Assembly (NCBI RefSeq): GCF_000021545.1
Contig: NC_012438.1
Span: 248,001-312,000 of the forward strand
DNA: 64,000 nucleotides
Direction of reading: 5' to 3'
Source of the DNA: Sulfurihydrogenibium azorense Az-Fu1
GTDB taxonomy: Bacteria > Aquificota > Aquificia > Aquificales > Hydrogenothermaceae
The notes below the pieces were generated by a model, which worked only from the letters and a program-made list of their open reading frames with translations, ran no database searches and had not been told where the DNA came from. The position numbers and the translations under genes are program-made. Shown in pieces: positions 1 through 64,000 of this stretch (the stretch's first letter is position 1; each line of letters opens with the position of its first letter).

Positions 1-2
1 TT

Positions 3-347
3 AATCCAAAAGAGTTGCTACTACGAATAAAAGCCTTAAGTAAAAGAGTACATATACCTAATAAGTATAAAATAAAAGATGTGGAGATAGATTTAGAAAA
101 TCAGATTGTTTTAAAAGAAGGGAAAGAGGTAAAACTTTCAAAAACTGGATGGAATCTTCTTGCTTTACTGTTAAAAAGGAAAGGTCAAGTTGTTTCTACT
201 GAAATAATACTTAACTATGTCTGGCCTGATAAAGCCGTTGGAGATGAGATAGTAAGGCAGTATATTAAAGAACTGAGAAAAATCCTTCCTCCGGACTCAA
301 TAGAAACACATAAAGGTATAGGTTATAGATTGAAAGATGAAGTTTGA
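3..347 (+). CDS. Response regulator, OmpR/PhoB type, C-terminal part (5' end outside window)
   Basis: The reading frame is open from the first bases of the window: the residues before the first possible start (NPKE, then LLLRIKALSKR) are the usual end of a receiver domain, so the gene begins upstream and only the DNA-binding half is seen. The rest is a winged helix, with the recognition-helix region and the closing IGYRLKDEV strand-turn typical of OmpR/PhoB proteins. It binds DNA as the output of a two-component system. The stop overlaps the start of the histidine kinase at 337 by 11 bases, so the two are almost certainly co-translated partners. Its target genes cannot be read from the window. 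Confidence 0.88.
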   Translation, partial: NPKELLLRIKALSKRVHIPNKYKIKDVEIDLENQIVLKEGKEVKLSKTGWNLLALLLKRKGQVVSTEIILNYVWPDKAVGDEIVRQYIKELRKILPPDSIETHKGIGYRLKDEV

Positions 348-1182
348 GTTAAAGATTTTTTTATCTATAATGTTTATTTTCATACTAAGTCTTTCAATTA
401 TAAACTTTGTTAATTTGTACATTATAAACCAGCTTATATCAGATTACTTAGATATTCAATCCAGAGTATACCCAGATTTTTTTGAAAAAATGAAAGTTGA
501 AAGTATTCTTGAAAAAAAAGAGAAGTATGCCACTGTTATATTTTTATGGGAAGCTTTTTTAGTACTTGGAACTTCTTTTGTTATTTACCTTGTAATGGAT
601 AGATACATAAAAAAGGAACAAAGATACAAATCTTTTTTACAGCTTATAATTCTATCTGTGTCCCACAAATTTGGAAACAGTTTATCAAGTATTTTAACAA
701 ATGTAGAAATTTTGAAAAACAAAGTAAACTCAAAGCAACTTGACAGGATTGAAAAAGTTGTTTTAGACCTTTCTAAAGATGTAAAGATTTTATCAGATAC
801 TTTTAAAAAGTTAGAGTTTGAAGATAGAACTTATAAAAACGTTGATATAAAAGAAGTGATATTAGAATCTTTGAAAAATTTTGAGATAGAAGAAAAAAAA
901 GTAATTTTAAATATAAAACCTATCGAAAAGTATGCAAATAAAACAGATATAGATTTAATAATCTACAACATCTTAGAAAACGCTTTTAAATACTCAGACA
1001 GATATATTCATATAAAAACTGTGAAAAGGTATTTAGTTATTAGAAACGACACAAAGGAAAACGTGGAGGGAGGAACAGGAGTAGGATTGTTAATAGTAGA
1101 GAGTTTGTGTAATCTTAATCAGATTCGGTTTTGTAAAAAAGTTAGGAAAAAAACTTTTACTATTTTTCTTGATTTTTCCTGA
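337..1182 (+). CDS. Sensor histidine kinase of the upstream response regulator
   Basis: A 281-residue membrane kinase. Two hydrophobic segments (about residues 5-30 and 66-86) flank a short extracytoplasmic loop of about 35 residues. The phospho-acceptor His is probably H110 in the SVSHKFGN H-box. The ATP-binding domain keeps an N-box (NILENAFKYS, about 211-220) and a G-box (GGTGVG, about 245-250). No HAMP or PAS domain is evident and the sensor loop is small, so the signal is unknown. Its last 23 bases overlap the 3' end of rpoZ on the other strand. Confidence 0.88.
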   Translation: MKFELKIFLSIMFIFILSLSIINFVNLYIINQLISDYLDIQSRVYPDFFEKMKVESILEKKEKYATVIFLWEAFLVLGTSFVIYLVMDRYIKKEQRYKSFLQLIILSVSHKFGNSLSSILTNVEILKNKVNSKQLDRIEKVVLDLSKDVKILSDTFKKLEFEDRTYKNVDIKEVILESLKNFEIEEKKVILNIKPIEKYANKTDIDLIIYNILENAFKYSDRYIHIKTVKRYLVIRNDTKENVEGGTGVGLLIVESLCNLNQIRFCKKVRKKTFTIFLDFS

Positions 1183-1384
1183 TTATTTTAGCTTCTCCAG
1201 AAGCTATTTTATCGATAGCAATTACTGTCTTCTTTAGAGGTATTCCTTCCTCTGTTACATAGGTCTCAGCTCCAGTTTCATAAAGCTCTATTGCCAATTT
1301 AGATGCAGCATGAACCAGCTCATACCTACTTTTAACTTTTTTTAAAGCTTGCTCAATTAAAGGTCTTTGATTCAAAACCAGCAC
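1160..1384 (-). CDS. rpoZ: DNA-directed RNA polymerase omega subunit
   Basis: This 74-residue protein resembles RpoZ. The segment SRYELVHAASKLAIEL (about residues 19-34) matches the conserved core of omega that contacts the beta-prime subunit and helps polymerase assembly. The length suits a short bacterial omega. It lies just after gmk on the same strand, the common gmk-rpoZ arrangement, and here it is the last gene of the nuo-gmk run. Its 3' end overlaps the histidine kinase tail in convergent orientation. The family call rests on a short conserved stretch. Confidence 0.82.
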   Translation of the reverse strand: MLVLNQRPLIEQALKKVKSRYELVHAASKLAIELYETGAETYVTEEGIPLKKTVIAIDKIASGEAKIIRKNQEK

Positions 1385-1423
1385 CTCCGAATTGTTTGGT
1401 AATCCAATATTATAACATGAAAA

Positions 1424-2038
1424 TTAAATCATCAAAGACTTTAAACTTTCATCTTTTATGTTGTCTAAGTCAAATCTACTTACTTTACATTTTTCTGCGG
1501 TGATGATACACTTTATTTGGTCTTTTGCTTGAAAAAGGTTATCGTTTACAACTATATAATCATACTCTTTCCAGAATGGTATTTCTTTCCTTGCAGTATT
1601 TAGACGTTTTTCTATCTCTTGCTCTGAATCTCCTCTTAATTTCATTCTATTTACAAGTTCTTCTAAAGATGGTGGGAGTATGAAAATGGTTATAACATCA
1701 GGATAAATCTGTTTTACCTGTTTCATTCCTTGGACATCTATAACTAAAACAACATCGTATCCTTCTTCAAGGAGCTGAAAAACATCTTTTTTAGGCGTGC
1801 CGTAATAGTTTCCATGGACTAAAGCATACTCTAAAAAGGCATTTTCTTGGATTAATCTTTCAAACTCTTCTTTTTTTATAAATACGTAATCCACTCCATC
1901 TATTTCATTTTTCCTTTTATGTCTTGTAGTGTAAGTTATAACCCTTCTTAAAAAAGGCAGTTCTTCCAGCAGAAGGTTTATTATTGTTGTTTTACCTCCT
2001 CCTGCTGGTGATGATACTATGTATAGCCTACCTTTCAT
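1424..2038 (-). CDS. gmk: Guanylate kinase
   Basis: A 204-residue cytoplasmic enzyme that phosphorylates GMP to GDP with ATP. The P-loop SSPAGGGKT is at residues 9-17. The GMP-binding region follows ([18 protein letters not shown], about 37-54), then the lid with [16 protein letters not shown]. Length is normal for the family. Its start overlaps the nuoN stop by four bases, so it should be translated from the nuo transcript. Confidence 0.96.
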
Positions 2039-3504
2039 CTCATTCCTATATTCATAATAAGAATAGAAGTTAATACATTAGATATTTCCCAAAATACAGT
2101 TGGATATATACCTATAACAAGAATCATTACAGCTAAAAATCCAACGGTAAACTTTTCGATAGGGTTTAAGTTAAATTTACCTTCATTAACGGGTTCATAC
2201 ATGTACATGTATGAAACAACCCTTAAGTAGTATCCGGCAGATACTATACTTGTAATTACAAGGACAACTGCAAGCCACCAAACATTACTTGAAATAAGAG
2301 CCATAAACACACCAAACTTACCCATAAATCCAACTGTTGGTGGTATTCCAAGCATTGAGAACATGTATATAAGCATGTAAAGAGCCATTATTGGATGTTT
2401 TTTAGCTAACCCTTTAAAATCTTCTAAATCGTTTGTCCAATTTCCATTTTTCTCAAAAGCTGATAAGAATATAAAACCACCCAGTGCCATAAAAAGATAA
2501 ACAAGGGAGTAAAAGATTAAAGCTGTAAATCCCATTCCGTTAGGTGATGCTAAAGCTGCTAAAATGTATCCTGTATGGGCGATAGAAGAGTAAGCGAGCA
2601 TTCTTTTAACATTTCTTTGTTTTAATGCAACAAAGTTTCCTACAACCATAGAAACTGCAGCCAGTACTGCCCATCCGTAAGACCAAACAGAGTTAACAAG
2701 AGGAAATGCCTCAACCATGACTCTTAAAATAACTGCATAAGTTGCTATTTTAGAAACACTTGCCATAAATGCTGTTATTGGAGTAGGAGCTGACTCGTAA
2801 GCATCAGGTGTCCAGAAGTGGAAAGGTACAGCAGAGGCCTTTAAAGCAAGTCCTACTATAAGAAGTCCAATTCCAGCAGTTGTAGCTAAATCTGGGTTGT
2901 CTTGAATTTGGTTAAATACTCTTGCAAAATCAAAACTTCCAGTTTTTCCATATATTAGAGCTATTGCGTAGCTTATTATAGCTGTTCCAGCACCACCCAT
3001 AATAAGGTACTTAAATGCACCTTCTTTGGATTTGTAGTCTCTTCTCCATAATCCAACTAAGATGTAAGTTGATACAGACATAAGCTCCAGACCTATGTAA
3101 AAGCTAACAAGGTTTGGAGAAGATACCATAATCATCATTCCAAGTAAAGAAAAGATAATTAAATAGTAATACTCACCGTAGTATGTTTTTTTAGCTTCAA
3201 CGTAAGGTTGAAGGTTCATAATAGCCAGTATAGTAAATACTATCAAGAAAAACTTGAATGCCAGTGAAAAGCTATCTACTATGTATAAACCGTATAAAGT
3301 TATAGCTCCTTCACTTATGGTTAAAATAGACAGAGCTCCAAGGGAGAGTCCTATAACCGAAACTAAAGTTAATAAAGACCTGCTTTTAGTGAATAGTTCC
3401 AAGATAAATACTAATATAGCAGTTGTTAAAACTATAATTTCTGGAATTAAGACTTGGAAGTTTGGAATACCTAATCCAGCTACAAGCTGTTGAACTATTG
3501 TCAT
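2035..3504 (-). CDS. nuoN: NADH-quinone oxidoreductase subunit N
   Basis: A 489-residue antiporter-like proton-pumping subunit of respiratory complex I with about 14 hydrophobic helices. It carries the family signatures: a Glu in a membrane helix ([15 protein letters not shown]), Lys residues around [23 protein letters not shown], and [14 protein letters not shown]. It is the last subunit gene of the nuoH-N run and lies three bases after nuoM. The length is standard. Confidence 0.96.
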
Positions 3505-3507
3505 AGC

Positions 3508-5016
3508 TTACCCTCCTACTATCTTATGAAGCACAAAGGTAGTTGTATTGTTTATAAGGTCAATCCACCATTTTGGATAAATACCAATTACGAACATAAA
3601 TATAACCAGTGGTAAGAAAGACCAAAGCTCAGCTGTATTTAAGTCCTTTAAATGGGAGTACTCTTTCTTCTTTTCTTCTGTTAGCAACTCTTCTTCAAAC
3701 ATAGTTCTTTTATAAAGCCATAACGTGTAAGCAGCTCCAACTACAAGGCTCAAACCTGCCAACGCTGCAGTTAAGATACTAACTTTAAACGTTCCAAGTA
3801 ATGCTAAAAACTCTCCTACAAATCCGGACAGTCCGGGTAGTCCTGCCGATGCCATAGCAGATATCATAAATAAAGTAGCAAACACAGGAACAAACTTAGC
3901 CATACCTCCAAGGTCTTTCATTTCATAACTGTGAAGTCTTTCGTATATGAACCCTGCAGCAAGGAACAGAGCTCCAGATGTTAAACCGTGGGATATCATG
4001 GTTATAATTGCACCGTTTACACCTTCTGTATTTAAAGCAAATGTTCCGATAGTTACAAAACCCATGTGAGAAACAGAGGAGTAAGCTATAAGTCTTTTGA
4101 TATGTGTTTGGGCAATTGCCATCATTGCTGTGTATATTATAGCGATAACACCAAGAGCAAACATTACAGGCACAAAGTATTTAGAAGCTTCTGGGAACCA
4201 AGGAAGGTTGAATCTTACAAATCCATAGGTACCCATTTTTAAAAGAACAGCTGCAAGAATCACAGAACCAGCAGTAGGAGCCTGAACGTGGGCAGCTGGA
4301 AGCCATGTATGGAACGGCCACATAGGAACCTTTATGGCAAAACCAAGGGCTAAAAGTAAGAAGAATATTATCTCAAGGTTGTGAGGAAGAGACAGTTTTA
4401 AAAGATCAAAATAACTCATTGATAAAACATTGTTTTCCATATAGTTGTAAATATACATTCCTATAACACCGATAAGTAGAAAGAGAGAACCAAAGAATGT
4501 GTATATGAAAAACTTAGTTGCTGCATATATCCTTTCTGCATACCCCCATACACCAATTATAAGGAACATAGGTATAAGCATAACTTCCCAAAATACATAG
4601 AAAGCTACCAAGTCCCATGCTACAAATACTCCTATACACGCAGCTTCAAGGACTAAAAAGGCTACAAAATACTCTTTAATCCTTTTTTCTATATTGGTAC
4701 TCCAGATAAAAGCAACAACAAAAGATATGGCAGTAAGCCAAACCATAGTTAGACTGAGGGCGTCAACTCCTACTTCGTAGTTTATACCAAATTGAGGAAT
4801 CCATGAGTACTTTTCATAAAACTGAATTTTGTATCCTGATGGGTCGTAGGTAAGGAGCATGTATGATGCTATTATAAAAACTATAATAGAAGAAACTATA
4901 CTTACGGGTTTTGCAAGTTTTTCACTCGTAAAAAACACAATAGCAGCTGCTATAAGAGGTATCAGTATAGATATACTTATTAATGGAAACTGTGCGTAAA
5001 CAAACTCTGGTGCCAT
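3508..5016 (-). CDS. nuoM: NADH-quinone oxidoreductase subunit M
   Basis: A 502-residue proton-channel subunit of complex I. Diagnostic segments are FYVFWEVMLIPMFLIIGVWG (helix with the essential Glu), KVPMWPFHTWLPAAHVQAPT, and IAYSSVSHMGFV, which are the NuoM forms of the shared antiporter motifs. Hydrophobic throughout with about 14 helices. It sits between nuoL and nuoN with 3-12 base gaps, consistent with one transcript. Confidence 0.97.
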   Translation of the reverse strand: MAPEFVYAQFPLISISILIPLIAAAIVFFTSEKLAKPVSIVSSIIVFIIASYMLLTYDPSGYKIQFYEKYSWIPQFGINYEVGVDALSLTMVWLTAISFVVAFIWSTNIEKRIKEYFVAFLVLEAACIGVFVAWDLVAFYVFWEVMLIPMFLIIGVWGYAERIYAATKFFIYTFFGSLFLLIGVIGMYIYNYMENNVLSMSYFDLLKLSLPHNLEIIFFLLLALGFAIKVPMWPFHTWLPAAHVQAPTAGSVILAAVLLKMGTYGFVRFNLPWFPEASKYFVPVMFALGVIAIIYTAMMAIAQTHIKRLIAYSSVSHMGFVTIGTFALNTEGVNGAIITMISHGLTSGALFLAAGFIYERLHSYEMKDLGGMAKFVPVFATLFMISAMASAGLPGLSGFVGEFLALLGTFKVSILTAALAGLSLVVGAAYTLWLYKRTMFEEELLTEEKKKEYSHLKDLNTAELWSFLPLVIFMFVIGIYPKWWIDLINNTTTFVLHKIVGG

Positions 5017-5028
5017 CTCCTACTCCTC

Positions 5029-6975
5029 CTACTTTAAAAACAAGAATAAAGATAAGAATATTACTATACCTATAAGCATCTGTAGTACATATCCACTTAT
5101 TCTGCCCATCTGGGTTTTTCTAAACAACTCTCCTGCAAACAGCGAACCTTTACCAGAACCATCAACTATACCATCAATAATTACCCTATCACCTATAAAC
5201 CATAATACTTTAGAGAATTTGTAATAACCGTAAACAAATATTGCGTAGTATATATGATCAAAATACCATCTGTTGTAAAAGAGTTTATAAAGAGGTTGGA
5301 ATAGTTCTCCAATTTTTACAGGGTCTACTTTTCTTAATTGATATATCACGTATGCAGTTAATATCCCTGCTACAGCTGTAAGTAGTAATACTATTCCAAG
5401 GAAAGAGGTTAAAGAGTGTCCTAAAAACTCAAAGGCGTTAGCATCTATATGTACATGGTGGCTTCTTGATAAACCTTCACTAACTAACACTTTTACTTCT
5501 TCCGGTAGAAACTTCATATAACTTGGGTCTAAGGAAGGTTTTAAGAAGTTTAGGAAAAACTCTCTAAAGAAACCAAGGACTACTGTTGCTGTTGCTAACA
5601 CTATCAAAGGTATAGTCATGTTAGGGGGAGATTCGTGAACATGCTCTCTAATATGAGGGTCTAACCTATCTCCATCAAAGAATGTAAGGAAGAATAGTCT
5701 AAAGATGTAAAATGCTGTTAAAAATGCTCCAGCCCATAAGAACATGAAAGCGAATATGTTTATCTCATAAGCACCTTCTATAATAGGATCTTTACTAAAG
5801 AATCCTACAAACGGTGGAATACCTGCTAGTGCTAAAGAACCAATTAAAAATGTTCCCATTGTAATGGGCATAGCCCTTCCAATCTGACCCATCTTTTGGA
5901 CGTCTAAAAGGTGGTGAAGAGCTATTAAAACACTACCGGATCCTAAAAATAGCAATGCTTTAAATACAGCGTGAGATGTAAGATGAAACATTCCTTCTCC
6001 GAAAAGTCCTAACCCTTCAGCTGCAAACATGTATCCAAGCTGTGATAGTGTTGAGTAGGCTATAATTCTCTTTATATCGTTTTGAACAAGACCCATTGTA
6101 GCAGCTAAGAAAGCTGACATAGTTCCTATAAATAATACAGTATCAAGAGCTATTTCAGAGCTTGCAAACACAGGCATTAACCTTGCAACCATGTATACAC
6201 CAGCTGCAACCATTGTAGCTGCGTGAATTAATGCAGAAACTGGAGTAGGACCTTCCATAGCGTTAGGAAGCCATATATGTAGAGGTATTTGAGCAGATTT
6301 ACCAACGGCACCACCAAACAAGAGTAAAGCTATAGCTGTTATGATTATATAATCAACACCTGCTAACTTTTGAAAGATATCAAGGTAATCTAACGTTCCA
6401 AATGTAGTAAAGGCAAGTAATATACCAAGTAAGAATAACCAGTCACCAACTCTGTTAACTACAAATGCCTCCATTGCAGCATTTGCTGCTGACTTTTTAT
6501 AATGCCAAAAACCAATTAGTAGATAAGATGCTAAACCTACACCCTCCCATCCAAAAAATAGCTGAACAAGGTTGTCAGATAATGTGAGCATAAGCATCAT
6601 AAAAACGAACAGAGAAAGGTATGCAAAAAATCTTGGATAGGACTCATCACCTTTCATATATCCAGTGGCAAATATAAAGATAAATGTTGATACGCAGGTA
6701 ACTACACAGGTCATTAAAGCAGATAACGGGTCCCATAGTATACTTACAGAGATGTTGTAATTTCCTATAGACATCCAGTTAAAAAGCTTTAAATTGTAGT
6801 AGTTTCCTGTTGATGCTACATCAATAAACCCTTTAATAGAAGCTATAGCTGAAATTGCTACAGCTATAACTGCAACTATACCGGCTAATGGTTCCCTTAG
6901 AAACTTATAACCAAACAAACCTATGATAATAAAGGCAATTAGCGGTGAAAAAGGTATAATCCACAAGTACTCCAT
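5029..6975 (-). CDS. nuoL: NADH-quinone oxidoreductase subunit L
   Basis: A 648-residue subunit, the largest antiporter-like part of complex I. It contains LFFGWEGVGLASYLLIGFW, KSAQIPLHIWLPNAMEGPTP and AYSTLSQLGYM, the NuoL forms of the pump motifs. The C-terminal extension (from about residue 490) fits the lateral helix and last anchor helix that clamp subunits M and N. Four bases separate it from nuoK. No truncation seen. Confidence 0.97.
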   Translation of the reverse strand: MEYLWIIPFSPLIAFIIIGLFGYKFLREPLAGIVAVIAVAISAIASIKGFIDVASTGNYYNLKLFNWMSIGNYNISVSILWDPLSALMTCVVTCVSTFIFIFATGYMKGDESYPRFFAYLSLFVFMMLMLTLSDNLVQLFFGWEGVGLASYLLIGFWHYKKSAANAAMEAFVVNRVGDWLFLLGILLAFTTFGTLDYLDIFQKLAGVDYIIITAIALLLFGGAVGKSAQIPLHIWLPNAMEGPTPVSALIHAATMVAAGVYMVARLMPVFASSEIALDTVLFIGTMSAFLAATMGLVQNDIKRIIAYSTLSQLGYMFAAEGLGLFGEGMFHLTSHAVFKALLFLGSGSVLIALHHLLDVQKMGQIGRAMPITMGTFLIGSLALAGIPPFVGFFSKDPIIEGAYEINIFAFMFLWAGAFLTAFYIFRLFFLTFFDGDRLDPHIREHVHESPPNMTIPLIVLATATVVLGFFREFFLNFLKPSLDPSYMKFLPEEVKVLVSEGLSRSHHVHIDANAFEFLGHSLTSFLGIVLLLTAVAGILTAYVIYQLRKVDPVKIGELFQPLYKLFYNRWYFDHIYYAIFVYGYYKFSKVLWFIGDRVIIDGIVDGSGKGSLFAGELFRKTQMGRISGYVLQMLIGIVIFLSLFLFLK

Positions 6976-6979
6976 AGCC

Positions 6980-7282
6980 TTACCCCTTTAGTTCTGTTAA
7001 TTTTTCTACATCTACATCTTTTTTCATTCTGTATATAGCCATTATAAGACCAAGTCCTATAGCAGCCTCTGCAGCTGCAATAGTAAGAATAAAGAACACA
7101 AAAACTTGCCCAACAACATCGTGGAGTTTCATATCAAAGGCTACAAACGCTACATTTACAGCATTTAACATCAACTCCGTAGATATAAGCATAGCTATTA
7201 TGTTTTTTCTAACTATAACACCGATAAAACCTAAAACCATTAAAAGACCACTTAAAGCTACGTAGTACTCGTAAGGAACCAT
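6980..7282 (-). CDS. nuoK: NADH-quinone oxidoreductase subunit K
   Basis: A 100-residue membrane subunit with three helices, the standard NuoK size. It keeps the conserved acidic positions used in proton transfer (Glu in LISTELMLNAVNVAFV and Glu in TIAAAEAAIGLGL). It overlaps the nuoJ stop by one base. Confidence 0.97.
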   Translation of the reverse strand: MVPYEYYVALSGLLMVLGFIGVIVRKNIIAMLISTELMLNAVNVAFVAFDMKLHDVVGQVFVFFILTIAAAEAAIGLGLIMAIYRMKKDVDVEKLTELKG

Positions 7283-7815
7283 TATGCTCCTCCTTCTTTT
7301 TCTTCTTCTACAATATCTTTTCTACCTAATAAAATTGCTCCTATCATAGCTACAAGAAGTATTAAAGAAGCTACTTCAAATGGAAATAGGTACTTTGTGA
7401 AAAGCAGTGTTGCAACTGCTTTAGCATTGGATATCTGGTTGAATATATCAGGTGAGAATATACCTGTATTAGATGCCCATAAACCGTAAACTGATACATA
7501 AGCAAGTTCTAAGAAGAGGATAAAGCCAAATGGAGCTGATAGTAATGCATATTTAGGGTCTACCGCTTCACCTTTATACTGAGGAACTGTTGATATAACC
7601 AAAACGTAAAATACAACGATAGCAACAGCGTAAATCAGTATTTGAAGAGCTCCTATAAGCTCAGCTCCTAAGTTAAAGAAAAGTCCCGATATAGCTATTA
7701 GAGCCGATATTAAAGATAGTACTGAGTAAACAATGTTTCTAAAAAACACAACACCTATAGCAGATAAAACCGCTATAGTAGATAGAACCCAAAATGCTAC
7801 TACGCTTAACTCCAT
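7282..7815 (-). CDS. nuoJ: NADH-quinone oxidoreductase subunit J
   Basis: About 177 residues with five hydrophobic helices, including LIGALQILIYAVAIVVFYVL, the NuoJ core containing the pi-bulge helix important for coupling. An in-frame ATG exists five codons upstream (7830), but the ATG at 7815 has a G-run about 9 bases ahead and reduces the overlap with nuoI to 10 bases, so I chose it. It is co-translated with nuoI and nuoK. Confidence 0.95.
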   Translation of the reverse strand: MELSVVAFWVLSTIAVLSAIGVVFFRNIVYSVLSLISALIAISGLFFNLGAELIGALQILIYAVAIVVFYVLVISTVPQYKGEAVDPKYALLSAPFGFILFLELAYVSVYGLWASNTGIFSPDIFNQISNAKAVATLLFTKYLFPFEVASLILLVAMIGAILLGRKDIVEEEKEGGA

Positions 7816-8408
7816 TTTATCTGCCCCCATAACTTAATTCTTTCTTGGTCATCTATCCATATTCTATCAGGCTCTTTCAACCTTCTTGAATCAAAATCTC
7901 TTCCTCTTTCACTCATATCATCCATCTGGATAACACACTTTTCTCTTTGATATTTGGCTGTCTCATAGATATCGGTCATTATAAGACAGTCAACAGGACA
8001 TGCATCAACACAAAGACCACAGTATAAACAGTTGAGTAAATTCATATCAAACCTTACAACCTTCTTCTTACCATTAGGAAGTTGAACTGCTTCTATTCTA
8101 AATAGAGAAGGCATAGGGCAGGCTTGCTGACACATATAACAGGCAACACATCTACTTTCACCTGTATTTATATCCATAAACTTTTCTAAAACACTAAAAG
8201 ATGGCGGTTCATTTCCATCTTTAACCCTATGAGCGTGGGTACCTCTAAATCTCTTAGGTGGTGTTATCTTTTCATACGGATATTTTGTTGTAATGGTTTT
8301 TTTAAATAGATTTTTAAGGGTAACTTTTAAACCTTTTATAAAGTCTAAGAAAAATATTTTTTCTATAAGACTTAAATTTGGTCTTTCTACATACTTTAAC
8401 TTTACCAT
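7806..8408 (-). CDS. nuoI: NADH-quinone oxidoreductase subunit I (two 4Fe-4S clusters)
   Basis: A 200-residue peripheral-arm subunit that passes electrons toward cluster N2 and quinone. Two ferredoxin motifs are complete: C87, C90, C93, C97 followed by P, and C127, C130, C133, C137 followed by P. The N-terminal 80 residues include an amphipathic stretch that should lie against the membrane. It is the only redox subunit in this gene run; nuoA-G are not in the window and must be elsewhere. Confidence 0.96.
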   Translation of the reverse strand: MVKLKYVERPNLSLIEKIFFLDFIKGLKVTLKNLFKKTITTKYPYEKITPPKRFRGTHAHRVKDGNEPPSFSVLEKFMDINTGESRCVACYMCQQACPMPSLFRIEAVQLPNGKKKVVRFDMNLLNCLYCGLCVDACPVDCLIMTDIYETAKYQREKCVIQMDDMSERGRDFDSRRLKEPDRIWIDDQERIKLWGQIKWS

Positions 8409-8410
8409 TT

Positions 8411-9427
8411 TTAACCTTTAACCATTATTATAATGGCTGTGATAAATATGTTTAGTAAAGACAGTGGAAGCATCACTTTCCAAGCTATCTCTGTTATTTG
8501 GTCTACCCTGTACCTTGGGAGTGTCCAGTGTACCCACAGGAAGAACATAAACATCATAAATACCTTTAAGAAAAACCAGATGAAAGGTGATAAAGCTCCA
8601 AAGATCTCAGGTCCTTTCCATCCACCGAAGAAAAGAATCACAGCTATAGCACTTAAAACAAATGTTCCTATGTACCACTCTGCCAGTGGAAATAGACCAA
8701 ACTTCATACCAGAGTATTCTGTGTTGTACCCTGATACAAGTTCAGCTTCTGCTTCTTGTACATCAAAAGGCGTTCTGCCTGTTTCTGCAAGTATAGCAAA
8801 CAGAATCACTATAAAAGCGATAGGTTGGTACCATATAAAAGCACCAAAAAATCCTTCTTGGGCATAAACGATTTCTCTTAGAGAGAAAGACCCTGCCATC
8901 ATTATAGGTCCTACCATTGCAAAACCTAAAGCAACCTCATAACCTATTAAAACAGCTGCTTTTCTAAGACCACCAATCATTGGGTATTTACTGTTAGATG
9001 CCCATCCTGCAAAGATAACACCATAGATACTTATACTACCAAATGCAAGAGCTAATATTAAACCTATGTTTAGATCTGTGATGTATGGCTTAATCTCTAT
9101 TCCGAAGATTGTAAAAGGTTCCCCAAAAGGTATTACTGCTAAAATCATAATAGCTGGAACAAAGGCAAGTAAAGAAGCAAGGTAAAATAAGACCTTATCT
9201 ACATTATTTGGAACTAAGTCTTCTTTTGTTAAGACTTTTAATGCGTCAGCTATAGGCTGAAGTAGTCCATGAAAACCAACGTGGAGTGGTCCGGGTCGTT
9301 GCTGGACATGTCCAGCAAACTTTCTTTCTATAAGAGTTAGATAAGCTGCTGCTAAGAACATTCCTACTATGAATATGAGAGATTTTATAACTACTCCTAT
9401 TACAGTGGCTAACATCTCCATCAGCAA
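8411..9427 (-). CDS. nuoH: NADH-quinone oxidoreductase subunit H
   Basis: A 338-residue membrane subunit forming most of the quinone chamber of complex I. Signatures are ERKFAGHVQQRPGP near the N terminus, GWASNSKYPMIGGLRKAAVLIGYE, and AETGRTPFDVQEAEAELVSGYNTEY. It is the first gene of the run, and about 180 bases of A+T-rich DNA separate it from hemW, so the operon promoter probably lies there. A TATAAT-like hexamer occurs on the minus strand at 9454-9459, without a clear partner box. Confidence 0.97.
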   Translation of the reverse strand: MLMEMLATVIGVVIKSLIFIVGMFLAAAYLTLIERKFAGHVQQRPGPLHVGFHGLLQPIADALKVLTKEDLVPNNVDKVLFYLASLLAFVPAIMILAVIPFGEPFTIFGIEIKPYITDLNIGLILALAFGSISIYGVIFAGWASNSKYPMIGGLRKAAVLIGYEVALGFAMVGPIMMAGSFSLREIVYAQEGFFGAFIWYQPIAFIVILFAILAETGRTPFDVQEAEAELVSGYNTEYSGMKFGLFPLAEWYIGTFVLSAIAVILFFGGWKGPEIFGALSPFIWFFLKVFMMFMFFLWVHWTLPRYRVDQITEIAWKVMLPLSLLNIFITAIIIMVKG

Positions 9428-9605
9428 CCTCGTAAATTGTTTTTTACATTTAAATTATATTAACACAAGAATTAAAAAAATTAAACACTGTTTTATTCAT
9501 TTTTCTAAAAACTAAAATTAAGTCTTTGATATAAATTGGATATTCTGATTTTGATAGCTGGTTTATCTCATCTTTGTAAAGATGGTTTTTCATTATGTAA
9601 ATATT

Positions 9606-10709
9606 CTAAGATAAAACTAACTTAACTGTAATTTCGTTTAAAACCATTATTCCTTTTGGAAGTAAAGTTAGTTTTTCATTTTTGACGGTTGCGTAGCCTT
9701 CCTCTACTAACTCTTTGATAATATCTTTATTTTTTATAAGGTTTAAATCCAGTCCTGATTTTAGTCTTAGAGATAGAAATATCTTTTCTTCTATCTTCTT
9801 TTCTTGGTCTAACTCCTCTTTAAATTTTACAGGTTTGATGGATTTTTCTACCAAATTTAAATACTCTTGAATATTTTTTGTGTTTCCAAACCTAACATTA
9901 TTTACATAAGACCAAGAAGACACACCAATACCTAAAAACTCAATATCTGTCCAGTAAAATAAATTATGTTTACACTCATAACCTTCTTTTGCCCAGTTAG
10001 AAAGCTCATACCTTTCAAAGCCTTTTTCTTCTAAGAAGCTGTCAATCAGTTCAAACATTTTCAAGGTTGTTTCTTCGTCTGGTAGATTATAACAGCCATT
10101 TTTTACAAGAGTTCCAAGGGGAGTTCCTTCGTAAGGAGTAAGCATGTAAGCTGATATATGAGTTATAGGTAAGCTCGTGTAGATTTTTAAGTCTTCTTCT
10201 AAATCATCTAAAGTCTGTCCTTGAATACCGTATATAAGGTCTAAGTTTATGTTGGTTATTCCTGCATTTAGACAGTCTTCAACTGTTTGAAGTGTATCTT
10301 TTGGTTTATGGTTTCTACCTAAAGATATTAGATTTTTCTCTATGAATGATTGATTACCTATACTTATACGGTTTACTCCAGCATCTTTTAAGATTTTAAA
10401 ATCTTTGTATCTGTATGTCTTTGGATTTACCTCTACTGTTATCTCTAACTCTTTTTTTGTTTTTGTGTTTTCTTTAATAAACTGTATAGTATCAACTAAT
10501 AAATCTGGGCTTAAAGATGAAGGCGTTCCTCCTCCAAAGTACACTGTCTCTAACTCAAAATCAAGGTTTTGGTATAGAGAGAGTTCCTTTTTTAAAGTTG
10601 ATACATACTTTTCTTTTAAGCTGTCTTCATTCCAGACAAATGAAGTAAAATCACAGTAAGGACACTTAATTTCACAAAAAGGTATGTGAATGTATAAACC
10701 TTTAATCAA
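9606..10709 (-). CDS. hemW: HemW-like radical SAM protein
   Basis: A 367-residue radical SAM protein. The cluster motif is C12-x3-C16-x2-C19, directly followed by DF, as in HemW; authentic HemN coproporphyrinogen dehydrogenases carry a different context after the third Cys. GGGTPSSL (SAM binding) and YGIQGQTLDDLEEDL also fit HemW. HemW is described as a heme-binding chaperone that delivers heme to respiratory enzymes, which would fit the petABC neighbours, but older annotation as an oxygen-independent coproporphyrinogen oxidase remains possible. Confidence 0.88.
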   Translation of the reverse strand: MIKGLYIHIPFCEIKCPYCDFTSFVWNEDSLKEKYVSTLKKELSLYQNLDFELETVYFGGGTPSSLSPDLLVDTIQFIKENTKTKKELEITVEVNPKTYRYKDFKILKDAGVNRISIGNQSFIEKNLISLGRNHKPKDTLQTVEDCLNAGITNINLDLIYGIQGQTLDDLEEDLKIYTSLPITHISAYMLTPYEGTPLGTLVKNGCYNLPDEETTLKMFELIDSFLEEKGFERYELSNWAKEGYECKHNLFYWTDIEFLGIGVSSWSYVNNVRFGNTKNIQEYLNLVEKSIKPVKFKEELDQEKKIEEKIFLSLRLKSGLDLNLIKNKDIIKELVEEGYATVKNEKLTLLPKGIMVLNEITVKLVLS

Positions 10710-10783
10710 GATACAAACTCGTAAATTTAAAAATCATAAAGACATGATAAAATGTTTTTTGATGCAAGTCAATGCAATTTTTT

Positions 10784-10796
10784 TGTAAGAAAGTTA
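10784..10796. repeat. Left direct repeat flanking the insertion sequence
   Basis: The 13 bases TGTAAGAAAGTTA here recur exactly at 11754-11766, immediately outside the two inverted ends of the element. This is what a target-site duplication made by transposition looks like. Thirteen bases is longer than I would expect for an IS982 element, so part of the match may be chance or a slightly different end definition. Confidence 0.75.
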
Positions 10797-10821
10797 ACTC
10801 TAATTTCCAATTTAAATAATT

Positions 10822-11670
10822 TTAAAACAAACCAAGACAAGTAGCAAAACTTAAAGCTAAAATGAAGAAGTTTATCTTAGCTTTAAATCCTTCTAAAGAT
10901 ACTGCCCTGATATCCTCTATTCCCATATAGTATAACTTGCTAAATACTGTCTCTATTCTCTTCCTTACTCTCTTTAAAAACTCTTGTTTATCCTTTTGTT
11001 TGTGATGTACTTTCCCCTTCTTTCTTATAGCCTCTAACTCTATTCCTAAACTCTTAAATTCTTCTTTTAAATCCTTTGAATTAAAAGCTTTGTCTGCTAT
11101 TATTGTCCCTTTGTTTAATATATCTATCAAAACACTGTCCTCTTTTACTTCCTTTAAAAAGTTTATATCATGCTTTGAAGCTGGAATAATCTCATATCCT
11201 ATCGGTCTTTTGTAATAATCCACTATTAATCCTATTTTAAAACCAAACCATTCTTTTGCTGCATTGTTTCCTTTGTATAACTTACCAGAAACTTTCTTGT
11301 TTCTTTTCATTCTTTGATTTTTACAAACAGGTATTGGTTTTGTATCTGCTATGTATACTGTGGTTATCTTCTCAGAAAATAAATTTGTAAGAATGATTGA
11401 GATTACTTGAGCAAGTTTATATAGTTTTTTAGCTCTTTTTACTATTGCTGGTAATTGAGGAACATAAGGGAAAAGGTCATTGTAATTCTCTTTAAATTCC
11501 TTAAGTGTTATTTTGTAATCACCTTTTCTATAGCTCATAGAAAATATGATGAGAGTTATAAGCTCTACATCAGAGAATTTAGGCTTATTTGTTTTATGTT
11601 TATGTTTTATGAGTTTTAGGATTTCATCTGTCAGAATATAAACGTTTATGATATAATCTCTAAAAGTCAT
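10822..11670 (-). CDS. IS982-family transposase
   Basis: A 282-residue DDE transposase. Catalytic candidates are D109 (in IADTKPIPVCKN), D193 (in IIADKAFNS) and E240 (in RKRIETVFSKLYY). The D-x-K/F-P-x-P-V-C context around the first Asp is what I associate with IS982. The frame is intact with no internal stop, so the enzyme may be active. It is translated from a strong GGAGGT site 6 bases before the ATG, which is partly buried in a hairpin (11679-11714). Confidence 0.88.
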   Translation of the reverse strand: MTFRDYIINVYILTDEILKLIKHKHKTNKPKFSDVELITLIIFSMSYRKGDYKITLKEFKENYNDLFPYVPQLPAIVKRAKKLYKLAQVISIILTNLFSEKITTVYIADTKPIPVCKNQRMKRNKKVSGKLYKGNNAAKEWFGFKIGLIVDYYKRPIGYEIIPASKHDINFLKEVKEDSVLIDILNKGTIIADKAFNSKDLKEEFKSLGIELEAIRKKGKVHHKQKDKQEFLKRVRKRIETVFSKLYYMGIEDIRAVSLEGFKAKINFFILALSFATCLGLF

Positions 11671-11678
11671 GATTTTAC

Positions 11679-11714
11679 CTCCAGTGGTAGTTTTACTTTA
11701 TGATACCACTGGAG
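11679..11714 (-). promoter_or_regulatory. Hairpin covering the transposase Shine-Dalgarno
   Basis: An 11-bp perfect inverted repeat (CTCCAGTGGTA at 11679-11689, TACCACTGGAG at 11704-11714; 14-base loop) lies just before the transposase gene. On the transposase strand the downstream arm contains GGAG of the ribosome-binding site GGAGGT (11677-11682). RNA entering from outside the element would fold and hide the site, while RNA starting inside the loop or downstream arm would not. On the plus strand the hairpin is followed by a run of seven T (11715-11721) and could terminate transcription leaving the element. Confidence 0.6.
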
Positions 11715-11753
11715 TTTTTTTATTTCATCTTTTTTTGAATTGGAAATTAGGGT

Positions 11754-11766
11754 TGTAAGAAAGTTA
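11754..11766. repeat. Right direct repeat flanking the insertion sequence
   Basis: Exact copy of the 13 bases at 10784-10796, directly outside the right inverted end. It lies only 4 bases before the proposed -35 box of petABC. Confidence 0.75.
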
Positions 11767-11770
11767 GTAT

Positions 11771-11799
11771 TTACAAACTCATTAAAATTGAGTTATGAT
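11771..11799 (+). promoter_or_regulatory. Possible sigma-70-type promoter of petABC
   Basis: TTACAA at 11771-11776 and TATGAT at 11794-11799 are separated by 17 bases, a good match to -35 and -10 boxes. A strong GGAGG site follows at 11822-11826, before the petA ATG at 11835. The insertion sequence ends just upstream of the -35 box, so the core promoter appears spared while any upstream activator site would have been displaced. Confidence 0.45.
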
Positions 11800-11834
11800 A
11801 ATTATCACGAAAAAAAACTATGGAGGTTTGTTAG

Positions 11835-12341
11835 ATGGCAGATGAAAAAGTTTCCCGTAGAGACTTCTTGCTGTATGCTATGGGTGCTTGGGCAGCAGTA
11901 GGAGTTGGTGGAGTCCTTTATGCGATGTATAAGACTTGGGAGCCTCTACCTGAGGTAAAGGCTCAAGCAACAGTTTCTTTTGACTTATCTACTGTCGAAC
12001 CGGGACAAATTAAAGTAGTTTCTTGGAGAGGTAAACCGGTTTTTGTTTTAAGAAGAACTCCGGATATGGTTCAATGTCCAGATAGGTCTGTTAAAGGAGA
12101 ATATACCGTTGTTTTAGGTATATGTACTCACCTTGGTTGTATTCCAAACTGGGAAGCTGACAAGAAAATATGGCACTGTCCTTGCCACGGTGGAGAGTAT
12201 GATGCTTGCGGTAAAAACATATTTGGACCACCACCAAGACCTTTAGATGTTCCACCATTTAAAATTGAAGGTACTACTATTGTTTTAGGCGAAGAAGGAA
12301 ACGAATACAAACAAATGAAAGAAAAAGGATTAACAGTGTAA
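11835..12341 (+). CDS. petA: Rieske iron-sulfur subunit of the cytochrome bc1 complex
   Basis: A 168-residue Rieske protein that takes electrons from quinol at the Qo site. The N terminus has a twin-arginine signal (SRRDFLL, R8-R9) followed by a hydrophobic anchor, so it should be exported folded by Tat and stay membrane-bound. Cluster ligands are C97/H99 (in CTHLGC) and C115/H118 (in CPCHG), with C102 and C117 placed for the stabilising disulfide. The gene leads petA-petB-petC with short gaps. Confidence 0.96.
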   Translation: MADEKVSRRDFLLYAMGAWAAVGVGGVLYAMYKTWEPLPEVKAQATVSFDLSTVEPGQIKVVSWRGKPVFVLRRTPDMVQCPDRSVKGEYTVVLGICTHLGCIPNWEADKKIWHCPCHGGEYDACGKNIFGPPPRPLDVPPFKIEGTTIVLGEEGNEYKQMKEKGLTV

Positions 12342-12353
12342 AGGAGGTAGGTT

Positions 12354-13538
12354 ATGAGATTAATGGATTGGCTTGATGAAAGATTAGCCATAAGACAGCT
12401 TATTAAAGTGATGCTCACAGAGTACTATGTTCCTAAAAACATAAACTTCCTATGGAGTTTTGGTGTTCTTGTGATGCTCGTTTTTGCTATCTTAGTTGTA
12501 AGTGGAATATTCTTGCTTATGTACTATAAACCAGATTCTCATCTTGCTTTTGATAGTGTTAATAAAACAATTATGATGGATGTGGAGTACGGATGGTTAT
12601 TTAGACATACCCACGCAGTGGGTGCCTCTATAATGTTCCTTGTGCTTTTTATTCACATGGCAAGGGGTATATACTACGGTTCGTTTAAACCACCAAGAGA
12701 GATAGTTTGGATAACTGGATATATACTTTTTGTTCTTATGTCTGCAACTGCGTTTACTGGATATCTACTACCTTGGGGACAGATGTCTTACTGGGCAGCT
12801 CAAACAATTACAACACTCTTTGAAAAAATACCTTTTATAGGACCTGATTTAGTTGTTTGGATAAGAGGTAACTACATAGTTGAAGATGCTACTTTGACAA
12901 GATTTTTTGCTTTACACGTAGTTTTCTTACCTCTTTTATTAATTGTATTTACAGCTATTCACCTCTACGCCGTTAGAATACCGGGGTCTAACAACGAAGA
13001 TGGTATAGAGCTTACAAAAGAAGAGAAAAAACATGGTAAAGGTGTTCCTTTCTGGCCTGTGTTTATGGCGAAAGAGTTCTTTGTTATGTCGGTTTTCTTA
13101 ATTTTCTTCTTCTATTTAGTATTTTACCAGTATAAGTTTGCTATGGATCCAATTAACTTTACACCTGCAGATTACTTACAAACACCTACACATATATACC
13201 CAGAGTGGTACTTCCTTGCATTCTATGAAGTTTTAAGAGGTTTCTTCTTTAGTCAGAACTTAGGTTTAATTGCGTTTGTGCTAAGTATGTTTATTGCTGC
13301 GTTTTTACCTTGGCTTGACACTTCTCCTATAAAAAGTGCTAAACACAGACCTATATACAAAATCCTTTTCTGGATATTTATAGCTGACTTTGTATTTTTA
13401 ACAATACTTGGAAAACTACCTCCTACCGGTTTATACGCATGGCTTGGATTCTTTGGAAGTTTAGTGTTCTTTGCATTTTTCCTTACCCTTCCAATCTTAT
13501 CTAAGATAGAGAAGAAAAAAGTAGCAGGAGGTAGGTAA
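12354..13538 (+). CDS. petB: Cytochrome b of the bc1 complex
   Basis: A 394-residue, full-length (not split) cytochrome b. The two heme His pairs are H87/H101 (14 apart) and H188/H203 (15 apart). The Qo-site motif PEWY is at 283-286. About eight membrane helices are visible. This quinol-oxidising core passes electrons to the Rieske protein and across the membrane. It lies 12 bases after petA and a strong AAGGAGGT site precedes it. Confidence 0.97.
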   Translation: MRLMDWLDERLAIRQLIKVMLTEYYVPKNINFLWSFGVLVMLVFAILVVSGIFLLMYYKPDSHLAFDSVNKTIMMDVEYGWLFRHTHAVGASIMFLVLFIHMARGIYYGSFKPPREIVWITGYILFVLMSATAFTGYLLPWGQMSYWAAQTITTLFEKIPFIGPDLVVWIRGNYIVEDATLTRFFALHVVFLPLLLIVFTAIHLYAVRIPGSNNEDGIELTKEEKKHGKGVPFWPVFMAKEFFVMSVFLIFFFYLVFYQYKFAMDPINFTPADYLQTPTHIYPEWYFLAFYEVLRGFFFSQNLGLIAFVLSMFIAAFLPWLDTSPIKSAKHRPIYKILFWIFIADFVFLTILGKLPPTGLYAWLGFFGSLVFFAFFLTLPILSKIEKKKVAGGR

Positions 13539-13539
13539 G

Positions 13540-14376
13540 ATGAAAGAGCTTAAAATACTTCTGATTTTAATAGTTATAGTTGCTATCGGGTATTGGGGGA
13601 TAGAGCCCTATGCCCACTCTGTAATGCATGGAGAGATAAAAAAGCCTGATTATAAATATTCTGATTTACAAACAACAGCATTAACAACAGGAGACCCTGT
13701 AAAAGGTAAGGAACTCTTCATGGCAAACTGTGCTTCCTGCCACGGATTAAAAAATGACGGAATAAATCCGGGAATGGATAAAAATGCTGCAATAGCTTCT
13801 TTTAATGTAGTTCCTCCTGACCTTTCAAACATTGCTTCTATAGTTGACCACAAATTTTTAGCTGCTTTTATTAAAAATCCTCAAGAAGCTACAAAAAATC
13901 CTAAGTTTGCAATGCCTCCTATGGCTCAACTATCTGATGAAGACGTAGGACACGTTATAGCCTATCTTTCTTCAGTTGCTAAGAAAGACCTAACTGGAAA
14001 AGATATAACGGTAGAAGCCTGCGGAAGATGTCACAGTATAAAATATCAAAAAATCCAAGCTGAAACACCAGCTGACAACTTAAAAGCATACCTTGGAAAA
14101 GTTCCTCCTGATTTATCTGTTATGGGTAAAGCAAAAGAGTTAGAGTATTTAGAAACTTTCATAAACAATCCTCAAAACGGTTTACCCGGAACTTCTATGC
14201 CAAGACTTGGTCTAACCCAAGAAGCTACAGAAAAGGTTGTTAAGTACTTAGACGAAATAGCAGACCCACATAGAGAACAAAGAAACAAATTAGGTGTATG
14301 GGTTTTAGGATACTTAGTTGTAATGGCTGGTTTAACTTACGCTTGGAAAAGGAAAATCTGGAAAAACTTACACTAA
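13540..14376 (+). CDS. petC: Diheme cytochrome c subunit of the bc1 complex
   Basis: A 278-residue protein with an N-terminal membrane segment (about residues 5-20) and a C-terminal one (LGVWVLGYLVVMAGLTYAW). Two heme c motifs are present, C64-x2-C67-H68 (CASCH) and C161-x2-C164-H165 (CGRCH), so it is a diheme cytochrome in the cytochrome c1 position, unlike classical monoheme c1. Methionines in MPPMAQL and TSMPRLGL are candidate axial ligands. The gene follows petB by one base and ends the operon. Confidence 0.94.
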   Translation: MKELKILLILIVIVAIGYWGIEPYAHSVMHGEIKKPDYKYSDLQTTALTTGDPVKGKELFMANCASCHGLKNDGINPGMDKNAAIASFNVVPPDLSNIASIVDHKFLAAFIKNPQEATKNPKFAMPPMAQLSDEDVGHVIAYLSSVAKKDLTGKDITVEACGRCHSIKYQKIQAETPADNLKAYLGKVPPDLSVMGKAKELEYLETFINNPQNGLPGTSMPRLGLTQEATEKVVKYLDEIADPHREQRNKLGVWVLGYLVVMAGLTYAWKRKIWKNLH

Positions 14377-14405
14377 TTAAAGTTTAGCTTACCTCCACTT
14401 TCTTT

Positions 14406-14430
14406 AACCTGCCTTTTGGCAGGTTTTTTT
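14406..14430 (+). terminator. Rho-independent terminator after petABC
   Basis: AACCTGCC (14406-14413) and GGCAGGTT (14418-14425) form an 8-bp stem with a TTTT loop, followed by a run of T. It lies about 30 bases after the petC stop and closes the operon. Confidence 0.92.
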
Positions 14431-14506
14431 ATTTTATGACCAACTCTATTGTTTATTCTCTTTTTCAAGATTAAAATCCTTTTCTAAAATCTTAAGAGGT
14501 AATTCT

Positions 14507-16561
14507 ATGAGCAAAAAACCAAACAGACTTATAAACGAAAAAAGCCCTTACCTTCTACAACATGCCTACAATCCTGTGGACTGGTATCCTTGGTGTGATG
14601 AAGCTTTTGAAAAGGCAAAGAAAGAAGACAAACCTATATTTTTATCTATAGGTTACTCTTCCTGTCATTGGTGCCATGTTATGGAAAAAGAGTCTTTTGA
14701 AGATGAGGAAGTTGCAGAAATTTTAAATAAATACTTTGTGCCTATTAAAGTTGATAGAGAAGAAAGACCAGATATAGACGCTGTTTATATGAATGTTTGT
14801 ATGCTTTTTAATGGAAGTGGAGGTTGGCCTCTTACAATCATCATGACCCCTGATAAAAAACCATTTTTTGCAGGGACTTACTTTCCAAAACATTCAAGAC
14901 CTAACAGAATAGGGGTTGTAGACTTACTTTTAAGTGTTGCAAAGTACTGGCAAGAAAACAAAGAAGACCTTATATCGAGGTCAGAAAAAGTTTTAGGTTA
15001 TCTCAAAGAAGATAATAAATCAAATTATGGAGAGCTAAAAAAAGACTATATTCATGCAGGTTTTTATGACTTAAAGGGTAGATTTGATAATACTTACGGC
15101 GGGTTTTCAAATAAACCAAAGTTTCCTACTCCCCACAATATTATGTTCTTGCTAAGGTATTACTATCACACGAAAGAAGAGGAAGCTCTACAAATGGTAG
15201 AAAAGACTCTAACAAACATGAGGCTGGGAGGAATTTATGACCATGTAGGTTTTGGATTTCATAGATACTCAACAGACAGACAGTGGCTACTTCCACATTT
15301 TGAAAAGATGCATTACGACCAAGCTATGCTTTTGATGGCTTACACAGAAACTTATCAGATTACAAAAAAAGACCTTTATAAACAAACTGTTCAAGAGATA
15401 ATAGAGTATGTAATAAGAGATATGACAAACGAAGAAGGAGTGTTTTTTAGTGCAGAAGATGCAGACAGTGAAGGAGAAGAAGGGAAATTTTATACTTGGA
15501 CTTTTCAAGAAATAAAGGATATTCTAAAAGAGGAAAGTGATTTAGCAATAAAAATATTTAACATTAAAGAAGAAGGAAACTACCTTGAAGAAGCAACTGG
15601 ACATCCAACAGGTAGAAATATTATTTATCTTTCCAAAACCTTAAGAGATTATGCTATAGACCTTGGAATAGATGAAAATACTTTAAAGCAAAAGTTAGAA
15701 CAAATTAGAAAAAAACTTTTTAAAGAGAGAGAAAAAAGGGTTCACCCATTAAAAGACGATAAAGTCCTAACAGATTGGAACGGATTGATGATAGCAGCTC
15801 TATCAAAGGCAGGAAAAGCATTTTCTAATCAAGACTATATCAGTTATGCACAAAAAGCAGCTGACTTTATTATCCATAACATGATTATAGACGGAAAGCT
15901 TTACCATCTTTATAAAGACAAGGAAGTAAAGATAGAAGGAATGTTAGATGATTATGCATTCCTTGTTTGGGGATTGATAGAACTTTATCAAGCAACAGGA
16001 GAGTTAAAGTATTTAAAAACAGCCGTAGATTTAACAAACAAAGCTATACAGCCTCTGTATGACGAGAAAAATGGAGGATTTTTCTTAAGCAAAAGTCAAG
16101 ACCTTATAGTAAATCCAAAAGAGTCTTTTGATGGGGCAATACCTTCTGGAAACTCTGTAATGGCTTATAATCTATACAGACTTTACCTTATAACAGCACA
16201 AGAAGAGTTTTATAAAAAATCTTACGAAACTTTAACCGCTTTTGCAGGAGATATAAAAAGACTACCTTCTTACCACACGATGTTTTTAATAGCTCTAATG
16301 ATGCACTTCTTCCCTACTTCAGAGATTGTAATATCGGGAAAAGGATGGATAGAAGCTTTAAATCAGCTAAACAGAGAGTTTTTACCAAACACAGTTATAA
16401 TTGTAAAAACTCCAGAGAACAAAGAAGAGTTATCAAAAATCTCACATTACACACAAAGTATGGAAGTCCCGGAAGATTTTTATATCTATCTATGTAAAAA
16501 TTTTGCTTGTAATCTACCGACAAAAGATTTAGAATATGTTATAAATATGCTAAAAGGTTAA
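14507..16561 (+). CDS. Thioredoxin-domain protein of the DUF255/YyaL family
   Basis: A 684-residue cytoplasmic protein. The N-terminal thioredoxin-like domain contains SSCHWCHVM (C53 and C56), and the larger remainder resembles the alpha/alpha-toroid glycosidase-like fold of the spermatogenesis-associated protein 20/YyaL family (for example [17 protein letters not shown] and the C-terminal [10 protein letters not shown] region). The biochemical role of this family is not settled; a redox or nucleoside-related role has been suggested. It starts a long co-directional run and is separated from petC by the terminator. Confidence 0.88.
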
Positions 16562-16564
16562 TCT

Positions 16565-17284
16565 ATGGAAATAAAAGGAAAAACAGCACTTATAACAGGT
16601 GGGTCAAAAAGAATAGGTAGGGCTATAACCATTGGACTGGCAAAAGAAGGTTGTAATGTTATTATTCATTACCATTCTTCAGAAAGAGAAGCTCAGGAGT
16701 TAAAAACTCTTGTAGAAAGTTTTGGAGTTAGAAGCTACCTGTTAAAAGCAGATTTAACAAAAGAAGAGGATATTGTACGGATAGCAGAAGAATCAGTTAA
16801 TATTGGAGTAGATATTTTGATTAACAATGCATCTCTTTACTACAAAACACCTTTGGATACTGCAACATTTAAGGATTTAAATATATTTTACTCTATTCAT
16901 GTAAAAGCTCCTTTTTACCTTTCAAAGGTAATTGGTAAAAAGATGTATGAGAAAAAGGAGGGAAGAATAGTAAACATAGTAGATTACAGTGCTATCCTAC
17001 CTTATCCAGACTATACACCTTACACAGTTTCTAAAGGTGCATTACTTACAATGACAAAGGCCTTTGCAAAAGAGTTTGCCCCTTATGTGTTAGTAAACGG
17101 TATACTACCAGGTCCCATAGTCTCACCAGAAGACCTGCAAGATAAAGAAATACCACTGAAAAAAACTCTACTAAAAAGATGGGGAGGAGAACAAGAGGTT
17201 TTTAAAGCTGTTAAGTACTTAATAGAAACTGATTTTACAACAGGAGCTCTAATACCTGTAGAAGGAGGTAGACTAATATTTTAG
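16565..17284 (+). CDS. Short-chain dehydrogenase/reductase, pteridine-reductase-like
   Basis: A 239-residue Rossmann-fold oxidoreductase. NAD(P) binding is shown by TGGSKRIG (residues 11-18) and NNAS (87-90). The catalytic Tyr/Lys are Y153 and K157, with S142 as the likely Ser. The SKRIG cofactor loop and NNASLYY remind me of pteridine reductase/FolM-like enzymes rather than FabG, but substrate cannot be assigned. It starts 3 bases after the DUF255 gene; its end overlaps the next gene. Confidence 0.82.
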   Translation: MEIKGKTALITGGSKRIGRAITIGLAKEGCNVIIHYHSSEREAQELKTLVESFGVRSYLLKADLTKEEDIVRIAEESVNIGVDILINNASLYYKTPLDTATFKDLNIFYSIHVKAPFYLSKVIGKKMYEKKEGRIVNIVDYSAILPYPDYTPYTVSKGALLTMTKAFAKEFAPYVLVNGILPGPIVSPEDLQDKEIPLKKTLLKRWGGEQEVFKAVKYLIETDFTTGALIPVEGGRLIF

Positions 17285-18042
17285 ATTTTGTTATTTTTTT
17301 AGGAACTGCAGGCGGAAGAACAGTAGTATTTAGGCAACTACGGCATTCTGGAGGAATGTGGCTTCACTTTGGAGGAAAAAATATCATTATAGACCCAGGT
17401 CCTGGCAGTTTAATCAGAATGTTTGAAAGAGGTTTAGAACCAAGAGATTTAAATGTAGTTGTTTTATCCCACAGACACTTAGACCATGTGGCGGATGTAG
17501 CATCGGTAGTTGAGTCTGCTACAGATGCAAACAAAAACAAGTTAGACCTTTTACTTGCACCTTACGATGCCTTAGATGGGGAAGACCCTGTAGTCCTAAA
17601 ATATACAAAAAAGGGTTTTAAGAGAATTGAGATAATATCTATGAAAAACCAGTATCAATTAGAAGAAATAACTATAAGACCATTAATACCTCACATACAC
17701 CAAGGAGCTACAGTCTATAGTCTTGAATTTAGATATAAAGACAAAATATTCATATACGTTCCATGTGGAAAATTCTACGAAGACATGCTTTACGCCTACC
17801 CTCAAAATCCAGACTTAATGGTTTTTAACACAACATTTGTTAAACCTAATCTAAACTATTACCATCTATCTGCCGAAGAGGTAGAGAAGATAATTGATAA
17901 AGTTAGACCTAAAAAGGTAGTTTTAACCCATTTTAGTATTAATATGCTAAAGGCCAACCCTAAAAAAGTTGCAGAAGGTATTAAAGAAAGAACCAAGGTA
18001 GAAGTAATGGCAGCACATGATGGTATGAAAGTGGAGTTTTAG
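17278..18042 (+). CDS. Metallo-beta-lactamase-fold hydrolase, probable AUU start
   Basis: The metal-binding motif is HRHLDH (within VVLSHRHLDHVAD), with later His residues in LIPHIHQGA and VLTHFS. The first ATG in frame (17356) would begin inside the fold and remove a well-formed first strand, DFVIFLGTAGGRTVVFRQLR, which is open upstream back to a stop at 17269. No ATG, GTG or TTG lies in that stretch. The only well-placed codon is ATT at 17278, nine bases after GGAGG (17264-17268), giving about 254 residues and overlapping the SDR stop. Substrate unknown. Confidence 0.72.
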   Translation: MLDFVIFLGTAGGRTVVFRQLRHSGGMWLHFGGKNIIIDPGPGSLIRMFERGLEPRDLNVVVLSHRHLDHVADVASVVESATDANKNKLDLLLAPYDALDGEDPVVLKYTKKGFKRIEIISMKNQYQLEEITIRPLIPHIHQGATVYSLEFRYKDKIFIYVPCGKFYEDMLYAYPQNPDLMVFNTTFVKPNLNYYHLSAEEVEKIIDKVRPKKVVLTHFSINMLKANPKKVAEGIKERTKVEVMAAHDGMKVEF

Positions 18043-18050
18043 GAGAGTTC

Positions 18051-19148
18051 ATGAAAGGTGTAATTATAGGTGGAGGTATAATAGGCTTATCTATTGCCAG
18101 ACAGCTTTACAAACTTGGGTACGATATAACAATAGTTGAAAAAAATACTCTTGGAAGAGGAGCTTCTTGGGCTGCAGGTGGAATGCTTGCACCACTAGCA
18201 GAAGGTTTAATGGGAGACTTTTTAAAATTTTGTGTTGAAAGTAGAGATATGTATAAATCCTTTGTGGAAGAGATAGAAAAAGAAACAGGTGATAACGTAG
18301 GTTTTTGGGAATGTGGAATTATATATCCAGCCTTTAATGAAGAAGAAAAAGAACTGTTAATAAAGAGAGTTGAGTACTATAAAAAGCTTGGCTATAACGC
18401 TTCTTGGCTTGAAAAAAAAGATATAGAAGATATGGGATACCAGATAGGTAAAGGTATAATAGGAGGAGCTTATTTTCCAGAAGACAAACAGGTTGATAAT
18501 AGAAGATTGGTAATAGCACTGATAAAGTACCTAAAAAAAACAAAAATAGAAATTAGATTATTTGAAAAAGTAAAGTTTATAAATGAGAAAGATGGTATTT
18601 TTAAATCTATAACTACAGAGAAAGGTGAGATAGAGGCAGACTTCTGTATATTAGCAGCTGGAGCTTGGTCTGGAGAACTTGACCCTGTTAACGTTTTTCC
18701 TAAAAAAGGACAGATGTTTTCTTTTAAAACAAAGAAAAAAGAAGAGTTGAAAAATATATTTTACAGTAGAAGAGCCTATATAATACCAAGAAAAGATACT
18801 AACCTCGTGGTTGTTGGAGCTACAGAAGAAAACGTTTTCTTTAAAGAAGGTAATACAGTTGGAGGAATGATACTTTTATTAAAAGGACTTTTAGATACTT
18901 TTCCTTACACAAAGGATTATGAGATTACCGAAACGTGGTACGGTTTTAGACCTGCTACTCCTGATGAATTGCCAATACTTGGAAAGTCAGATGTTAAAAA
19001 CCTATACTATGCAACTGGTCATTATAGAAACGGTATACTACTTGCCCCTATAACTGCAAAACTTATATCAGATTTAATCCATAGAGAAGAAGAAAGCCCT
19101 TACCTTAAAATATTCAGTTTTGACAGATTTAAACATAAGATGGTATAA
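18051..19148 (+). CDS. thiO: Glycine oxidase-like FAD enzyme of thiamine synthesis
   Basis: A 365-residue FAD-dependent amine oxidase of the DAO family. The dinucleotide-binding motif IIGGGIIGLSIA is at the N terminus, and the C-terminal ATGHYRNGILLAP is typical of ThiO. ThiO oxidises glycine to the imine used to build the thiazole of thiamine. No other thi genes are in the window, so the pathway assignment rests on the motifs. Nine bases follow the MBL gene. Confidence 0.88.
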   Translation: MKGVIIGGGIIGLSIARQLYKLGYDITIVEKNTLGRGASWAAGGMLAPLAEGLMGDFLKFCVESRDMYKSFVEEIEKETGDNVGFWECGIIYPAFNEEEKELLIKRVEYYKKLGYNASWLEKKDIEDMGYQIGKGIIGGAYFPEDKQVDNRRLVIALIKYLKKTKIEIRLFEKVKFINEKDGIFKSITTEKGEIEADFCILAAGAWSGELDPVNVFPKKGQMFSFKTKKKEELKNIFYSRRAYIIPRKDTNLVVVGATEENVFFKEGNTVGGMILLLKGLLDTFPYTKDYEITETWYGFRPATPDELPILGKSDVKNLYYATGHYRNGILLAPITAKLISDLIHREEESPYLKIFSFDRFKHKMV

Positions 19149-19181
19149 TTTTAAACTATTTAAAATATTTGGAGGATGTTT

Positions 19182-19727
19182 ATGAAACTACCAGCGAGGC
19201 TGGTGGAGATAGTATCTCACAACATAGCACAAGAACTTTTAGATAAACACCTTGTAGAAGCTGACGACCCAGAAAAATTTAAAAACGATATAACTAATAT
19301 ACTACTGAAAGCTATAGAAGAAGAAAAAGAGATACAAGAAGAAGCTGAAAGGTTGGTAGAAAAACACATAAACCTTATAGATGAAGAGATAAGGTTTAGA
19401 GATGCAGTAAACAAAGTAAAGGAAAAGTTAGCTGAAGAAAGAGGAATACATTTAGACCCTGAAGAAAGGCTAAACCAAATATCCCATAAAATAAAAAAAT
19501 ACCTTGAAACAGAAGACTCTGTAGAGATTTTTGAACATCCAAATAAAATAAGAAGAGTTATCTTAGACAAATTAAAAAAATTAATTAAAGAAGAAAAAGA
19601 GATAGATAAAGAAGTTAGACAAAGAATAAGGTCATACTCTAAAAAGATTATAGAAGGAACTCCTGAGTGGAAGATACTCTACAATAGAATATACGAAGAT
19701 GCTTTAAGAAAAAGAGGACTGATGTAA
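19182..19727 (+). CDS. DUF507 family protein
   Basis: A 181-residue, highly charged helical protein that looks like two tandem DUF507-type halves (MKLPARLVEIVSHNIAQELL and the C-terminal part ending in ILYNRIYEDALRKRGLM). An ATG six bases earlier (19176) overlaps the GGAGG site, so the second ATG at 19182 is the better start. Function is unknown. The protein is predicted soluble, with no metal or nucleotide motifs. Confidence 0.78.
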   Translation: MKLPARLVEIVSHNIAQELLDKHLVEADDPEKFKNDITNILLKAIEEEKEIQEEAERLVEKHINLIDEEIRFRDAVNKVKEKLAEERGIHLDPEERLNQISHKIKKYLETEDSVEIFEHPNKIRRVILDKLKKLIKEEKEIDKEVRQRIRSYSKKIIEGTPEWKILYNRIYEDALRKRGLM

Positions 19728-19758
19728 ATTATCCTCTCCACCTAAGGAGAGAACTTAC

Positions 19759-20385
19759 TTGGAAAATAAACATCCATACTCTGAGCTTGGTTATAAGATA
19801 TTCTTTAAAATAAAACCTTTTTTAAAAAAAATTCTAAGAATAAAAGTCGTAGGAGTGGAAAACATTCCTTTAGAAGGTGGGTGTATAATAGCAGCAAACC
19901 ATAGGAGCCACTTTGACCCTCCTGTAATCAATATAGTATCCCCAAGGCCTGTAATCTTTTTAGCTAAAAAAGAACTTTTTGAAGTCCCTGTCTTAGGATG
20001 GTTTATAAAAAAAGCTGGAACGATACCTGTTAGAAGAGACAGTAGAGATACGGCAGTTATTAAAAAATCTATATCTCTATTAAAGGAAGGTTTTGTTATA
20101 GGTATTTTCCCTGAAGGTTCAAGGGCAAGACCAGGAGAGTTTAGAAAACCTCAGCCTGGTGTAGGATACCTTATAGAAAAAGCAAAAGTGCCAGTTATCC
20201 CTGTTTTAATTGAAGGAACAGATAAAGTACTACCAGTTAACTCAAAATTTCCTAAATTATTCAAGTATAATATTGATGTAATAGTAGGTAAACCTATTAA
20301 ATTTGAGGGTATTTCATCTTATGAACATATTGCAGAAAAGGTTATGCATGAAATCAGAAAGTTAAAAGGAGAACGTCATGGTTAA
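19759..20385 (+). CDS. plsC: 1-acyl-sn-glycerol-3-phosphate acyltransferase
   Basis: A 208-residue acyltransferase that makes phosphatidic acid at the membrane. The catalytic motif NHRSHFD is at residues 47-53 (NHx4D), and the glycerophosphate-binding FPEGSR lies at about 117-122. The start is TTG, preceded by AAGGAGAG. The gene overlaps ispH by 8 bases. Confidence 0.93.
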   Translation: MENKHPYSELGYKIFFKIKPFLKKILRIKVVGVENIPLEGGCIIAANHRSHFDPPVINIVSPRPVIFLAKKELFEVPVLGWFIKKAGTIPVRRDSRDTAVIKKSISLLKEGFVIGIFPEGSRARPGEFRKPQPGVGYLIEKAKVPVIPVLIEGTDKVLPVNSKFPKLFKYNIDVIVGKPIKFEGISSYEHIAEKVMHEIRKLKGERHG

Positions 20386-21241
20386 CATAAAAGTAGCACA
20401 AACAGCAGGTTTTTGTTTTGGTGTAAGAATAGCCGTAGATATGGCTAAGAAAGCTGGGGAACAGCTTGGCCACGCTTATACAAACGGTCCCATAATTCAC
20501 AACAAACAAGTTGTATCTTACTTAGAAAGTATTGGGATAAAAGAGCTTAAAGATTACTCTCAACTAAAACCTGGTGAAACTGTTATTATTAGGTCTCACG
20601 GTGTACCTCCTGAAACGGAAAGACAGTTAAAAAGTATGAATATAAACGTACTAGATGCAACCTGTCCTTTTGTCAAAAAAGTCCACGATAAGGTAAGACA
20701 GCTTGTAGAAGAAGGTTATTTTGTAGTTATCATAGGAGAAGAGGGGCACCCTGAAGTTATAGGTACTTTAGGACATCTTAAAGAGGTAAACGGTCAAGGT
20801 GTTGTTGTAGAAAACTTTGAAGATTTAATAAAAAAAGTCCCTAAGAGAAATAAGATAGGAGTTGTAGCACAGACAACCCAAAGTGAAGACTTCTTTAGAG
20901 AAGCTGTTGGATACTTGGCTGAAAACACTGAAGAGTTAAAAGTTTTTAACACTATATGTGATGCAACATCTGTTAGACAAGAGGAAGTAAAAAAACTTGC
21001 TCCTACTGTAGACGTAATGATAATTATTGGAGGAAAACACAGCGGTAATACACAAAGACTTGCCCAGATATCAAAAGCCTTAAACCCGAACACTTACCAT
21101 ATAGAAACAGCTGAAGAACTTCAAAAAGAGTGGTTTGAAGGAAAAGATAACGTAGGAATATCAGCTGGAGCTTCAACTCCAGATTGGATAATAAACCAAG
21201 TTGTTGAAAAAATAAAACAGTTAAAAGGAGTAACAGCATGA
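20378..21241 (+). CDS. ispH: 4-hydroxy-3-methylbut-2-enyl diphosphate reductase
   Basis: A 287-residue iron-sulfur enzyme for the last step of the MEP isoprenoid pathway. The three cluster Cys are C13 (GFCFGV), C96 (DATCPFV) and C194 (NTICDAT). Conserved HNKQVV and the SxN-type pocket (HSGNTQRL) are present. It overlaps rpsA by 4 bases; the ispH-rpsA pairing, sometimes a fusion, is known in other bacteria. Confidence 0.96.
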   Translation: MVNIKVAQTAGFCFGVRIAVDMAKKAGEQLGHAYTNGPIIHNKQVVSYLESIGIKELKDYSQLKPGETVIIRSHGVPPETERQLKSMNINVLDATCPFVKKVHDKVRQLVEEGYFVVIIGEEGHPEVIGTLGHLKEVNGQGVVVENFEDLIKKVPKRNKIGVVAQTTQSEDFFREAVGYLAENTEELKVFNTICDATSVRQEEVKKLAPTVDVMIIIGGKHSGNTQRLAQISKALNPNTYHIETAEELQKEWFEGKDNVGISAGASTPDWIINQVVEKIKQLKGVTA

Positions 21242-22959
21242 ACGAGTTTGAAAAGTTGATGGAAGAATCTAAAGAATCAGGATTCTACTCAAAAAATCAA
21301 AAAATAAAAGGAAAAGTAGTAAAAGTGACAGAAGACAAAGTCTTTGTAGACATAGGTCAAAAAATAGAAGCTGTTTTAAATAGAAATGAAGATCAAGACG
21401 TAGAAGAAGGTCAAGAAATAGAAGCAGTTTTTACAGGTAAAAGAGATAAAGATGGATATTTTATCCTTTCAAGAAGAGGAATAGTAAATAAAGAAAAACT
21501 ACAAAAACTAAAAGATGCCTTTGAGAATAAAAAGAAAGTAAAAGCAACTATATTAAGTAAGCAAGATAAAGGTTATACTGTTTCTGTTGAAGGGTTTAGA
21601 GGGTTTATGCCTTTATCAGAGTCATCATTAAAAAGAGATGAAAATCTACCTGAAGGCTTTACATTTGAAGCTTATATCGTAAAGTTTGAAGAAAGAGGCA
21701 GAAATCCAAATATAGTCATCTCCAGAAAACAAGCCCTGATAGAAGAAAAAGAGTTAGAAAAAGAAAAGATACTATCGCTGTTAAAAGAAGGTCAAAAAGT
21801 AAAAGCAAAAGTTGTAAAAGTACAACCAAACGGTGCTGTTTTATCAATAGAAGATGTTTTATACGGATTTTTGCCAAAAAGTGAGATATCTTGGGACAAA
21901 AGTAGAAAAGTAGAAGAAGTTTTAAAAGTAGGTGATGAGGTTGAAGTTGTTGTAAAAGAGATAAAAGATAAAAAGCCTATTCTATCCTTAAAACTCTTAG
22001 AAGGTAATCCTTGGGATAAGTTTGATAAAAACATTGGTGATGTTGTAGAGGTAAAGATTAAAGATATAAACAAAGGTGGATTAGTTGTTGATTTAGGACT
22101 ACTGGAAGGCTTTATACCTAACTCAGAGATATCCCACTTTGATTACGTAAAAGCTAAAAAGAATCTAAAAGTAGGTGATACAGTAGTAGCTAAAATATTT
22201 GAAATAGATAAAGAAAAAGGTAAAGTAAAGTTAAGTATAAAACAAGCTCAAGAAAATCCTTTAGAGAAGTTTTTAAAAGAAAATCCGGTAGGTAGCGTAA
22301 TACAGGCAAAAGTAAAAGATGTAAAACAAAAGGTTGCTTTTGTTGATTTAGGAGATATAGAAGGTATAGTAAAACTTCAAGATGTAACAGACAATCCTTC
22401 TATTAAATCAATTTCCTCTCTGTTAAAAGAAGATAAAACCTATAGATTTAAAGTTTTAGGAATTGAAAAAGATAAAGTAGTCCTTGGGATTAAGCAGCTT
22501 TTAGATGATGCATTTAACGATTTTGTCTCAAAACACAAAGTTGGAGATGTTGTTAAAGGTAAAGTTAAAAAACTTATAGAAAAAGGTGCTTTCGTTGACA
22601 TAACTGATGAGATAGAAGGTTTTATACCTGTATCTGAGATATCGAAAGAAAGAATAAAGATACCAAGTGATAAACTTTCTCTACACCAAGAAGTAGAAGC
22701 AAAAATTATAAAAATAGACACTCAAAATAAAAAGATAACTTTAAGTATAAAGCAGCTAATCTTAGACCAAGAAAAGAAAGCACTGGAAGAAGAAAAGAAA
22801 AGACAAGAGGAAGAAAAGAAAAAAGCTGAAGAAGAAGCTAAAAGAAAACTTTTAGAAAAATTATCTCAAAAAGAAGAGAAGAAAGAACCTCAAGGAGAAG
22901 GATTAGGAACACTGGGAGAATTAATAAGGAAAAAACTTATGGAGAGAGAAGGTAAATGA
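21238..22959 (+). CDS. rpsA: 30S ribosomal protein S1
   Basis: A 573-residue protein of tandem S1 RNA-binding domains; I count about six, with typical closers such as GEVELSHFD-like SEISHFD and KLSIKQ. The last about 60 residues are a Lys/Glu-rich tail with no S1 fold. S1 brings mRNA to the ribosome, which matters here because several starts in the window are non-AUG. It is co-translated with ispH and followed by an exchanger gene overlapping by 4 bases. Confidence 0.94.
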   Translation: MNEFEKLMEESKESGFYSKNQKIKGKVVKVTEDKVFVDIGQKIEAVLNRNEDQDVEEGQEIEAVFTGKRDKDGYFILSRRGIVNKEKLQKLKDAFENKKKVKATILSKQDKGYTVSVEGFRGFMPLSESSLKRDENLPEGFTFEAYIVKFEERGRNPNIVISRKQALIEEKELEKEKILSLLKEGQKVKAKVVKVQPNGAVLSIEDVLYGFLPKSEISWDKSRKVEEVLKVGDEVEVVVKEIKDKKPILSLKLLEGNPWDKFDKNIGDVVEVKIKDINKGGLVVDLGLLEGFIPNSEISHFDYVKAKKNLKVGDTVVAKIFEIDKEKGKVKLSIKQAQENPLEKFLKENPVGSVIQAKVKDVKQKVAFVDLGDIEGIVKLQDVTDNPSIKSISSLLKEDKTYRFKVLGIEKDKVVLGIKQLLDDAFNDFVSKHKVGDVVKGKVKKLIEKGAFVDITDEIEGFIPVSEISKERIKIPSDKLSLHQEVEAKIIKIDTQNKKITLSIKQLILDQEKKALEEEKKRQEEEKKKAEEEAKRKLLEKLSQKEEKKEPQGEGLGTLGELIRKKLMEREGK

Positions 22960-23954
22960 TAATTGATTTACTTATTTTAGCTGTAGGGATAGTATTTGTC
23001 TTAGCAGCTGCAGAACTTTTTACCAACGGTATAGAAACACTTGGTCATAGGTTGCAAGTTTCAAAAAATTTTACAGGAAGTGTTTTGGCAGCTGTAGGAA
23101 CGGCTCTTCCTGAAACACTTATACCAATTATTGCTATAATCTTTTTTGCGGGAAACAAGGGACATGATATAGGTGTAGGTGCAATTTTAGGAGCTCCCTT
23201 TATGCTTTCTACTTTAGCTTTTCCGTTGATAGGTTTAACCGTTATTGTTGGATACCTGTTAAAGAAAAGGAGTATATCTTTACATGCGGAAACTACAGGA
23301 CTTAGAAGGGATTTAACATTTTTCTTGTTTGCATACTCTATAGCTTTATTCGTTGTTCCTTTTGAAAGTCATTTTGTAAGGATTTTAACTGCAGTATTTT
23401 TATTGGTTTTATATGTGGTTTACGTTTTCCAAACGTTAAAAGGTGAAAGTGAGGATATGGAAGCTACAGAGCATCTATTCTTTGCACCAAAAAATCCTCA
23501 CCCTCCTATGTGGGTAATAGTATTTCAGGTTGTGTTTTCTTTAGTTATAATGATTGCTGGAGCTCATCTGTTTGTCCACGGGATAGAAAAGATTAGTTTG
23601 GCTTTTGGTTTAGACCCACTTATATTTTCTCTGTTAATAGCACCTATTGCTACAGAACTTCCAGAAAAGATAAACAGTATTACGTGGGTTTGGAGAGGAA
23701 AAGATACTTTGGCAACAGGTAACGTTGCAGGAGCTATGGTATTCCAAAGTACTATACCTGTTAGTTTTGGAATAGTGTTTACGGACTGGAATATAACAGG
23801 ATTGGCACTAATATCTGGTATATTTGCTATATTTTCTGCATTTTTAGTTTTAACTGTATCTTACATTAATAGAAAGTACTTTGCTTACGGATTTTCCTCA
23901 GGGATTGTATTTTTTATAGCATACCTTTATTTAGTTTTAAATGGAGTAAATTAA
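22956..23954 (+). CDS. Sodium/calcium exchanger-family membrane protein
   Basis: A 332-residue membrane protein with about ten helices in two inverted halves. Each half has the acidic alpha-motif: GTALPETLIPI in the first and APIATELPEKINS in the second, as in CaCA cation/Ca exchangers. The ion is not identifiable from sequence. It overlaps rpsA by 4 bases and is followed after 3 bases by accA. Confidence 0.86.
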   Translation: MIIDLLILAVGIVFVLAAAELFTNGIETLGHRLQVSKNFTGSVLAAVGTALPETLIPIIAIIFFAGNKGHDIGVGAILGAPFMLSTLAFPLIGLTVIVGYLLKKRSISLHAETTGLRRDLTFFLFAYSIALFVVPFESHFVRILTAVFLLVLYVVYVFQTLKGESEDMEATEHLFFAPKNPHPPMWVIVFQVVFSLVIMIAGAHLFVHGIEKISLAFGLDPLIFSLLIAPIATELPEKINSITWVWRGKDTLATGNVAGAMVFQSTIPVSFGIVFTDWNITGLALISGIFAIFSAFLVLTVSYINRKYFAYGFSSGIVFFIAYLYLVLNGVN

Positions 23955-23957
23955 ACT

Positions 23958-24902
23958 ATGGATTTGGATAGAGAGCTGCAAAACTTATCAGACCAGATAG
24001 AAGTGCTAAGAGAAAGAATAAAAAACGGAGAGCATCATCTTATAGATGAACTTGTAAAACTTAGAAAGACTTTTAAAAAACTGTCTGAAAAAAAGATGCA
24101 GTCCCTAACTGCATGGGACAGAGTTCAGCTTGCAAGACACCCCAAAAGACCTCACACAATAGATTATATAAATAATATATTTACTGACTTTATAGAACTT
24201 CACGGTGATAGAAGATTTGGAGACGATAAAGCAATAGTGGCAGGATTTGCAAATTTTGAAGGTATACCTGTATGTGTAATAGGACACGAAAAAGGAAAGG
24301 ACACCAAAGAGAAGATCGAAAGAAATTTTGGAATGCCTCATCCTGAAGGCTACAGAAAAGCCATAAGAGTTATGAAACTTGCAGAAAAATTCAAAAGACC
24401 TGTTTTTACTTTTATAGATACCCCTGGAGCCTACCCCGGAATAGGTGCAGAAGAGAGAGGCCAATCTCAAGCTATAGCAGAAAGTCTTATGGTGATGGGA
24501 AGTTTAAGAACTCCTATAATTGCCACAGTAATAGGAGAAGGTGGAAGTGGTGGAGCTTTGGCTTTAGGAGTTGCAGATAAAATCTTAATGTTAGAAAACT
24601 CAATATACTCTGTTATATCTCCTGAAGGCTGTGCTGCTATACTTTTTAAGTCTGCAGAATCAGCTCCAATAGCAGCAGAGAGTTTAAAGATTACAGCCAA
24701 AGACTTGTTAGAGTTAGGCGTTATAGACTGTATAGTTAGAGAACCAAGAGGAGGAGCTCACCTTCAACCTAAAAAGATGTACAGACTCTTAAAGTGGTCG
24801 TTAAGAAATGCTTTAAAACAAGTAGAAAATATAGATTTGGATAAACTTGTAGAGTTAAGACATAAGAAGTTTTACTCAATGGGAAGATTCGCTGAAAAGT
24901 GA
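23958..24902 (+). CDS. accA: Acetyl-CoA carboxylase carboxyltransferase subunit alpha
   Basis: A 314-residue AccA. It has the N-terminal helix (LSDQIEVLRERI), the carboxyltransferase core (TFIDTPGAYPGIGAEERGQ, then GEGGSGGALALGVAD) and the expected length. It transfers CO2 from biotin to acetyl-CoA for fatty acid synthesis, as a complex with AccD. accD is not in the window. Confidence 0.97.
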   Translation: MDLDRELQNLSDQIEVLRERIKNGEHHLIDELVKLRKTFKKLSEKKMQSLTAWDRVQLARHPKRPHTIDYINNIFTDFIELHGDRRFGDDKAIVAGFANFEGIPVCVIGHEKGKDTKEKIERNFGMPHPEGYRKAIRVMKLAEKFKRPVFTFIDTPGAYPGIGAEERGQSQAIAESLMVMGSLRTPIIATVIGEGGSGGALALGVADKILMLENSIYSVISPEGCAAILFKSAESAPIAAESLKITAKDLLELGVIDCIVREPRGGAHLQPKKMYRLLKWSLRNALKQVENIDLDKLVELRHKKFYSMGRFAEK

Positions 24903-25894
24903 AGATACTTCTTTATCAAACAGCATTTTTGGGAGACTTAATACTTACAACCCCCTTAATAGAATCTATAAAAAAAATTTATCCAAGCGCTACCTTAACT
25001 GTAATCTCTAAGCCTTTTGGAAGGGAGGTCTTAAAAAACAATCCTTTTGTTGATAAACTAATTACCTTTGATAAAAGTAAAGACTCTACTTTAGACCTGA
25101 TAAAAACTCTCCGTAGAGAAAAGTTTGATATTGCTATCTCTCCCCACAGGTCCCATAGAGCTTCTTACATTTTATTTTTATCGGGTATTCCAAAAAGAAT
25201 AGGTTTTGATAAAGCTGGTTTTTCTTTCCTTTACACAGACTTAGTCCCTCACCGTTTTGATTCAACCCATGAGATAGATAGAAATCTAAAGCTTCTTGAA
25301 AAACTACCAGATTATAAACCCGATTTGATAGAAAAAAATCCGAAGTTGTATCTTACTCCACAAGAAGATAACTTTTACAAATCTATAAGTTTAAAAGATA
25401 ACTCTTACATAGTAGTAGCACCGGGTTCTAAATGGGAAACTAAAAGATGGACTGATAAAGGCTTTGCAGCTGTAATAGATACTCTAATAAAAAAAGGAGA
25501 AACAGTTGTTTTAATAGGTTCAAGTGAAGATTTAGACTTTGTAGAAAAGATTTTGTCCAAAACAGAAGAAAAGCCTCTTAATTTAGTAGGAAAAACAAAC
25601 TTAAGACAAACTTTTTCATTAATAAAACACTCAAAACTCCTTATATCAAACGACTCAGCTCCTGTTCATATGGCTGTTAGTTTTGACGTTCCTGTTATTG
25701 ATATATACGGGCCGACTGTAAAAGATTTTGGTTTCTATCCTTACAAAAACGGTGTAGTTATAGAAGTTGAAGATCTAAGATGTAGACCTTGTGGACTTCA
25801 CGGACATAAAGTCTGTCCTATAAAAACCCATGACTGTATGGAAAAGATAAAGCCAGAATTTGTACTTGAAAAAGTTGATAAAATATTAAGTTAA
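24899..25894 (+). CDS. waaF: ADP-heptose:LPS heptosyltransferase
   Basis: A 331-residue GT-B glycosyltransferase of family 9. It begins MKILLYQTAFLGDLILTTPL and has VAPGSKWETKRW and LISNDSAPVHMA, matching the LPS heptosyltransferases. The C-terminal CRPCGLHGHKVCPIKTHDCM is a conserved Cys cluster seen in many WaaF-like proteins. It builds the inner LPS core in the cytoplasm. It overlaps accA by 4 bases. WaaC versus WaaF is not fully separable by eye. Confidence 0.87.
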   Translation: MKILLYQTAFLGDLILTTPLIESIKKIYPSATLTVISKPFGREVLKNNPFVDKLITFDKSKDSTLDLIKTLRREKFDIAISPHRSHRASYILFLSGIPKRIGFDKAGFSFLYTDLVPHRFDSTHEIDRNLKLLEKLPDYKPDLIEKNPKLYLTPQEDNFYKSISLKDNSYIVVAPGSKWETKRWTDKGFAAVIDTLIKKGETVVLIGSSEDLDFVEKILSKTEEKPLNLVGKTNLRQTFSLIKHSKLLISNDSAPVHMAVSFDVPVIDIYGPTVKDFGFYPYKNGVVIEVEDLRCRPCGLHGHKVCPIKTHDCMEKIKPEFVLEKVDKILS

Positions 25895-25915
25895 AAATTT
25901 TTAAGAGGTGAGTTT

Positions 25916-27091
25916 ATGGAACTATCCAACAGAATTAAGAAAATTAAACCTTCCCAAACACTTGCAATCACAGCAAAAGCAAACGAATTAAAAGCAAAAG
26001 GAATAGACATTATAAGTTTTGGAGCTGGAGAGCCAGACTTTGATACCCCTGATTTTGTAAAAGAAGCAGCAATAAAAGCCTTAAAAGAAGGAAAAACAAA
26101 GTATACAGCTGCAGCTGGAATACCCCAGTTAAGGGAAGCAATAGCTCAAAAGTTAAAGACTAGAAATAACATAGATTACTCCCCTTCTGAGGTTATAGTA
26201 GTTCCAGGTGCAAAGATGGGATTGTATGAAATATTTGCAATTCTTTTAAATCCCGGAGATGAAGTGATAGTCCCAGCTCCTTACTGGGTTTCTTACACAG
26301 AGCAGATAGCATTAAATGACGGAGAGTCTGTTATACCACAACTTTCAGAAGAAAACGGGTTTGTTTTAACAGCTGATATTGTAGAGTCTTCAATAACTCC
26401 AAAAACTAAGGCACTTGTATTAAACACTCCTTCAAACCCTACTGGCGCAGTAATACCAAAAAAGGAGTTAGAGAAAATAGCAGAAGTTTGCTTAAAACAT
26501 AGTATAATGATAATCTCTGATGAATGTTATGAAGAGTTTTCTTACGGAGAGCCCCATGTAAGCATCGCTTCTCTATCTAAAGAAGTTAGAGAGATAACAT
26601 TTACAGTTGGAGCATTTTCTAAGTCTTACTCTATGACTGGTTGGAGGCTTGGATGGGTTGCAGCTCCTGAAAAGTACATAAAAGCGATGACAAACATCCA
26701 AAGCCAAACAATATCAAACCCCACAACCTTTGCTCAGTATGGAGCTCTTGAGGCTTTAAAAGACAATGGACAGTTTCCTGCAATGATGAGAAGTGAGTTT
26801 ATGAAAAGAAGAGATTACATAGTTGAGGCTTTGAATAGTATAAAAGGAATAAAATGTACAAAACCGGAAGGAGCATTCTACGCATTCCCTAACGTATCTT
26901 ACTACATAAAAGGGGATATAAAAAATGATATAGACCTTACAACTTACCTACTAGAAGAAGGTAAGGTGGCAGTAGTTCCCGGTTCAGCTTTTGGAAAAGA
27001 AGGCTATATAAGACTTTCTTACGCTACATCTATGGAAAATATAAAAGAAGGAGTAGAAAGAATAAAACAAGCCCTTGAAAAATTAGGTTAA
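25916..27091 (+). CDS. aspC: Aspartate aminotransferase, class I
   Basis: A 391-residue PLP enzyme. The Schiff-base Lys is K236 in FSKSYSMTGWRLGW; NTPSNPTGAV (about 170-179) and the C-terminal RLSYATS carry the other cofactor and carboxylate contacts. The form is the subgroup-1gamma aspartate aminotransferase found in thermophiles. Related enzymes can also accept prephenate. A GAGGTGA site precedes the ATG. Confidence 0.92.
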   Translation: MELSNRIKKIKPSQTLAITAKANELKAKGIDIISFGAGEPDFDTPDFVKEAAIKALKEGKTKYTAAAGIPQLREAIAQKLKTRNNIDYSPSEVIVVPGAKMGLYEIFAILLNPGDEVIVPAPYWVSYTEQIALNDGESVIPQLSEENGFVLTADIVESSITPKTKALVLNTPSNPTGAVIPKKELEKIAEVCLKHSIMIISDECYEEFSYGEPHVSIASLSKEVREITFTVGAFSKSYSMTGWRLGWVAAPEKYIKAMTNIQSQTISNPTTFAQYGALEALKDNGQFPAMMRSEFMKRRDYIVEALNSIKGIKCTKPEGAFYAFPNVSYYIKGDIKNDIDLTTYLLEEGKVAVVPGSAFGKEGYIRLSYATSMENIKEGVERIKQALEKLG

Positions 27092-27132
27092 TTTAACAAT
27101 TTTTATAGTTAATCCAATTTAGAGGTAGTGGT

Positions 27133-27894
27133 ATGCAACTACTTGAAGATAGAGTCTCCCATATGGAAGAGATTATTATGAAAATCTTGTACATGCAACA
27201 AGAAACCCAGATAGAGCTTAAAGAACTACAACTTTTACACAAAAAAGCAGAAGAAAGACTTGACCGATTCGAAGCCAGCGTAGAAAAGATGATTGCTGAG
27301 ATAAAGGCTGACACTCAAAACCTCAAGAAAGAAATGGCCGAATTTAAAACAAACATAGAAAAAACTATTACAGAAATGAAGGCCGACACTGAAAGATTTA
27401 AAACAAACATGGAAAAAACTGTTGCAGAAATGAAAATAGATTTTAACAAAAAATGGGGTGAGTTGTCTAACAAGCTGGGAACTATAGTTGAAGACATAAT
27501 CTTCCCAGCTTCAAAGCCGGTTTTAGAAAAGTACTTTAACTGTGAAATAACAGATATACACATGAATAGGAAAAGAAAGAAAGATAATCTAAAAGATGAG
27601 TTTGATGTGATTGCTGTTAGCGACCCTTGTAAAACTGTGTATCTAATAGAAGTAAAAGCAACTCCAAAGGTAGATTATATAAATGAGTTTAAAAATGAAA
27701 AATTAGAAAGATTTAAAGCATTATTCCCGGAGTATGAAAACTATAAACTCGTCCCTATATTTGCATCTTTAAGGTTAGAAGATGATATAGTAAACTACCT
27801 AACAAAAAACAAAATATACGCAATGGCATACAGAGAATGGGAGTATATGGATATATTAAATTTTGATAAACTAAACCAAGAAAGAGGTGAGTAA
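27133..27894 (+). CDS. Coiled-coil protein with PD-(D/E)XK nuclease-like C-terminal domain
   Basis: A 253-residue protein. Residues 1-105 are a long coiled coil with repeated segments built on EKTITEMKADTERFKTNMEK. The C-terminal domain (about 108-250) has D158 and E173-V-K175 (FDVIAV, then YLIEVKAT), the arrangement of a PD-(D/E)XK nuclease core. Homologues are common in Aquificota and cyanobacteria, and their role is unknown. The second half is nearly identical to the protein at 60136-60861, while the coiled coils differ. It is flanked by unrelated housekeeping genes. Confidence 0.75.
   Translation: MQLLEDRVSHMEEIIMKILYMQQETQIELKELQLLHKKAEERLDRFEASVEKMIAEIKADTQNLKKEMAEFKTNIEKTITEMKADTERFKTNMEKTVAEMKIDFNKKWGELSNKLGTIVEDIIFPASKPVLEKYFNCEITDIHMNRKRKKDNLKDEFDVIAVSDPCKTVYLIEVKATPKVDYINEFKNEKLERFKALFPEYENYKLVPIFASLRLEDDIVNYLTKNKIYAMAYREWEYMDILNFDKLNQERGE
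27445..27873. repeat. Long dispersed repeat, copy 1 (nuclease-like domain)
   Basis: About 430 bases here match 60427-60852 with, by eye, roughly 25 differences, most at third codon positions. The match begins at the AACAAAAAATGG codons at the end of the coiled coil and stops near the 3' end of both genes. The upstream coiled-coil halves are not alignable at this level. Confidence 0.85.
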
Positions 27895-27895
27895 A

Positions 27896-28405
27896 ATGAA
27901 AAAGTTTTTAGTTGGACTTTTGATATTTGGTTTGTTTTGGTTTGGATGTAATAAACAACCTTCTGAACCAAAGTTTACAGTAGACCCAAACCCTGTTATA
28001 AAACAGGCTGTTGATAATAAAAAGAATCTTATTGTAATTTTTGAATCTGAAACATGTCAGTACTGTGATAAGTTAAACAGAGAAGTTTTAAAAGATATGG
28101 AAGTTAAGCAAAACTTAGTTAAAAACAACATAGAGATTGCTATAGTTGACGTTAATGGAAGTAGAAAAGTTTTAGACCCAGAAGGTAAAAAGGAAGTTGA
28201 TGAAAAAACTTTAGCTGGTATATACAGAGTAACAGGTTATCCAACTATAGCTGTATTTAATCCAGATAAAAATTACGAACTTATAGGAGTAATACCTGGA
28301 TACATACCAAAGGATTACTTTATAAAACTTGGTGATTATATAGGGTCTAAATGTTATGAGAAAACTGAATTTCAAAAGTATATAGAAAACGGAGGAAAGT
28401 GTTGA
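27896..28405 (+). CDS. Thioredoxin-fold lipoprotein
   Basis: A 169-residue exported protein. The signal ends in a lipobox (WFGC, C18), so it should be lipid-anchored outside the inner membrane. A thioredoxin-like domain follows with C54-x2-C57 (ETCQYC) and the cis-Pro segment VTGYPTIAVFN. It probably reduces or isomerises periplasmic thiols. I start it at the ATG at 27896 because AGAGGTGA lies just before it; a GTG at 27887 would sit on that site. Confidence 0.83.
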   Translation: MKKFLVGLLIFGLFWFGCNKQPSEPKFTVDPNPVIKQAVDNKKNLIVIFESETCQYCDKLNREVLKDMEVKQNLVKNNIEIAIVDVNGSRKVLDPEGKKEVDEKTLAGIYRVTGYPTIAVFNPDKNYELIGVIPGYIPKDYFIKLGDYIGSKCYEKTEFQKYIENGGKC

Positions 28406-28818
28406 TTCCACAAGTTTATATAGGAGAAAATTGGTTTTCTTTAGATGAAGTTTTTAATTCATACAAAAATCCTTTGTGTGGTGGAGTAGATATATTCATA
28501 GGTGTTGCAAGGTCAGCTCCTGAGGATGGAGATGTAGAAGAATTACACTACGAGGCTTATGTTTCAATGGCAGAAAAAGTTATAAACGAAATTATCCAAG
28601 AAGCTAAAGAAAAGTTCAACATACATCACTGTGTTGTCCATCACAGAACAGGAGTTGTACCTGTAGGAGTGCCTTCCTTTTTAGTTGTTGTTTGGGCTGG
28701 ACACAGACAGGAAGCCTTTACAGGTTGTAGATACGTAGTTGACAATGTAAAAGCGAGAGCTCCAATATGGAAAAAAGAAGTTTTTAAATCTGGAAAAAGT
28801 CAGTGGAAGGAAAGTTGA
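28402..28818 (+). CDS. moaE: Molybdopterin synthase catalytic subunit
   Basis: About 138 residues of MoaE. Conserved parts include GGVDIFIGVARSAPEDG, LHYEAYVSMAE, HHRTGVVPVG and the active-site region KARAPIWKKE. It uses thiocarboxylated MoaD to add sulfur to precursor Z. The likely start is TTG at 28402, six bases after GGAGG; GTG at 28399 is also possible. No other mo genes are nearby. Confidence 0.9.
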   Translation: MIPQVYIGENWFSLDEVFNSYKNPLCGGVDIFIGVARSAPEDGDVEELHYEAYVSMAEKVINEIIQEAKEKFNIHHCVVHHRTGVVPVGVPSFLVVVWAGHRQEAFTGCRYVVDNVKARAPIWKKEVFKSGKSQWKES

Positions 28819-30119
28819 AAGTAGCAGTTATAGGAGCAGGATTAGCAGGAAGTGAGGCAGCTTATAAAATAGCCCAAGCAGGTTTTAAAGTAGACCTTTA
28901 CGAGATGCGTCCTAAAAAGCTTACTCCTGCCCATACAACGGGATACTTTGCTGAGATAGTTTGTAGTAACTCTTTTGGCAGTGAAAGTTTAACATCCGGA
29001 GCAGGTCTGTTAAAAAAGGAGATGGAAGAGCTTGGGTCTTTACTGTTAGATGTTGCCAAAGAGTATAAAGTCCCTGCAGGTCAGGCTTTTGCTGTAGATA
29101 GAGAAAAATTTTCTAAAAAAGTAACACAGGTTTTAGAAAACCATCCAAATATAAATATAGTAAGAGAAGAAGTAAAACAGCTCCCAGATGCTGATATTGT
29201 AGTTATAGCTACAGGACCCCTAACTTCAGAAGATTTTTCAAAGGAAATTCAAAAACTTACTTCTTCAGAATATCTATACTTTTACGATGCTATAGCTCCT
29301 GTTGTTGATGCTTCAACAGTAGATTACTCTAAAGGCTTCTGGGCAGATAGGTATGGTAAAGGATCTGGAGATTACTTTAACTGTGTGCTATCTCAGGAAG
29401 AATACGAAGTTTTTTACCAAGAACTTATAAAAGGAGAGCAGGTACCTTTAAAAGATTTTGAAAAAGCTGTGTACTTTGAAGGCTGTCTTCCTATAGAAGA
29501 GATGGCAAGAAGAGGTAAAGAAACCCTACTGTATGGACCTATGAAACCAGTAGGGTTAATAGACCCTAAAACAGGAAAAAGACCTTTTGCAGTTGTTCAG
29601 CTAAGAAAAGAAAATATAGAAGGAACTCTTTTATCCTTAGTTGGATTTCAAACAAAGTTAAAATACCCAGAGCAACAAAGAATATTTAGACTCATTCCTG
29701 CCTTAAAAGATGCAGAATTTGTAAAACTTGGCTCTATCCATAGAAATACATTTATCCAGTCTCAAAAACTTTTACTTCCTACACTCCAACTTAAGAAGAA
29801 TCCAAACATACTCTTTGCAGGACAGATAACGGGAGTAGAAGGGTATATGGCTTCAGCTGCTACAGGAATAATAGCAGGAATAAATGTTGTTAGAATCCTT
29901 CAAGGTAAAGAACCTTTAACTGTACCTAAAGAGACAATGATAGGTGGGCTTATAAACTACATTACAACTGCAAAAAATGAACTTCAGCCTATGGGTCCAA
30001 ACTTTGCCTTACTTCCAGATATTAATACAAAGATAAAAAATAAAGAAGAGAGAAAGTTAAAAAAAGCTGAAATAGCCTTAGAAAAAATAAAAGAGTTTAA
30101 AGAGAAAATAAACAGATGA
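28815..30119 (+). CDS. trmFO: tRNA (uracil-54) methyltransferase, FAD/folate-dependent
   Basis: A 434-residue TrmFO, which makes m5U54 in the T-loop of tRNA using methylene-tetrahydrofolate and FADH2. FAD motif GAGLAGSEAA is at the N terminus, followed by VDLYEMRP and HTTGYFAEIVCSNSFGS. The C-terminal GQITGVEGYMASAATG also fits. I prefer the TTG at 28815 over a GTG at 28803 because the protein then begins with the Rossmann strand and GGAAGG precedes it. Confidence 0.94.
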   Translation: MKVAVIGAGLAGSEAAYKIAQAGFKVDLYEMRPKKLTPAHTTGYFAEIVCSNSFGSESLTSGAGLLKKEMEELGSLLLDVAKEYKVPAGQAFAVDREKFSKKVTQVLENHPNINIVREEVKQLPDADIVVIATGPLTSEDFSKEIQKLTSSEYLYFYDAIAPVVDASTVDYSKGFWADRYGKGSGDYFNCVLSQEEYEVFYQELIKGEQVPLKDFEKAVYFEGCLPIEEMARRGKETLLYGPMKPVGLIDPKTGKRPFAVVQLRKENIEGTLLSLVGFQTKLKYPEQQRIFRLIPALKDAEFVKLGSIHRNTFIQSQKLLLPTLQLKKNPNILFAGQITGVEGYMASAATGIIAGINVVRILQGKEPLTVPKETMIGGLINYITTAKNELQPMGPNFALLPDINTKIKNKEERKLKKAEIALEKIKEFKEKINR

Positions 30120-31327
30120 AACTCCCCCTTTACCTTAAAATATCTTTAAGATACCTTTTATCTATCAAATCAAATCTACTTTCTTTTATGACTGTTGTAT
30201 CTATCGTGGGTGTAATGTTGGGAGTTGCAGCTTTAATAGTAACTCTTTCAGTAATGAATGGATTTATGTTTGGTCTAAAATCAAAGCTACTACAAACAAC
30301 TCCTCACATAATGATTTTAAAAGCAGATGAAAAGTTTGACGATTACAATCAATTAATACAAAAAATAAAACAAAACCCTCAGGTGTTAGACTACCAACCT
30401 TTTATTTACACTCAAGGAATTTTATCAAAGGACTCGAAAGTTTCGGCTGTGTATGTAAGAGGTGTTGACCCTGAAAAAGATAAGAACTTTTTAGCCCTTG
30501 ACAAAAGAATTATACTTGGAAATTACGACCTTTCTGATGAATGTGTAATCATAGGAAAGGACCTTGCAATCATGTTGGGAATTACAGTAGGAGACCAAGT
30601 AAACTTAATGTCTCCTGTAGGAAGAAAAACACCCCTTGGCTTTTTACCAAAGATAAAACCTGTTAAAGTCTGTGGAATAGCAGATTTAGGAATATACGAG
30701 TATAATGCATCTTTCGTAGCAACAAACCTATCTTTTGCTCAAAACTTTTTTGATATGGGAGATAGTATAACAGCTATACAACTTAAACTAAAAGACCCTT
30801 TTAAAGCAGAAGCTGTAAAATCAGATATAGAAAAAGTCTTAGAATTTCCTTACATAGTCAAATCTTGGATGGATATGAATAAAAGTCTCTTCCAAGCACT
30901 TGAACTTGAAAAGTTTGCCATGTTTTTAGTCATTACATTGATAGTTGTAGTTGCATCTTTCAACATAGCCAGTTTAATCTCAACTAAAAGTAGAGAAAAA
31001 AGAAAAGAGATAGCTATACTCAGAACATTAGGTGCTGATAGAAGTTTTATAACAAAGATATTTTTATTTCAAGGAATTTTAATAGGAGTTGTTGGGTCTA
31101 TACTTGGAACTGCCTTAGGCTTGTTGATAGTTTACCTTGGAGATACTTACCACTTAATTAAATTAAACCCAGAAGTTTACCTTATAGAGTATCTACCTTT
31201 AAGAATATCATTATTAGAAGTATTAGTAATATTTTTATCATCTATGGTTATATGTTTTGTATCCTCTGTATTTCCTGCTGTAAACGCATCAAAAGAGTCT
31301 CCTGCAGAGGTCTTACGTTATGAGTAG
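30116..31327 (+). CDS. lolC: Lipoprotein-releasing ABC transporter permease (LolC/E family)
   Basis: A 403-residue permease with one N-terminal and three C-terminal membrane helices around a large periplasmic domain (about 45-265), the LolC/LolE topology. KSREKRKEIAILRTLGAD is the conserved cytoplasmic coupling region. With LolD it extracts outer-membrane lipoproteins. Only one permease gene is present, so a homodimer like LolF is likely. It overlaps trmFO and lolD by a few bases. Confidence 0.88.
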   Translation: MKLPLYLKISLRYLLSIKSNLLSFMTVVSIVGVMLGVAALIVTLSVMNGFMFGLKSKLLQTTPHIMILKADEKFDDYNQLIQKIKQNPQVLDYQPFIYTQGILSKDSKVSAVYVRGVDPEKDKNFLALDKRIILGNYDLSDECVIIGKDLAIMLGITVGDQVNLMSPVGRKTPLGFLPKIKPVKVCGIADLGIYEYNASFVATNLSFAQNFFDMGDSITAIQLKLKDPFKAEAVKSDIEKVLEFPYIVKSWMDMNKSLFQALELEKFAMFLVITLIVVVASFNIASLISTKSREKRKEIAILRTLGADRSFITKIFLFQGILIGVVGSILGTALGLLIVYLGDTYHLIKLNPEVYLIEYLPLRISLLEVLVIFLSSMVICFVSSVFPAVNASKESPAEVLRYE

Positions 31328-31997
31328 TGTTTTACTTGAAAATGTAAAAAAAGTTTACAGAAACGGTCAAGAAGAGGTATGGGCTTTAAAAGGAATAAGT
31401 CTTAAAATTGAAAAAGGTCAGATGGTAGCAGTGATGGGACCTTCTGGGTCAGGTAAAAGTACGCTATTACATATTATAGGAGGAATAGATTACCCCACAG
31501 AAGGAAAAGTAGTTATAAATGGACTACAGATAGACAGTCTAAATGATAAGCAACTTTCAAAATTTAGAAGTGAAAATATAGGTTTTGTTTTTCAATTCCA
31601 TTATTTACTTCCTGAGTTTACAGCCTTAGAAAATGTTATGATACCTATCCAGATAAAAGGAGAAAAAAATCCAAAAGAAAAAGCTAGTGATATATTAAAA
31701 AAATTCAACTTACAACACAGACTAAACCACAAACCATCTCAGATGTCAGGAGGAGAACAGCAAAGGGTAGCTATAGCAAGGGCTGTAGCAAACGACCCTT
31801 CTCTTCTTATAGCTGATGAGCCTACAGGAAACTTAGACTCTCAAAATGCTAAAAATGTTATAATGTTGTTTAAGCACCTAAACGAAAGTAAGGGGATGAC
31901 TATTATCATCGCAACTCATGATATTGAAATTGCAAAATACTGTAAGTATATTTACTATATGAGAGATGGTATGTTAGTAGATATTGAAAAAGTTTAA
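31320..31997 (+). CDS. lolD: Lipoprotein-releasing ABC transporter ATPase
   Basis: A 225-residue ABC ATPase. Walker A GPSGSGKST, signature SGGEQQRVAIARA and Walker B LLIADEPTGNLD are all intact. The family (MacB/LolD/FtsE-like) and the adjacent LolC/E-type permease support LolD. It overlaps lolC by 8 bases. Confidence 0.92.
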   Translation: MSSVLLENVKKVYRNGQEEVWALKGISLKIEKGQMVAVMGPSGSGKSTLLHIIGGIDYPTEGKVVINGLQIDSLNDKQLSKFRSENIGFVFQFHYLLPEFTALENVMIPIQIKGEKNPKEKASDILKKFNLQHRLNHKPSQMSGGEQQRVAIARAVANDPSLLIADEPTGNLDSQNAKNVIMLFKHLNESKGMTIIIATHDIEIAKYCKYIYYMRDGMLVDIEKV

Positions 31998-32048
31998 AAT
32001 TTAGGTAGATTATTTAAAGCAAAAATAAAGTTTAAGAGGTATAGTAAG

Positions 32049-34493
32049 ATGTTTGAGAAATTTACAGAAAAAGCAAGAAAAGTAATACTAACAGCAAGGG
32101 AGCATGCATTATCATATAGAAACAACTACCTTGGAAGTGAGCATCTTCTCTTAGCACTCCTTGATGAAGATGATATTACAATCTTAGTTCTTTCCAAGTT
32201 TGGGCTTACAGTTGATAAAGTAAAGAAAACTTTAACTTCTCAAATGTCAAGAGGTAGCCATTCGGGAGAGGTTTTGTTTGCTCCTGATGCAAAAAGAATC
32301 CTTGAGTTTGCAGTAGAAGAGGCTCGTATTTTACACCATCCATTTGTAGGGCCAGAACATTTACTTATAGGTATAATCAGAGAAAAAACAGGTTTAGGTG
32401 GAAGAGTACTTAGAGGGTTTGGTATAGATGAGTATAGTGTAAGAAGAGAGATACTTTCTGCCCTTGGAGAGATACCTTCACAAGAACAAACAAAATCAGC
32501 TCCAACACCAAATTTAGACAGATTTGGAAGAGACCTAACAGCTTTAGCAAAAGAAGGAAAGTTAGACCCTGTTGTAGGTAGAGAAAAAGAAATAGAAAGA
32601 GTTATCCAGATACTCTCAAGAAGAAGAAAAAACAATCCAGTCTTAATAGGAGAGCCAGGGGTAGGTAAAACTGCTATCGTTGAAGGTCTTGCCCAAAGAA
32701 TAGCAAACAAACAAGTCCCTGAAACACTTCAAAACAAGAGAATAGTTGCACTGGATTTAGCTTTAATCGTTGCAGGAACAAAGTACAGAGGACAGTTTGA
32801 AGAAAGGTTAAAAAGCATCCTAAAAGAGTTAGAAAAAGCTCCTAACGTTATACTCTTTATAGATGAACTTCATACAATGGTTGGAGCAGGTTCTGCAGAA
32901 GGGTCATTAGACGCTTCTAATATGTTAAAACCTGCTTTATCAAGAGGAGAGATACAGGTAATAGGAGCTACCACTTTAGATGAATACAGAAAATACATAG
33001 AAAAAGACGGAGCTCTTGAAAGAAGATTTCAACCAGTTATAGTTGACCCACCATCTCCAGAAAATGCAATACTGATACTGGAAGGTTTAAAGAAAAAGTT
33101 TGAAGAGTTCCATAACGTAGAGTATACAAAAGATGCAATAGAAAAGGCAGTAGAGTTTTCTGTTAAGTACATATCAGATAGACAACTACCTGATAAAGCC
33201 ATAGACCTTTTAGATGAAGCAGGAGCTCTAGTCAGACTTAGAGAGCTTGAACTCCCAGAAGACCTTAAAAAGATAGAAGAAAAGATAAAAGAGATAGAAG
33301 AAGAAAAAACTAAAGCAATTAGGGAAGAAGACTTTGAAAAAGCGTCTAAGTTAAGAGACGAAGAGGTTAAGTTAAGAGCTAAGTTTGAAACTATGAAGTT
33401 AAACTGGAAAGAACAGCAAAAAGAAAACAGACCTAAAGTTACAGAAAAAGATATTGCAGAAGTTGTAGCAAGATGGACTGGAATACCTATAGCAAGATTA
33501 ACAGAGTCTAACAAAGAAAAACTTCTTCACATAGAAGAAGAACTTCACAAGAGAGTTGTTGACCAAAACGAAGCTATAACTGCAATTGCAAAAGCTATAA
33601 GAAGAAACAGCGTAGGACTAAAAGGAAGACACAGACCTATAGGAGTATTCTTATTCTTAGGACCTACCGGAGTAGGTAAAACTGAGACAGCTAAGGCTTT
33701 AGCAGAGTACTTATTTGGGAAAGAAGATGCTTTAATAAGGTTTGATATGTCTGAATATATGGAAAAACATACAGTATCAAGACTTATAGGAGCTCCTCCG
33801 GGGTACGTAGGTTACGAAGAAGGCGGACAGCTTACAGAAGCTGTAAGAAGAAAACCTTACTCTGTTATACTTTTTGATGAGATAGAGAAAGCCCACCCAG
33901 ACGTGTTTAATATATTCTTACAGATATTTGACGATGGAAGACTTACAGACTCTTTAGGTAGAGTAGTTGACTTTAGCAACACAATAATAATAATGACGTC
34001 AAACCTTGGTGCTAAGATGATTTTAGATAGTGGAAAGATGGGATTTGAAACAAAATCTTCTCTTGTAGATTACAAGGACCTTAAGAAAAATGTTATGGAC
34101 CAAGTTAAGAAAGCGTTTAATCCAGAGTTTGTTAACAGGCTTGATGAGATAATTGTATTCAAACCATTGGACAAAGAGGTGATTAAAGGTATAATAGATA
34201 TACAAATTAAAGAGATTAATAAAAGGTTAAAAGAATGGCAAATAGAAGTAAGCTTATCTCCAGAGTTTGTAAACTACTTGATAGAGAAAGAATTCAAACC
34301 AGAGTATGGAGCAAGAAGTATAAAGAGAGCTCTTCAATCTCAAGTAGAGGACTTGTTAGCAGAGGAGATACTATCTGGAAAATTACAACCTGGTTCACAA
34401 GTGGAAGTAGTATTAAATCCAGACAACACAGTAGGATTAAAAGTTCTACAAAAGAAAAAAGGAAGGAAAAAGAAAGAACTTCAACCAGCATAA
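32049..34493 (+). CDS. clpC: ClpC-type AAA+ unfoldase
   Basis: An 814-residue class I Clp ATPase. It has an N-terminal double Clp_N domain (about 1-145), a first AAA module (GEPGVGKTA), a UVR-like middle segment ([18 protein letters not shown]) that marks ClpC rather than ClpA/ClpB, and a second AAA module ([10 protein letters not shown]). It unfolds substrates for ClpP. The stop TAA at 34491-34493 overlaps the proposed bamA start codon, and a terminator-like hairpin follows at once. Confidence 0.95.
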
Positions 34494-36892
34494 AAAGGTT
34501 TGCGGTCGTTTCTACGACCGCTTTTTTTATACTTTCTTTTAACTCTTTTGCAGAAGAAAATAAACATTCTAATCAAGTAGAATCAGAAGATATAACTCTA
34601 GATAAACCCAAAATTCAAACCGGGACAATCCAAGGAGAATTTTCTAAAGTGTATAGAATAGAAAAAATAGAGATAAAGGGTCTAAAATTCTTCAATGAAG
34701 AGATAATAAAACCTCTTATACCTTTTGGAAAAGGAGCTATCGTAAGTAGGGATAAAATAGAAAACACTTTAAGAGACCTTTATAAACTTGGATACTTCTC
34801 AAACGTAGAAGCTTACACTAAATATACAGAAAATGGAATAGATATTACTTTTGTATTTACAGAGCTTCCTGTTGTTCAAAGGATTGAGTTTGAAGGCAAC
34901 AAAGCCATCTCAAAAGATGACCTTATAAAAGAGTTAGGCTTAGACTTGTCTGAAAAGTTAGAATCAGGAAAACCTCTACCTTTTACAACGTTAGGACCAG
35001 AGCTTACCTCTAAACTTTCTTCAATAAAAAAAGGTCTTGGAAGAGTTTTATCTACAGATGAAATAGGACAGATGGTAAAAAGACTCCAATCCCTCTATGA
35101 AAAAAGAGGATACTATAACACGAAGATTTCTTACTACTATAAAGGAAATACATTAGTCTTTAAGATAGAAGAAGGAACTAAAGCTTACGTTGAAAAAATT
35201 GAGATAGTAGGAAACAAAAATATAAAAACTAAAGAAATACTTTCTGTGATGGAAACATCAGAAAGAAGTATATTAAAGTTAAAACTTCATCCAAGTCTAG
35301 TGAAAGAAACACTGTACGAGGACATTGATAAAATAAGAAATCTGTATGTAGGAAAAGGATTTTTTGATGTAGATATTCAAGAACCAGAAGTTAAACTAAT
35401 AGACGGTAAAAAATACCATATAACTATTAAGATAAATGAAGGTGATAGGTATAAAGTTGAATCTATAAAGCTGGAAAACAACGACCTGTACACAAATAAA
35501 GAGCTTCTTGAAGTAACTAAAAGAAAAGCTATAAAACCGGGAGAGTACTACGATCAAGAAAAGATAGACTTTATAAAGAAAAATATTTTAGACAAGTACA
35601 ACGACCTTGGATACATATTTGCTAATGTTGAAGTAAACAAACTTGTAAACAAAGAAAAGAAAACTGTAGATGTTGTATTCAATATAAACAAAGGTAATAT
35701 ATTCTACGTAGATAAAATAAAAATAGAGGGAAACTACGAGTCTAGAGACTCTACTATAAGAAGGGAGTTAAAACTTGCACCGGGAGACCTATTTAAGAAG
35801 GAAAACCTTTTAAGATCTCAAGCAAGGCTTTATAGACTTGGATACTACGATATGGTAGGTTTTGACCCCAACGTAAAATCAGATAACGAGATGGATCTTA
35901 CAACTCAGGTAAGTGAGAGATTTACAGGTCAGATGTCTATAGGTGCAGGATACAGCCAGCAAACAGGACTTTCTTTCTTTGCATCTATAAAGAAAGGAAA
36001 CTTTTTAGGAACAGGGGACACAGCAGGTATATCTCTATCAATAGGTTCAAAGTACAGAAACAACTCATTAAACTACCTTCACAGATGGTTTTTATACAAA
36101 CCTTTAGACCTTGGATTAAACCTTTACGACACTTACATTAACTACACATCTTTTGTTGCTACAAAGACTGGTTTTTCTCCAACTGTATCATACGAGTTTA
36201 AAGAATACTGGAGAACAGGTTTAACCTTAACTGCAGAAAAAGGTGAGTATAAAGATATCTTAGATACAGCATCTATCTACATTAAGAAACAAGCAGGTAA
36301 ATACGATCTTTATTCAGCTGGATGGTTTATAAACAGAAACACTATAGACAACCCTATACTCCCTACAAGTGGTAGTGATCTAACCTTAACGTTAAAAGCA
36401 GGTACTGGTACAAGAGATTTTTATAAAGTGGTTTTATCAGGGACTAAGTTAATTCCAGACAGAATTTTTTATACTAACTTTATATTCTCTGTAAAAGGTA
36501 CTTTTGGATTGGTTGAAAAAATATCTAAAAGTATACCGTTAGACGAGCTATTCTTTGTAGGTGGTGATTTTACAATTAGAGGTTTTGACTGGGGTAGAGC
36601 AGGGCCACTAGATGAAAATAAAGACCCTGCAGGAGCAAAAAGAGAGATAGTCTTAAACTATCAACTTGCCCATCCAATTGTAGAGAGATTTTTGTGGGGA
36701 TTTGTATTTTTAGATCAAGGTAAAGGTTTTGATAAAGGTAATCCATTCTCAAACTTGTATAACTCTGTGGGAGCTGGACTTAAAATTATTACACCTTTTG
36801 CACCGATTGAACTTTACTACGGTAAGGTACTAAACCCACCTTCTGGAGTAAGTGACTCAAGATTTGGATTTATACTAGGAACGTTCTTCTAA
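34490..36892 (+). CDS. bamA: Outer-membrane beta-barrel assembly protein BamA, probable AUA start
   Basis: About 800 residues. A signal peptide ([20 protein letters not shown], cleavage before EEN) is followed by five POTRA repeats (to about residue 460) and a C-terminal beta-barrel ending in FILGTFF, with the terminal aromatic residue. The only ATG in frame upstream is 34235, deep inside clpC, which would put 85 basic residues before the signal peptide. No GTG or TTG lies between. ATA at 34490 gives a normal signal peptide and overlaps the clpC stop as ATAA. It inserts outer-membrane proteins; skp and lpxD follow. Confidence 0.85.
34502..34528 (+). terminator. Terminator-like hairpin inside the bamA signal-peptide codons
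   Basis: GCGGTCG (34502-34508) and CGACCGC (34515-34521) form a 7-bp G+C-rich stem with a 6-base loop, followed by seven T. It looks like a rho-independent terminator 8 bases after the clpC stop, yet the same bases encode the bamA signal peptide. It may attenuate read-through from clpC, or be relieved by ribosomes entering bamA. Confidence 0.7.
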
Positions 36893-36914
36893 AATAAAAT
36901 TGAGAGGTAAAGAG

Positions 36915-37415
36915 ATGAAAAAGATTTTATCAGTTTTACTGATGATTTTTGTGATTAGTGGAGTATCAAAAGCGGCAAACTTGGCTTACGTTGATATGGA
37001 AAAGGTTATGAATGAGTCAGAAAAAGGTAAAAAGTATAAAAAAGAGTTAGAAAGTAAGCTAAATTACTATCAAAACAAAGCAAAAGAGTTACAAGCTAAA
37101 ATTCAAGACATTCAAAAACAGCTCCAAAGCCCAGCCCTTAAAGACAATGCAAAAGAAGAAAAAAGAAAAGAGTTAAGAGATTTAGCAAGACAACTCCAAT
37201 CCTTAGAAGTTCAAGCTAGCGAAGAACTTGCAAAAATGAAAGCAGAAGCTGAAAAAAATATGGTTATGGAAATAAAGAAAATTGCAGAAAAGATAGCTAA
37301 AGAGAGAAACCTTGACGCTGTGTTTTACGGCGGACTTGTAAGTGGTGTACTCTATGCAAGTCCTAAACTTGATATTACAAACGATGTTCTAAAGGAGTAC
37401 AACAAACAAAAATGA
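36915..37415 (+). CDS. skp: Skp/OmpH-family periplasmic chaperone
   Basis: A 166-residue protein with a signal peptide (cleavage near [10 protein letters not shown]) and a long charged coiled coil (about 45-130), the Skp tentacle fold. Skp carries unfolded outer-membrane proteins to BamA, encoded just upstream. The ATG at 36915 follows GAGAGG; an earlier TTG in frame would lie on that site. Confidence 0.9.
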
Positions 37416-38395
37416 AGTTAACCCAGATAGCTAGTTTAATAAACGCAAAAGTAGAAAACCTTAAACAAGACATTGAGATTAAAGCTCTAAAAAGTATAGA
37501 AAGTGCAACAGAACAAGACTTGACATTTATAAAAGATCCAAAAAAATTGACTAAAACCAAAGCAGGAGCTATATTAACTCCATCTTTTATAGAAAATTTA
37601 GACATACCCCAACTTATAGTAGAAAAGCCTGATATTGCATTTTATAAACTCATAGAGATTTTTTACCCTGAAGAAAGGCAAGAAGGGTTCATATCAGAAA
37701 GAGCTGTAATAGGTAAGAATGTAAGTATAGCTAACTCAGCTGTTATAAGTGAGTATGTTGTAATAAAGGATAATGTAAAGATAGGAAAGAATACGGTTGT
37801 TTACCCATTTTCCTACATAGGAGAAAATACAGAGATAGGAGACAACTGTATAATCTACCCATCAGTTGTTATCTACAAAGATACAAAGATAGGAAACAAC
37901 GTAATTATACACTCAGGAGCTGTTATAGCTTCAGATGGTTTTGGATACTACCAAGAGGGGAATCAAAGGAAGAAGATAAAACATGTAGGAAAAGTAATAA
38001 TAGAAGACGATGTAGAAATCGGTGCAAACACAACAATAGACAGAGCTTTAGTAGACTACACTATTATAAAAAGAGGAACAAAGATAGATAACCTTGTTAT
38101 GGTAGGACACAACTGTAAAATAGGAGAAAACACAGTTTTAGTCTCTCAAGTAGGGATTGCTGGAAGCTGCAACATAGGAAACAATGTTATTTTAGCAGGA
38201 CAGGTAGGAGTAGCAGACCATATCACAATAACAGACAACGTAATAGTTACAGCAAAATCCGGTGTTGGAAGTAGTATCACCGAAAGTGGGATATACGGTA
38301 GCTCCATAAACGCTATAGAGTGGAAAAAGTGGAAGAGAGTGATGTCAGTTATTTATAAGCTTCCAGAAATAATAAAAAAGTTTAAGGTAGAATGA
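37412..38395 (+). CDS. lpxD: UDP-3-O-(3-hydroxyacyl)glucosamine N-acyltransferase
   Basis: A 327-residue LpxD. An N-terminal uridine-binding domain (1-100) is followed by a left-handed beta-helix of hexapeptide repeats (for example [20 protein letters not shown]). The catalytic His is probably that of MVGHNCKIG. It adds the second acyl chain in lipid A synthesis. The bamA-skp-lpxD order is the familiar envelope cluster. It overlaps skp and mutS2 by 4 bases each. Confidence 0.96.
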
Positions 38396-40686
38396 GAGAA
38401 AAAGATTTAGAATCAATAGAGTATAATAAATTTTTAGAACTACTGTCATCTTACACCCACAATGACCTAACAAAAAGACATATTATAAATCTACGACCTT
38501 TTAATAATTTAGAAAAACTCCAAAAAGAAATACAAAAAACCAAAGAGCTGTATGACCTTTTTATAAAAAAAGGATATTTACCCCTTACAGAGTATCCAGA
38601 CATATCTCAAGCTTTAAACTTAGCAGTTATACAGGACAGTATCCTCTCACCGAAAGACCTTTTTGATATAGCATCACTACTTAAAGTTGTAAAGGAAGTA
38701 AAGTCATACATAGATGTATCACAAGTCCAAGTGTTAAAAAGTCTCCATCAAGACCTTACACCCCTTAGAGAGTTAGAAAAAGCAATAACAGACAGTATAG
38801 ACAACACATTTTCTGTAAAAGATACAGCTTCTATAGACTTATCAAGAATAAGAAAGGAGATAAAAGAAGTAGAAAGTAAAATAAACAAAGTTTTGGAAAG
38901 CATACTTAACAAACCAGCATACGAAGAAGCCATACAAGAAAAAATAATAACCATTAGAAGAGAACGTTTTGTTATACCTATAAAGTACAACTACACCCAT
39001 AAAATAAAAGGAATAATCTTAGATAGGTCTTCTTCTGGAAACACAGTTTACATAGAACCTTTTGAAGTTGTTCCTCTTAACAATAAACTTTCAGATTTAA
39101 AACTTCAAGAACAGATAGAAATAAGAAAAATTTTAAAATTCCTAACTGACTTAGTAAGGTCAAAGGTACACTTTATAAAAAAATCTTTTGAAGCTATCCT
39201 TGATTTTGACATACTTCAAGCAAAGGTAAGGTATTCAAAGGAGCTTGATTGTATCTTCCCCAAACAAGATGAGTACTTACGACTTTACAACGCAAAACAC
39301 CCAATTTTTTTACTTAAAAATAAGCCATTTAACCCTATTGACATAATAGTAGAAAATAAAAGAGGACTTATAATAACAGGTTCAAATACAGGTGGTAAAA
39401 CAGTTGCTTTAAAGACAGCAGGATTGCTATCTCTTCTTTACAAAACAGCAATCCCCATTCCAGTAGATGAAAACTCTACAGTAAGAGTTTTTGACGGTGT
39501 ATTTATAGACATTGGAGATTACCAAAGTATAGAAGAAAATCTATCTACATTTTCTTACCATGTAAAAAACATAAAAGAAATTTTAGAGCTATCTACCCAA
39601 AACAGCTTACTTTTATTTGACGAACTTATTCCCGGAACAGACCCAGATTTTGCCTCTGCATTAGGAATAGCAATCCTTGAGTATGTAAGAGAAAAAGGTT
39701 GTTTTGTGATTGCATCAACCCACCTTAAAAAAGTCAAGATGTACGCATTAAGTAGTGATTACTACAGTATTGCATCTGTAGGATTTGATAAAGAAACATT
39801 ACAGCCAACCTATAAGATTTACTACAACACAGTTGGCGAGAGTATGGCATTCTACATAGCACAAAGACTTGGACTTCCAGAAAAAATCCTTCAAATAGCT
39901 AAAAAATACGTTGAAGAAGATATTTTAAAATTCCAAGATATGGCTTCTAATCTTTCTAAAATGATAGCTCAGTACGAAGAAAAAATAAAAGAGGTTGAAA
40001 TATTAAAGCAGCAGCTCCAAGAGGAAAAGCAAAAGTATGAAGAGCTTGTTAGAAAGCTGGAACAAGACAGAAAAGAAAAGTGGAAAGAAAGTTTAAAGGA
40101 TATTCAAGACTACATAAAAAATCTAAAAGAAGAAGGCTATGAAATTTTAAGACAGGTAAAAGAAGAAAAATCCGGAAGTAAGTTAGAAAAGTTTATAAAA
40201 ACAAAAAAATTAGAAATCCAAACTATTGGACAAGAAGAAGTAAATCAAGAGATAAAGGAAGGAGATGCAGTAAGATTAAAAGGAAAAGCCCAAAAAGGAA
40301 CAGTTATAGCAATAAGAGAGAGTAAAGCAAACGTTGATTTTGGTGGATTAAAAGTTTGGGTAGATTTATCAAAAATTGAAAAAGTCAGTGAAGAGAAAAA
40401 AGAAGAAAAACAAACAGTGAAAGTATCAAAACCCTCTGTAAATGTAATGCCTTCTATAAATCTCATAGGAAAAACAAAGGAAGAGGCAATAAAAGAGTTA
40501 GAAAAGTATATAGACAGCATACTACTACAAGGTCTAACAACTTTCAAAATAATACACGGCTACGGAACCGGAGTACTAAGAAAAGCAGTAAGAGAGTACC
40601 TTGACAAACTTCCATACAAAGTAAGATACGAAGATGCCCCTTATCACGAAGGTGGTATGGGAGCTACCATTGTTTACTTAGAGTAA
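38392..40686 (+). CDS. mutS2: MutS2 endonuclease/ribosome-rescue ATPase
   Basis: A 764-residue MutS2. The MutS core and ATPase include Walker A GSNTGGKT and the [12 protein letters not shown] segment. A coiled-coil clamp (about 510-590) and a C-terminal Smr nuclease domain with [19 protein letters not shown] follow. The MutS mismatch-recognition domain is absent, as expected. Reported roles are suppression of recombination and splitting of collided ribosomes. It is the last gene of the long plus-strand run. Confidence 0.95.
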
Positions 40687-40752
40687 CTTCCTCTTTATGA
40701 GATCTCACTATTCTTCAGGATATAAAAAATTATTAGGCGTTATTTATAGAGT

Positions 40753-40842
40753 ATGATAAAATTTTTAGATGAAGGTGTTTATGATGTATTACAAAAGTTT
40801 ATAGAGTTAGAATTTCTTACTGGAGTATTAGATGGTAAATAA
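40753..40842 (+). CDS. Possible 29-residue leader peptide overlapping the Cas12f-like gene
   Basis: A short frame beginning MIKFLDEGVYDVLQKF ends in GDGK-like DGK and a TAA that overlaps the first 11 bases of the effector gene. No convincing ribosome-binding site is seen before its ATG, and I recognise no family. It may be a translational-coupling leader, the relic of a lost gene, or chance. Confidence 0.3.
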   Translation: MIKFLDEGVYDVLQKFIELEFLTGVLDGK

Positions 40843-42463
40843 GAACTTAAAAATAACCAGTGGAAGGGACAATGTAGAATTTTACTTAATAGTAGATGGT
40901 GAAGAAATACCGCTTAAAAAACAAGACATTAGAAACCTAATAACAGAATTTTTAAAAGATGTTAGACTTGCTTACATAAAATTTTTACCTAATATTGAGC
41001 TCATTCAAACAGGTAAATACTTTACTGTAAACATTAACTCAAAGAGACTTACAAACGAAAATTTATCTAACTCTCTAACAAAGTTAATTCCAAAGAATTA
41101 CATAGAACTTGAAATAAATGGAAGTAAAGTAAAGCTTGATTACAAGAAAGATTATGTAGCTACTTCCATACTTTATTCAGTTGCAAAGGATATAACAGGA
41201 AATTTAAAGGAAGGGAAAACGGTTGTAATTAAGAACCTACAATATCTTGCAAGGATAAAACCAGATAAAAATACTCCTTACGACAAAGCCTTTTCTCAAG
41301 TAATAAAAGAGTTTGAGATAGTAGAAAACGGAAAAACCGTTGAATGCGTTATTACATTTTCTGCCTTTAAAAATGCATCGATAAAAGTAAAGTTTAAAAT
41401 GAATTTAAGAAAAAAAAACTTTGCAGTCAACAACTCCTATTACCAAATATTAAATAGAATAAAAAACCAAGAGTATAAAGTAGCATACATAGGAATAGGT
41501 TATAGAGAAAAGAAAGGTGCATTTTTACTTATATCCTACAAATTTGAAAAACAACCAGAAACTTCTCAAGAACAAGAAAAAGTTATGGGTGTTGATTTAG
41601 GACAGGTTTATTTAATTTACTACTCAATAACAAATAGCCACTCAAGAGGCGATATATCACTTTCTTACTCTTGGAAGGATAAAATTATAGGTATATGGAA
41701 TAGGAAAAAACACCTGCAAAAATCCTTGATGGAAATAAGAAACTTAAAAAAACAAGGAATTAACGATGAAAGCATTGAGAAACGATACGAAAAGATTGTA
41801 AAAGAGTTAAACTCTGTTAGGGAGTATGAGAAAAACTTTATGGAAACTCTAAACAAACAAATAGCAACCAAACTTATAGACATAGCCGTTAAAGAGAAAG
41901 TTAAAACGATAGTATTAGAAGATTTATCACTATCAAACGAAGAAAAAAATAGTCTTGCATTCCCTAAATGGAACTACTATCAACTACAATCTTTTATAGA
42001 AAACAAAGCACAAGAAAATGGTATTCAAGTCAAAAAAATAAATCCTGCCTATACATCTCAAAGATGTCCGAGTTGTGGTTTTATAGCATTCTACAAAGAA
42101 ATGGTAAGACCTAAAAGAGAAAAATTTACTTGTCCTGTATGTGGTTTTTCTTCAAATGCAGACTATGTAGCAAGTCTAAACATAGCAGAAGAAAACATAG
42201 AAGAAAAGATAAAAGCAAGATTAATTAGTGATATAGAAAAGATTGAGAAAGTAGACAAAAACAATAAAGTGTTTACACTCTTTGCTATAAGAAACAGAAT
42301 AGTTAAAGACTTACTAAAAGAGTTTTTTAACACAAACAACGGTAGCTCAAAAAAACTTTTAAAAAGACTTGAAATTAGCAACAAAGAAGCATATAATACT
42401 CTTATACGAGATTTAAAGCAATTTAAAGTAGAATACCTTGACAAAAGAATAAGCAATGTATAA
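40832..42463 (+). CDS. cas12f: Miniature type V CRISPR effector (Cas12f/TnpB-like RuvC nuclease)
   Basis: A 543-residue protein. The C-terminal half is a TnpB/Cas12-type RuvC domain: D255 (MGVDLG), E363 (VLEDLS) and D444 (NADYVASLN), with a zinc ribbon C412/C415 and C434/C437 inserted before the last. It contains no HNH domain. The N-terminal 240 residues look like a wedge/recognition region that I cannot match to plain TnpB, and about 95 residues follow RuvC-III. Size fits Cas12f (about 400-700); IS605 TnpB is nearer 400. No TnpA or IS605-like ends are seen, while an anti-repeat RNA and a CRISPR array follow directly. GGAG lies before the ATG. Subtype V-F or a V-U relative is an inference. 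Confidence 0.8.
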   Translation: MVNKNLKITSGRDNVEFYLIVDGEEIPLKKQDIRNLITEFLKDVRLAYIKFLPNIELIQTGKYFTVNINSKRLTNENLSNSLTKLIPKNYIELEINGSKVKLDYKKDYVATSILYSVAKDITGNLKEGKTVVIKNLQYLARIKPDKNTPYDKAFSQVIKEFEIVENGKTVECVITFSAFKNASIKVKFKMNLRKKNFAVNNSYYQILNRIKNQEYKVAYIGIGYREKKGAFLLISYKFEKQPETSQEQEKVMGVDLGQVYLIYYSITNSHSRGDISLSYSWKDKIIGIWNRKKHLQKSLMEIRNLKKQGINDESIEKRYEKIVKELNSVREYEKNFMETLNKQIATKLIDIAVKEKVKTIVLEDLSLSNEEKNSLAFPKWNYYQLQSFIENKAQENGIQVKKINPAYTSQRCPSCGFIAFYKEMVRPKREKFTCPVCGFSSNADYVASLNIAEENIEEKIKARLISDIEKIEKVDKNNKVFTLFAIRNRIVKDLLKEFFNTNNGSSKKLLKRLEISNKEAYNTLIRDLKQFKVEYLDKRISNV

Positions 42464-42464
42464 A

Positions 42465-42641
42465 GTCCGTATCCTTAATGGTGCGGGACAGATTAACAGG
42501 TTAATAGACCTGTTCAATCTGGATACGTGGGCTTTCTACCACGTGGGGCTGGCTTAATGCCACGGCTGGGGGCGTTTAGTCCATAAGGCCGAGACCCTAC
42601 CTGCATAGTTCAGCTTTAAAAAATTAATGTGAGATAGAAAG
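42465..42641 (+). ncRNA. Candidate tracrRNA with anti-repeat
   Basis: This G+C-rich stretch begins one base after the effector stop. It can fold into GTATCC/GGATAC (42469-42474, 42521-42526) enclosing CAGATT/AATCTG and ACAGGT/ACCTGT (42496-42501, 42508-42513), then ACGTGG/CCACGT (42525-42530, 42539-42544), then TGGC/GCCA (42550-42553, 42559-42562). The bases CCTGCATAGTTCAG at 42600-42613 are complementary to repeat positions 8-21, 14 pairs with two G:U. Such a structured body plus anti-repeat between effector and array is the tracrRNA layout of Cas12f systems. Ends are not defined by sequence. Confidence 0.75.
42627..42641 (+). repeat. Relic of the 3' half of the CRISPR repeat
   Basis: ATGTGAGATAGAAAG matches repeat positions 15-29 at 14 of 15 bases (G20 to A). 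It lies 13 bases after the anti-repeat, and its ATGTG can pair with TGCAT (42602-42606, one G:U or more) in the anti-repeat. It is either the remnant of a first repeat or the 3' end of a built-in single-guide form. Confidence 0.65.
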
Positions 42642-42675
42642 GAGAAATTAATTGATATTAGGTATCATTTAGCTT

Positions 42676-42846
42676 TGCATCGTGAAAACAGAAAATATAT
42701 TATTGTAATATTCAAGTAGTGATGCGGGTGAAAGTGGGAATATAACAGAAAATATATTTGCATTATGTGAGCTACGATGCAGTTAACCTCAATTTGCGAG
42801 CGGTTAACGAAAATAAAAACTACCTGCAAATCAGCGTCATTACTTG
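42676..42846 (+). ncRNA. Second structured segment between tracrRNA and array
   Basis: TGCATCGTG (42676-42684) pairs with TACGATGCA (42773-42781) over 9 bp. CAAGTAGTGATGC (42713-42725) pairs with GCGTCATTACTTG (42834-42846) over 13 bp with two G:U, which crosses the first helix and would make a pseudoknot. GTTAACC/GGTTAAC (42782-42788, 42802-42808) is a nested hairpin. AACAGAAAATATAT occurs twice (42687-42700, 42744-42757). CTACCTGCA at 42820-42828 repeats the bases at 42597-42605 beside the anti-repeat. I see no open frame. It may be a second or degenerate guide-RNA module, a leader RNA or an unrelated RNA. Confidence 0.5.
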
Positions 42847-42881
42847 ATTATTTAAATTTTTTTATTTTTAAAAATTAACGG

Positions 42882-43432
42882 GTTTTGTCTGAACTATGTG
42901 GGATAGAAAGTGCCATCGATTGTTATAATCTCGGTCCACTTTCTTTGTTTTGTCTGAACTATGTGGGATAGAAAGTATGCTTTTAGACTAAAATACATTG
43001 ATAAAATCGAGTTTTGTCTGAACTATGTGGGATAGAAAGTTTATTGGAGTTAAATAATGTTACAAATCATCTATGGGTTTTGTCTGAACTATGTGGGATA
43101 GAAAGTCTTCAAAATAATCATACTTTAACCACTCTAAACCTGTTTTGTCTGAACTATGTGGGATAGAAAGACTTTTTCAGGTCAGATAACAGTCACAATC
43201 TCTCCGTTTTGTCTGAACTATGTGGGATAGAAAGCAGGTTTTTCGTATGGTATAAAAATTCTATTTTTTTGTTTTGTCTGAACTATGTGGGATAGAAAGT
43301 TTTTTTAAATTCATAATTATATTATCACACTTTTGGTTTTGTCTGAACTATGTGGGATAGAAAGTCTCATTCTACTCTAAAAATGATGTAAAAAGCATAG
43401 AGGGTTTTGTCTGAACTATGTGGGATAGAAAG
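42882..43432 (+). CRISPR. CRISPR array, 9 repeats of 29 bp and 8 spacers
   Basis: Nine identical repeats begin GTTTTGTCTGAAC and end TATGTGGGATAGAAAG. They start at 42882, 42947, 43011, 43077, 43142, 43206, 43271, 43336 and 43404. Spacers are 36, 35, 37, 36, 35, 36, 36 and 39 bases, all different. Orientation is plus, judged from the upstream effector, the anti-repeat and the A+T-rich leader-like DNA at 42847-42881. No repeat is degenerate, including the last, which ends at 43432 on the base before the trpE stop codon. Repeat length and the GATAGAAAG end resemble Cas6-processed arrays more than typical type V repeats of about 36. Confidence 0.97.
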
Positions 43433-44908
43433 CTACTCTACCAATTCTATTGCGGTCATCATAGCTTTGGCTTTATTTACAGTCTCAAGCCATTCTTTCT
43501 CCGGGATAGAGTCTGCTACTATACCAGCTCCTGCTTGGATGTATACTGTATCGTTTACTATTACAGCTGTTCTTATAGCTATAGCAGTATCAAGATTGCC
43601 ATCAAAAGATATATATCCAACTCCTCCTGCATAAATGCCTCTTTTATCCGGTTCTAACTCTTCTATTATCTGCATAGCTCTTACTTTTGGAGCTCCGCTT
43701 ACAGTTCCAACTGGAAAAACAGACTTAAACACATCTAAAGGATGTAATCCTTCTTTTAAAACTCCGGATACATCTGAAACTATGTGCATCACATGAGAGT
43801 AGTTTTCTATATACATAAATCTATCAACTTTTACACTACCTCTTTTTGCTACCTTACCAACGTCATTTCTTGCAAGGTCTACAAGCATAAGATGTTCAGC
43901 TCTTTCTTTTTCATCGTTTATAAGTTCTTCTCTGAGTTTTAAATCTTCTTCTAATGTTTTTCCCCGTGGTCTTGTGCCTGCTATTGGTTTTGTCAGTATT
44001 TTTCCATCTACAACACTAACTAAAATCTCAGGAGAAGACCCTACCACTTTTATATCGTTAAAGTCTAAATAAAATAGGTATGGAGATGGGTTTATAACTC
44101 TAATTGACCTGTATATATCAGATGGGTCAACTTTCAGTTTTTTAAAAAATCGCTGAGATAAAACTACCTGAATTATATCTCCTTCTTTTATATACTCTTT
44201 CGCTTTTACTACTGCTTTTTCAAACTCCTCTTTTGTAAAGTTAGACTGCCAGCTATTTAAATCTACTTCTTTTTTAGATAGGGAAAGTCTTTTTATCTGT
44301 AATTCTCTGTTTAACTTTTGTTCTATGTTTTCTATTTTTCTTAATGCTGTATTGTAAGCTTCTTCTACGTTTGTATCTTCTGATAAAACGGCTGAAACGA
44401 TTATTTTAATCTTGTTTGTTAGGTTATCAAAAGCTATAACTTCATCACTTAAAAATAGGTATATATCAGGAACATTTAAAACATCAGGTTTATAATCTCC
44501 TACAGGTTCATAAAACTTTACAACATCATAGCCTATATAACCTACGTATCCACCCCAGAATGGAGGGAGAGTATTGTCTTTGTAAGGTTTAAAGTTTTCT
44601 GTTAACTTTTTTACCTCATCTATAGGGTCTTTTGTTTGTTTGTAGTAAATTTTTCCTTTGTTGTATATCTCAACAGTGTCTTTTTTTGACCTTATGTAAA
44701 AATTTTCAGAAGACCCAATAAAAGAGTACCTTCCAACGTTTTCCCCTCTCTCTACACTTTCTAGTATGTAGTTAAATTTTCCTGGTGTTGCTATTTTAAA
44801 GTATACTGATAATGGAGTATCAACATCAAGGAGTATCTCTTTATAAATAGGAACAACGTTGTAATTCTCAGATAAAGATTTAAATTCTTCAAAACTCAAA
44901 CTTACCAT
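43433..44908 (-). CDS. trpE: Anthranilate synthase component I
   Basis: A 491-residue chorismate-using enzyme, the first step of tryptophan synthesis with glutaminase TrpG. Conserved parts are the N-terminal domain with the SLLES-like ILESVERGENVGRYSFIG, then PIAGTRPRGKT, HLMLVDLARNDVG, GTVSGAPKVRAM and GAGIVADSIPEKEWLET. The product is full length. Its stop codon (43433-43435) abuts the last CRISPR repeat, leaving no 3' intergenic DNA. surE lies immediately upstream. Confidence 0.95.
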   Translation of the reverse strand: MVSLSFEEFKSLSENYNVVPIYKEILLDVDTPLSVYFKIATPGKFNYILESVERGENVGRYSFIGSSENFYIRSKKDTVEIYNKGKIYYKQTKDPIDEVKKLTENFKPYKDNTLPPFWGGYVGYIGYDVVKFYEPVGDYKPDVLNVPDIYLFLSDEVIAFDNLTNKIKIIVSAVLSEDTNVEEAYNTALRKIENIEQKLNRELQIKRLSLSKKEVDLNSWQSNFTKEEFEKAVVKAKEYIKEGDIIQVVLSQRFFKKLKVDPSDIYRSIRVINPSPYLFYLDFNDIKVVGSSPEILVSVVDGKILTKPIAGTRPRGKTLEEDLKLREELINDEKERAEHLMLVDLARNDVGKVAKRGSVKVDRFMYIENYSHVMHIVSDVSGVLKEGLHPLDVFKSVFPVGTVSGAPKVRAMQIIEELEPDKRGIYAGGVGYISFDGNLDTAIAIRTAVIVNDTVYIQAGAGIVADSIPEKEWLETVNKAKAMMTAIELVE

Positions 44909-45688
44909 TTAAATCCTCATTATTTCAGACAGAAAATCTTTTTTATCAAGTTCATCAATGGCTTGGTAATCTGTAAGGTCTAACTTTATAGGTGTGATAG
45001 ATACAAACCCTTCTTTTATCGCCGTGTAATCCGTTCCCGGTTGGCACTCTTCAAGGAGAGCTTCCTCTCCACCTATCCAATAGTACTCTTCTTTTGAAGG
45101 AGATAGATACTTAACTATCTCTTCTTTGTAAGCACTTCTTCCCTGTTTTGTAAGTAAGAAGCCTTTTATCTGATTTTTTGGAATTGTAGGAATGTTAACG
45201 TTTAAAAATACTCCCTTTGGAAGACCTTGTAAAATCACCACGTTAATAATTTTCATTGCAACTTGAGCGATTTCTTGATAGTTTGGATTTTTCGATGAAC
45301 CTACAGAGAAGGCCACTGATGGAATATCAAATAATGTTCCTTCCCTTGCAGCTCCTACCGTTCCTGAGTAAAAAACATCGTTTCCTATGTTTGGACCTGT
45401 GTTTATACCAGACACTAACAAATCAGGCTTTCTACCATTTAATATTATATTTAAACCTAAGTGCACACAGTCAGCAGGTGTTCCATCAGCAATGTAGTAA
45501 AAGTTTTTTTCCAGCTCTACTATCTTAAGTGGTCTTGTAAAGGTTAAAGAATGGCTTGCTCCAGACATATTTCTGTCTGGCGTTACCGTTATTACTTCGT
45601 ACCCTGCCTTCAGGAGCTCTTGCCTTATAGCTAAAAGACCTTTTGATTGATAACCATCGTCGTTTGTTAAAAATACTAATTTTTTCAT
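44909..45688 (-). CDS. surE: 5'/3'-nucleotidase SurE
   Basis: A 259-residue metal-dependent phosphatase of nucleoside monophosphates. [12 protein letters not shown] near the N terminus holds the metal-binding D-D pair; SGASHSLTF and [13 protein letters not shown] follow as in SurE. The stop lies immediately before the trpE start, so the two are likely co-transcribed. A tRNA gene is just upstream. Confidence 0.95.
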
Positions 45689-45703
45689 TTTAACCTCATT
45701 AGA

Positions 45704-45778
45704 GTCGGAGCGACCCGATTCGAACGGGCGACCTCTGGCCCCCCATGCCAGTGCGCTACCACCTGCGCCACGCTCCGA
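45704..45778 (-). tRNA. tRNA-Pro (anticodon GGG)
   Basis: On the minus strand TCGGAGC (45778-45772) pairs with GCTCCGA (45711-45705) as the acceptor stem. A D-arm GCGC/GCGC, an anticodon stem CTGGC/GCCAG with loop ATGGGGG, and a T-arm around TTCGAAT are complete. The anticodon in the 7-base loop is GGG. CCA is not encoded; the discriminator is C. Length is 75 bases. Confidence 0.95.
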
Positions 45779-45781
45779 TTT

Positions 45782-46084
45782 TTATTTTTGATTTATTTTT
45801 TTCTTTAACTCTTTTCCGGCTTTAAAAGATATTCCAAGTCTGTCTGGAATCAACTTTTCTTCACCAGTTTTAGGGTTTCTTCCTACTTTGCCTTTTCTTC
45901 TTTTGATTATAAAGGTACCAAAACCAGATATCATTACTTTTTTACCTTCTTTTATATCTGTTGTAAGGTATTCTGAAATCATATCAAAAGTATCGTTAAC
46001 TATTTTGTGAATTTCTCTTTTATCTAAACTTAAGTTTAAGTCTTTGTCTTTATGAATCATATTAACTATATCAGCTCTCTTCAT
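45782..46084 (-). CDS. HU/IHF-family DNA-bending protein
   Basis: A 100-residue nucleoid protein. ISGFGTFIIKRRKGKVGRNPKTGE is the beta-arm segment that inserts in the DNA minor groove, with the NP at its tip. The C-terminal ISFKAGKELKKKIN fits. The sequence is closer to the IHF-alpha/HU group generally; which one cannot be decided by eye. It lies 4 bases before the tRNA and overlaps a small membrane gene upstream. Confidence 0.9.
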   Translation of the reverse strand: MKRADIVNMIHKDKDLNLSLDKREIHKIVNDTFDMISEYLTTDIKEGKKVMISGFGTFIIKRRKGKVGRNPKTGEEKLIPDRLGISFKAGKELKKKINQK

Positions 46085-46229
46085 CTTTCACCTCTTTTTT
46101 ATAGTATTTTTTATCTCTTTCATCTACAACGGTTTCGTTTTTACTCCAGTAAACCATAAGCCCTACGATAACTAAAGCAGCTATTACAAACACTACAATA
46201 GCAATTATAAGCTCTACTGTTTCGTTCAT
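46071..46229 (-). CDS. Small single-span membrane protein, 52 residues
   Basis: The frame begins MNETVELIIAIVVFVIAALV and has one strong membrane helix (about 6-28), then a charged tail (YWSKNETVVDERDKKYY). It fits exactly between its neighbours: its start overlaps the carbonic anhydrase-like gene by 4 bases and its end overlaps the HU/IHF gene by 14. That packing supports a real gene. I do not recognise the family. Confidence 0.6.
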   Translation of the reverse strand: MNETVELIIAIVVFVIAALVIVGLMVYWSKNETVVDERDKKYYKKEVKDEES

Positions 46230-46747
46230 TTTAGTTCCTCAAGATAACTATTCTTATATTTTACATAATTTTCAGCAGATTTTTCCAGCCAATTTAACTC
46301 CTCTTCTGTAAGTTTTCTTACAAATTTTGCTGGAACTCCTGCCCATAGAGATTGAGGCTCTATAATTTTTCCCGGTGTTACTAATGCTCCTGCAGCTACG
46401 ATTGATTGCTTTCCTACCACTACACCGTCCATAATTGTAGCAGACATACCTATAAGACAAAAATCTTCAATAGTGCAGGCATGGATCATTACTTTGTGTC
46501 CTATTGTGACGTTATTGCCTATTACAGTTGGGTACTTTTTGTGGTCAACGTGTATTATTGTACCATCTTGAATATTTGTCCTTTCTCCGATTCTTATATA
46601 GTTAACATCTCCTCGGATAACGACGTTGTACCAAACACTGCTGTCTTTACCTATTTCTACGTCTCCTATTATTACAGCGTTTTCCGCAACAAAAACAGTT
46701 GGGTCTATTTTAGGATAAACTCCTTTGTAAGGTTTAATTACTGCCAT
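46226..46747 (-). CDS. Gamma carbonic anhydrase-like hexapeptide protein
   Basis: A 173-residue left-handed beta-helix protein (YrdA/PaaY/CamH-type). Hexapeptide turns such as AVIIGDVEIGKDSSVWYNVVI run through most of the chain. The metal-binding His positions are present (IHVDHKKYP, VTIGHKVMIHACTI). Such trimers bind zinc or iron; some hydrate CO2, others have unknown activity. Confidence 0.88.
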   Translation of the reverse strand: MAVIKPYKGVYPKIDPTVFVAENAVIIGDVEIGKDSSVWYNVVIRGDVNYIRIGERTNIQDGTIIHVDHKKYPTVIGNNVTIGHKVMIHACTIEDFCLIGMSATIMDGVVVGKQSIVAAGALVTPGKIIEPQSLWAGVPAKFVRKLTEEELNWLEKSAENYVKYKNSYLEELK

Positions 46748-46850
46748 CTTTCTTTCTCCACTTTTTTATAAACTTTACACCTACTATAAAGTATAAGCCT
46801 GTAAAAAAAACCATTATGATCATAGCAGGTATAATCTTCCAAAACTCCAC
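46734..46850 (-). CDS. Small single-span membrane protein, 38 residues
   Basis: A GTG-started frame, beginning MEFWKIIPAMIIMVFFTGLY with one membrane helix and a basic tail (KKWRKK). GAGGAGA lies before the GTG. It overlaps the stop of queD by one base and the start of the next gene by 14, the same tight packing as at 46071-46229. Family unknown. Confidence 0.5.
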   Translation of the reverse strand: MEFWKIIPAMIIMVFFTGLYFIVGVKFIKKWRKKDGSN

Positions 46851-47335
46851 TACTCTCCTCTATAGGTTGCCTTTCCTGTTGCTGTTTCCCAAAGAGTTAC
46901 ACTTACAACCTTTATATCTTCTTCTAAGCCAGCTTCTTTTAACTTTTGAACTAAAAAGTCGTAAAAGTACTTAGCCAGAGCTTCCGCCGTTGGACAAAAA
47001 TCAACTTCTGTAATCTTATAACAACCAAAAAGCTCTTTAAATTTTGGATATATAGGATCGTTTACGTCTATTATAAATGAGTGGTCAAAAACGTTATCTA
47101 CTAAATCCTTTAACGCAGATTTTATATGGTAAAAATCTACTACTACATCTTGCTCGTTTAAAGTGTCAGACCCTACAGTTACTTCCAGAACATAGCTGTG
47201 TCCGTGAAGGTTTACGCACTTGTTTTCAATTACAACACCTTCAGATAACTTTGCAGTTTTTCCTGACCTTAAATCTTGCTTCCATACTCTATGTCCTGCT
47301 TCAAACCTAAATATTTTAGTTATCTCATACTTCAT
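46850..47335 (-). CDS. queD: 6-carboxytetrahydropterin synthase / 6-pyruvoyl tetrahydropterin synthase family
   Basis: A 161-residue tetrahydropterin-fold enzyme. Zinc ligands are H15 (FEAGH), H44 and H46 (NLHGH), and the catalytic Cys is C40 in the C-x3-H-x-H pattern of QueD. It would make 6-carboxytetrahydropterin for queuosine. The pattern favours QueD over PTPS, but no other queuosine gene is in the window. Confidence 0.88.
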   Translation of the reverse strand: MKYEITKIFRFEAGHRVWKQDLRSGKTAKLSEGVVIENKCVNLHGHSYVLEVTVGSDTLNEQDVVVDFYHIKSALKDLVDNVFDHSFIIDVNDPIYPKFKELFGCYKITEVDFCPTAEALAKYFYDFLVQKLKEAGLEEDIKVVSVTLWETATGKATYRGE

Positions 47336-47906
47336 CTGCTTTCCTCCTACTATCTAAATACGCTTTCAGTATAGCTGCTGCTTTTGGATCTTCTTTGGCT
47401 TTTTCTGTAAGATTCATTATAATTTCTGATTCATCTTTTTCAGCTAATTTTTCAATCTCTTCGTTAAATTCTTTTATCTCTTGGTTTGTGTCTTTTTTAT
47501 ACTTATAAAGTATATAAAGTATATACATAAACACTATAAAAATGCTGAATATTACAAACTGTATTATATTTTGAAGTAGTAATGCTTTGTTTGTATAGTT
47601 GTAGAGCTTTTCTAATTTATTATCAAGAGTTCGTTGATTTTGTTTAATCTCTTCTATATCTGACATTAGTAGTTGTAAAATTTCTTTATCCTTTTGGGAA
47701 AGACCTTTTATATTTTCTATCTGGGATAATTTTTCTTCAAGACTTTTCTGTTTTTGATATAAACGTTGTACTTGATCTTCAACTTTTTTCAGTTGCTCCT
47801 CTTTTACACCTTTATACTCTATCACTTTAGGTTCAACTATCATCTGTTCTGAAAATCCTTGAGTAGTAAAGATTAATAAAACAATCAAAAACTTAAAGTA
47901 TTTCAA
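47325..47906 (-). CDS. Exported coiled-coil protein with one membrane span
   Basis: About 193 residues. A TTG start at 47906 gives a normal signal peptide (KYFKFLIVLLIFTTQGFS); an ATG at 47936 would add ten residues and a 44-base overlap with pyrK. The mature protein has a coiled coil (about 35-115), a membrane helix (NIIQFVIFSIFIVFMYILYI) and a cytoplasmic acidic tail. Function unknown. Confidence 0.68.
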   Translation of the reverse strand: MKYFKFLIVLLIFTTQGFSEQMIVEPKVIEYKGVKEEQLKKVEDQVQRLYQKQKSLEEKLSQIENIKGLSQKDKEILQLLMSDIEEIKQNQRTLDNKLEKLYNYTNKALLLQNIIQFVIFSIFIVFMYILYILYKYKKDTNQEIKEFNEEIEKLAEKDESEIIMNLTEKAKEDPKAAAILKAYLDSRRKADEV

Positions 47907-48672
47907 TCTCTTTTGCCTCAAAAACGGGTCCTTCATAACAAACTCTTACATAATTATCTTTGCTTTTATCTTTTACAACACATCCTACACATATTCCAAT
48001 ACCACAAGCCATTCTGCTTTCTAACGATAGATAACAAGGTCTGTTTTTACTTACAGCTATCTTACTTACAGCTTTCATCATTCCCTTAGGACCACAAACC
48101 AAAAGAGGTGCTTCAGGGTTATCTTCTATTATTTTCTCTAAATCCTGAGTAACTAACCCTTTTTTACCAAAACTTCCATCATCGGTATAGTAGATAACTT
48201 CTACTTGATTTTCTTCTATCCACTCTATCATAGATAAATCTTCTTTCTTTCTCGCTCCATACAGAGCAGTGTATTTTTTACCTTTTCTCTTAATCTCTTT
48301 TATAAAAAGACTTAATCCTGCAAAACCTATACCACCACCTACTATAATGTAGTTATCGTATTCTTCTGGAAAAAGGTTATTTCCCAGTGGTCCAAGAACT
48401 TTTAAATACTCTCCTTTATTCCTTGTTGTTAAGTAAGAAGTACCTTTTCCATAAACATCATAAAACAAAGTGATTGTATCGTCCTCTATATCGGCAATTG
48501 CAAATGCTCTCCTAAGTAAAGGATCATAGTAATCTTCTAATGTTGGTTTTACCATTACAAACTGTCCTGATTTTGTGTTTTTTGCTATTTCTGGAGCTTG
48601 TAGTTTAAGAATGTAAGTTTTTCCACTTATATACCTGTTTTCTAAAATTTTACAGTCTAAATCGTAAATCAC
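47893..48672 (-). CDS. pyrK: Dihydroorotate dehydrogenase electron-transfer subunit
   Basis: A 259-residue ferredoxin-reductase-like protein. An FAD domain (YDPLLRRAFAI), NAD domain (IIVGGGIGFAGLSLF) and a C-terminal 2Fe-2S site with Cys residues in MACGIGICVGC are present. With PyrD type B it passes electrons from dihydroorotate to NAD. pyrD is not in the window. Confidence 0.92.
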   Translation of the reverse strand: MIYDLDCKILENRYISGKTYILKLQAPEIAKNTKSGQFVMVKPTLEDYYDPLLRRAFAIADIEDDTITLFYDVYGKGTSYLTTRNKGEYLKVLGPLGNNLFPEEYDNYIIVGGGIGFAGLSLFIKEIKRKGKKYTALYGARKKEDLSMIEWIEENQVEVIYYTDDGSFGKKGLVTQDLEKIIEDNPEAPLLVCGPKGMMKAVSKIAVSKNRPCYLSLESRMACGIGICVGCVVKDKSKDNYVRVCYEGPVFEAKEIEIL

Positions 48673-49136
48673 TTTTTAACCCCGTAAAATTTAAGAATTT
48701 GGTCAACGTGTCCTTTTGCTTTTACATTTTTCCAAGCTTTTTTTATATTACCATCTGTGTCTATTATAAAAGTAGACCTTATTACACCCATTGTTTTTTT
48801 ACCGTACATCGTTTTTTCTCCGTATGCACCATACTCCTGCATAACTTTTTTCTCAGTGTCTGATAAAAGTATAAAGTTCAAACCGTACTTTTCTTTAAAT
48901 TTTTTATGATTTTCAATAGAGTCTGGACTTACACCTACTACAATTGCATAGTCCTTCAATAAGTTAAAGTTATCTCTAAAGTCGCAGGCTTCTGTAGTAC
49001 ATCCAGGAGTATCATCTTTTGGATAAAAGTAAAGGATTATGTCTTTACCTTTTCCAAGATAATCTTTTAAACAAAAATTTATTTCCCTTCCATTTTCATC
49101 TATTCCTGGTAGACAAAAATCTTTTGCTTTTTCCAT
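48669..49136 (-). CDS. bcp: Peroxiredoxin, Bcp/PrxQ type
   Basis: A 155-residue thiol peroxidase. The peroxidatic Cys is C46 in YPKDDTPGCTTEACDFRD, with C51 five residues later as the resolving Cys typical of Bcp. It removes peroxides in the cytoplasm, useful for a microaerophile. It overlaps pyrK by 4 bases and lies 12 bases after hisIE. Confidence 0.95.
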   Translation of the reverse strand: MEKAKDFCLPGIDENGREINFCLKDYLGKGKDIILYFYPKDDTPGCTTEACDFRDNFNLLKDYAIVVGVSPDSIENHKKFKEKYGLNFILLSDTEKKVMQEYGAYGEKTMYGKKTMGVIRSTFIIDTDGNIKKAWKNVKAKGHVDQILKFYGVKK

Positions 49137-49148
49137 TTTTTATACCTC

Positions 49149-49775
49149 CTACTTATACCTTTTTAATAACTCTTCTTGAATATCTTTTAACTCTACTCCT
49201 GAATCAACTAATGCAACGATTAAATGAAAAAGTAAGTCAGATACTTCGTACACAATTTCTTCTTTATTTTTATTTTTAAGTGCTATTACCGTTTCTATTG
49301 CTTCTTCCCCTACTTTCTGGATAATCTTATCTGAACCTTTTTCAAACAGTTTTACGACGTAAGAATTTTCTGGTTTTAATCTTTTTCTCTCTTCAACTTT
49401 TTCGTATAGTTTATGTAAAATCTCGAAAGGTAAAGGTTTTGTATCTTTTTCTAAATTTAGATTTCTATAAAAGCAGCTTTCTTCACCAGTATGACAAGCT
49501 GGACCTTCTTCAACTACAAGGTAAATAACACTGTCCTCATCACAATCTACTTTTATGTCTATAACTCTTTGCAGATTTCCAGAAGTTTCCCCTTTTTTCC
49601 ACAAAGATTTTCTTGACCTTGAGTAGTAGGTTGCATATCCGGACTTTATAGTCTCCTGTATTGCTTCTTTATTTGCGTAAGCTTGCATCAAAATTTTTCC
49701 AGAATAATAATTTTGAGCTATAACTGGAACCAAGCCATTTTCGTTGAATTTAATAACATCCTCTAAATTAAACAA
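49149..49775 (-). CDS. hisIE: Bifunctional phosphoribosyl-AMP cyclohydrolase / phosphoribosyl-ATP pyrophosphatase
   Basis: A 208-residue fusion for steps 2 and 3 of histidine synthesis. The HisI part (1-110) has YYSRSRKSLWKKGETSGN and CDEDSVIYLVVEEGPACHTGEESCFYR with zinc Cys residues. The HisE part (about 115-205) has KVGEEAIETVIA and EVSDLLFHLIV. Length is right for the fusion. Confidence 0.95.
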   Translation of the reverse strand: MFNLEDVIKFNENGLVPVIAQNYYSGKILMQAYANKEAIQETIKSGYATYYSRSRKSLWKKGETSGNLQRVIDIKVDCDEDSVIYLVVEEGPACHTGEESCFYRNLNLEKDTKPLPFEILHKLYEKVEERKRLKPENSYVVKLFEKGSDKIIQKVGEEAIETVIALKNKNKEEIVYEVSDLLFHLIVALVDSGVELKDIQEELLKRYK

Positions 49776-49877
49776 CCAAAAACCTCAAAGTCTTACTTTT
49801 TAATCTATCATATTATAGCATCGTTTAAATTAATCTATTATATTAAGCTCCATACATCGGAAACTTATACAGAGATT

Positions 49878-51047
49878 TTAATCTCTACCAAAAATGTCTC
49901 TCGTATAAACTTTTTCTTTCACGTCTTCAAGTTCACTACTGTATCTATTAGTCAAGATAATATCTGATTCTTTTTTTAAAGTATCTAAATCTACAATCTT
50001 AAAGTCCATAAATGTACTTTCTTTTATCAAAGGCTCATATATGATAACTTCAAAATCTTTAGCTTTTAGGTACTCAATAATATCTATAATCGCAGCTTCT
50101 CTAAAGTTATCAGACTCAGACTTCATCGTAAGTCTATACACTCCTACCACTTTTGGATTCTTTTTTACAACTTGTTCAGCTATGTAATACTTTCTTGCTA
50201 TATTCGACTCTATAGTGCCTTTTATTAGATAGTGAGGAATGTTTTTTTCCATGTAGTTTGCAAGAAGCTGTTTTGTATCTTTTGGCAGGCAATAACCACC
50301 GTATCCAAAAGATGGATTATTGTAGTGCATTCCTATCCTTGGGTCTAAGCAGACACCTTCTATTATTTCCCTTGAGTTTAATCCATGACTTTCTGCAAAC
50401 GTATCAAGTTCGTTAAAAAATGCTACTCTCATGGCTAAGTAAGTGTTAGCAAAAAGCTTTATACTTTCCGCTTCCGTTGAACCGGTAAAAAGGACTGGTA
50501 CATCTTTTTTTATAGCTCCTTCTAAAAGTAAGTTGGCAAACTCTCTTGCTCTCTCACTTTTTTCACCAACTACTATCCTTGAAGGGTACAGGTTATCAAA
50601 TAGGGCCTTTCCTTCTCTTAAAAACTCTGGAGAAAAGATTATGTTATTGGTTTTAAACTGTTTTTTTACTTTTTCTGTATATCCAACAGGGATAGTAGAT
50701 TTTATCACCATAACAGCTTCAGGATTTACTTCTAACACTTCTTTTATCACAGCTTCTACAGATTTTGTGTTAAAGTAGTTCGTTATAGGGTCGTAGTCTG
50801 TAGGTGTTGCAATGATTACGTACTTAGCATTTTTATACGCTTCATTTTTATCCAAAGTAGCTTTTAGATTTAGAGGTTTTGACTTTAAGTAGTACTCAAC
50901 ATCTTTATCTATAATTGGAGATACTTTGTTATTTATCAGTTTAACTTTTGTTGGGTCTATATCTTTTAAAACCACTTCGTGGTTTTGTGCTAACAGTATT
51001 GCATTCGACAGACCTACGTATCCGGCTCCTGCTACAGCTATTTTCAT
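49878..51047 (-). CDS. ugd: UDP-glucose 6-dehydrogenase
   Basis: A 389-residue nucleotide-sugar dehydrogenase. [16 protein letters not shown] is the NAD motif, [14 protein letters not shown] is conserved, and the catalytic Cys lies in [16 protein letters not shown]. The short form and this Cys context fit UDP-glucose dehydrogenase giving UDP-glucuronate, distinct from the longer enzyme at 58074. Divergent from rph, with about 60 bases between. Confidence 0.92.
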
Positions 51048-51108
51048 AAAATCCCTCTCTTTTAAATTGTGATAAAATATATTCTATCACACACTTAAGG
51101 AGGACTTT

Positions 51109-51882
51109 TTGAGACCGGATAACAGAAAACCAGCTCAACTTCGCCCAATCAAAATAACCAGAGATTTCAACATCTACGCCGAAGGTTCAGTTTTAATAGA
51201 GTTTGGTAATACAAAAGTCATAGTTACAGCTTCCATAGAAGACAAAGTTCCACCTTTTTTAAAAGGTTCAGGACAGGGATGGATAACAGCTGAGTACTCT
51301 ATGATTCCAAGAGCATCAGAAACAAGGTCTTTAAGAGAGGTTGTAAGAGGTTCTCCATCTGGAAGGACTCACGAGATACAGAGATTAATAGGAAGGTCGT
51401 TAAGGGCTGCCGTTGATTTAAAAAAGTTGGGAGAAAGGACTATATGGATTGACTGTGATGTTATTCAAGCAGATGGAGGAACAAGAGTAGCTTCTATAAC
51501 AGGAGCCTTTATAGCAGTAGCAGATGCCCTTATAAAACTTGAAAAAAACAACTTAGTAAAATCAAACCCACTAAAAGATTACGTAGCTGCCATAAGTGTG
51601 GGAAAGGTTAACAACGAGATAGTTTTAGATTTAAACTATCAAGAAGACTCAAAAGCCCAAGTTGATATGAATATTGTAATGACTGGCAAAGGAGAGTTTG
51701 TAGAGTTAGGAGCTACTGGAGAGGAAAATACTTTTACATATCAAGAACTTCAAAAGATGATTGAGTACGGTAAGTCTGGGATAGAAAGACTTATAAAAAT
51801 CCAAAAAGAGTTTATTGAAGGAGTTCCATCTTTAGGACACTGGGAAAGGAAGAATATAAAAGAGTTTGTTTACAAAGAATAA
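51109..51882 (+). CDS. rph: Ribonuclease PH
   Basis: A 257-residue phosphorolytic exoribonuclease that trims tRNA 3' ends. It begins with the standard [13 protein letters not shown] and has [19 protein letters not shown] and [17 protein letters not shown]. The start is TTG, eight bases after AAGGAGG. Full length. Confidence 0.96.
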
Positions 51883-53187
<1,305 letters not shown>

Positions 53188-53198
53188 GGGGTAGTACT

Positions 53199-53468
53199 AT
53201 GTACGACGTAATGAAACAAGCAGAAGAAAAGTTAGTTCAAGTTGGGACTGATTTAACTGTATCAGTTATATTTTTTGTAATGTCAATCATTATCCTAACG
53301 ATTATAGCTTTTATAATTCTTACGATTAAAAATAACAAAAAACCAGCTGAGGAAAGAAAATCCCAGCTGGCTATCTTTTTAATCTCCGTTTTTACAGGTT
53401 GGGCTATCACAACCATTATTTTTGTTTACAGAATGGTAATGATAGGAATTAGCCACTTAAAACAGTAA
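53199..53468 (+). CDS. Small membrane protein with two spans
   Basis: An 89-residue protein with helices at about 18-42 and 57-82, joined by a basic loop (KNNKKPAEERK). I start it at the ATG at 53199, five bases after GAGGGGTAG, rather than the upstream frame start inside purA. Its last 12 bases overlap the convergent agmatine deiminase gene. Family not recognised. Confidence 0.68.
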   Translation: MYDVMKQAEEKLVQVGTDLTVSVIFFVMSIIILTIIAFIILTIKNNKKPAEERKSQLAIFLISVFTGWAITTIIFVYRMVMIGISHLKQ

Positions 53469-54479
53469 AGGAATCTGTTGAGTTAAGCAGTGGAACGTCC
53501 CAAGTCCTACTACAATATCGGTAGCATCTATTCCTACCACTTTTCTATCTTTGAAAACTGACTGTAAAATCTCTAATGCCAATCTATCTTTATCACATCT
53601 AAAGGTTGGGACGATAACTGCGTAGTTTGATATGTAAAAGTTTGCATAACTTGCAGGTAATCTATCTCCTTTGTAGTAAACTGGGTCAGGCATAGGAAGG
53701 GTTATTATATTTAACGGTTTTCCATGGATATCTGTAAATGTTTTAAGAATATGATAATTTTCTTGCAGTATATCATAATTATCATCATTTTTATTGTCTT
53801 CAATCACTGTTATTACTGTATCTTTATCAACAAATCTTGTAATATCGTCTATATGGCCATCTGTATCGTCTCCCACTATACCTTCTTTAAGCCAGAGTAT
53901 CTTACTTACGCCAAAGTATTTTTTTAAATTTTCTTCTATCTCTTGTTTAGACATATGGGGATTTCTGTTTGAATTTAGCAAGCAGGACTCGGTAGTCAAA
54001 AGTAAACCCTCACCGTTTACATCAATAGACCCACCTTCTAAAACCATGTCTATATCTATTCTTTCTACACCTAAATACTGAGCCATCTTAGTTGGAATCT
54101 GGTCATCTAAATCATGGGGATACTTTCCACCCCAAGCGTTAAATTTAAAGTTCAAAGCTACCAAAGTATTTTTATCTAAATCTTTTACAAAAATAGCTCC
54201 GTGGTCTCTACACCAAGCATCATTTGTAGGAAATCTATGAATTACAACCTGATTAGGGTCAACATCTTTTTCCTTCAATCTCTTTTTTAGGTCCTCTTCC
54301 ATCTCTTCATCGTTAATGTTAACATGTACCTTTTCCCCCAGACTAATCCATTTAATCATCTCAACATACTTATCTCTAACATCATCTATCTTTTCAAAAA
54401 ACGTGTCTGGATTGTAAGGGTAAGAAAGCCAAGTTCCATAATGTTTTTCCCACTCTGCAGGCATATAGAGTCTTCTCAA
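53457..54479 (-). CDS. aguA: Agmatine deiminase / peptidyl-arginine deiminase family
   Basis: A 340-residue guanidino-group hydrolase. Key regions are PAEWEKHYGTWLSYP, NDAWCRDHGAIFV, EGGSIDVNGEGLLL, DTDGHIDD and the C-terminal catalytic Cys in GLGTFHCLTQQIP. It should turn agmatine into N-carbamoylputrescine for polyamine synthesis, important in thermophiles. No downstream amidase is seen nearby. Confidence 0.9.
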   Translation of the reverse strand: MRRLYMPAEWEKHYGTWLSYPYNPDTFFEKIDDVRDKYVEMIKWISLGEKVHVNINDEEMEEDLKKRLKEKDVDPNQVVIHRFPTNDAWCRDHGAIFVKDLDKNTLVALNFKFNAWGGKYPHDLDDQIPTKMAQYLGVERIDIDMVLEGGSIDVNGEGLLLTTESCLLNSNRNPHMSKQEIEENLKKYFGVSKILWLKEGIVGDDTDGHIDDITRFVDKDTVITVIEDNKNDDNYDILQENYHILKTFTDIHGKPLNIITLPMPDPVYYKGDRLPASYANFYISNYAVIVPTFRCDKDRLALEILQSVFKDRKVVGIDATDIVVGLGTFHCLTQQIPLLF

Positions 54480-54483
54480 CTTA

Positions 54484-54891
54484 CTACCTCGTTAAAATCA
54501 TCTTTATATAAGTATTTGTAAGTCCATACTGTATCTTTATCACAATAAGCTGATTATCCTTCTTATAAGATAAAAGGGCATCTCTCCCAATGAGAGCTGA
54601 AAATTTAGTCCAACCATTCTTAGGCATCTCTCTATCAAAAAAGTTAACTAAATCCTGTATATAACCCTCTCCTTTGTAGATAAGATAAGCTCTGTAAACT
54701 CCATTACCTTCAAAAATCAAAGACTCACTTTCTAAAAACTGAAAGTTTGAAGGAATGATAAAAGTGTAATCACCTTTTCTCTCAGTTTTGGCTATGAAGT
54801 TAATAGGAGCATTTGGCTGGATAACTATCTCATTAGAAGCACAAGAGGTTAAAAACGCAATAAAACTTATTAAAATAAGAATCCTTTTCAT
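54484..54891 (-). CDS. Hypothetical lipoprotein
   Basis: A 135-residue protein with a signal peptide and lipobox LTSC at residue about 17, so a lipid-anchored envelope protein. The mature part is a small alpha/beta domain with VNFFDREMPKNGW, reminiscent of domains in which a short helix precedes an MPxNGW motif in other envelope lipoproteins. It lies between the Wzz-like gene and aguA on the same strand. Function unknown. Confidence 0.72.
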   Translation of the reverse strand: MKRILILISFIAFLTSCASNEIVIQPNAPINFIAKTERKGDYTFIIPSNFQFLESESLIFEGNGVYRAYLIYKGEGYIQDLVNFFDREMPKNGWTKFSALIGRDALLSYKKDNQLIVIKIQYGLTNTYIKMILTR

Positions 54892-54914
54892 CTCACAAAC
54901 CTCAAATTTGATTT

Positions 54915-55748
54915 TTAATATACCTTATTTTTTCTCCTATTTTCCCATGCTTCAACCACTAAAGCAACAAATAAGGATAAAAATAAAGAAGATACGAATC
55001 CTATTGCTAATATTAAACCTTTTTTAGGTTTAGAAGGAGCTGTAGGATATGAAGGAGAATTTACTACTTTAATAAAACCTTCTTTATTATTTTTGAAAAG
55101 TTCTAATAAGTAATATCCTGAAGATATTTTTTCAACTTGGTTTTTTACTAATTCCATCTTTAATTCATCTTTTTCTACCATAGCCTTTTTATACTCAATA
55201 TTCAGTAACTCTAACCTTTTTTGATATTGATTTTCTAACTGAGTTAAAAATTGGTTTAAGTTTTGGTTTACTACTTTTTTTAGTTCAATTAAATAATCTT
55301 CATTTAATTTTTTTGCTGTGTTAGGGTCATACCAAGATATAGATATTCTAAAAACTTCGTTCTTTTTATTTTGCCCTGATTTTTTATCTTGGTCTACTTT
55401 TAGATTATTTTTAATAAATTTTTCGGGTTCTATATTTAGGTTATTATTTTTTAAGACTTTTTCTGCAAGGTCCTTACTGTTTAAAATAGGTAGTATAGGA
55501 AAGTTAAGTTGAGATAGAATGTATAAAGATTCCCTGTCTAAACTCAAACTTGGAGAAGTATTAATATTTACTACTACTATTGAAGACTCAGAAGTGTACT
55601 GCTTTGGAATTGTAAAAGCTACCAATGTAGCTATTAAAGTTCCTAAAAGCGTTATTGAGAATATTATTTTTTTTCTTTTCCACAGTTTTTCAAAAAGTTC
55701 AAACAAATCTATTTCATCTTCACAATATTTTTGATTTTCCAAGCTCAT
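54915..55748 (-). CDS. Wzz-type polysaccharide chain-length protein
   Basis: A 277-residue protein with helices near both ends (about 35-55 and 247-268) and a periplasmic helical domain with coiled coil (about 165-205), the PCP/Wzz topology. The proline-rich segment SYPTAPSKPKKG before the second helix is diagnostic. It lacks a kinase domain. It would set O-antigen or exopolysaccharide length, fitting the sugar genes downstream. Confidence 0.85.
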   Translation of the reverse strand: MSLENQKYCEDEIDLFELFEKLWKRKKIIFSITLLGTLIATLVAFTIPKQYTSESSIVVVNINTSPSLSLDRESLYILSQLNFPILPILNSKDLAEKVLKNNNLNIEPEKFIKNNLKVDQDKKSGQNKKNEVFRISISWYDPNTAKKLNEDYLIELKKVVNQNLNQFLTQLENQYQKRLELLNIEYKKAMVEKDELKMELVKNQVEKISSGYYLLELFKNNKEGFIKVVNSPSYPTAPSKPKKGLILAIGFVSSLFLSLFVALVVEAWENRRKNKVY

Positions 55749-55810
55749 TTATATCGTATCTCCTTTTTTGTTATAATTAGGATGATAAAATTTTACCATA
55801 TTTTGAGATA

Positions 55811-56110
55811 ATGACGAAAAATAACCTTCGGCTTTCTGATGAAGAAATTAATGTTATAAAGATGGTTATAAAAAACTACGACCCAAATGCAAGAGTGTTT
55901 ATATTCGGAAGCAGAACAGATTTAAATAAAAAAGGTGGAGACATAGATATACTGGTAGTATCTAACAACATAGATTACAAGAAAAGAAGAAAAATAAAGG
56001 TAGATTTACTACTTGCTTTAGGAGATAGAAAAATAGATCTTATAATAACTGATAACCCTGAAAAAACAGAGTTTACAAAATTAGCTTATAAGTACGGAGT
56101 AGAGATTTGA
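55811..56110 (+). CDS. MNT-type nucleotidyltransferase domain protein 1
   Basis: A 99-residue minimal nucleotidyltransferase with IFGSR (G33-S34) and DID at D44 and D46, giving GS-x9-DxD. It could be an antitoxin-type AMP transferase. It is the first of three overlapping genes with a second MNT protein and a HEPN protein. The x9 spacing differs by one from the x10 of classical MntA. Confidence 0.82.
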   Translation: MTKNNLRLSDEEINVIKMVIKNYDPNARVFIFGSRTDLNKKGGDIDILVVSNNIDYKKRRKIKVDLLLALGDRKIDLIITDNPEKTEFTKLAYKYGVEI

Positions 56111-56415
56111 GCTTATCCAACAAAATGGATAAAGCAGAAAAGTACATACAACTTATAGTTAAGGAGCTGAAAACCTATAACCCTAAAAAGATAATCCTGT
56201 TTGGCTCAAGGGCTAAAGGTTGTTATAAAAAGCAGTCAGACATAGATATAGCAGTAGATTTAAACCTTTCTTTTAGAGAAAAGAGAAAGTTGAAAGAGAA
56301 AATTGATGAGATAAGTGGTTTATACAGTATAGATCTAATCTTTTTAGATGAAATAAAAGAAGATTTTAAAGATATTATACTTAGAGAAGGAGTTATCTTA
56401 TATGAAAAAAAGTGA
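56107..56415 (+). CDS. mntA: MNT-type nucleotidyltransferase (MntA-like antitoxin)
   Basis: A 102-residue nucleotidyltransferase with LFGSRAKG (G33-S34) and D45, D47, exactly the GS-x10-DxD of MntA. In type VII toxin-antitoxin systems MntA adds AMP to a Tyr of the HEPN toxin. A TTG start at 56107 follows GGAG and overlaps the stop of the first MNT gene; an ATG at 56125 is an alternative. It overlaps the HEPN gene by 14 bases. Confidence 0.82.
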   Translation: MSLSNKMDKAEKYIQLIVKELKTYNPKKIILFGSRAKGCYKKQSDIDIAVDLNLSFREKRKLKEKIDEISGLYSIDLIFLDEIKEDFKDIILREGVILYEKK

Positions 56416-56785
56416 TGTTTTACTAAAGATTCAAAATTTTGAAAAAGCGTTAGATAGGCTAAAAGAAGCTGTAAGTAGTGCAAAAGACGATTTAGACAAA
56501 GACGGAGTTATCCAGAGGTTTGAGTTTACAGTAGAACTTCTTTGGAAAACTTTAAAAGCTATATTAGAGTATCAAGGTTTAGAGTGTTATTCACCAAGGA
56601 GCTGTATAAAGGAAGCTTTTAAGTCAAAAATCATAGATGATGATGAGATTATTTTAGATATGTTAGAAGATAGGAACTTAAGTTCTCATGTTTACGACGA
56701 TGAGGTTAGTAGGAAAATCTTTGAAAGGATAAAAAACGTGTATATAGAATACTTGGAAAATTTAGATTTAAGGCGTAAACTTTAG
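56402..56785 (+). CDS. hepT: HEPN-domain protein, HI0074/HepT-like toxin
   Basis: A 127-residue helical protein of the HI0074 substrate-binding family. It carries R91-x4-H96-x-Y98 (RNLSSHVY), the RNase active-site and AMPylated-Tyr motif of HepT toxins. Its gene overlaps the MNT gene. The pair probably acts as a type VII toxin-antitoxin; an alternative reading is a stand-alone nucleotidyltransferase plus binding subunit. Confidence 0.83.
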   Translation: MKKSDVLLKIQNFEKALDRLKEAVSSAKDDLDKDGVIQRFEFTVELLWKTLKAILEYQGLECYSPRSCIKEAFKSKIIDDDEIILDMLEDRNLSSHVYDDEVSRKIFERIKNVYIEYLENLDLRRKL

Positions 56786-56815
56786 TATGTAAGTAATTTT
56801 TTTGGGAGGTTTAAC

Positions 56816-57436
56816 ATGGGAACATCTCAGATTATTGATAAAAATAAAAAAATAAAGAAAAGGAAAGTACCAAAAGAGTTAATATACGAGATGAGATACG
56901 GAAAACCCATATACTACAGAGATTACGACAAAGTTTTAGAGGGAGAGAAAACACTAGAAGAAGTTATGGGAAGCAGTAAATTACAAGTATTTATTATTTC
57001 AGTTATACTTGATTTCCTATTTAAAACTCTAAACAGTAAAAATTATATAATTGCAACCAACGAAGCAGGCTTTCAATGGGCACCAAGAACTTGGAGAAAC
57101 CTTGATATAGCCATATTTGACAGGAAAAAACTCTTAGAAGAAGGAATAAACAACAAATATGCCAAAACTCCTCCAGAAATTGTTATTGAGATAGATACAA
57201 AAGCAGATCTAAGAAAGTACGGAGACTTTATGAACTATCAAAGGGAAAAAACTCAAGACTTGTTAGACGCAGGTGTTAAAAAAGTAATATGGTACACAAC
57301 CTTTGACAAAAAAGTTATGGTAGCAGAAAAAGACAAACCTTGGATAATTACAGACTGGAATTATGAAGTTGAGATAGTTGACAACCTAAAACTCAACCTT
57401 GGAGAGATCTTAATTAAAGAAGTTGAAAACAAATAA
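56816..57436 (+). CDS. Uma2-family (DUF820) nuclease-like protein, copy 1
   Basis: A 206-residue protein with a PD-(D/E)XK-like core: NLDIAIFDR, then PPEIVIEIDTKAD. The Uma2 family is abundant in cyanobacteria and some thermophiles; its function is unknown. It is adjacent to a related copy (57453), from which it has diverged to a moderate level, so the tandem is not recent. GGGAGG precedes the ATG. Confidence 0.78.
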   Translation: MGTSQIIDKNKKIKKRKVPKELIYEMRYGKPIYYRDYDKVLEGEKTLEEVMGSSKLQVFIISVILDFLFKTLNSKNYIIATNEAGFQWAPRTWRNLDIAIFDRKKLLEEGINNKYAKTPPEIVIEIDTKADLRKYGDFMNYQREKTQDLLDAGVKKVIWYTTFDKKVMVAEKDKPWIITDWNYEVEIVDNLKLNLGEILIKEVENK

Positions 57437-57452
57437 TAATCCGGAGGAAATT

Positions 57453-58058
57453 ATGGCTACAGCTTCAATAAAAAAGAAAAAAAGTAAAGTAAAAATTCCG
57501 GATTACCTTGTTTACGAAATATTAGATAATAAAAAAATTTACTACAAAAACTACGAAAAGGTTCTTTCTGGACAGCTGCCAAAGGAGGCTGTAATGGGAA
57601 GCAGTGATTTACAAGCATGGATAGTGGATCTGATCACAAAATTTTTACACTTAAACTTAGATTACAAAAAATATAAAGTTTTTCCTAACGAAGTAGGATA
57701 CTACTACACAAAAACCAGAAAAGGAAAGTGGCTAAACCTTGACATTGCAATAGTAAGCAGAGAAAAATTAAAAAAACCACAAGGCACATACTTAAAAGTC
57801 CCACCTGAGGTTGTTATTGAAGTAGATACAAAAGCTGATTTATCAGAGATAGGAGATGAGTACTTTTTCTTAAAAACAAAAAAACTTTTAGAAAGTGGAG
57901 TTAAAAAAGTTATATGGATATACACTCAAGCAAAGAAAATTATGGTAGCGCAAGAAGATAAAGAGTGGAAAATTGTAGACTGGAATTACGACATAGAAAT
58001 AATTGACGGTATAATATTTAATCTTGAAAAGAAATTAGAAGAAGATTTAAAAACATAA
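57453..58058 (+). CDS. Uma2-family (DUF820) nuclease-like protein, copy 2
   Basis: A 201-residue paralogue of the preceding gene with the same layout: IYYKNYEKVLSG, AVMGSSDLQAWIV, LNLDIAIVSR and PPEVVIEVDTKADL. The ATG at 57453 follows GGAGGAAA and is preferred over the longer frame from 57423. Gene spacing to wbpA is 15 bases with AAGGAGG. Confidence 0.78.
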   Translation: MATASIKKKKSKVKIPDYLVYEILDNKKIYYKNYEKVLSGQLPKEAVMGSSDLQAWIVDLITKFLHLNLDYKKYKVFPNEVGYYYTKTRKGKWLNLDIAIVSREKLKKPQGTYLKVPPEVVIEVDTKADLSEIGDEYFFLKTKKLLESGVKKVIWIYTQAKKIMVAQEDKEWKIVDWNYDIEIIDGIIFNLEKKLEEDLKT

Positions 58059-58073
58059 AAGGAGGAATTTTAG

Positions 58074-59393
58074 ATGGATGTAAACCAATTTAAAAAAGGG
58101 AATCCAGAAAAAATAGCCATTATAGGTCTTGGATACGTAGGATTACCACTAGCAGTCTTATTCGACACAAAGTATAATGTAATCGGGTACGATATAAACC
58201 CACAAAGAATAAAAGAGCTGAAAGAGGGATACGATAGAACAAAAGAAGTAGAACCTGAAAAACTAAAAAATTGTCAAATAGATTTTACAGACAACCCAGA
58301 AAAAATATCCCAAGCAAAAGTAATAATCGTTACAGTCCCAACCCCTATAGACGAGTACAACATTCCAGACTTAAGACCAATACTCTCAGCTTCTAAGACA
58401 GTTGGAAGATATATGAAAAAAGGTAGTATAGTTGTATACGAATCAACTGTGTATCCCGGACTAACGGAAGAAGAGTGTGTACCGATATTAGAAAAAGAAA
58501 GTGGCTTAAAGTGGAAAGAAGACTTTAATGTAGGATACTCTCCTGAAAGAGTGAACCCCGGAGATAAACAGCACACAATAGATAAAATAAAAAAAGTAGT
58601 AGCCGGAGACACACCTGAAATAACAGAATTTTTAGCTAAGCTCTATGGAGAAGTAATAACAGCAGGAATACACAAAGCACCAGACATAAAAACAGCAGAA
58701 GCTGCAAAAGTAATAGAAAACACTCAAAGAGATTTAAACATAGCACTAATGAACGAACTATCAATAATATTTAACAAAATGGGAATAGATACAAAAGAGG
58801 TTTTAGAAGCTGCATCAACCAAGTGGAACTTTTTAAGGTTTGAACCGGGGTTGGTTGGCGGCCATTGTATTGGCATTGACCCGTACTACCTAACCTTCAA
58901 AGCCCAAGCAATAGGCTACCATCCGGAAGTAATACTAGCCGGAAGAAGAATAAACGACTACATGGGTAAGTACGTAGCAGAAAATACAGTTAAGAAATTA
59001 ATAAAAGCCGGAAAACCGGTAAAAGGAAATAAAGTACTAATACTAGGACTGACCTTTAAAGAAAACATATCAGACATAAGAAACACGAAAGTTATAGATG
59101 TTTACAACGAACTAAAAGAGTACGGTGTAGATGTCTATATCTACGACCCCTACGCATACCCGGATGAAGTAAAACACGAGTACGGTATAGAACTGTTAGA
59201 CAACATAGAAAAACACACACCATACGACGCTGTAATAGTAGCAGTAAAACACAAACCATTTATTGAAGAATTAGACTTTAAACAGTACAAAAAACTAATG
59301 AATAACGGCGGAGCTCCAATCTTAATAGATGTAAAAGGAATGTACAACAAAGAAAAAGCACTAAAAGAAGGCTTTTTATACTGGAGGTTATAA
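58074..59393 (+). CDS. wbpA: UDP-N-acetylhexosamine 6-dehydrogenase (WbpA-like)
   Basis: A 439-residue nucleotide-sugar dehydrogenase of the long type. NAD motif IGLGYVGLPLAVLFD, VTVPTPIDEYNIPDL, VYESTVYPGLTEEECVPILE and the catalytic Cys in GLVGGHCIGIDPYYL are typical of UDP-GlcNAc/GalNAc C6 dehydrogenases (WbpA, WbpO, TviB). With WbpB, WbpE and WbpD homologues downstream it fits the first step to a diacetamido-uronic acid. Confidence 0.9.
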   Translation: MDVNQFKKGNPEKIAIIGLGYVGLPLAVLFDTKYNVIGYDINPQRIKELKEGYDRTKEVEPEKLKNCQIDFTDNPEKISQAKVIIVTVPTPIDEYNIPDLRPILSASKTVGRYMKKGSIVVYESTVYPGLTEEECVPILEKESGLKWKEDFNVGYSPERVNPGDKQHTIDKIKKVVAGDTPEITEFLAKLYGEVITAGIHKAPDIKTAEAAKVIENTQRDLNIALMNELSIIFNKMGIDTKEVLEAASTKWNFLRFEPGLVGGHCIGIDPYYLTFKAQAIGYHPEVILAGRRINDYMGKYVAENTVKKLIKAGKPVKGNKVLILGLTFKENISDIRNTKVIDVYNELKEYGVDVYIYDPYAYPDEVKHEYGIELLDNIEKHTPYDAVIVAVKHKPFIEELDFKQYKKLMNNGGAPILIDVKGMYNKEKALKEGFLYWRL

Positions 59394-59394
59394 G

Positions 59395-59604
59395 ATGAGC
59401 ATTGATAGTAAAGAGTTAAGACTTGATGTTTTACCAGAAGAAGGAAAAAAGGAACTTCTTGATTTTTATGAATTTTTACTGCAAAAATATGGAATATCAG
59501 TAAGGAGGGAAAGTAAAAAGAATATAAAGGAATTTATAGGCATCATAAAATTATCTAAAGAACCGTTGAGATATCAAGAAGAAATGCGTAAAGAGTGGGA
59601 ATAG
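59395..59604 (+). CDS. Small antitoxin-like protein, 69 residues
   Basis: Starts MSIDSKELRLDVLPEEGKKE and has LLDFYEFLLQKYG, resembling the helical DUF2281-type antitoxin fragments that follow toxin genes. It is one base after wbpA and precedes decayed MNT/HEPN genes. No toxin with an intact frame follows directly, so it may be an orphan. Confidence 0.55.
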   Translation: MSIDSKELRLDVLPEEGKKELLDFYEFLLQKYGISVRRESKKNIKEFIGIIKLSKEPLRYQEEMRKEWE

Positions 59605-59607
59605 TTT

Positions 59608-59775
59608 ATGAACTATAATAATTCTTGGAGTGAATTTAGAAAAGTTAGAAACTTGTTAGCCCACGATTATCCTGATGAGATAGAAGAAAAAATTGAAGCT
59701 ATAAATTATTTAATAGAAAAAACACCATTACTAATAGATGTGGTGAAAAAAATTGAAAATAAGATTAAAAGATAA
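59608..59775 (+). pseudogene. Short HEPN (HepT-like) fragment, 55 residues
   Basis: The frame starts MNYNNSWSEFRKVRNLLAHD and keeps R14-x4-H19-x-Y21, the HepT motif, but it is less than half the length of HepT and lacks the N-terminal helices. It probably is the remnant of a HEPN toxin gene. The frameshifted MNT gene behind it supports a decaying pair. Confidence 0.6.
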
Positions 59776-60042
59776 AGAGATAGAACTTATTAAAAAAGTT
59801 GCTACAGATATTTTTGGTAAATGTGATATATACATATTTGGAAGTAGATTAAAAGATAAAAAAGAGGAGATATAGATATTTTTATAATTCCGGAAGAAAA
59901 AAGTAATTTATTTGAAAAAAAATTAAAACTATCTTCAAAATTAGAAAGATTATTAGAAAAACCTGTTGATGTTATAGTAAGTAGAGATAAAAATAGAGAA
60001 ATTGAAAAGGAAGCTTTAAAAGGAGTAAAAATAACAGAATAA
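59753..60042 (+). pseudogene. Frameshifted MNT nucleotidyltransferase
   Basis: From a TTG at 59753 the frame reads to IFGSRLKDKKEEI and then stops (TAG) inside the active-site motif. The next frame continues GDIDIFIIPEEKSN to a normal end at 60040-60042. Loss of one G in an expected GGAGGA, right after an A6 run, explains it. A -1 slip on that run would also restore the frame, so programmed frameshifting is a minor alternative. Confidence 0.72.
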
Positions 60043-60135
60043 AAACACTTGAAATGTTTAAAAATACAGCTTTAATTATTTACAAAGCAACTGTAGAGTA
60101 AATTTTATCTATTAACTACTGTGGAGGCATGAGAT

Positions 60136-62459
<2,324 letters not shown>

Positions 62460-62463
<4 letters not shown>

Positions 62464-62705
62464 AAATTATAATTAATGTTTTAAACGAGGAAATTTTAGA
62501 TAATTTACTATGGTTGTTAAAACATTTTGAAAAAGATGGTGTAGAAATTATTAAAAGTGAAGAAGATAAAGAAGAGTGGAGTGATGAGTATATTGAAAAA
62601 AATTGGAAAGAAATAGGTATGAAAACAAACTCAGTAGATTTTGATGATGATGAGAAACTTTACGAAGCTGTAGGAGAGTTTTATAATGAGAAATATTCTG
62701 ATTGA
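62460..62705 (+). CDS. Acidic antitoxin-like protein, 81 residues
   Basis: A small acidic protein beginning MKIIINVLNEEILDNLLWLL and ending FYNEKYSD. Its stop overlaps by 20 bases the start of the PIN-domain frame, the classic antitoxin-toxin arrangement. It overlaps wbpD by 4 bases, so the pair is embedded in the sugar operon. No DNA-binding motif recognised. Confidence 0.62.
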
Positions 62706-64000
62706 TTTAAACATTCTTTTAGATTACTATGAAGAAAAAAGAAGAAAAAAGTTTCCTTATTCAGTAGAAGCTTTTGATTACTTGAAATACAAAGATTTTG
62801 CATTTGTATCTTCTTCATCTCTTGATAATTTTGTGTTTTTAAAGTATAAGTATATTTCAGATGCTTACCCAGATATGAAAAGACAGCATAAAATAAAAAT
62901 AGTTAATAATTTTTTAAAGGAGATTTTATCTTTTTTCAAGTTAGCTAAAACTCCTACCTATATAGAAAAAGATTGGGATGATATAGAAGATTCTTTATTA
63001 AGATCAAGTGCAAAAGCGATTAATGGTTTAATTTTAACAAGAGATGAAAATTTACTAAATGAATATCCTGATATCACTATATCTCCAAAAGAGTTTGTTG
63101 AAAAGTATGTAAAGGAAAATAAAAAAACAAATATTCCTATGTTAGACCTAACGAGAGAAACTTACTATATGTACCCAAAAATAGAAGAAAATATAGATAA
63201 AGTTATCAATAAATCCAATTTTATACTTGGAGATGAAGTAAAAAAACTTGAAGAAAAAGTAGCAAACTATATAGGGACAAAATACGCTGTTGGAGTATCT
63301 TCTGGAACAGATGCTCTTGTCTTGGCTTTAAGGGCTTTAGCTATAATAAGAAAGAAACAGGAGTACTGGAACAAGGACGACCTTATAATAACGACTCCTT
63401 TTACATTTACTGCAACTGGAGACTCAATACTCAGGAGTGGAGCCACACCTTTGTTTGTTGATATAGACTTAGAAAATTATACCATTGATACACAACTGAT
63501 AAAAAAAGCTCTTGACAAGTATTGTTCAAGGGTAAAAGGAATAGTTCCTGTTCATTTATACGGTCATCCTTGTAATATGGATGAAATTATGGATATTGCC
63601 AGAGAGTACAATCTTTTTGTAGTAGAAGATTGTGCTCAGAGTTTTGGTGCAAAATGGGATGGCAAGATGACAGGGTCTTTTGGTGATGTGGGATGTTTTA
63701 GCTTTTTTCCATCTAAGAATTTAGGTGGATTTGGCGACGGTGGAATGATAACGACAAAGGATGAAGAAATTGCTGAAGTTATTCGTATGCTACTAAAACA
63801 CGGTGGAAAGGATAAGTACAATGTAGACCATATTGGTTATAATGCAAGACTTGATACTATTCAGGCTGCAGTTTTACTGGCTAAAATGGAGTATATAGAT
63901 GAGTTTACAGAAAGAAGAAGAAAAATAGCAAACATCTATAATAACCATCTTAAAGGTTTAAACTGGCTAAAAACACCATCTGAACATCCAAGAGCTTACC
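62686..64000 (+). CDS. wbpE: PIN domain fused to WbpE-like aminotransferase (3' end outside window)
   Basis: One open frame runs to the window end. Residues 1-145 resemble a PIN nuclease: D7 in ILIDLNILLDYY, DDIEDSLL and LILTRDENLL supply the acidic positions. After a short linker the frame enters a DegT/DnrJ/EryC1 aminotransferase (PMLDLTRETYY, VSSGTDALVLAL, EDCAQSFGA), with the PLP Lys in FFPSKNLGGFGDGG. No stop or clear ribosome-binding site separates the two. The aminotransferase would act on the WbpB product. Nothing seen excludes internal initiation near ATG 63139. Confidence 0.85.
   Translation, partial: MRNILIDLNILLDYYEEKRRKKFPYSVEAFDYLKYKDFAFVSSSSLDNFVFLKYKYISDAYPDMKRQHKIKIVNNFLKEILSFFKLAKTPTYIEKDWDDIEDSLLRSSAKAINGLILTRDENLLNEYPDITISPKEFVEKYVKENKKTNIPMLDLTRETYYMYPKIEENIDKVINKSNFILGDEVKKLEEKVANYIGTKYAVGVSSGTDALVLALRALAIIRKKQEYWNKDDLIITTPFTFTATGDSILRSGATPLFVDIDLENYTIDTQLIKKALDKYCSRVKGIVPVHLYGHPCNMDEIMDIAREYNLFVVEDCAQSFGAKWDGKMTGSFGDVGCFSFFPSKNLGGFGDGGMITTKDEEIAEVIRMLLKHGGKDKYNVDHIGYNARLDTIQAAVLLAKMEYIDEFTERRRKIANIYNNHLKGLNWLKTPSEHPRAY

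Follow-up and report, generated by a model that had tools for sequence, protein, structure and literature searches.

A bamA start that probably lies inside clpC in the Hydrogenothermaceae

In the window analysed here, a stretch of 64,000 nucleotides from the hot-spring bacterium Sulfurihydrogenibium azorense Az-Fu1, the essential outer-membrane assembly gene bamA very probably starts at an ATG at position 34235, well inside the neighbouring clpC gene, and not at a rare codon where clpC ends. Part of the DNA thus appears to encode two proteins at once, in different frames. clpC occupies positions 32049 to 34493 of the forward strand and encodes an 814-aa Clp/Hsp100 AAA+ ATPase. The likely translated form of bamA runs on the same strand from 34235 to 36892 (885 codons from the ATG) and overlaps the last 85 codons of clpC in the -1 frame, over 259 nt (34235 to 34493). 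The identity of the downstream gene is secured by a score of 499.4 bits against the BamA model TIGR03303, above the curated cut-off of 297.15. The upstream product has Clp_N, AAA, AAA_2, UVR and ClpB_D2-small domains (the last at residues 707 to 787); it matched no NCBIfam equivalog at cut-off, the best being ClpB (996 against 1232 bits), and the name ClpC is taken from the domain make-up and from the preliminary description of this DNA.

Counts rest on 42 intact genomes, 35 of them (including that of the window, L002) from ten genera of a family that, going by named relatives, is the Hydrogenothermaceae, and seven with the overlap from one genus of a second family. The junction was readable in 37 Hydrogenothermaceae, two of which (G075, with loci L039, L079 and L095, and G084, with loci L068 and L104) were excluded because clpC or bamA carries indels. 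Relative to clpC, bamA is in the -1 frame in each of the 42. The sequence piece from L075, the single genome of a further family (f4) that was tried, contained no BamA match.

An open second frame at the end of clpC

The strongest evidence for translation of the overlap is the lack of stop codons in the bamA frame, which was compared with synonymous shuffles of clpC that kept each gene's residues and codon usage. Over the last 82 to 105 codons of clpC there is not one such stop in the 35 Hydrogenothermaceae, against 250.2 +/- 11.3 expected, and none in the seven genomes of the second family, against 33.0 +/- 4.8. The count is also zero with one genome for each genus of the Hydrogenothermaceae (n = 10; 72.7 +/- 6.3 expected) and was zero in a smaller set of 29 genomes (201.0 +/- 10.0 expected) that the 35-genome test supersedes. 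Read in the +1 frame, these codons give 396 stops in the Hydrogenothermaceae (312.8 expected) and 57 in the second family (51.7 expected), and the bamA frame of an equally long stretch immediately before the ATG has 437 (364.4 expected) and 37 (33.9 expected), respectively. Six relatives (f2) in which clpC precedes bamA without an overlap have 26 stops (31.9 expected). From these comparisons we infer that the second frame of the overlap is kept open by selection.

Alternatively, codon preference in clpC might leave the frame open as a side effect, and the long reading frame would be a misprediction. This view has precedent in a survey whose available part blames the long co-directional overlaps examined on errors, among them many wrongly predicted starts (PMC2478687). 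Here it has next to no probability, because the shuffles preserve residues and codon usage and still expect about 250 stops where none is found, and because stops exceed expectation in the +1 frame and the upstream stretch of the Hydrogenothermaceae and are roughly as expected in the six non-overlapping relatives. One result does count against a start at ATG 34235: as a peptide, the extension is no more conserved than controls, with observed-to-null ratios of 1.13 (z 3.0) in its first third and 1.02 and 1.05 in the rest, against 0.95 to 1.18 in the controls.

Signals for bamA expression within clpC

Inside the clpC coding sequence, a Shine-Dalgarno-like AAAAGG (34221 to 34226) stands 8 nt before the ATG at 34235. 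Its AAGG is invariant in all 35 Hydrogenothermaceae, and the arginine codon at this motif is AGG in every one of them, a codon that averages 26% of arginine codons over the 42 genomes; the second family has AAGGG or AAGGT in its place (7/7). The ATG itself is formed by GAA-TGG, with the same ClpC tryptophan codon in all 42 genomes, and it occupies one alignment column throughout the Hydrogenothermaceae (35/35). Further upstream, at 34168 to 34195, lies a putative bamA promoter, TGGACA-16 nt-TATAAT, which with 11 of 12 matches ranks first among the 41 promoter-like sites of a 13-kb scan, a number of sites that is no excess over the 39.0 +/- 6.9 expected by chance. In the alignment of the clpC 3' part from the 35 Hydrogenothermaceae, every other invariant nucleotide run is shorter than the promoter portion at 34188 to 34195, GGTATAAT, which lies 39 nt before the ATG in each of these genomes. 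Among 128 invariant ClpC residues with degenerate codons, just six are written with a single codon across all 35, and four of the six are the GGT and ATA of GGTATAAT, the AGG of the Shine-Dalgarno-like motif and the GAA of the start. On this comparison, bamA's own start signals are conserved at one place among the relatives, and in the Hydrogenothermaceae the gene seems to be served by a promoter of its own inside clpC, with GGTATAAT as the -10 box. No TATAAT was found at this position in the second family. By eye, GGTATAAT, AGG and GAATGG are also present in the excluded G075 and G084.

In the window, as the preliminary description had noted, the bamA frame has no ATG, GTG or TTG between 34235 and the signal peptide, and the ATG at 34235 is the sole such codon upstream of the part matched to BamA. 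The same holds for 21 of the 35 Hydrogenothermaceae. The other 14, and all seven members of the second family, have a further in-frame ATG, GTG or TTG before the matched part, and a second, shorter BamA product may therefore be made in those genomes. In L004 and L066 an ATG falls exactly at the clpC stop, where it could act as a second start.

If -1 ribosomal frameshifting occurred late in clpC, a ClpC-BamA fusion with an internal signal peptide would result. This would agree with the -1 phase seen in 42 of 42 genomes, with the A-rich runs near the clpC end and with a hairpin downstream. Such a fusion is nevertheless exceedingly unlikely. In five of the 35 Hydrogenothermaceae (L023, L026, L035, L036 and L043) the ATG is immediately preceded by an in-frame TGA, and there the bamA frame is entered at or after the ATG; furthermore, the A-run is broken in L028 and L033 (by eye), leaving no conserved in-frame slippery heptamer, the hairpin comes after the clpC stop, and frameshifting has no need of a Shine-Dalgarno motif and an ATG.

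The clpC stop, the signal peptide and the hairpin

The preliminary description had placed the start of bamA at an AUA codon at 34490, and the overlap of this ATA with the clpC stop is indeed present in the window: clpC ends GCA TAA, and the bamA frame from 34490 reads ATA AAA AGG TTT GCG. A signal peptide of 21 residues (34490 to 34552, limits set by eye from the translation) begins at this codon, and its core and cleavage site are discernible by eye. That a signal peptide follows directly is a point in favour of termination-reinitiation at the clpC stop with AUA as initiator, as are the ATA shared by three further species of the genus (L003, L005 and L006), the ATGA of a fourth (L004), and the finding of ATA either over the clpC stop or one codon further on in 27 of 35 Hydrogenothermaceae, where ATA makes up 6% of codons. 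The codon exactly over the stop, however, is ATA in only 20 of the 35; it is a leucine codon in 13 (seven of which have ATA next) and ATG in two, whereas the second family has TTA in all seven genomes and ATA at neither codon. In the window, 23 nt separate the ATA from the nearest GGAAGG upstream (34461 to 34466, by eye), and 11 of 35 Hydrogenothermaceae (and 4 of 7 in the second family) lack any lysine or arginine from the codon over the stop to the hydrophobic core. In the Hydrogenothermaceae the net charge of the 15 residues that precede this codon averages +3.5, a point in favour of the start at 34235. Initiation at AUA also leaves unexplained a stop-free upstream frame behind a Shine-Dalgarno-like motif and ATG, and we regard it as very unlikely. 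A sequencing error that turned ATG into ATA, also suggested earlier, is improbable because the three other species share the ATA. On the other side, a signal peptide behind some 85 residues is unusual, which counts against the start at 34235.

Within the signal-peptide codons lies a terminator-like hairpin (34502 to 34521, GCGGTCGT-TTCT-ACGACCGC) followed by seven T residues (34522 to 34528), with eight computed base pairs where the preliminary description had counted seven. A 63-nt stretch containing it folds at -18 kcal/mol (z -5.3), a value equalled by none of 200 shuffles; against the stricter null of synonymous recoding, the stem of the window is borderline (P 0.050, z -2.1). Terminator-like sites numbered 11 in the 13-kb scan, against 7.4 +/- 2.7 expected. 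The comparison supports the hairpin as a conserved structure: a stem is present, with differing sequences, in 34 of 35 Hydrogenothermaceae (it is absent in L040), and 29 of the 35 beat the synonymous null at P<0.05, with a mean folding-energy z of -3.4, while six, including that of the window, do not. At least five T in the next eight bases were found in 28 of the 34 genomes with a stem, the others being L004, L005, L017, L018, L019 and L067. Pairing of the stems between genera was compared by eye only. In the seven genomes of the second family the hairpin is not consistent, one of them (L069) having a stem at P 0.040.

The conserved -10 box and hairpin could instead mark the two ends of a small RNA, about 325 nt long and derived from the 3' end of clpC (promoter 34168 to 34195, terminator 34502 to 34528), with bamA expressed in some other way, and RNAs internal to open reading frames are described for E. 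coli in the available part of PMC7815308. This is unlikely as a full account, as stop avoidance, Shine-Dalgarno motif and ATG are signs of translation and occur also in the second family, where this TATAAT is missing and the hairpin mostly so. An RNA of about 325 nt could still be a terminated product that exists alongside bamA translation.

Our preferred reading, initiation at ATG 34235 in the -1 frame, 85 codons before the clpC stop, implies that BamA is made with about 85 additional N-terminal residues ahead of its signal peptide; signal peptidase would presumably cut off both parts together, about 106 residues in all. How transcripts might pass the hairpin can be put as a tentative model, which may well be wrong. 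In the Hydrogenothermaceae, bamA would be transcribed from its own promoter in clpC, and the hairpin and U-tract just after the clpC stop would most likely be the clpC terminator. Ribosomes from 34235 would translate through the hairpin and hold it open, so that bamA transcripts pass. On clpC transcripts, ribosomes would exit at the UAA a few nucleotides before the hairpin and, crossing the bamA start site in the other frame, should depress initiation there; termination would therefore be favoured on these transcripts. It is thus conceivable, if somewhat short of probable, that the terminator sorts two overlapping transcripts by reading frame, stopping the clpC mRNA and passing the bamA mRNA, and that the bamA start is kept in clpC partly for this reason. 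The model builds on features that the comparison supports (start, frame, -10 box and hairpin) and supposes promoter activity, termination, translational read-through and the fate of the extension. Passing a terminator cannot explain the overlap in the second family, which has it without the TATAAT at that position and mostly without the hairpin. In attenuation of the trp type, passage of RNA polymerase depends on translation of a leader, and in the bamA model, too, it would depend on translation; unlike the trp type, the translated frame would be the gene itself and the hairpin the terminator of its neighbour.

Known overlaps and the meaning of this one

Among the papers listed by literature searches there was no earlier report of the clpC/bamA overlap, and neither clpC nor Omp85 is mentioned in the available part of PMC4227106. 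According to the available part of a survey of 338 genomes, the longest real co-directional overlap is that of holD and rimI in Enterobacteria, at up to 56 bp, and none exceeds 60 bp; a rule comparing ortholog lengths was proposed to flag such starts as errors (PMC2478687). Like holD-rimI, the clpC/bamA overlap is conserved and co-directional, but it is about 4.6 times as long and occurs in two families, and the survey's rule would presumably flag it as an error. Short ATGA or TGATG overlaps that act by termination-reinitiation provide another comparison: strand and phase of the common 4-nt overlap are the same as here (PMC10666635, available part), whereas the clpC/bamA overlap has 259 nt instead of 4 and a start far upstream with its own Shine-Dalgarno motif, not at the stop codon. 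Intrinsic terminators and RNA 3' ends within open reading frames, mapped by Term-seq in E. coli, combine a GC stem and a U-tract in a coding region as does bamA (PMC7815308, available part); unlike in those cases, the putative terminator stem of bamA varies in sequence among genomes and yet recurs where an essential gene encodes its signal peptide.

Two widespread genes are thus joined by an overlap of 259 nt that has the phase of the common overlaps of 4 nt and is maintained across ten genera of one family and in a single genus of another. The pair can serve to test the idea of a terminator that needs translation through it, and that of a signal peptide that works far from the N-terminus. If the terminator does sort the two transcripts, the price would be some 85 disposable residues before the signal peptide of the essential BamA.

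An open bamA frame within the 3' end of clpC

In the window, clpC (32049-34493, named from its domain make-up; its product reaches the cut-off of no NCBIfam equivalog) is followed on the same strand by bamA, whose product scores above the NCBIfam cut-off for BamA. The host genome is a single contig of 1,640,877 bases. Family f1 of the compared genomes, which we took as Hydrogenothermaceae, includes relatives named as Sulfurihydrogenibium, Persephonella and Hydrogenothermus, with others named as Hydrogenothermaceae or Aquificota. A bamA match at E <= 1e-100 was found in 39 of 41 f1 genomes searched, and the junction with clpC was readable in 37, of which 35 are intact and two carry indels (G075 and G084); the four others comprise three in which the contig ends within bamA (G003, G006 and G051) and one without a match (G079). 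Together with family f3 (7/7 genomes, a single genus), 42 intact junctions were compared. In family f2, clpC lies upstream of bamA in 6 of the 16 genomes whose upstream stretch was taken, with the bamA start 10-17 codons past the clpC stop, and a search of the upstream stretch in f5 found no clpC in the 6/6 genomes taken.

Stop codons were counted against synonymous shuffles of clpC that kept residues and codon usage gene by gene. Over the last 82-105 clpC codons, the -1 frame of the 35 f1 genomes holds 0 stops versus 250.2 +/- 11.3 expected, and 0 versus 72.7 +/- 6.3 when one genome was taken for each of ten genera; the corresponding frame at the clpC end of f3 also has 0 (33.0 +/- 4.8 expected). 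In the controls, stops numbered 396 in the +1 frame of the overlap versus 312.8 expected in f1 (57 versus 51.7 in f3), 437 versus 364.4 directly upstream of the ATG (37 versus 33.9 in f3), and 26 versus 31.9 in the -1 frame over the final 84 codons of clpC in the six f2 genomes, which lack the overlap. These comparisons of sequence strongly support a bamA start inside clpC, at ATG 34235, and the frame that it opens, giving an overlap of 259 nt (34235-34493).

The two f1 genomes with indels are both metagenome-assembled. At locus L095 (2480-2960) of G075, a Persephonella, an indel near ClpC residue 760 joins clpC and bamA in one open frame of ~1600 codons, which may be a true fusion or an assembly fault. 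Several frame changes in clpC and bamA of G084 (55% complete; L104 and L068) are perhaps sequencing errors.

A survey of 338 genomes (PMC2478687) reports no real co-directional overlap >60 bp, the longest being holD-rimI at up to 56 bp; of two later papers, PMC3887535 describes selection against overlaps >60 bp, and PMC10666635 gives long overlaps in the clpC/bamA phase as several-fold rarer than in the other phase. A report of the clpC/bamA overlap was not found in one open-access library by searches of which few were aimed directly at the locus. Elsewhere in the window, the minus-strand ORFs at 47325-47936 and 47893-48672 have 44 nt in common (47893-47936).

Start signals and the codon over the clpC stop

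The most upstream in-frame start is an ATG formed by GAA-TGG in 42/42 genomes, where GAA makes up a mean of 67% of Glu codons. This ATG occupies a single alignment column across 35/35 f1 genomes, all with AGG 8 nt upstream (AGG is a mean 26% of Arg codons over the 42 genomes), and f3 has AAGGG or AAGGT as its Shine-Dalgarno region. Five f1 genomes have a bamA-frame TGA immediately before the ATG. No other ATG, GTG or TTG precedes the matched part of BamA in 21/35 f1 genomes, and at least one does in 14/35 f1 and 7/7 f3. When the C-terminal part of ClpC (f1 alignment) was scanned unguided, only six of its 128 invariant degenerate residues proved to have an invariant codon, and four of the six belong to GGTATAAT, the Shine-Dalgarno motif or the start. 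Among runs of invariant nucleotides, GGTATAAT (8) and GAATGG (6) were the longest. The remaining two are TTT (in TTTGA) and AGA (in AGAA); when clpC codons are numbered from the Trp at the bamA start, they stand at -64 and -129, outside the start signals.

The preliminary description had bamA apparently starting at ATA 34490, over the clpC stop. Its sequence facts at the junction were correct on re-reading, but that codon is ATA in only 20 of the 35 intact f1 genomes (Leu codon in 13, ATG in 2) and in none of the 7 f3 genomes (TTA in 7/7), and within the host's genus it is ATA in G000, G005, G002 and G004 and ATG in G001. ATA occurs where the final clpC codon has A as its last base ahead of TAA. 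One of the first two codons at the clpC stop is ATA in 27/35 f1 genomes, which counts somewhat towards a start there. A ribosome-binding motif at normal spacing was not found before the window's ATA, and Lys and Arg are absent between the clpC-stop codon and the hydrophobic core in 11/35 f1 and 4/7 f3 genomes. On the sequences compared, ATA is probably not the bamA start. In 7 of the 13 f1 genomes with a Leu codon over the stop (L017, L023, L026, L030, L038, L041 and L065), ATA comes next, for which AT-richness and, in some genomes, tandem clpC stops may be partial explanations.

The predicted extension, ~85 residues in front of the signal peptide, shows no higher residue conservation than control stretches do. 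The features kept are the open frame, the signals for the start and, ahead of the hydrophobic core, a basic stretch with a mean net charge over 15 residues of +3.5 in f1 and +2.6 in f3. We infer that the extension is tolerated, or required as translated distance, and that it is removed together with the signal peptide. The small gene after bamA (36900-37415) is listed with a TTG start but more likely begins at the ATG five codons later (MKKILSVLL), behind which comes a stretch resembling a signal peptide.

Promoter candidates, the hairpin and proposed overlapping transcription units

A TATAAT box, part of a putative bamA promoter, ends 39 nt ahead of the bamA ATG in 35/35 f1 genomes. The f3 genomes have the Shine-Dalgarno motif and start, and TATAAT was not found in them at the f1 place; by eye, TAAAAT, possibly a weaker promoter, lies ~42 nt before the ATG in 7/7 (L058-L062, L069 and L070), three bases upstream of the f1 position. 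In 6/6 f2 genomes with clpC upstream (L045, L052, L056, L057, L063 and L078), TATAAT precedes the start codon of bamA by 8-10 nt, a spacing that suggests a leaderless bamA mRNA, and a private bamA promoter would therefore not be unique to f1.

Just past the clpC stop, within the bamA signal-peptide codons, lies a terminator-like hairpin (stem 34502-34521, T7 34522-34528). A stem is present in 34/35 f1 genomes (missing in L040), starting 8-31 nt downstream, as counted from the initial T of clpC's stop codon, and its sequence varies by genus, GCGGTCGT/ACGACCGC, AGGGGGA/TCCCCCT, AGGAGGA/TCCTCCT, AGAGGGC/GCCCTCT and AAGCCAGC/GCTGGCTT being among the forms; at least 5 T occur in the next 8 bases in 28 of the 34. 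The stem stands above the synonymous null at P<0.05 in 29/35 f1 genomes (P is 0.050 for the window's own). Folding energy has a mean z of -3.4 in f1 and -0.04 in f3, where 1/7 genomes reach P<0.05. Because f3 has the overlap without a consistent hairpin, the two were gained or lost separately.

The likeliest reading, which we hold tentatively and at somewhat short of even confidence, is that clpC and bamA form two overlapping transcription units. In the traffic model that we propose, the clpC unit would stop at the hairpin, bamA would be transcribed from its own promoter within clpC, and bamA ribosomes, loaded ~260 nt ahead of the hairpin, would hold it open.
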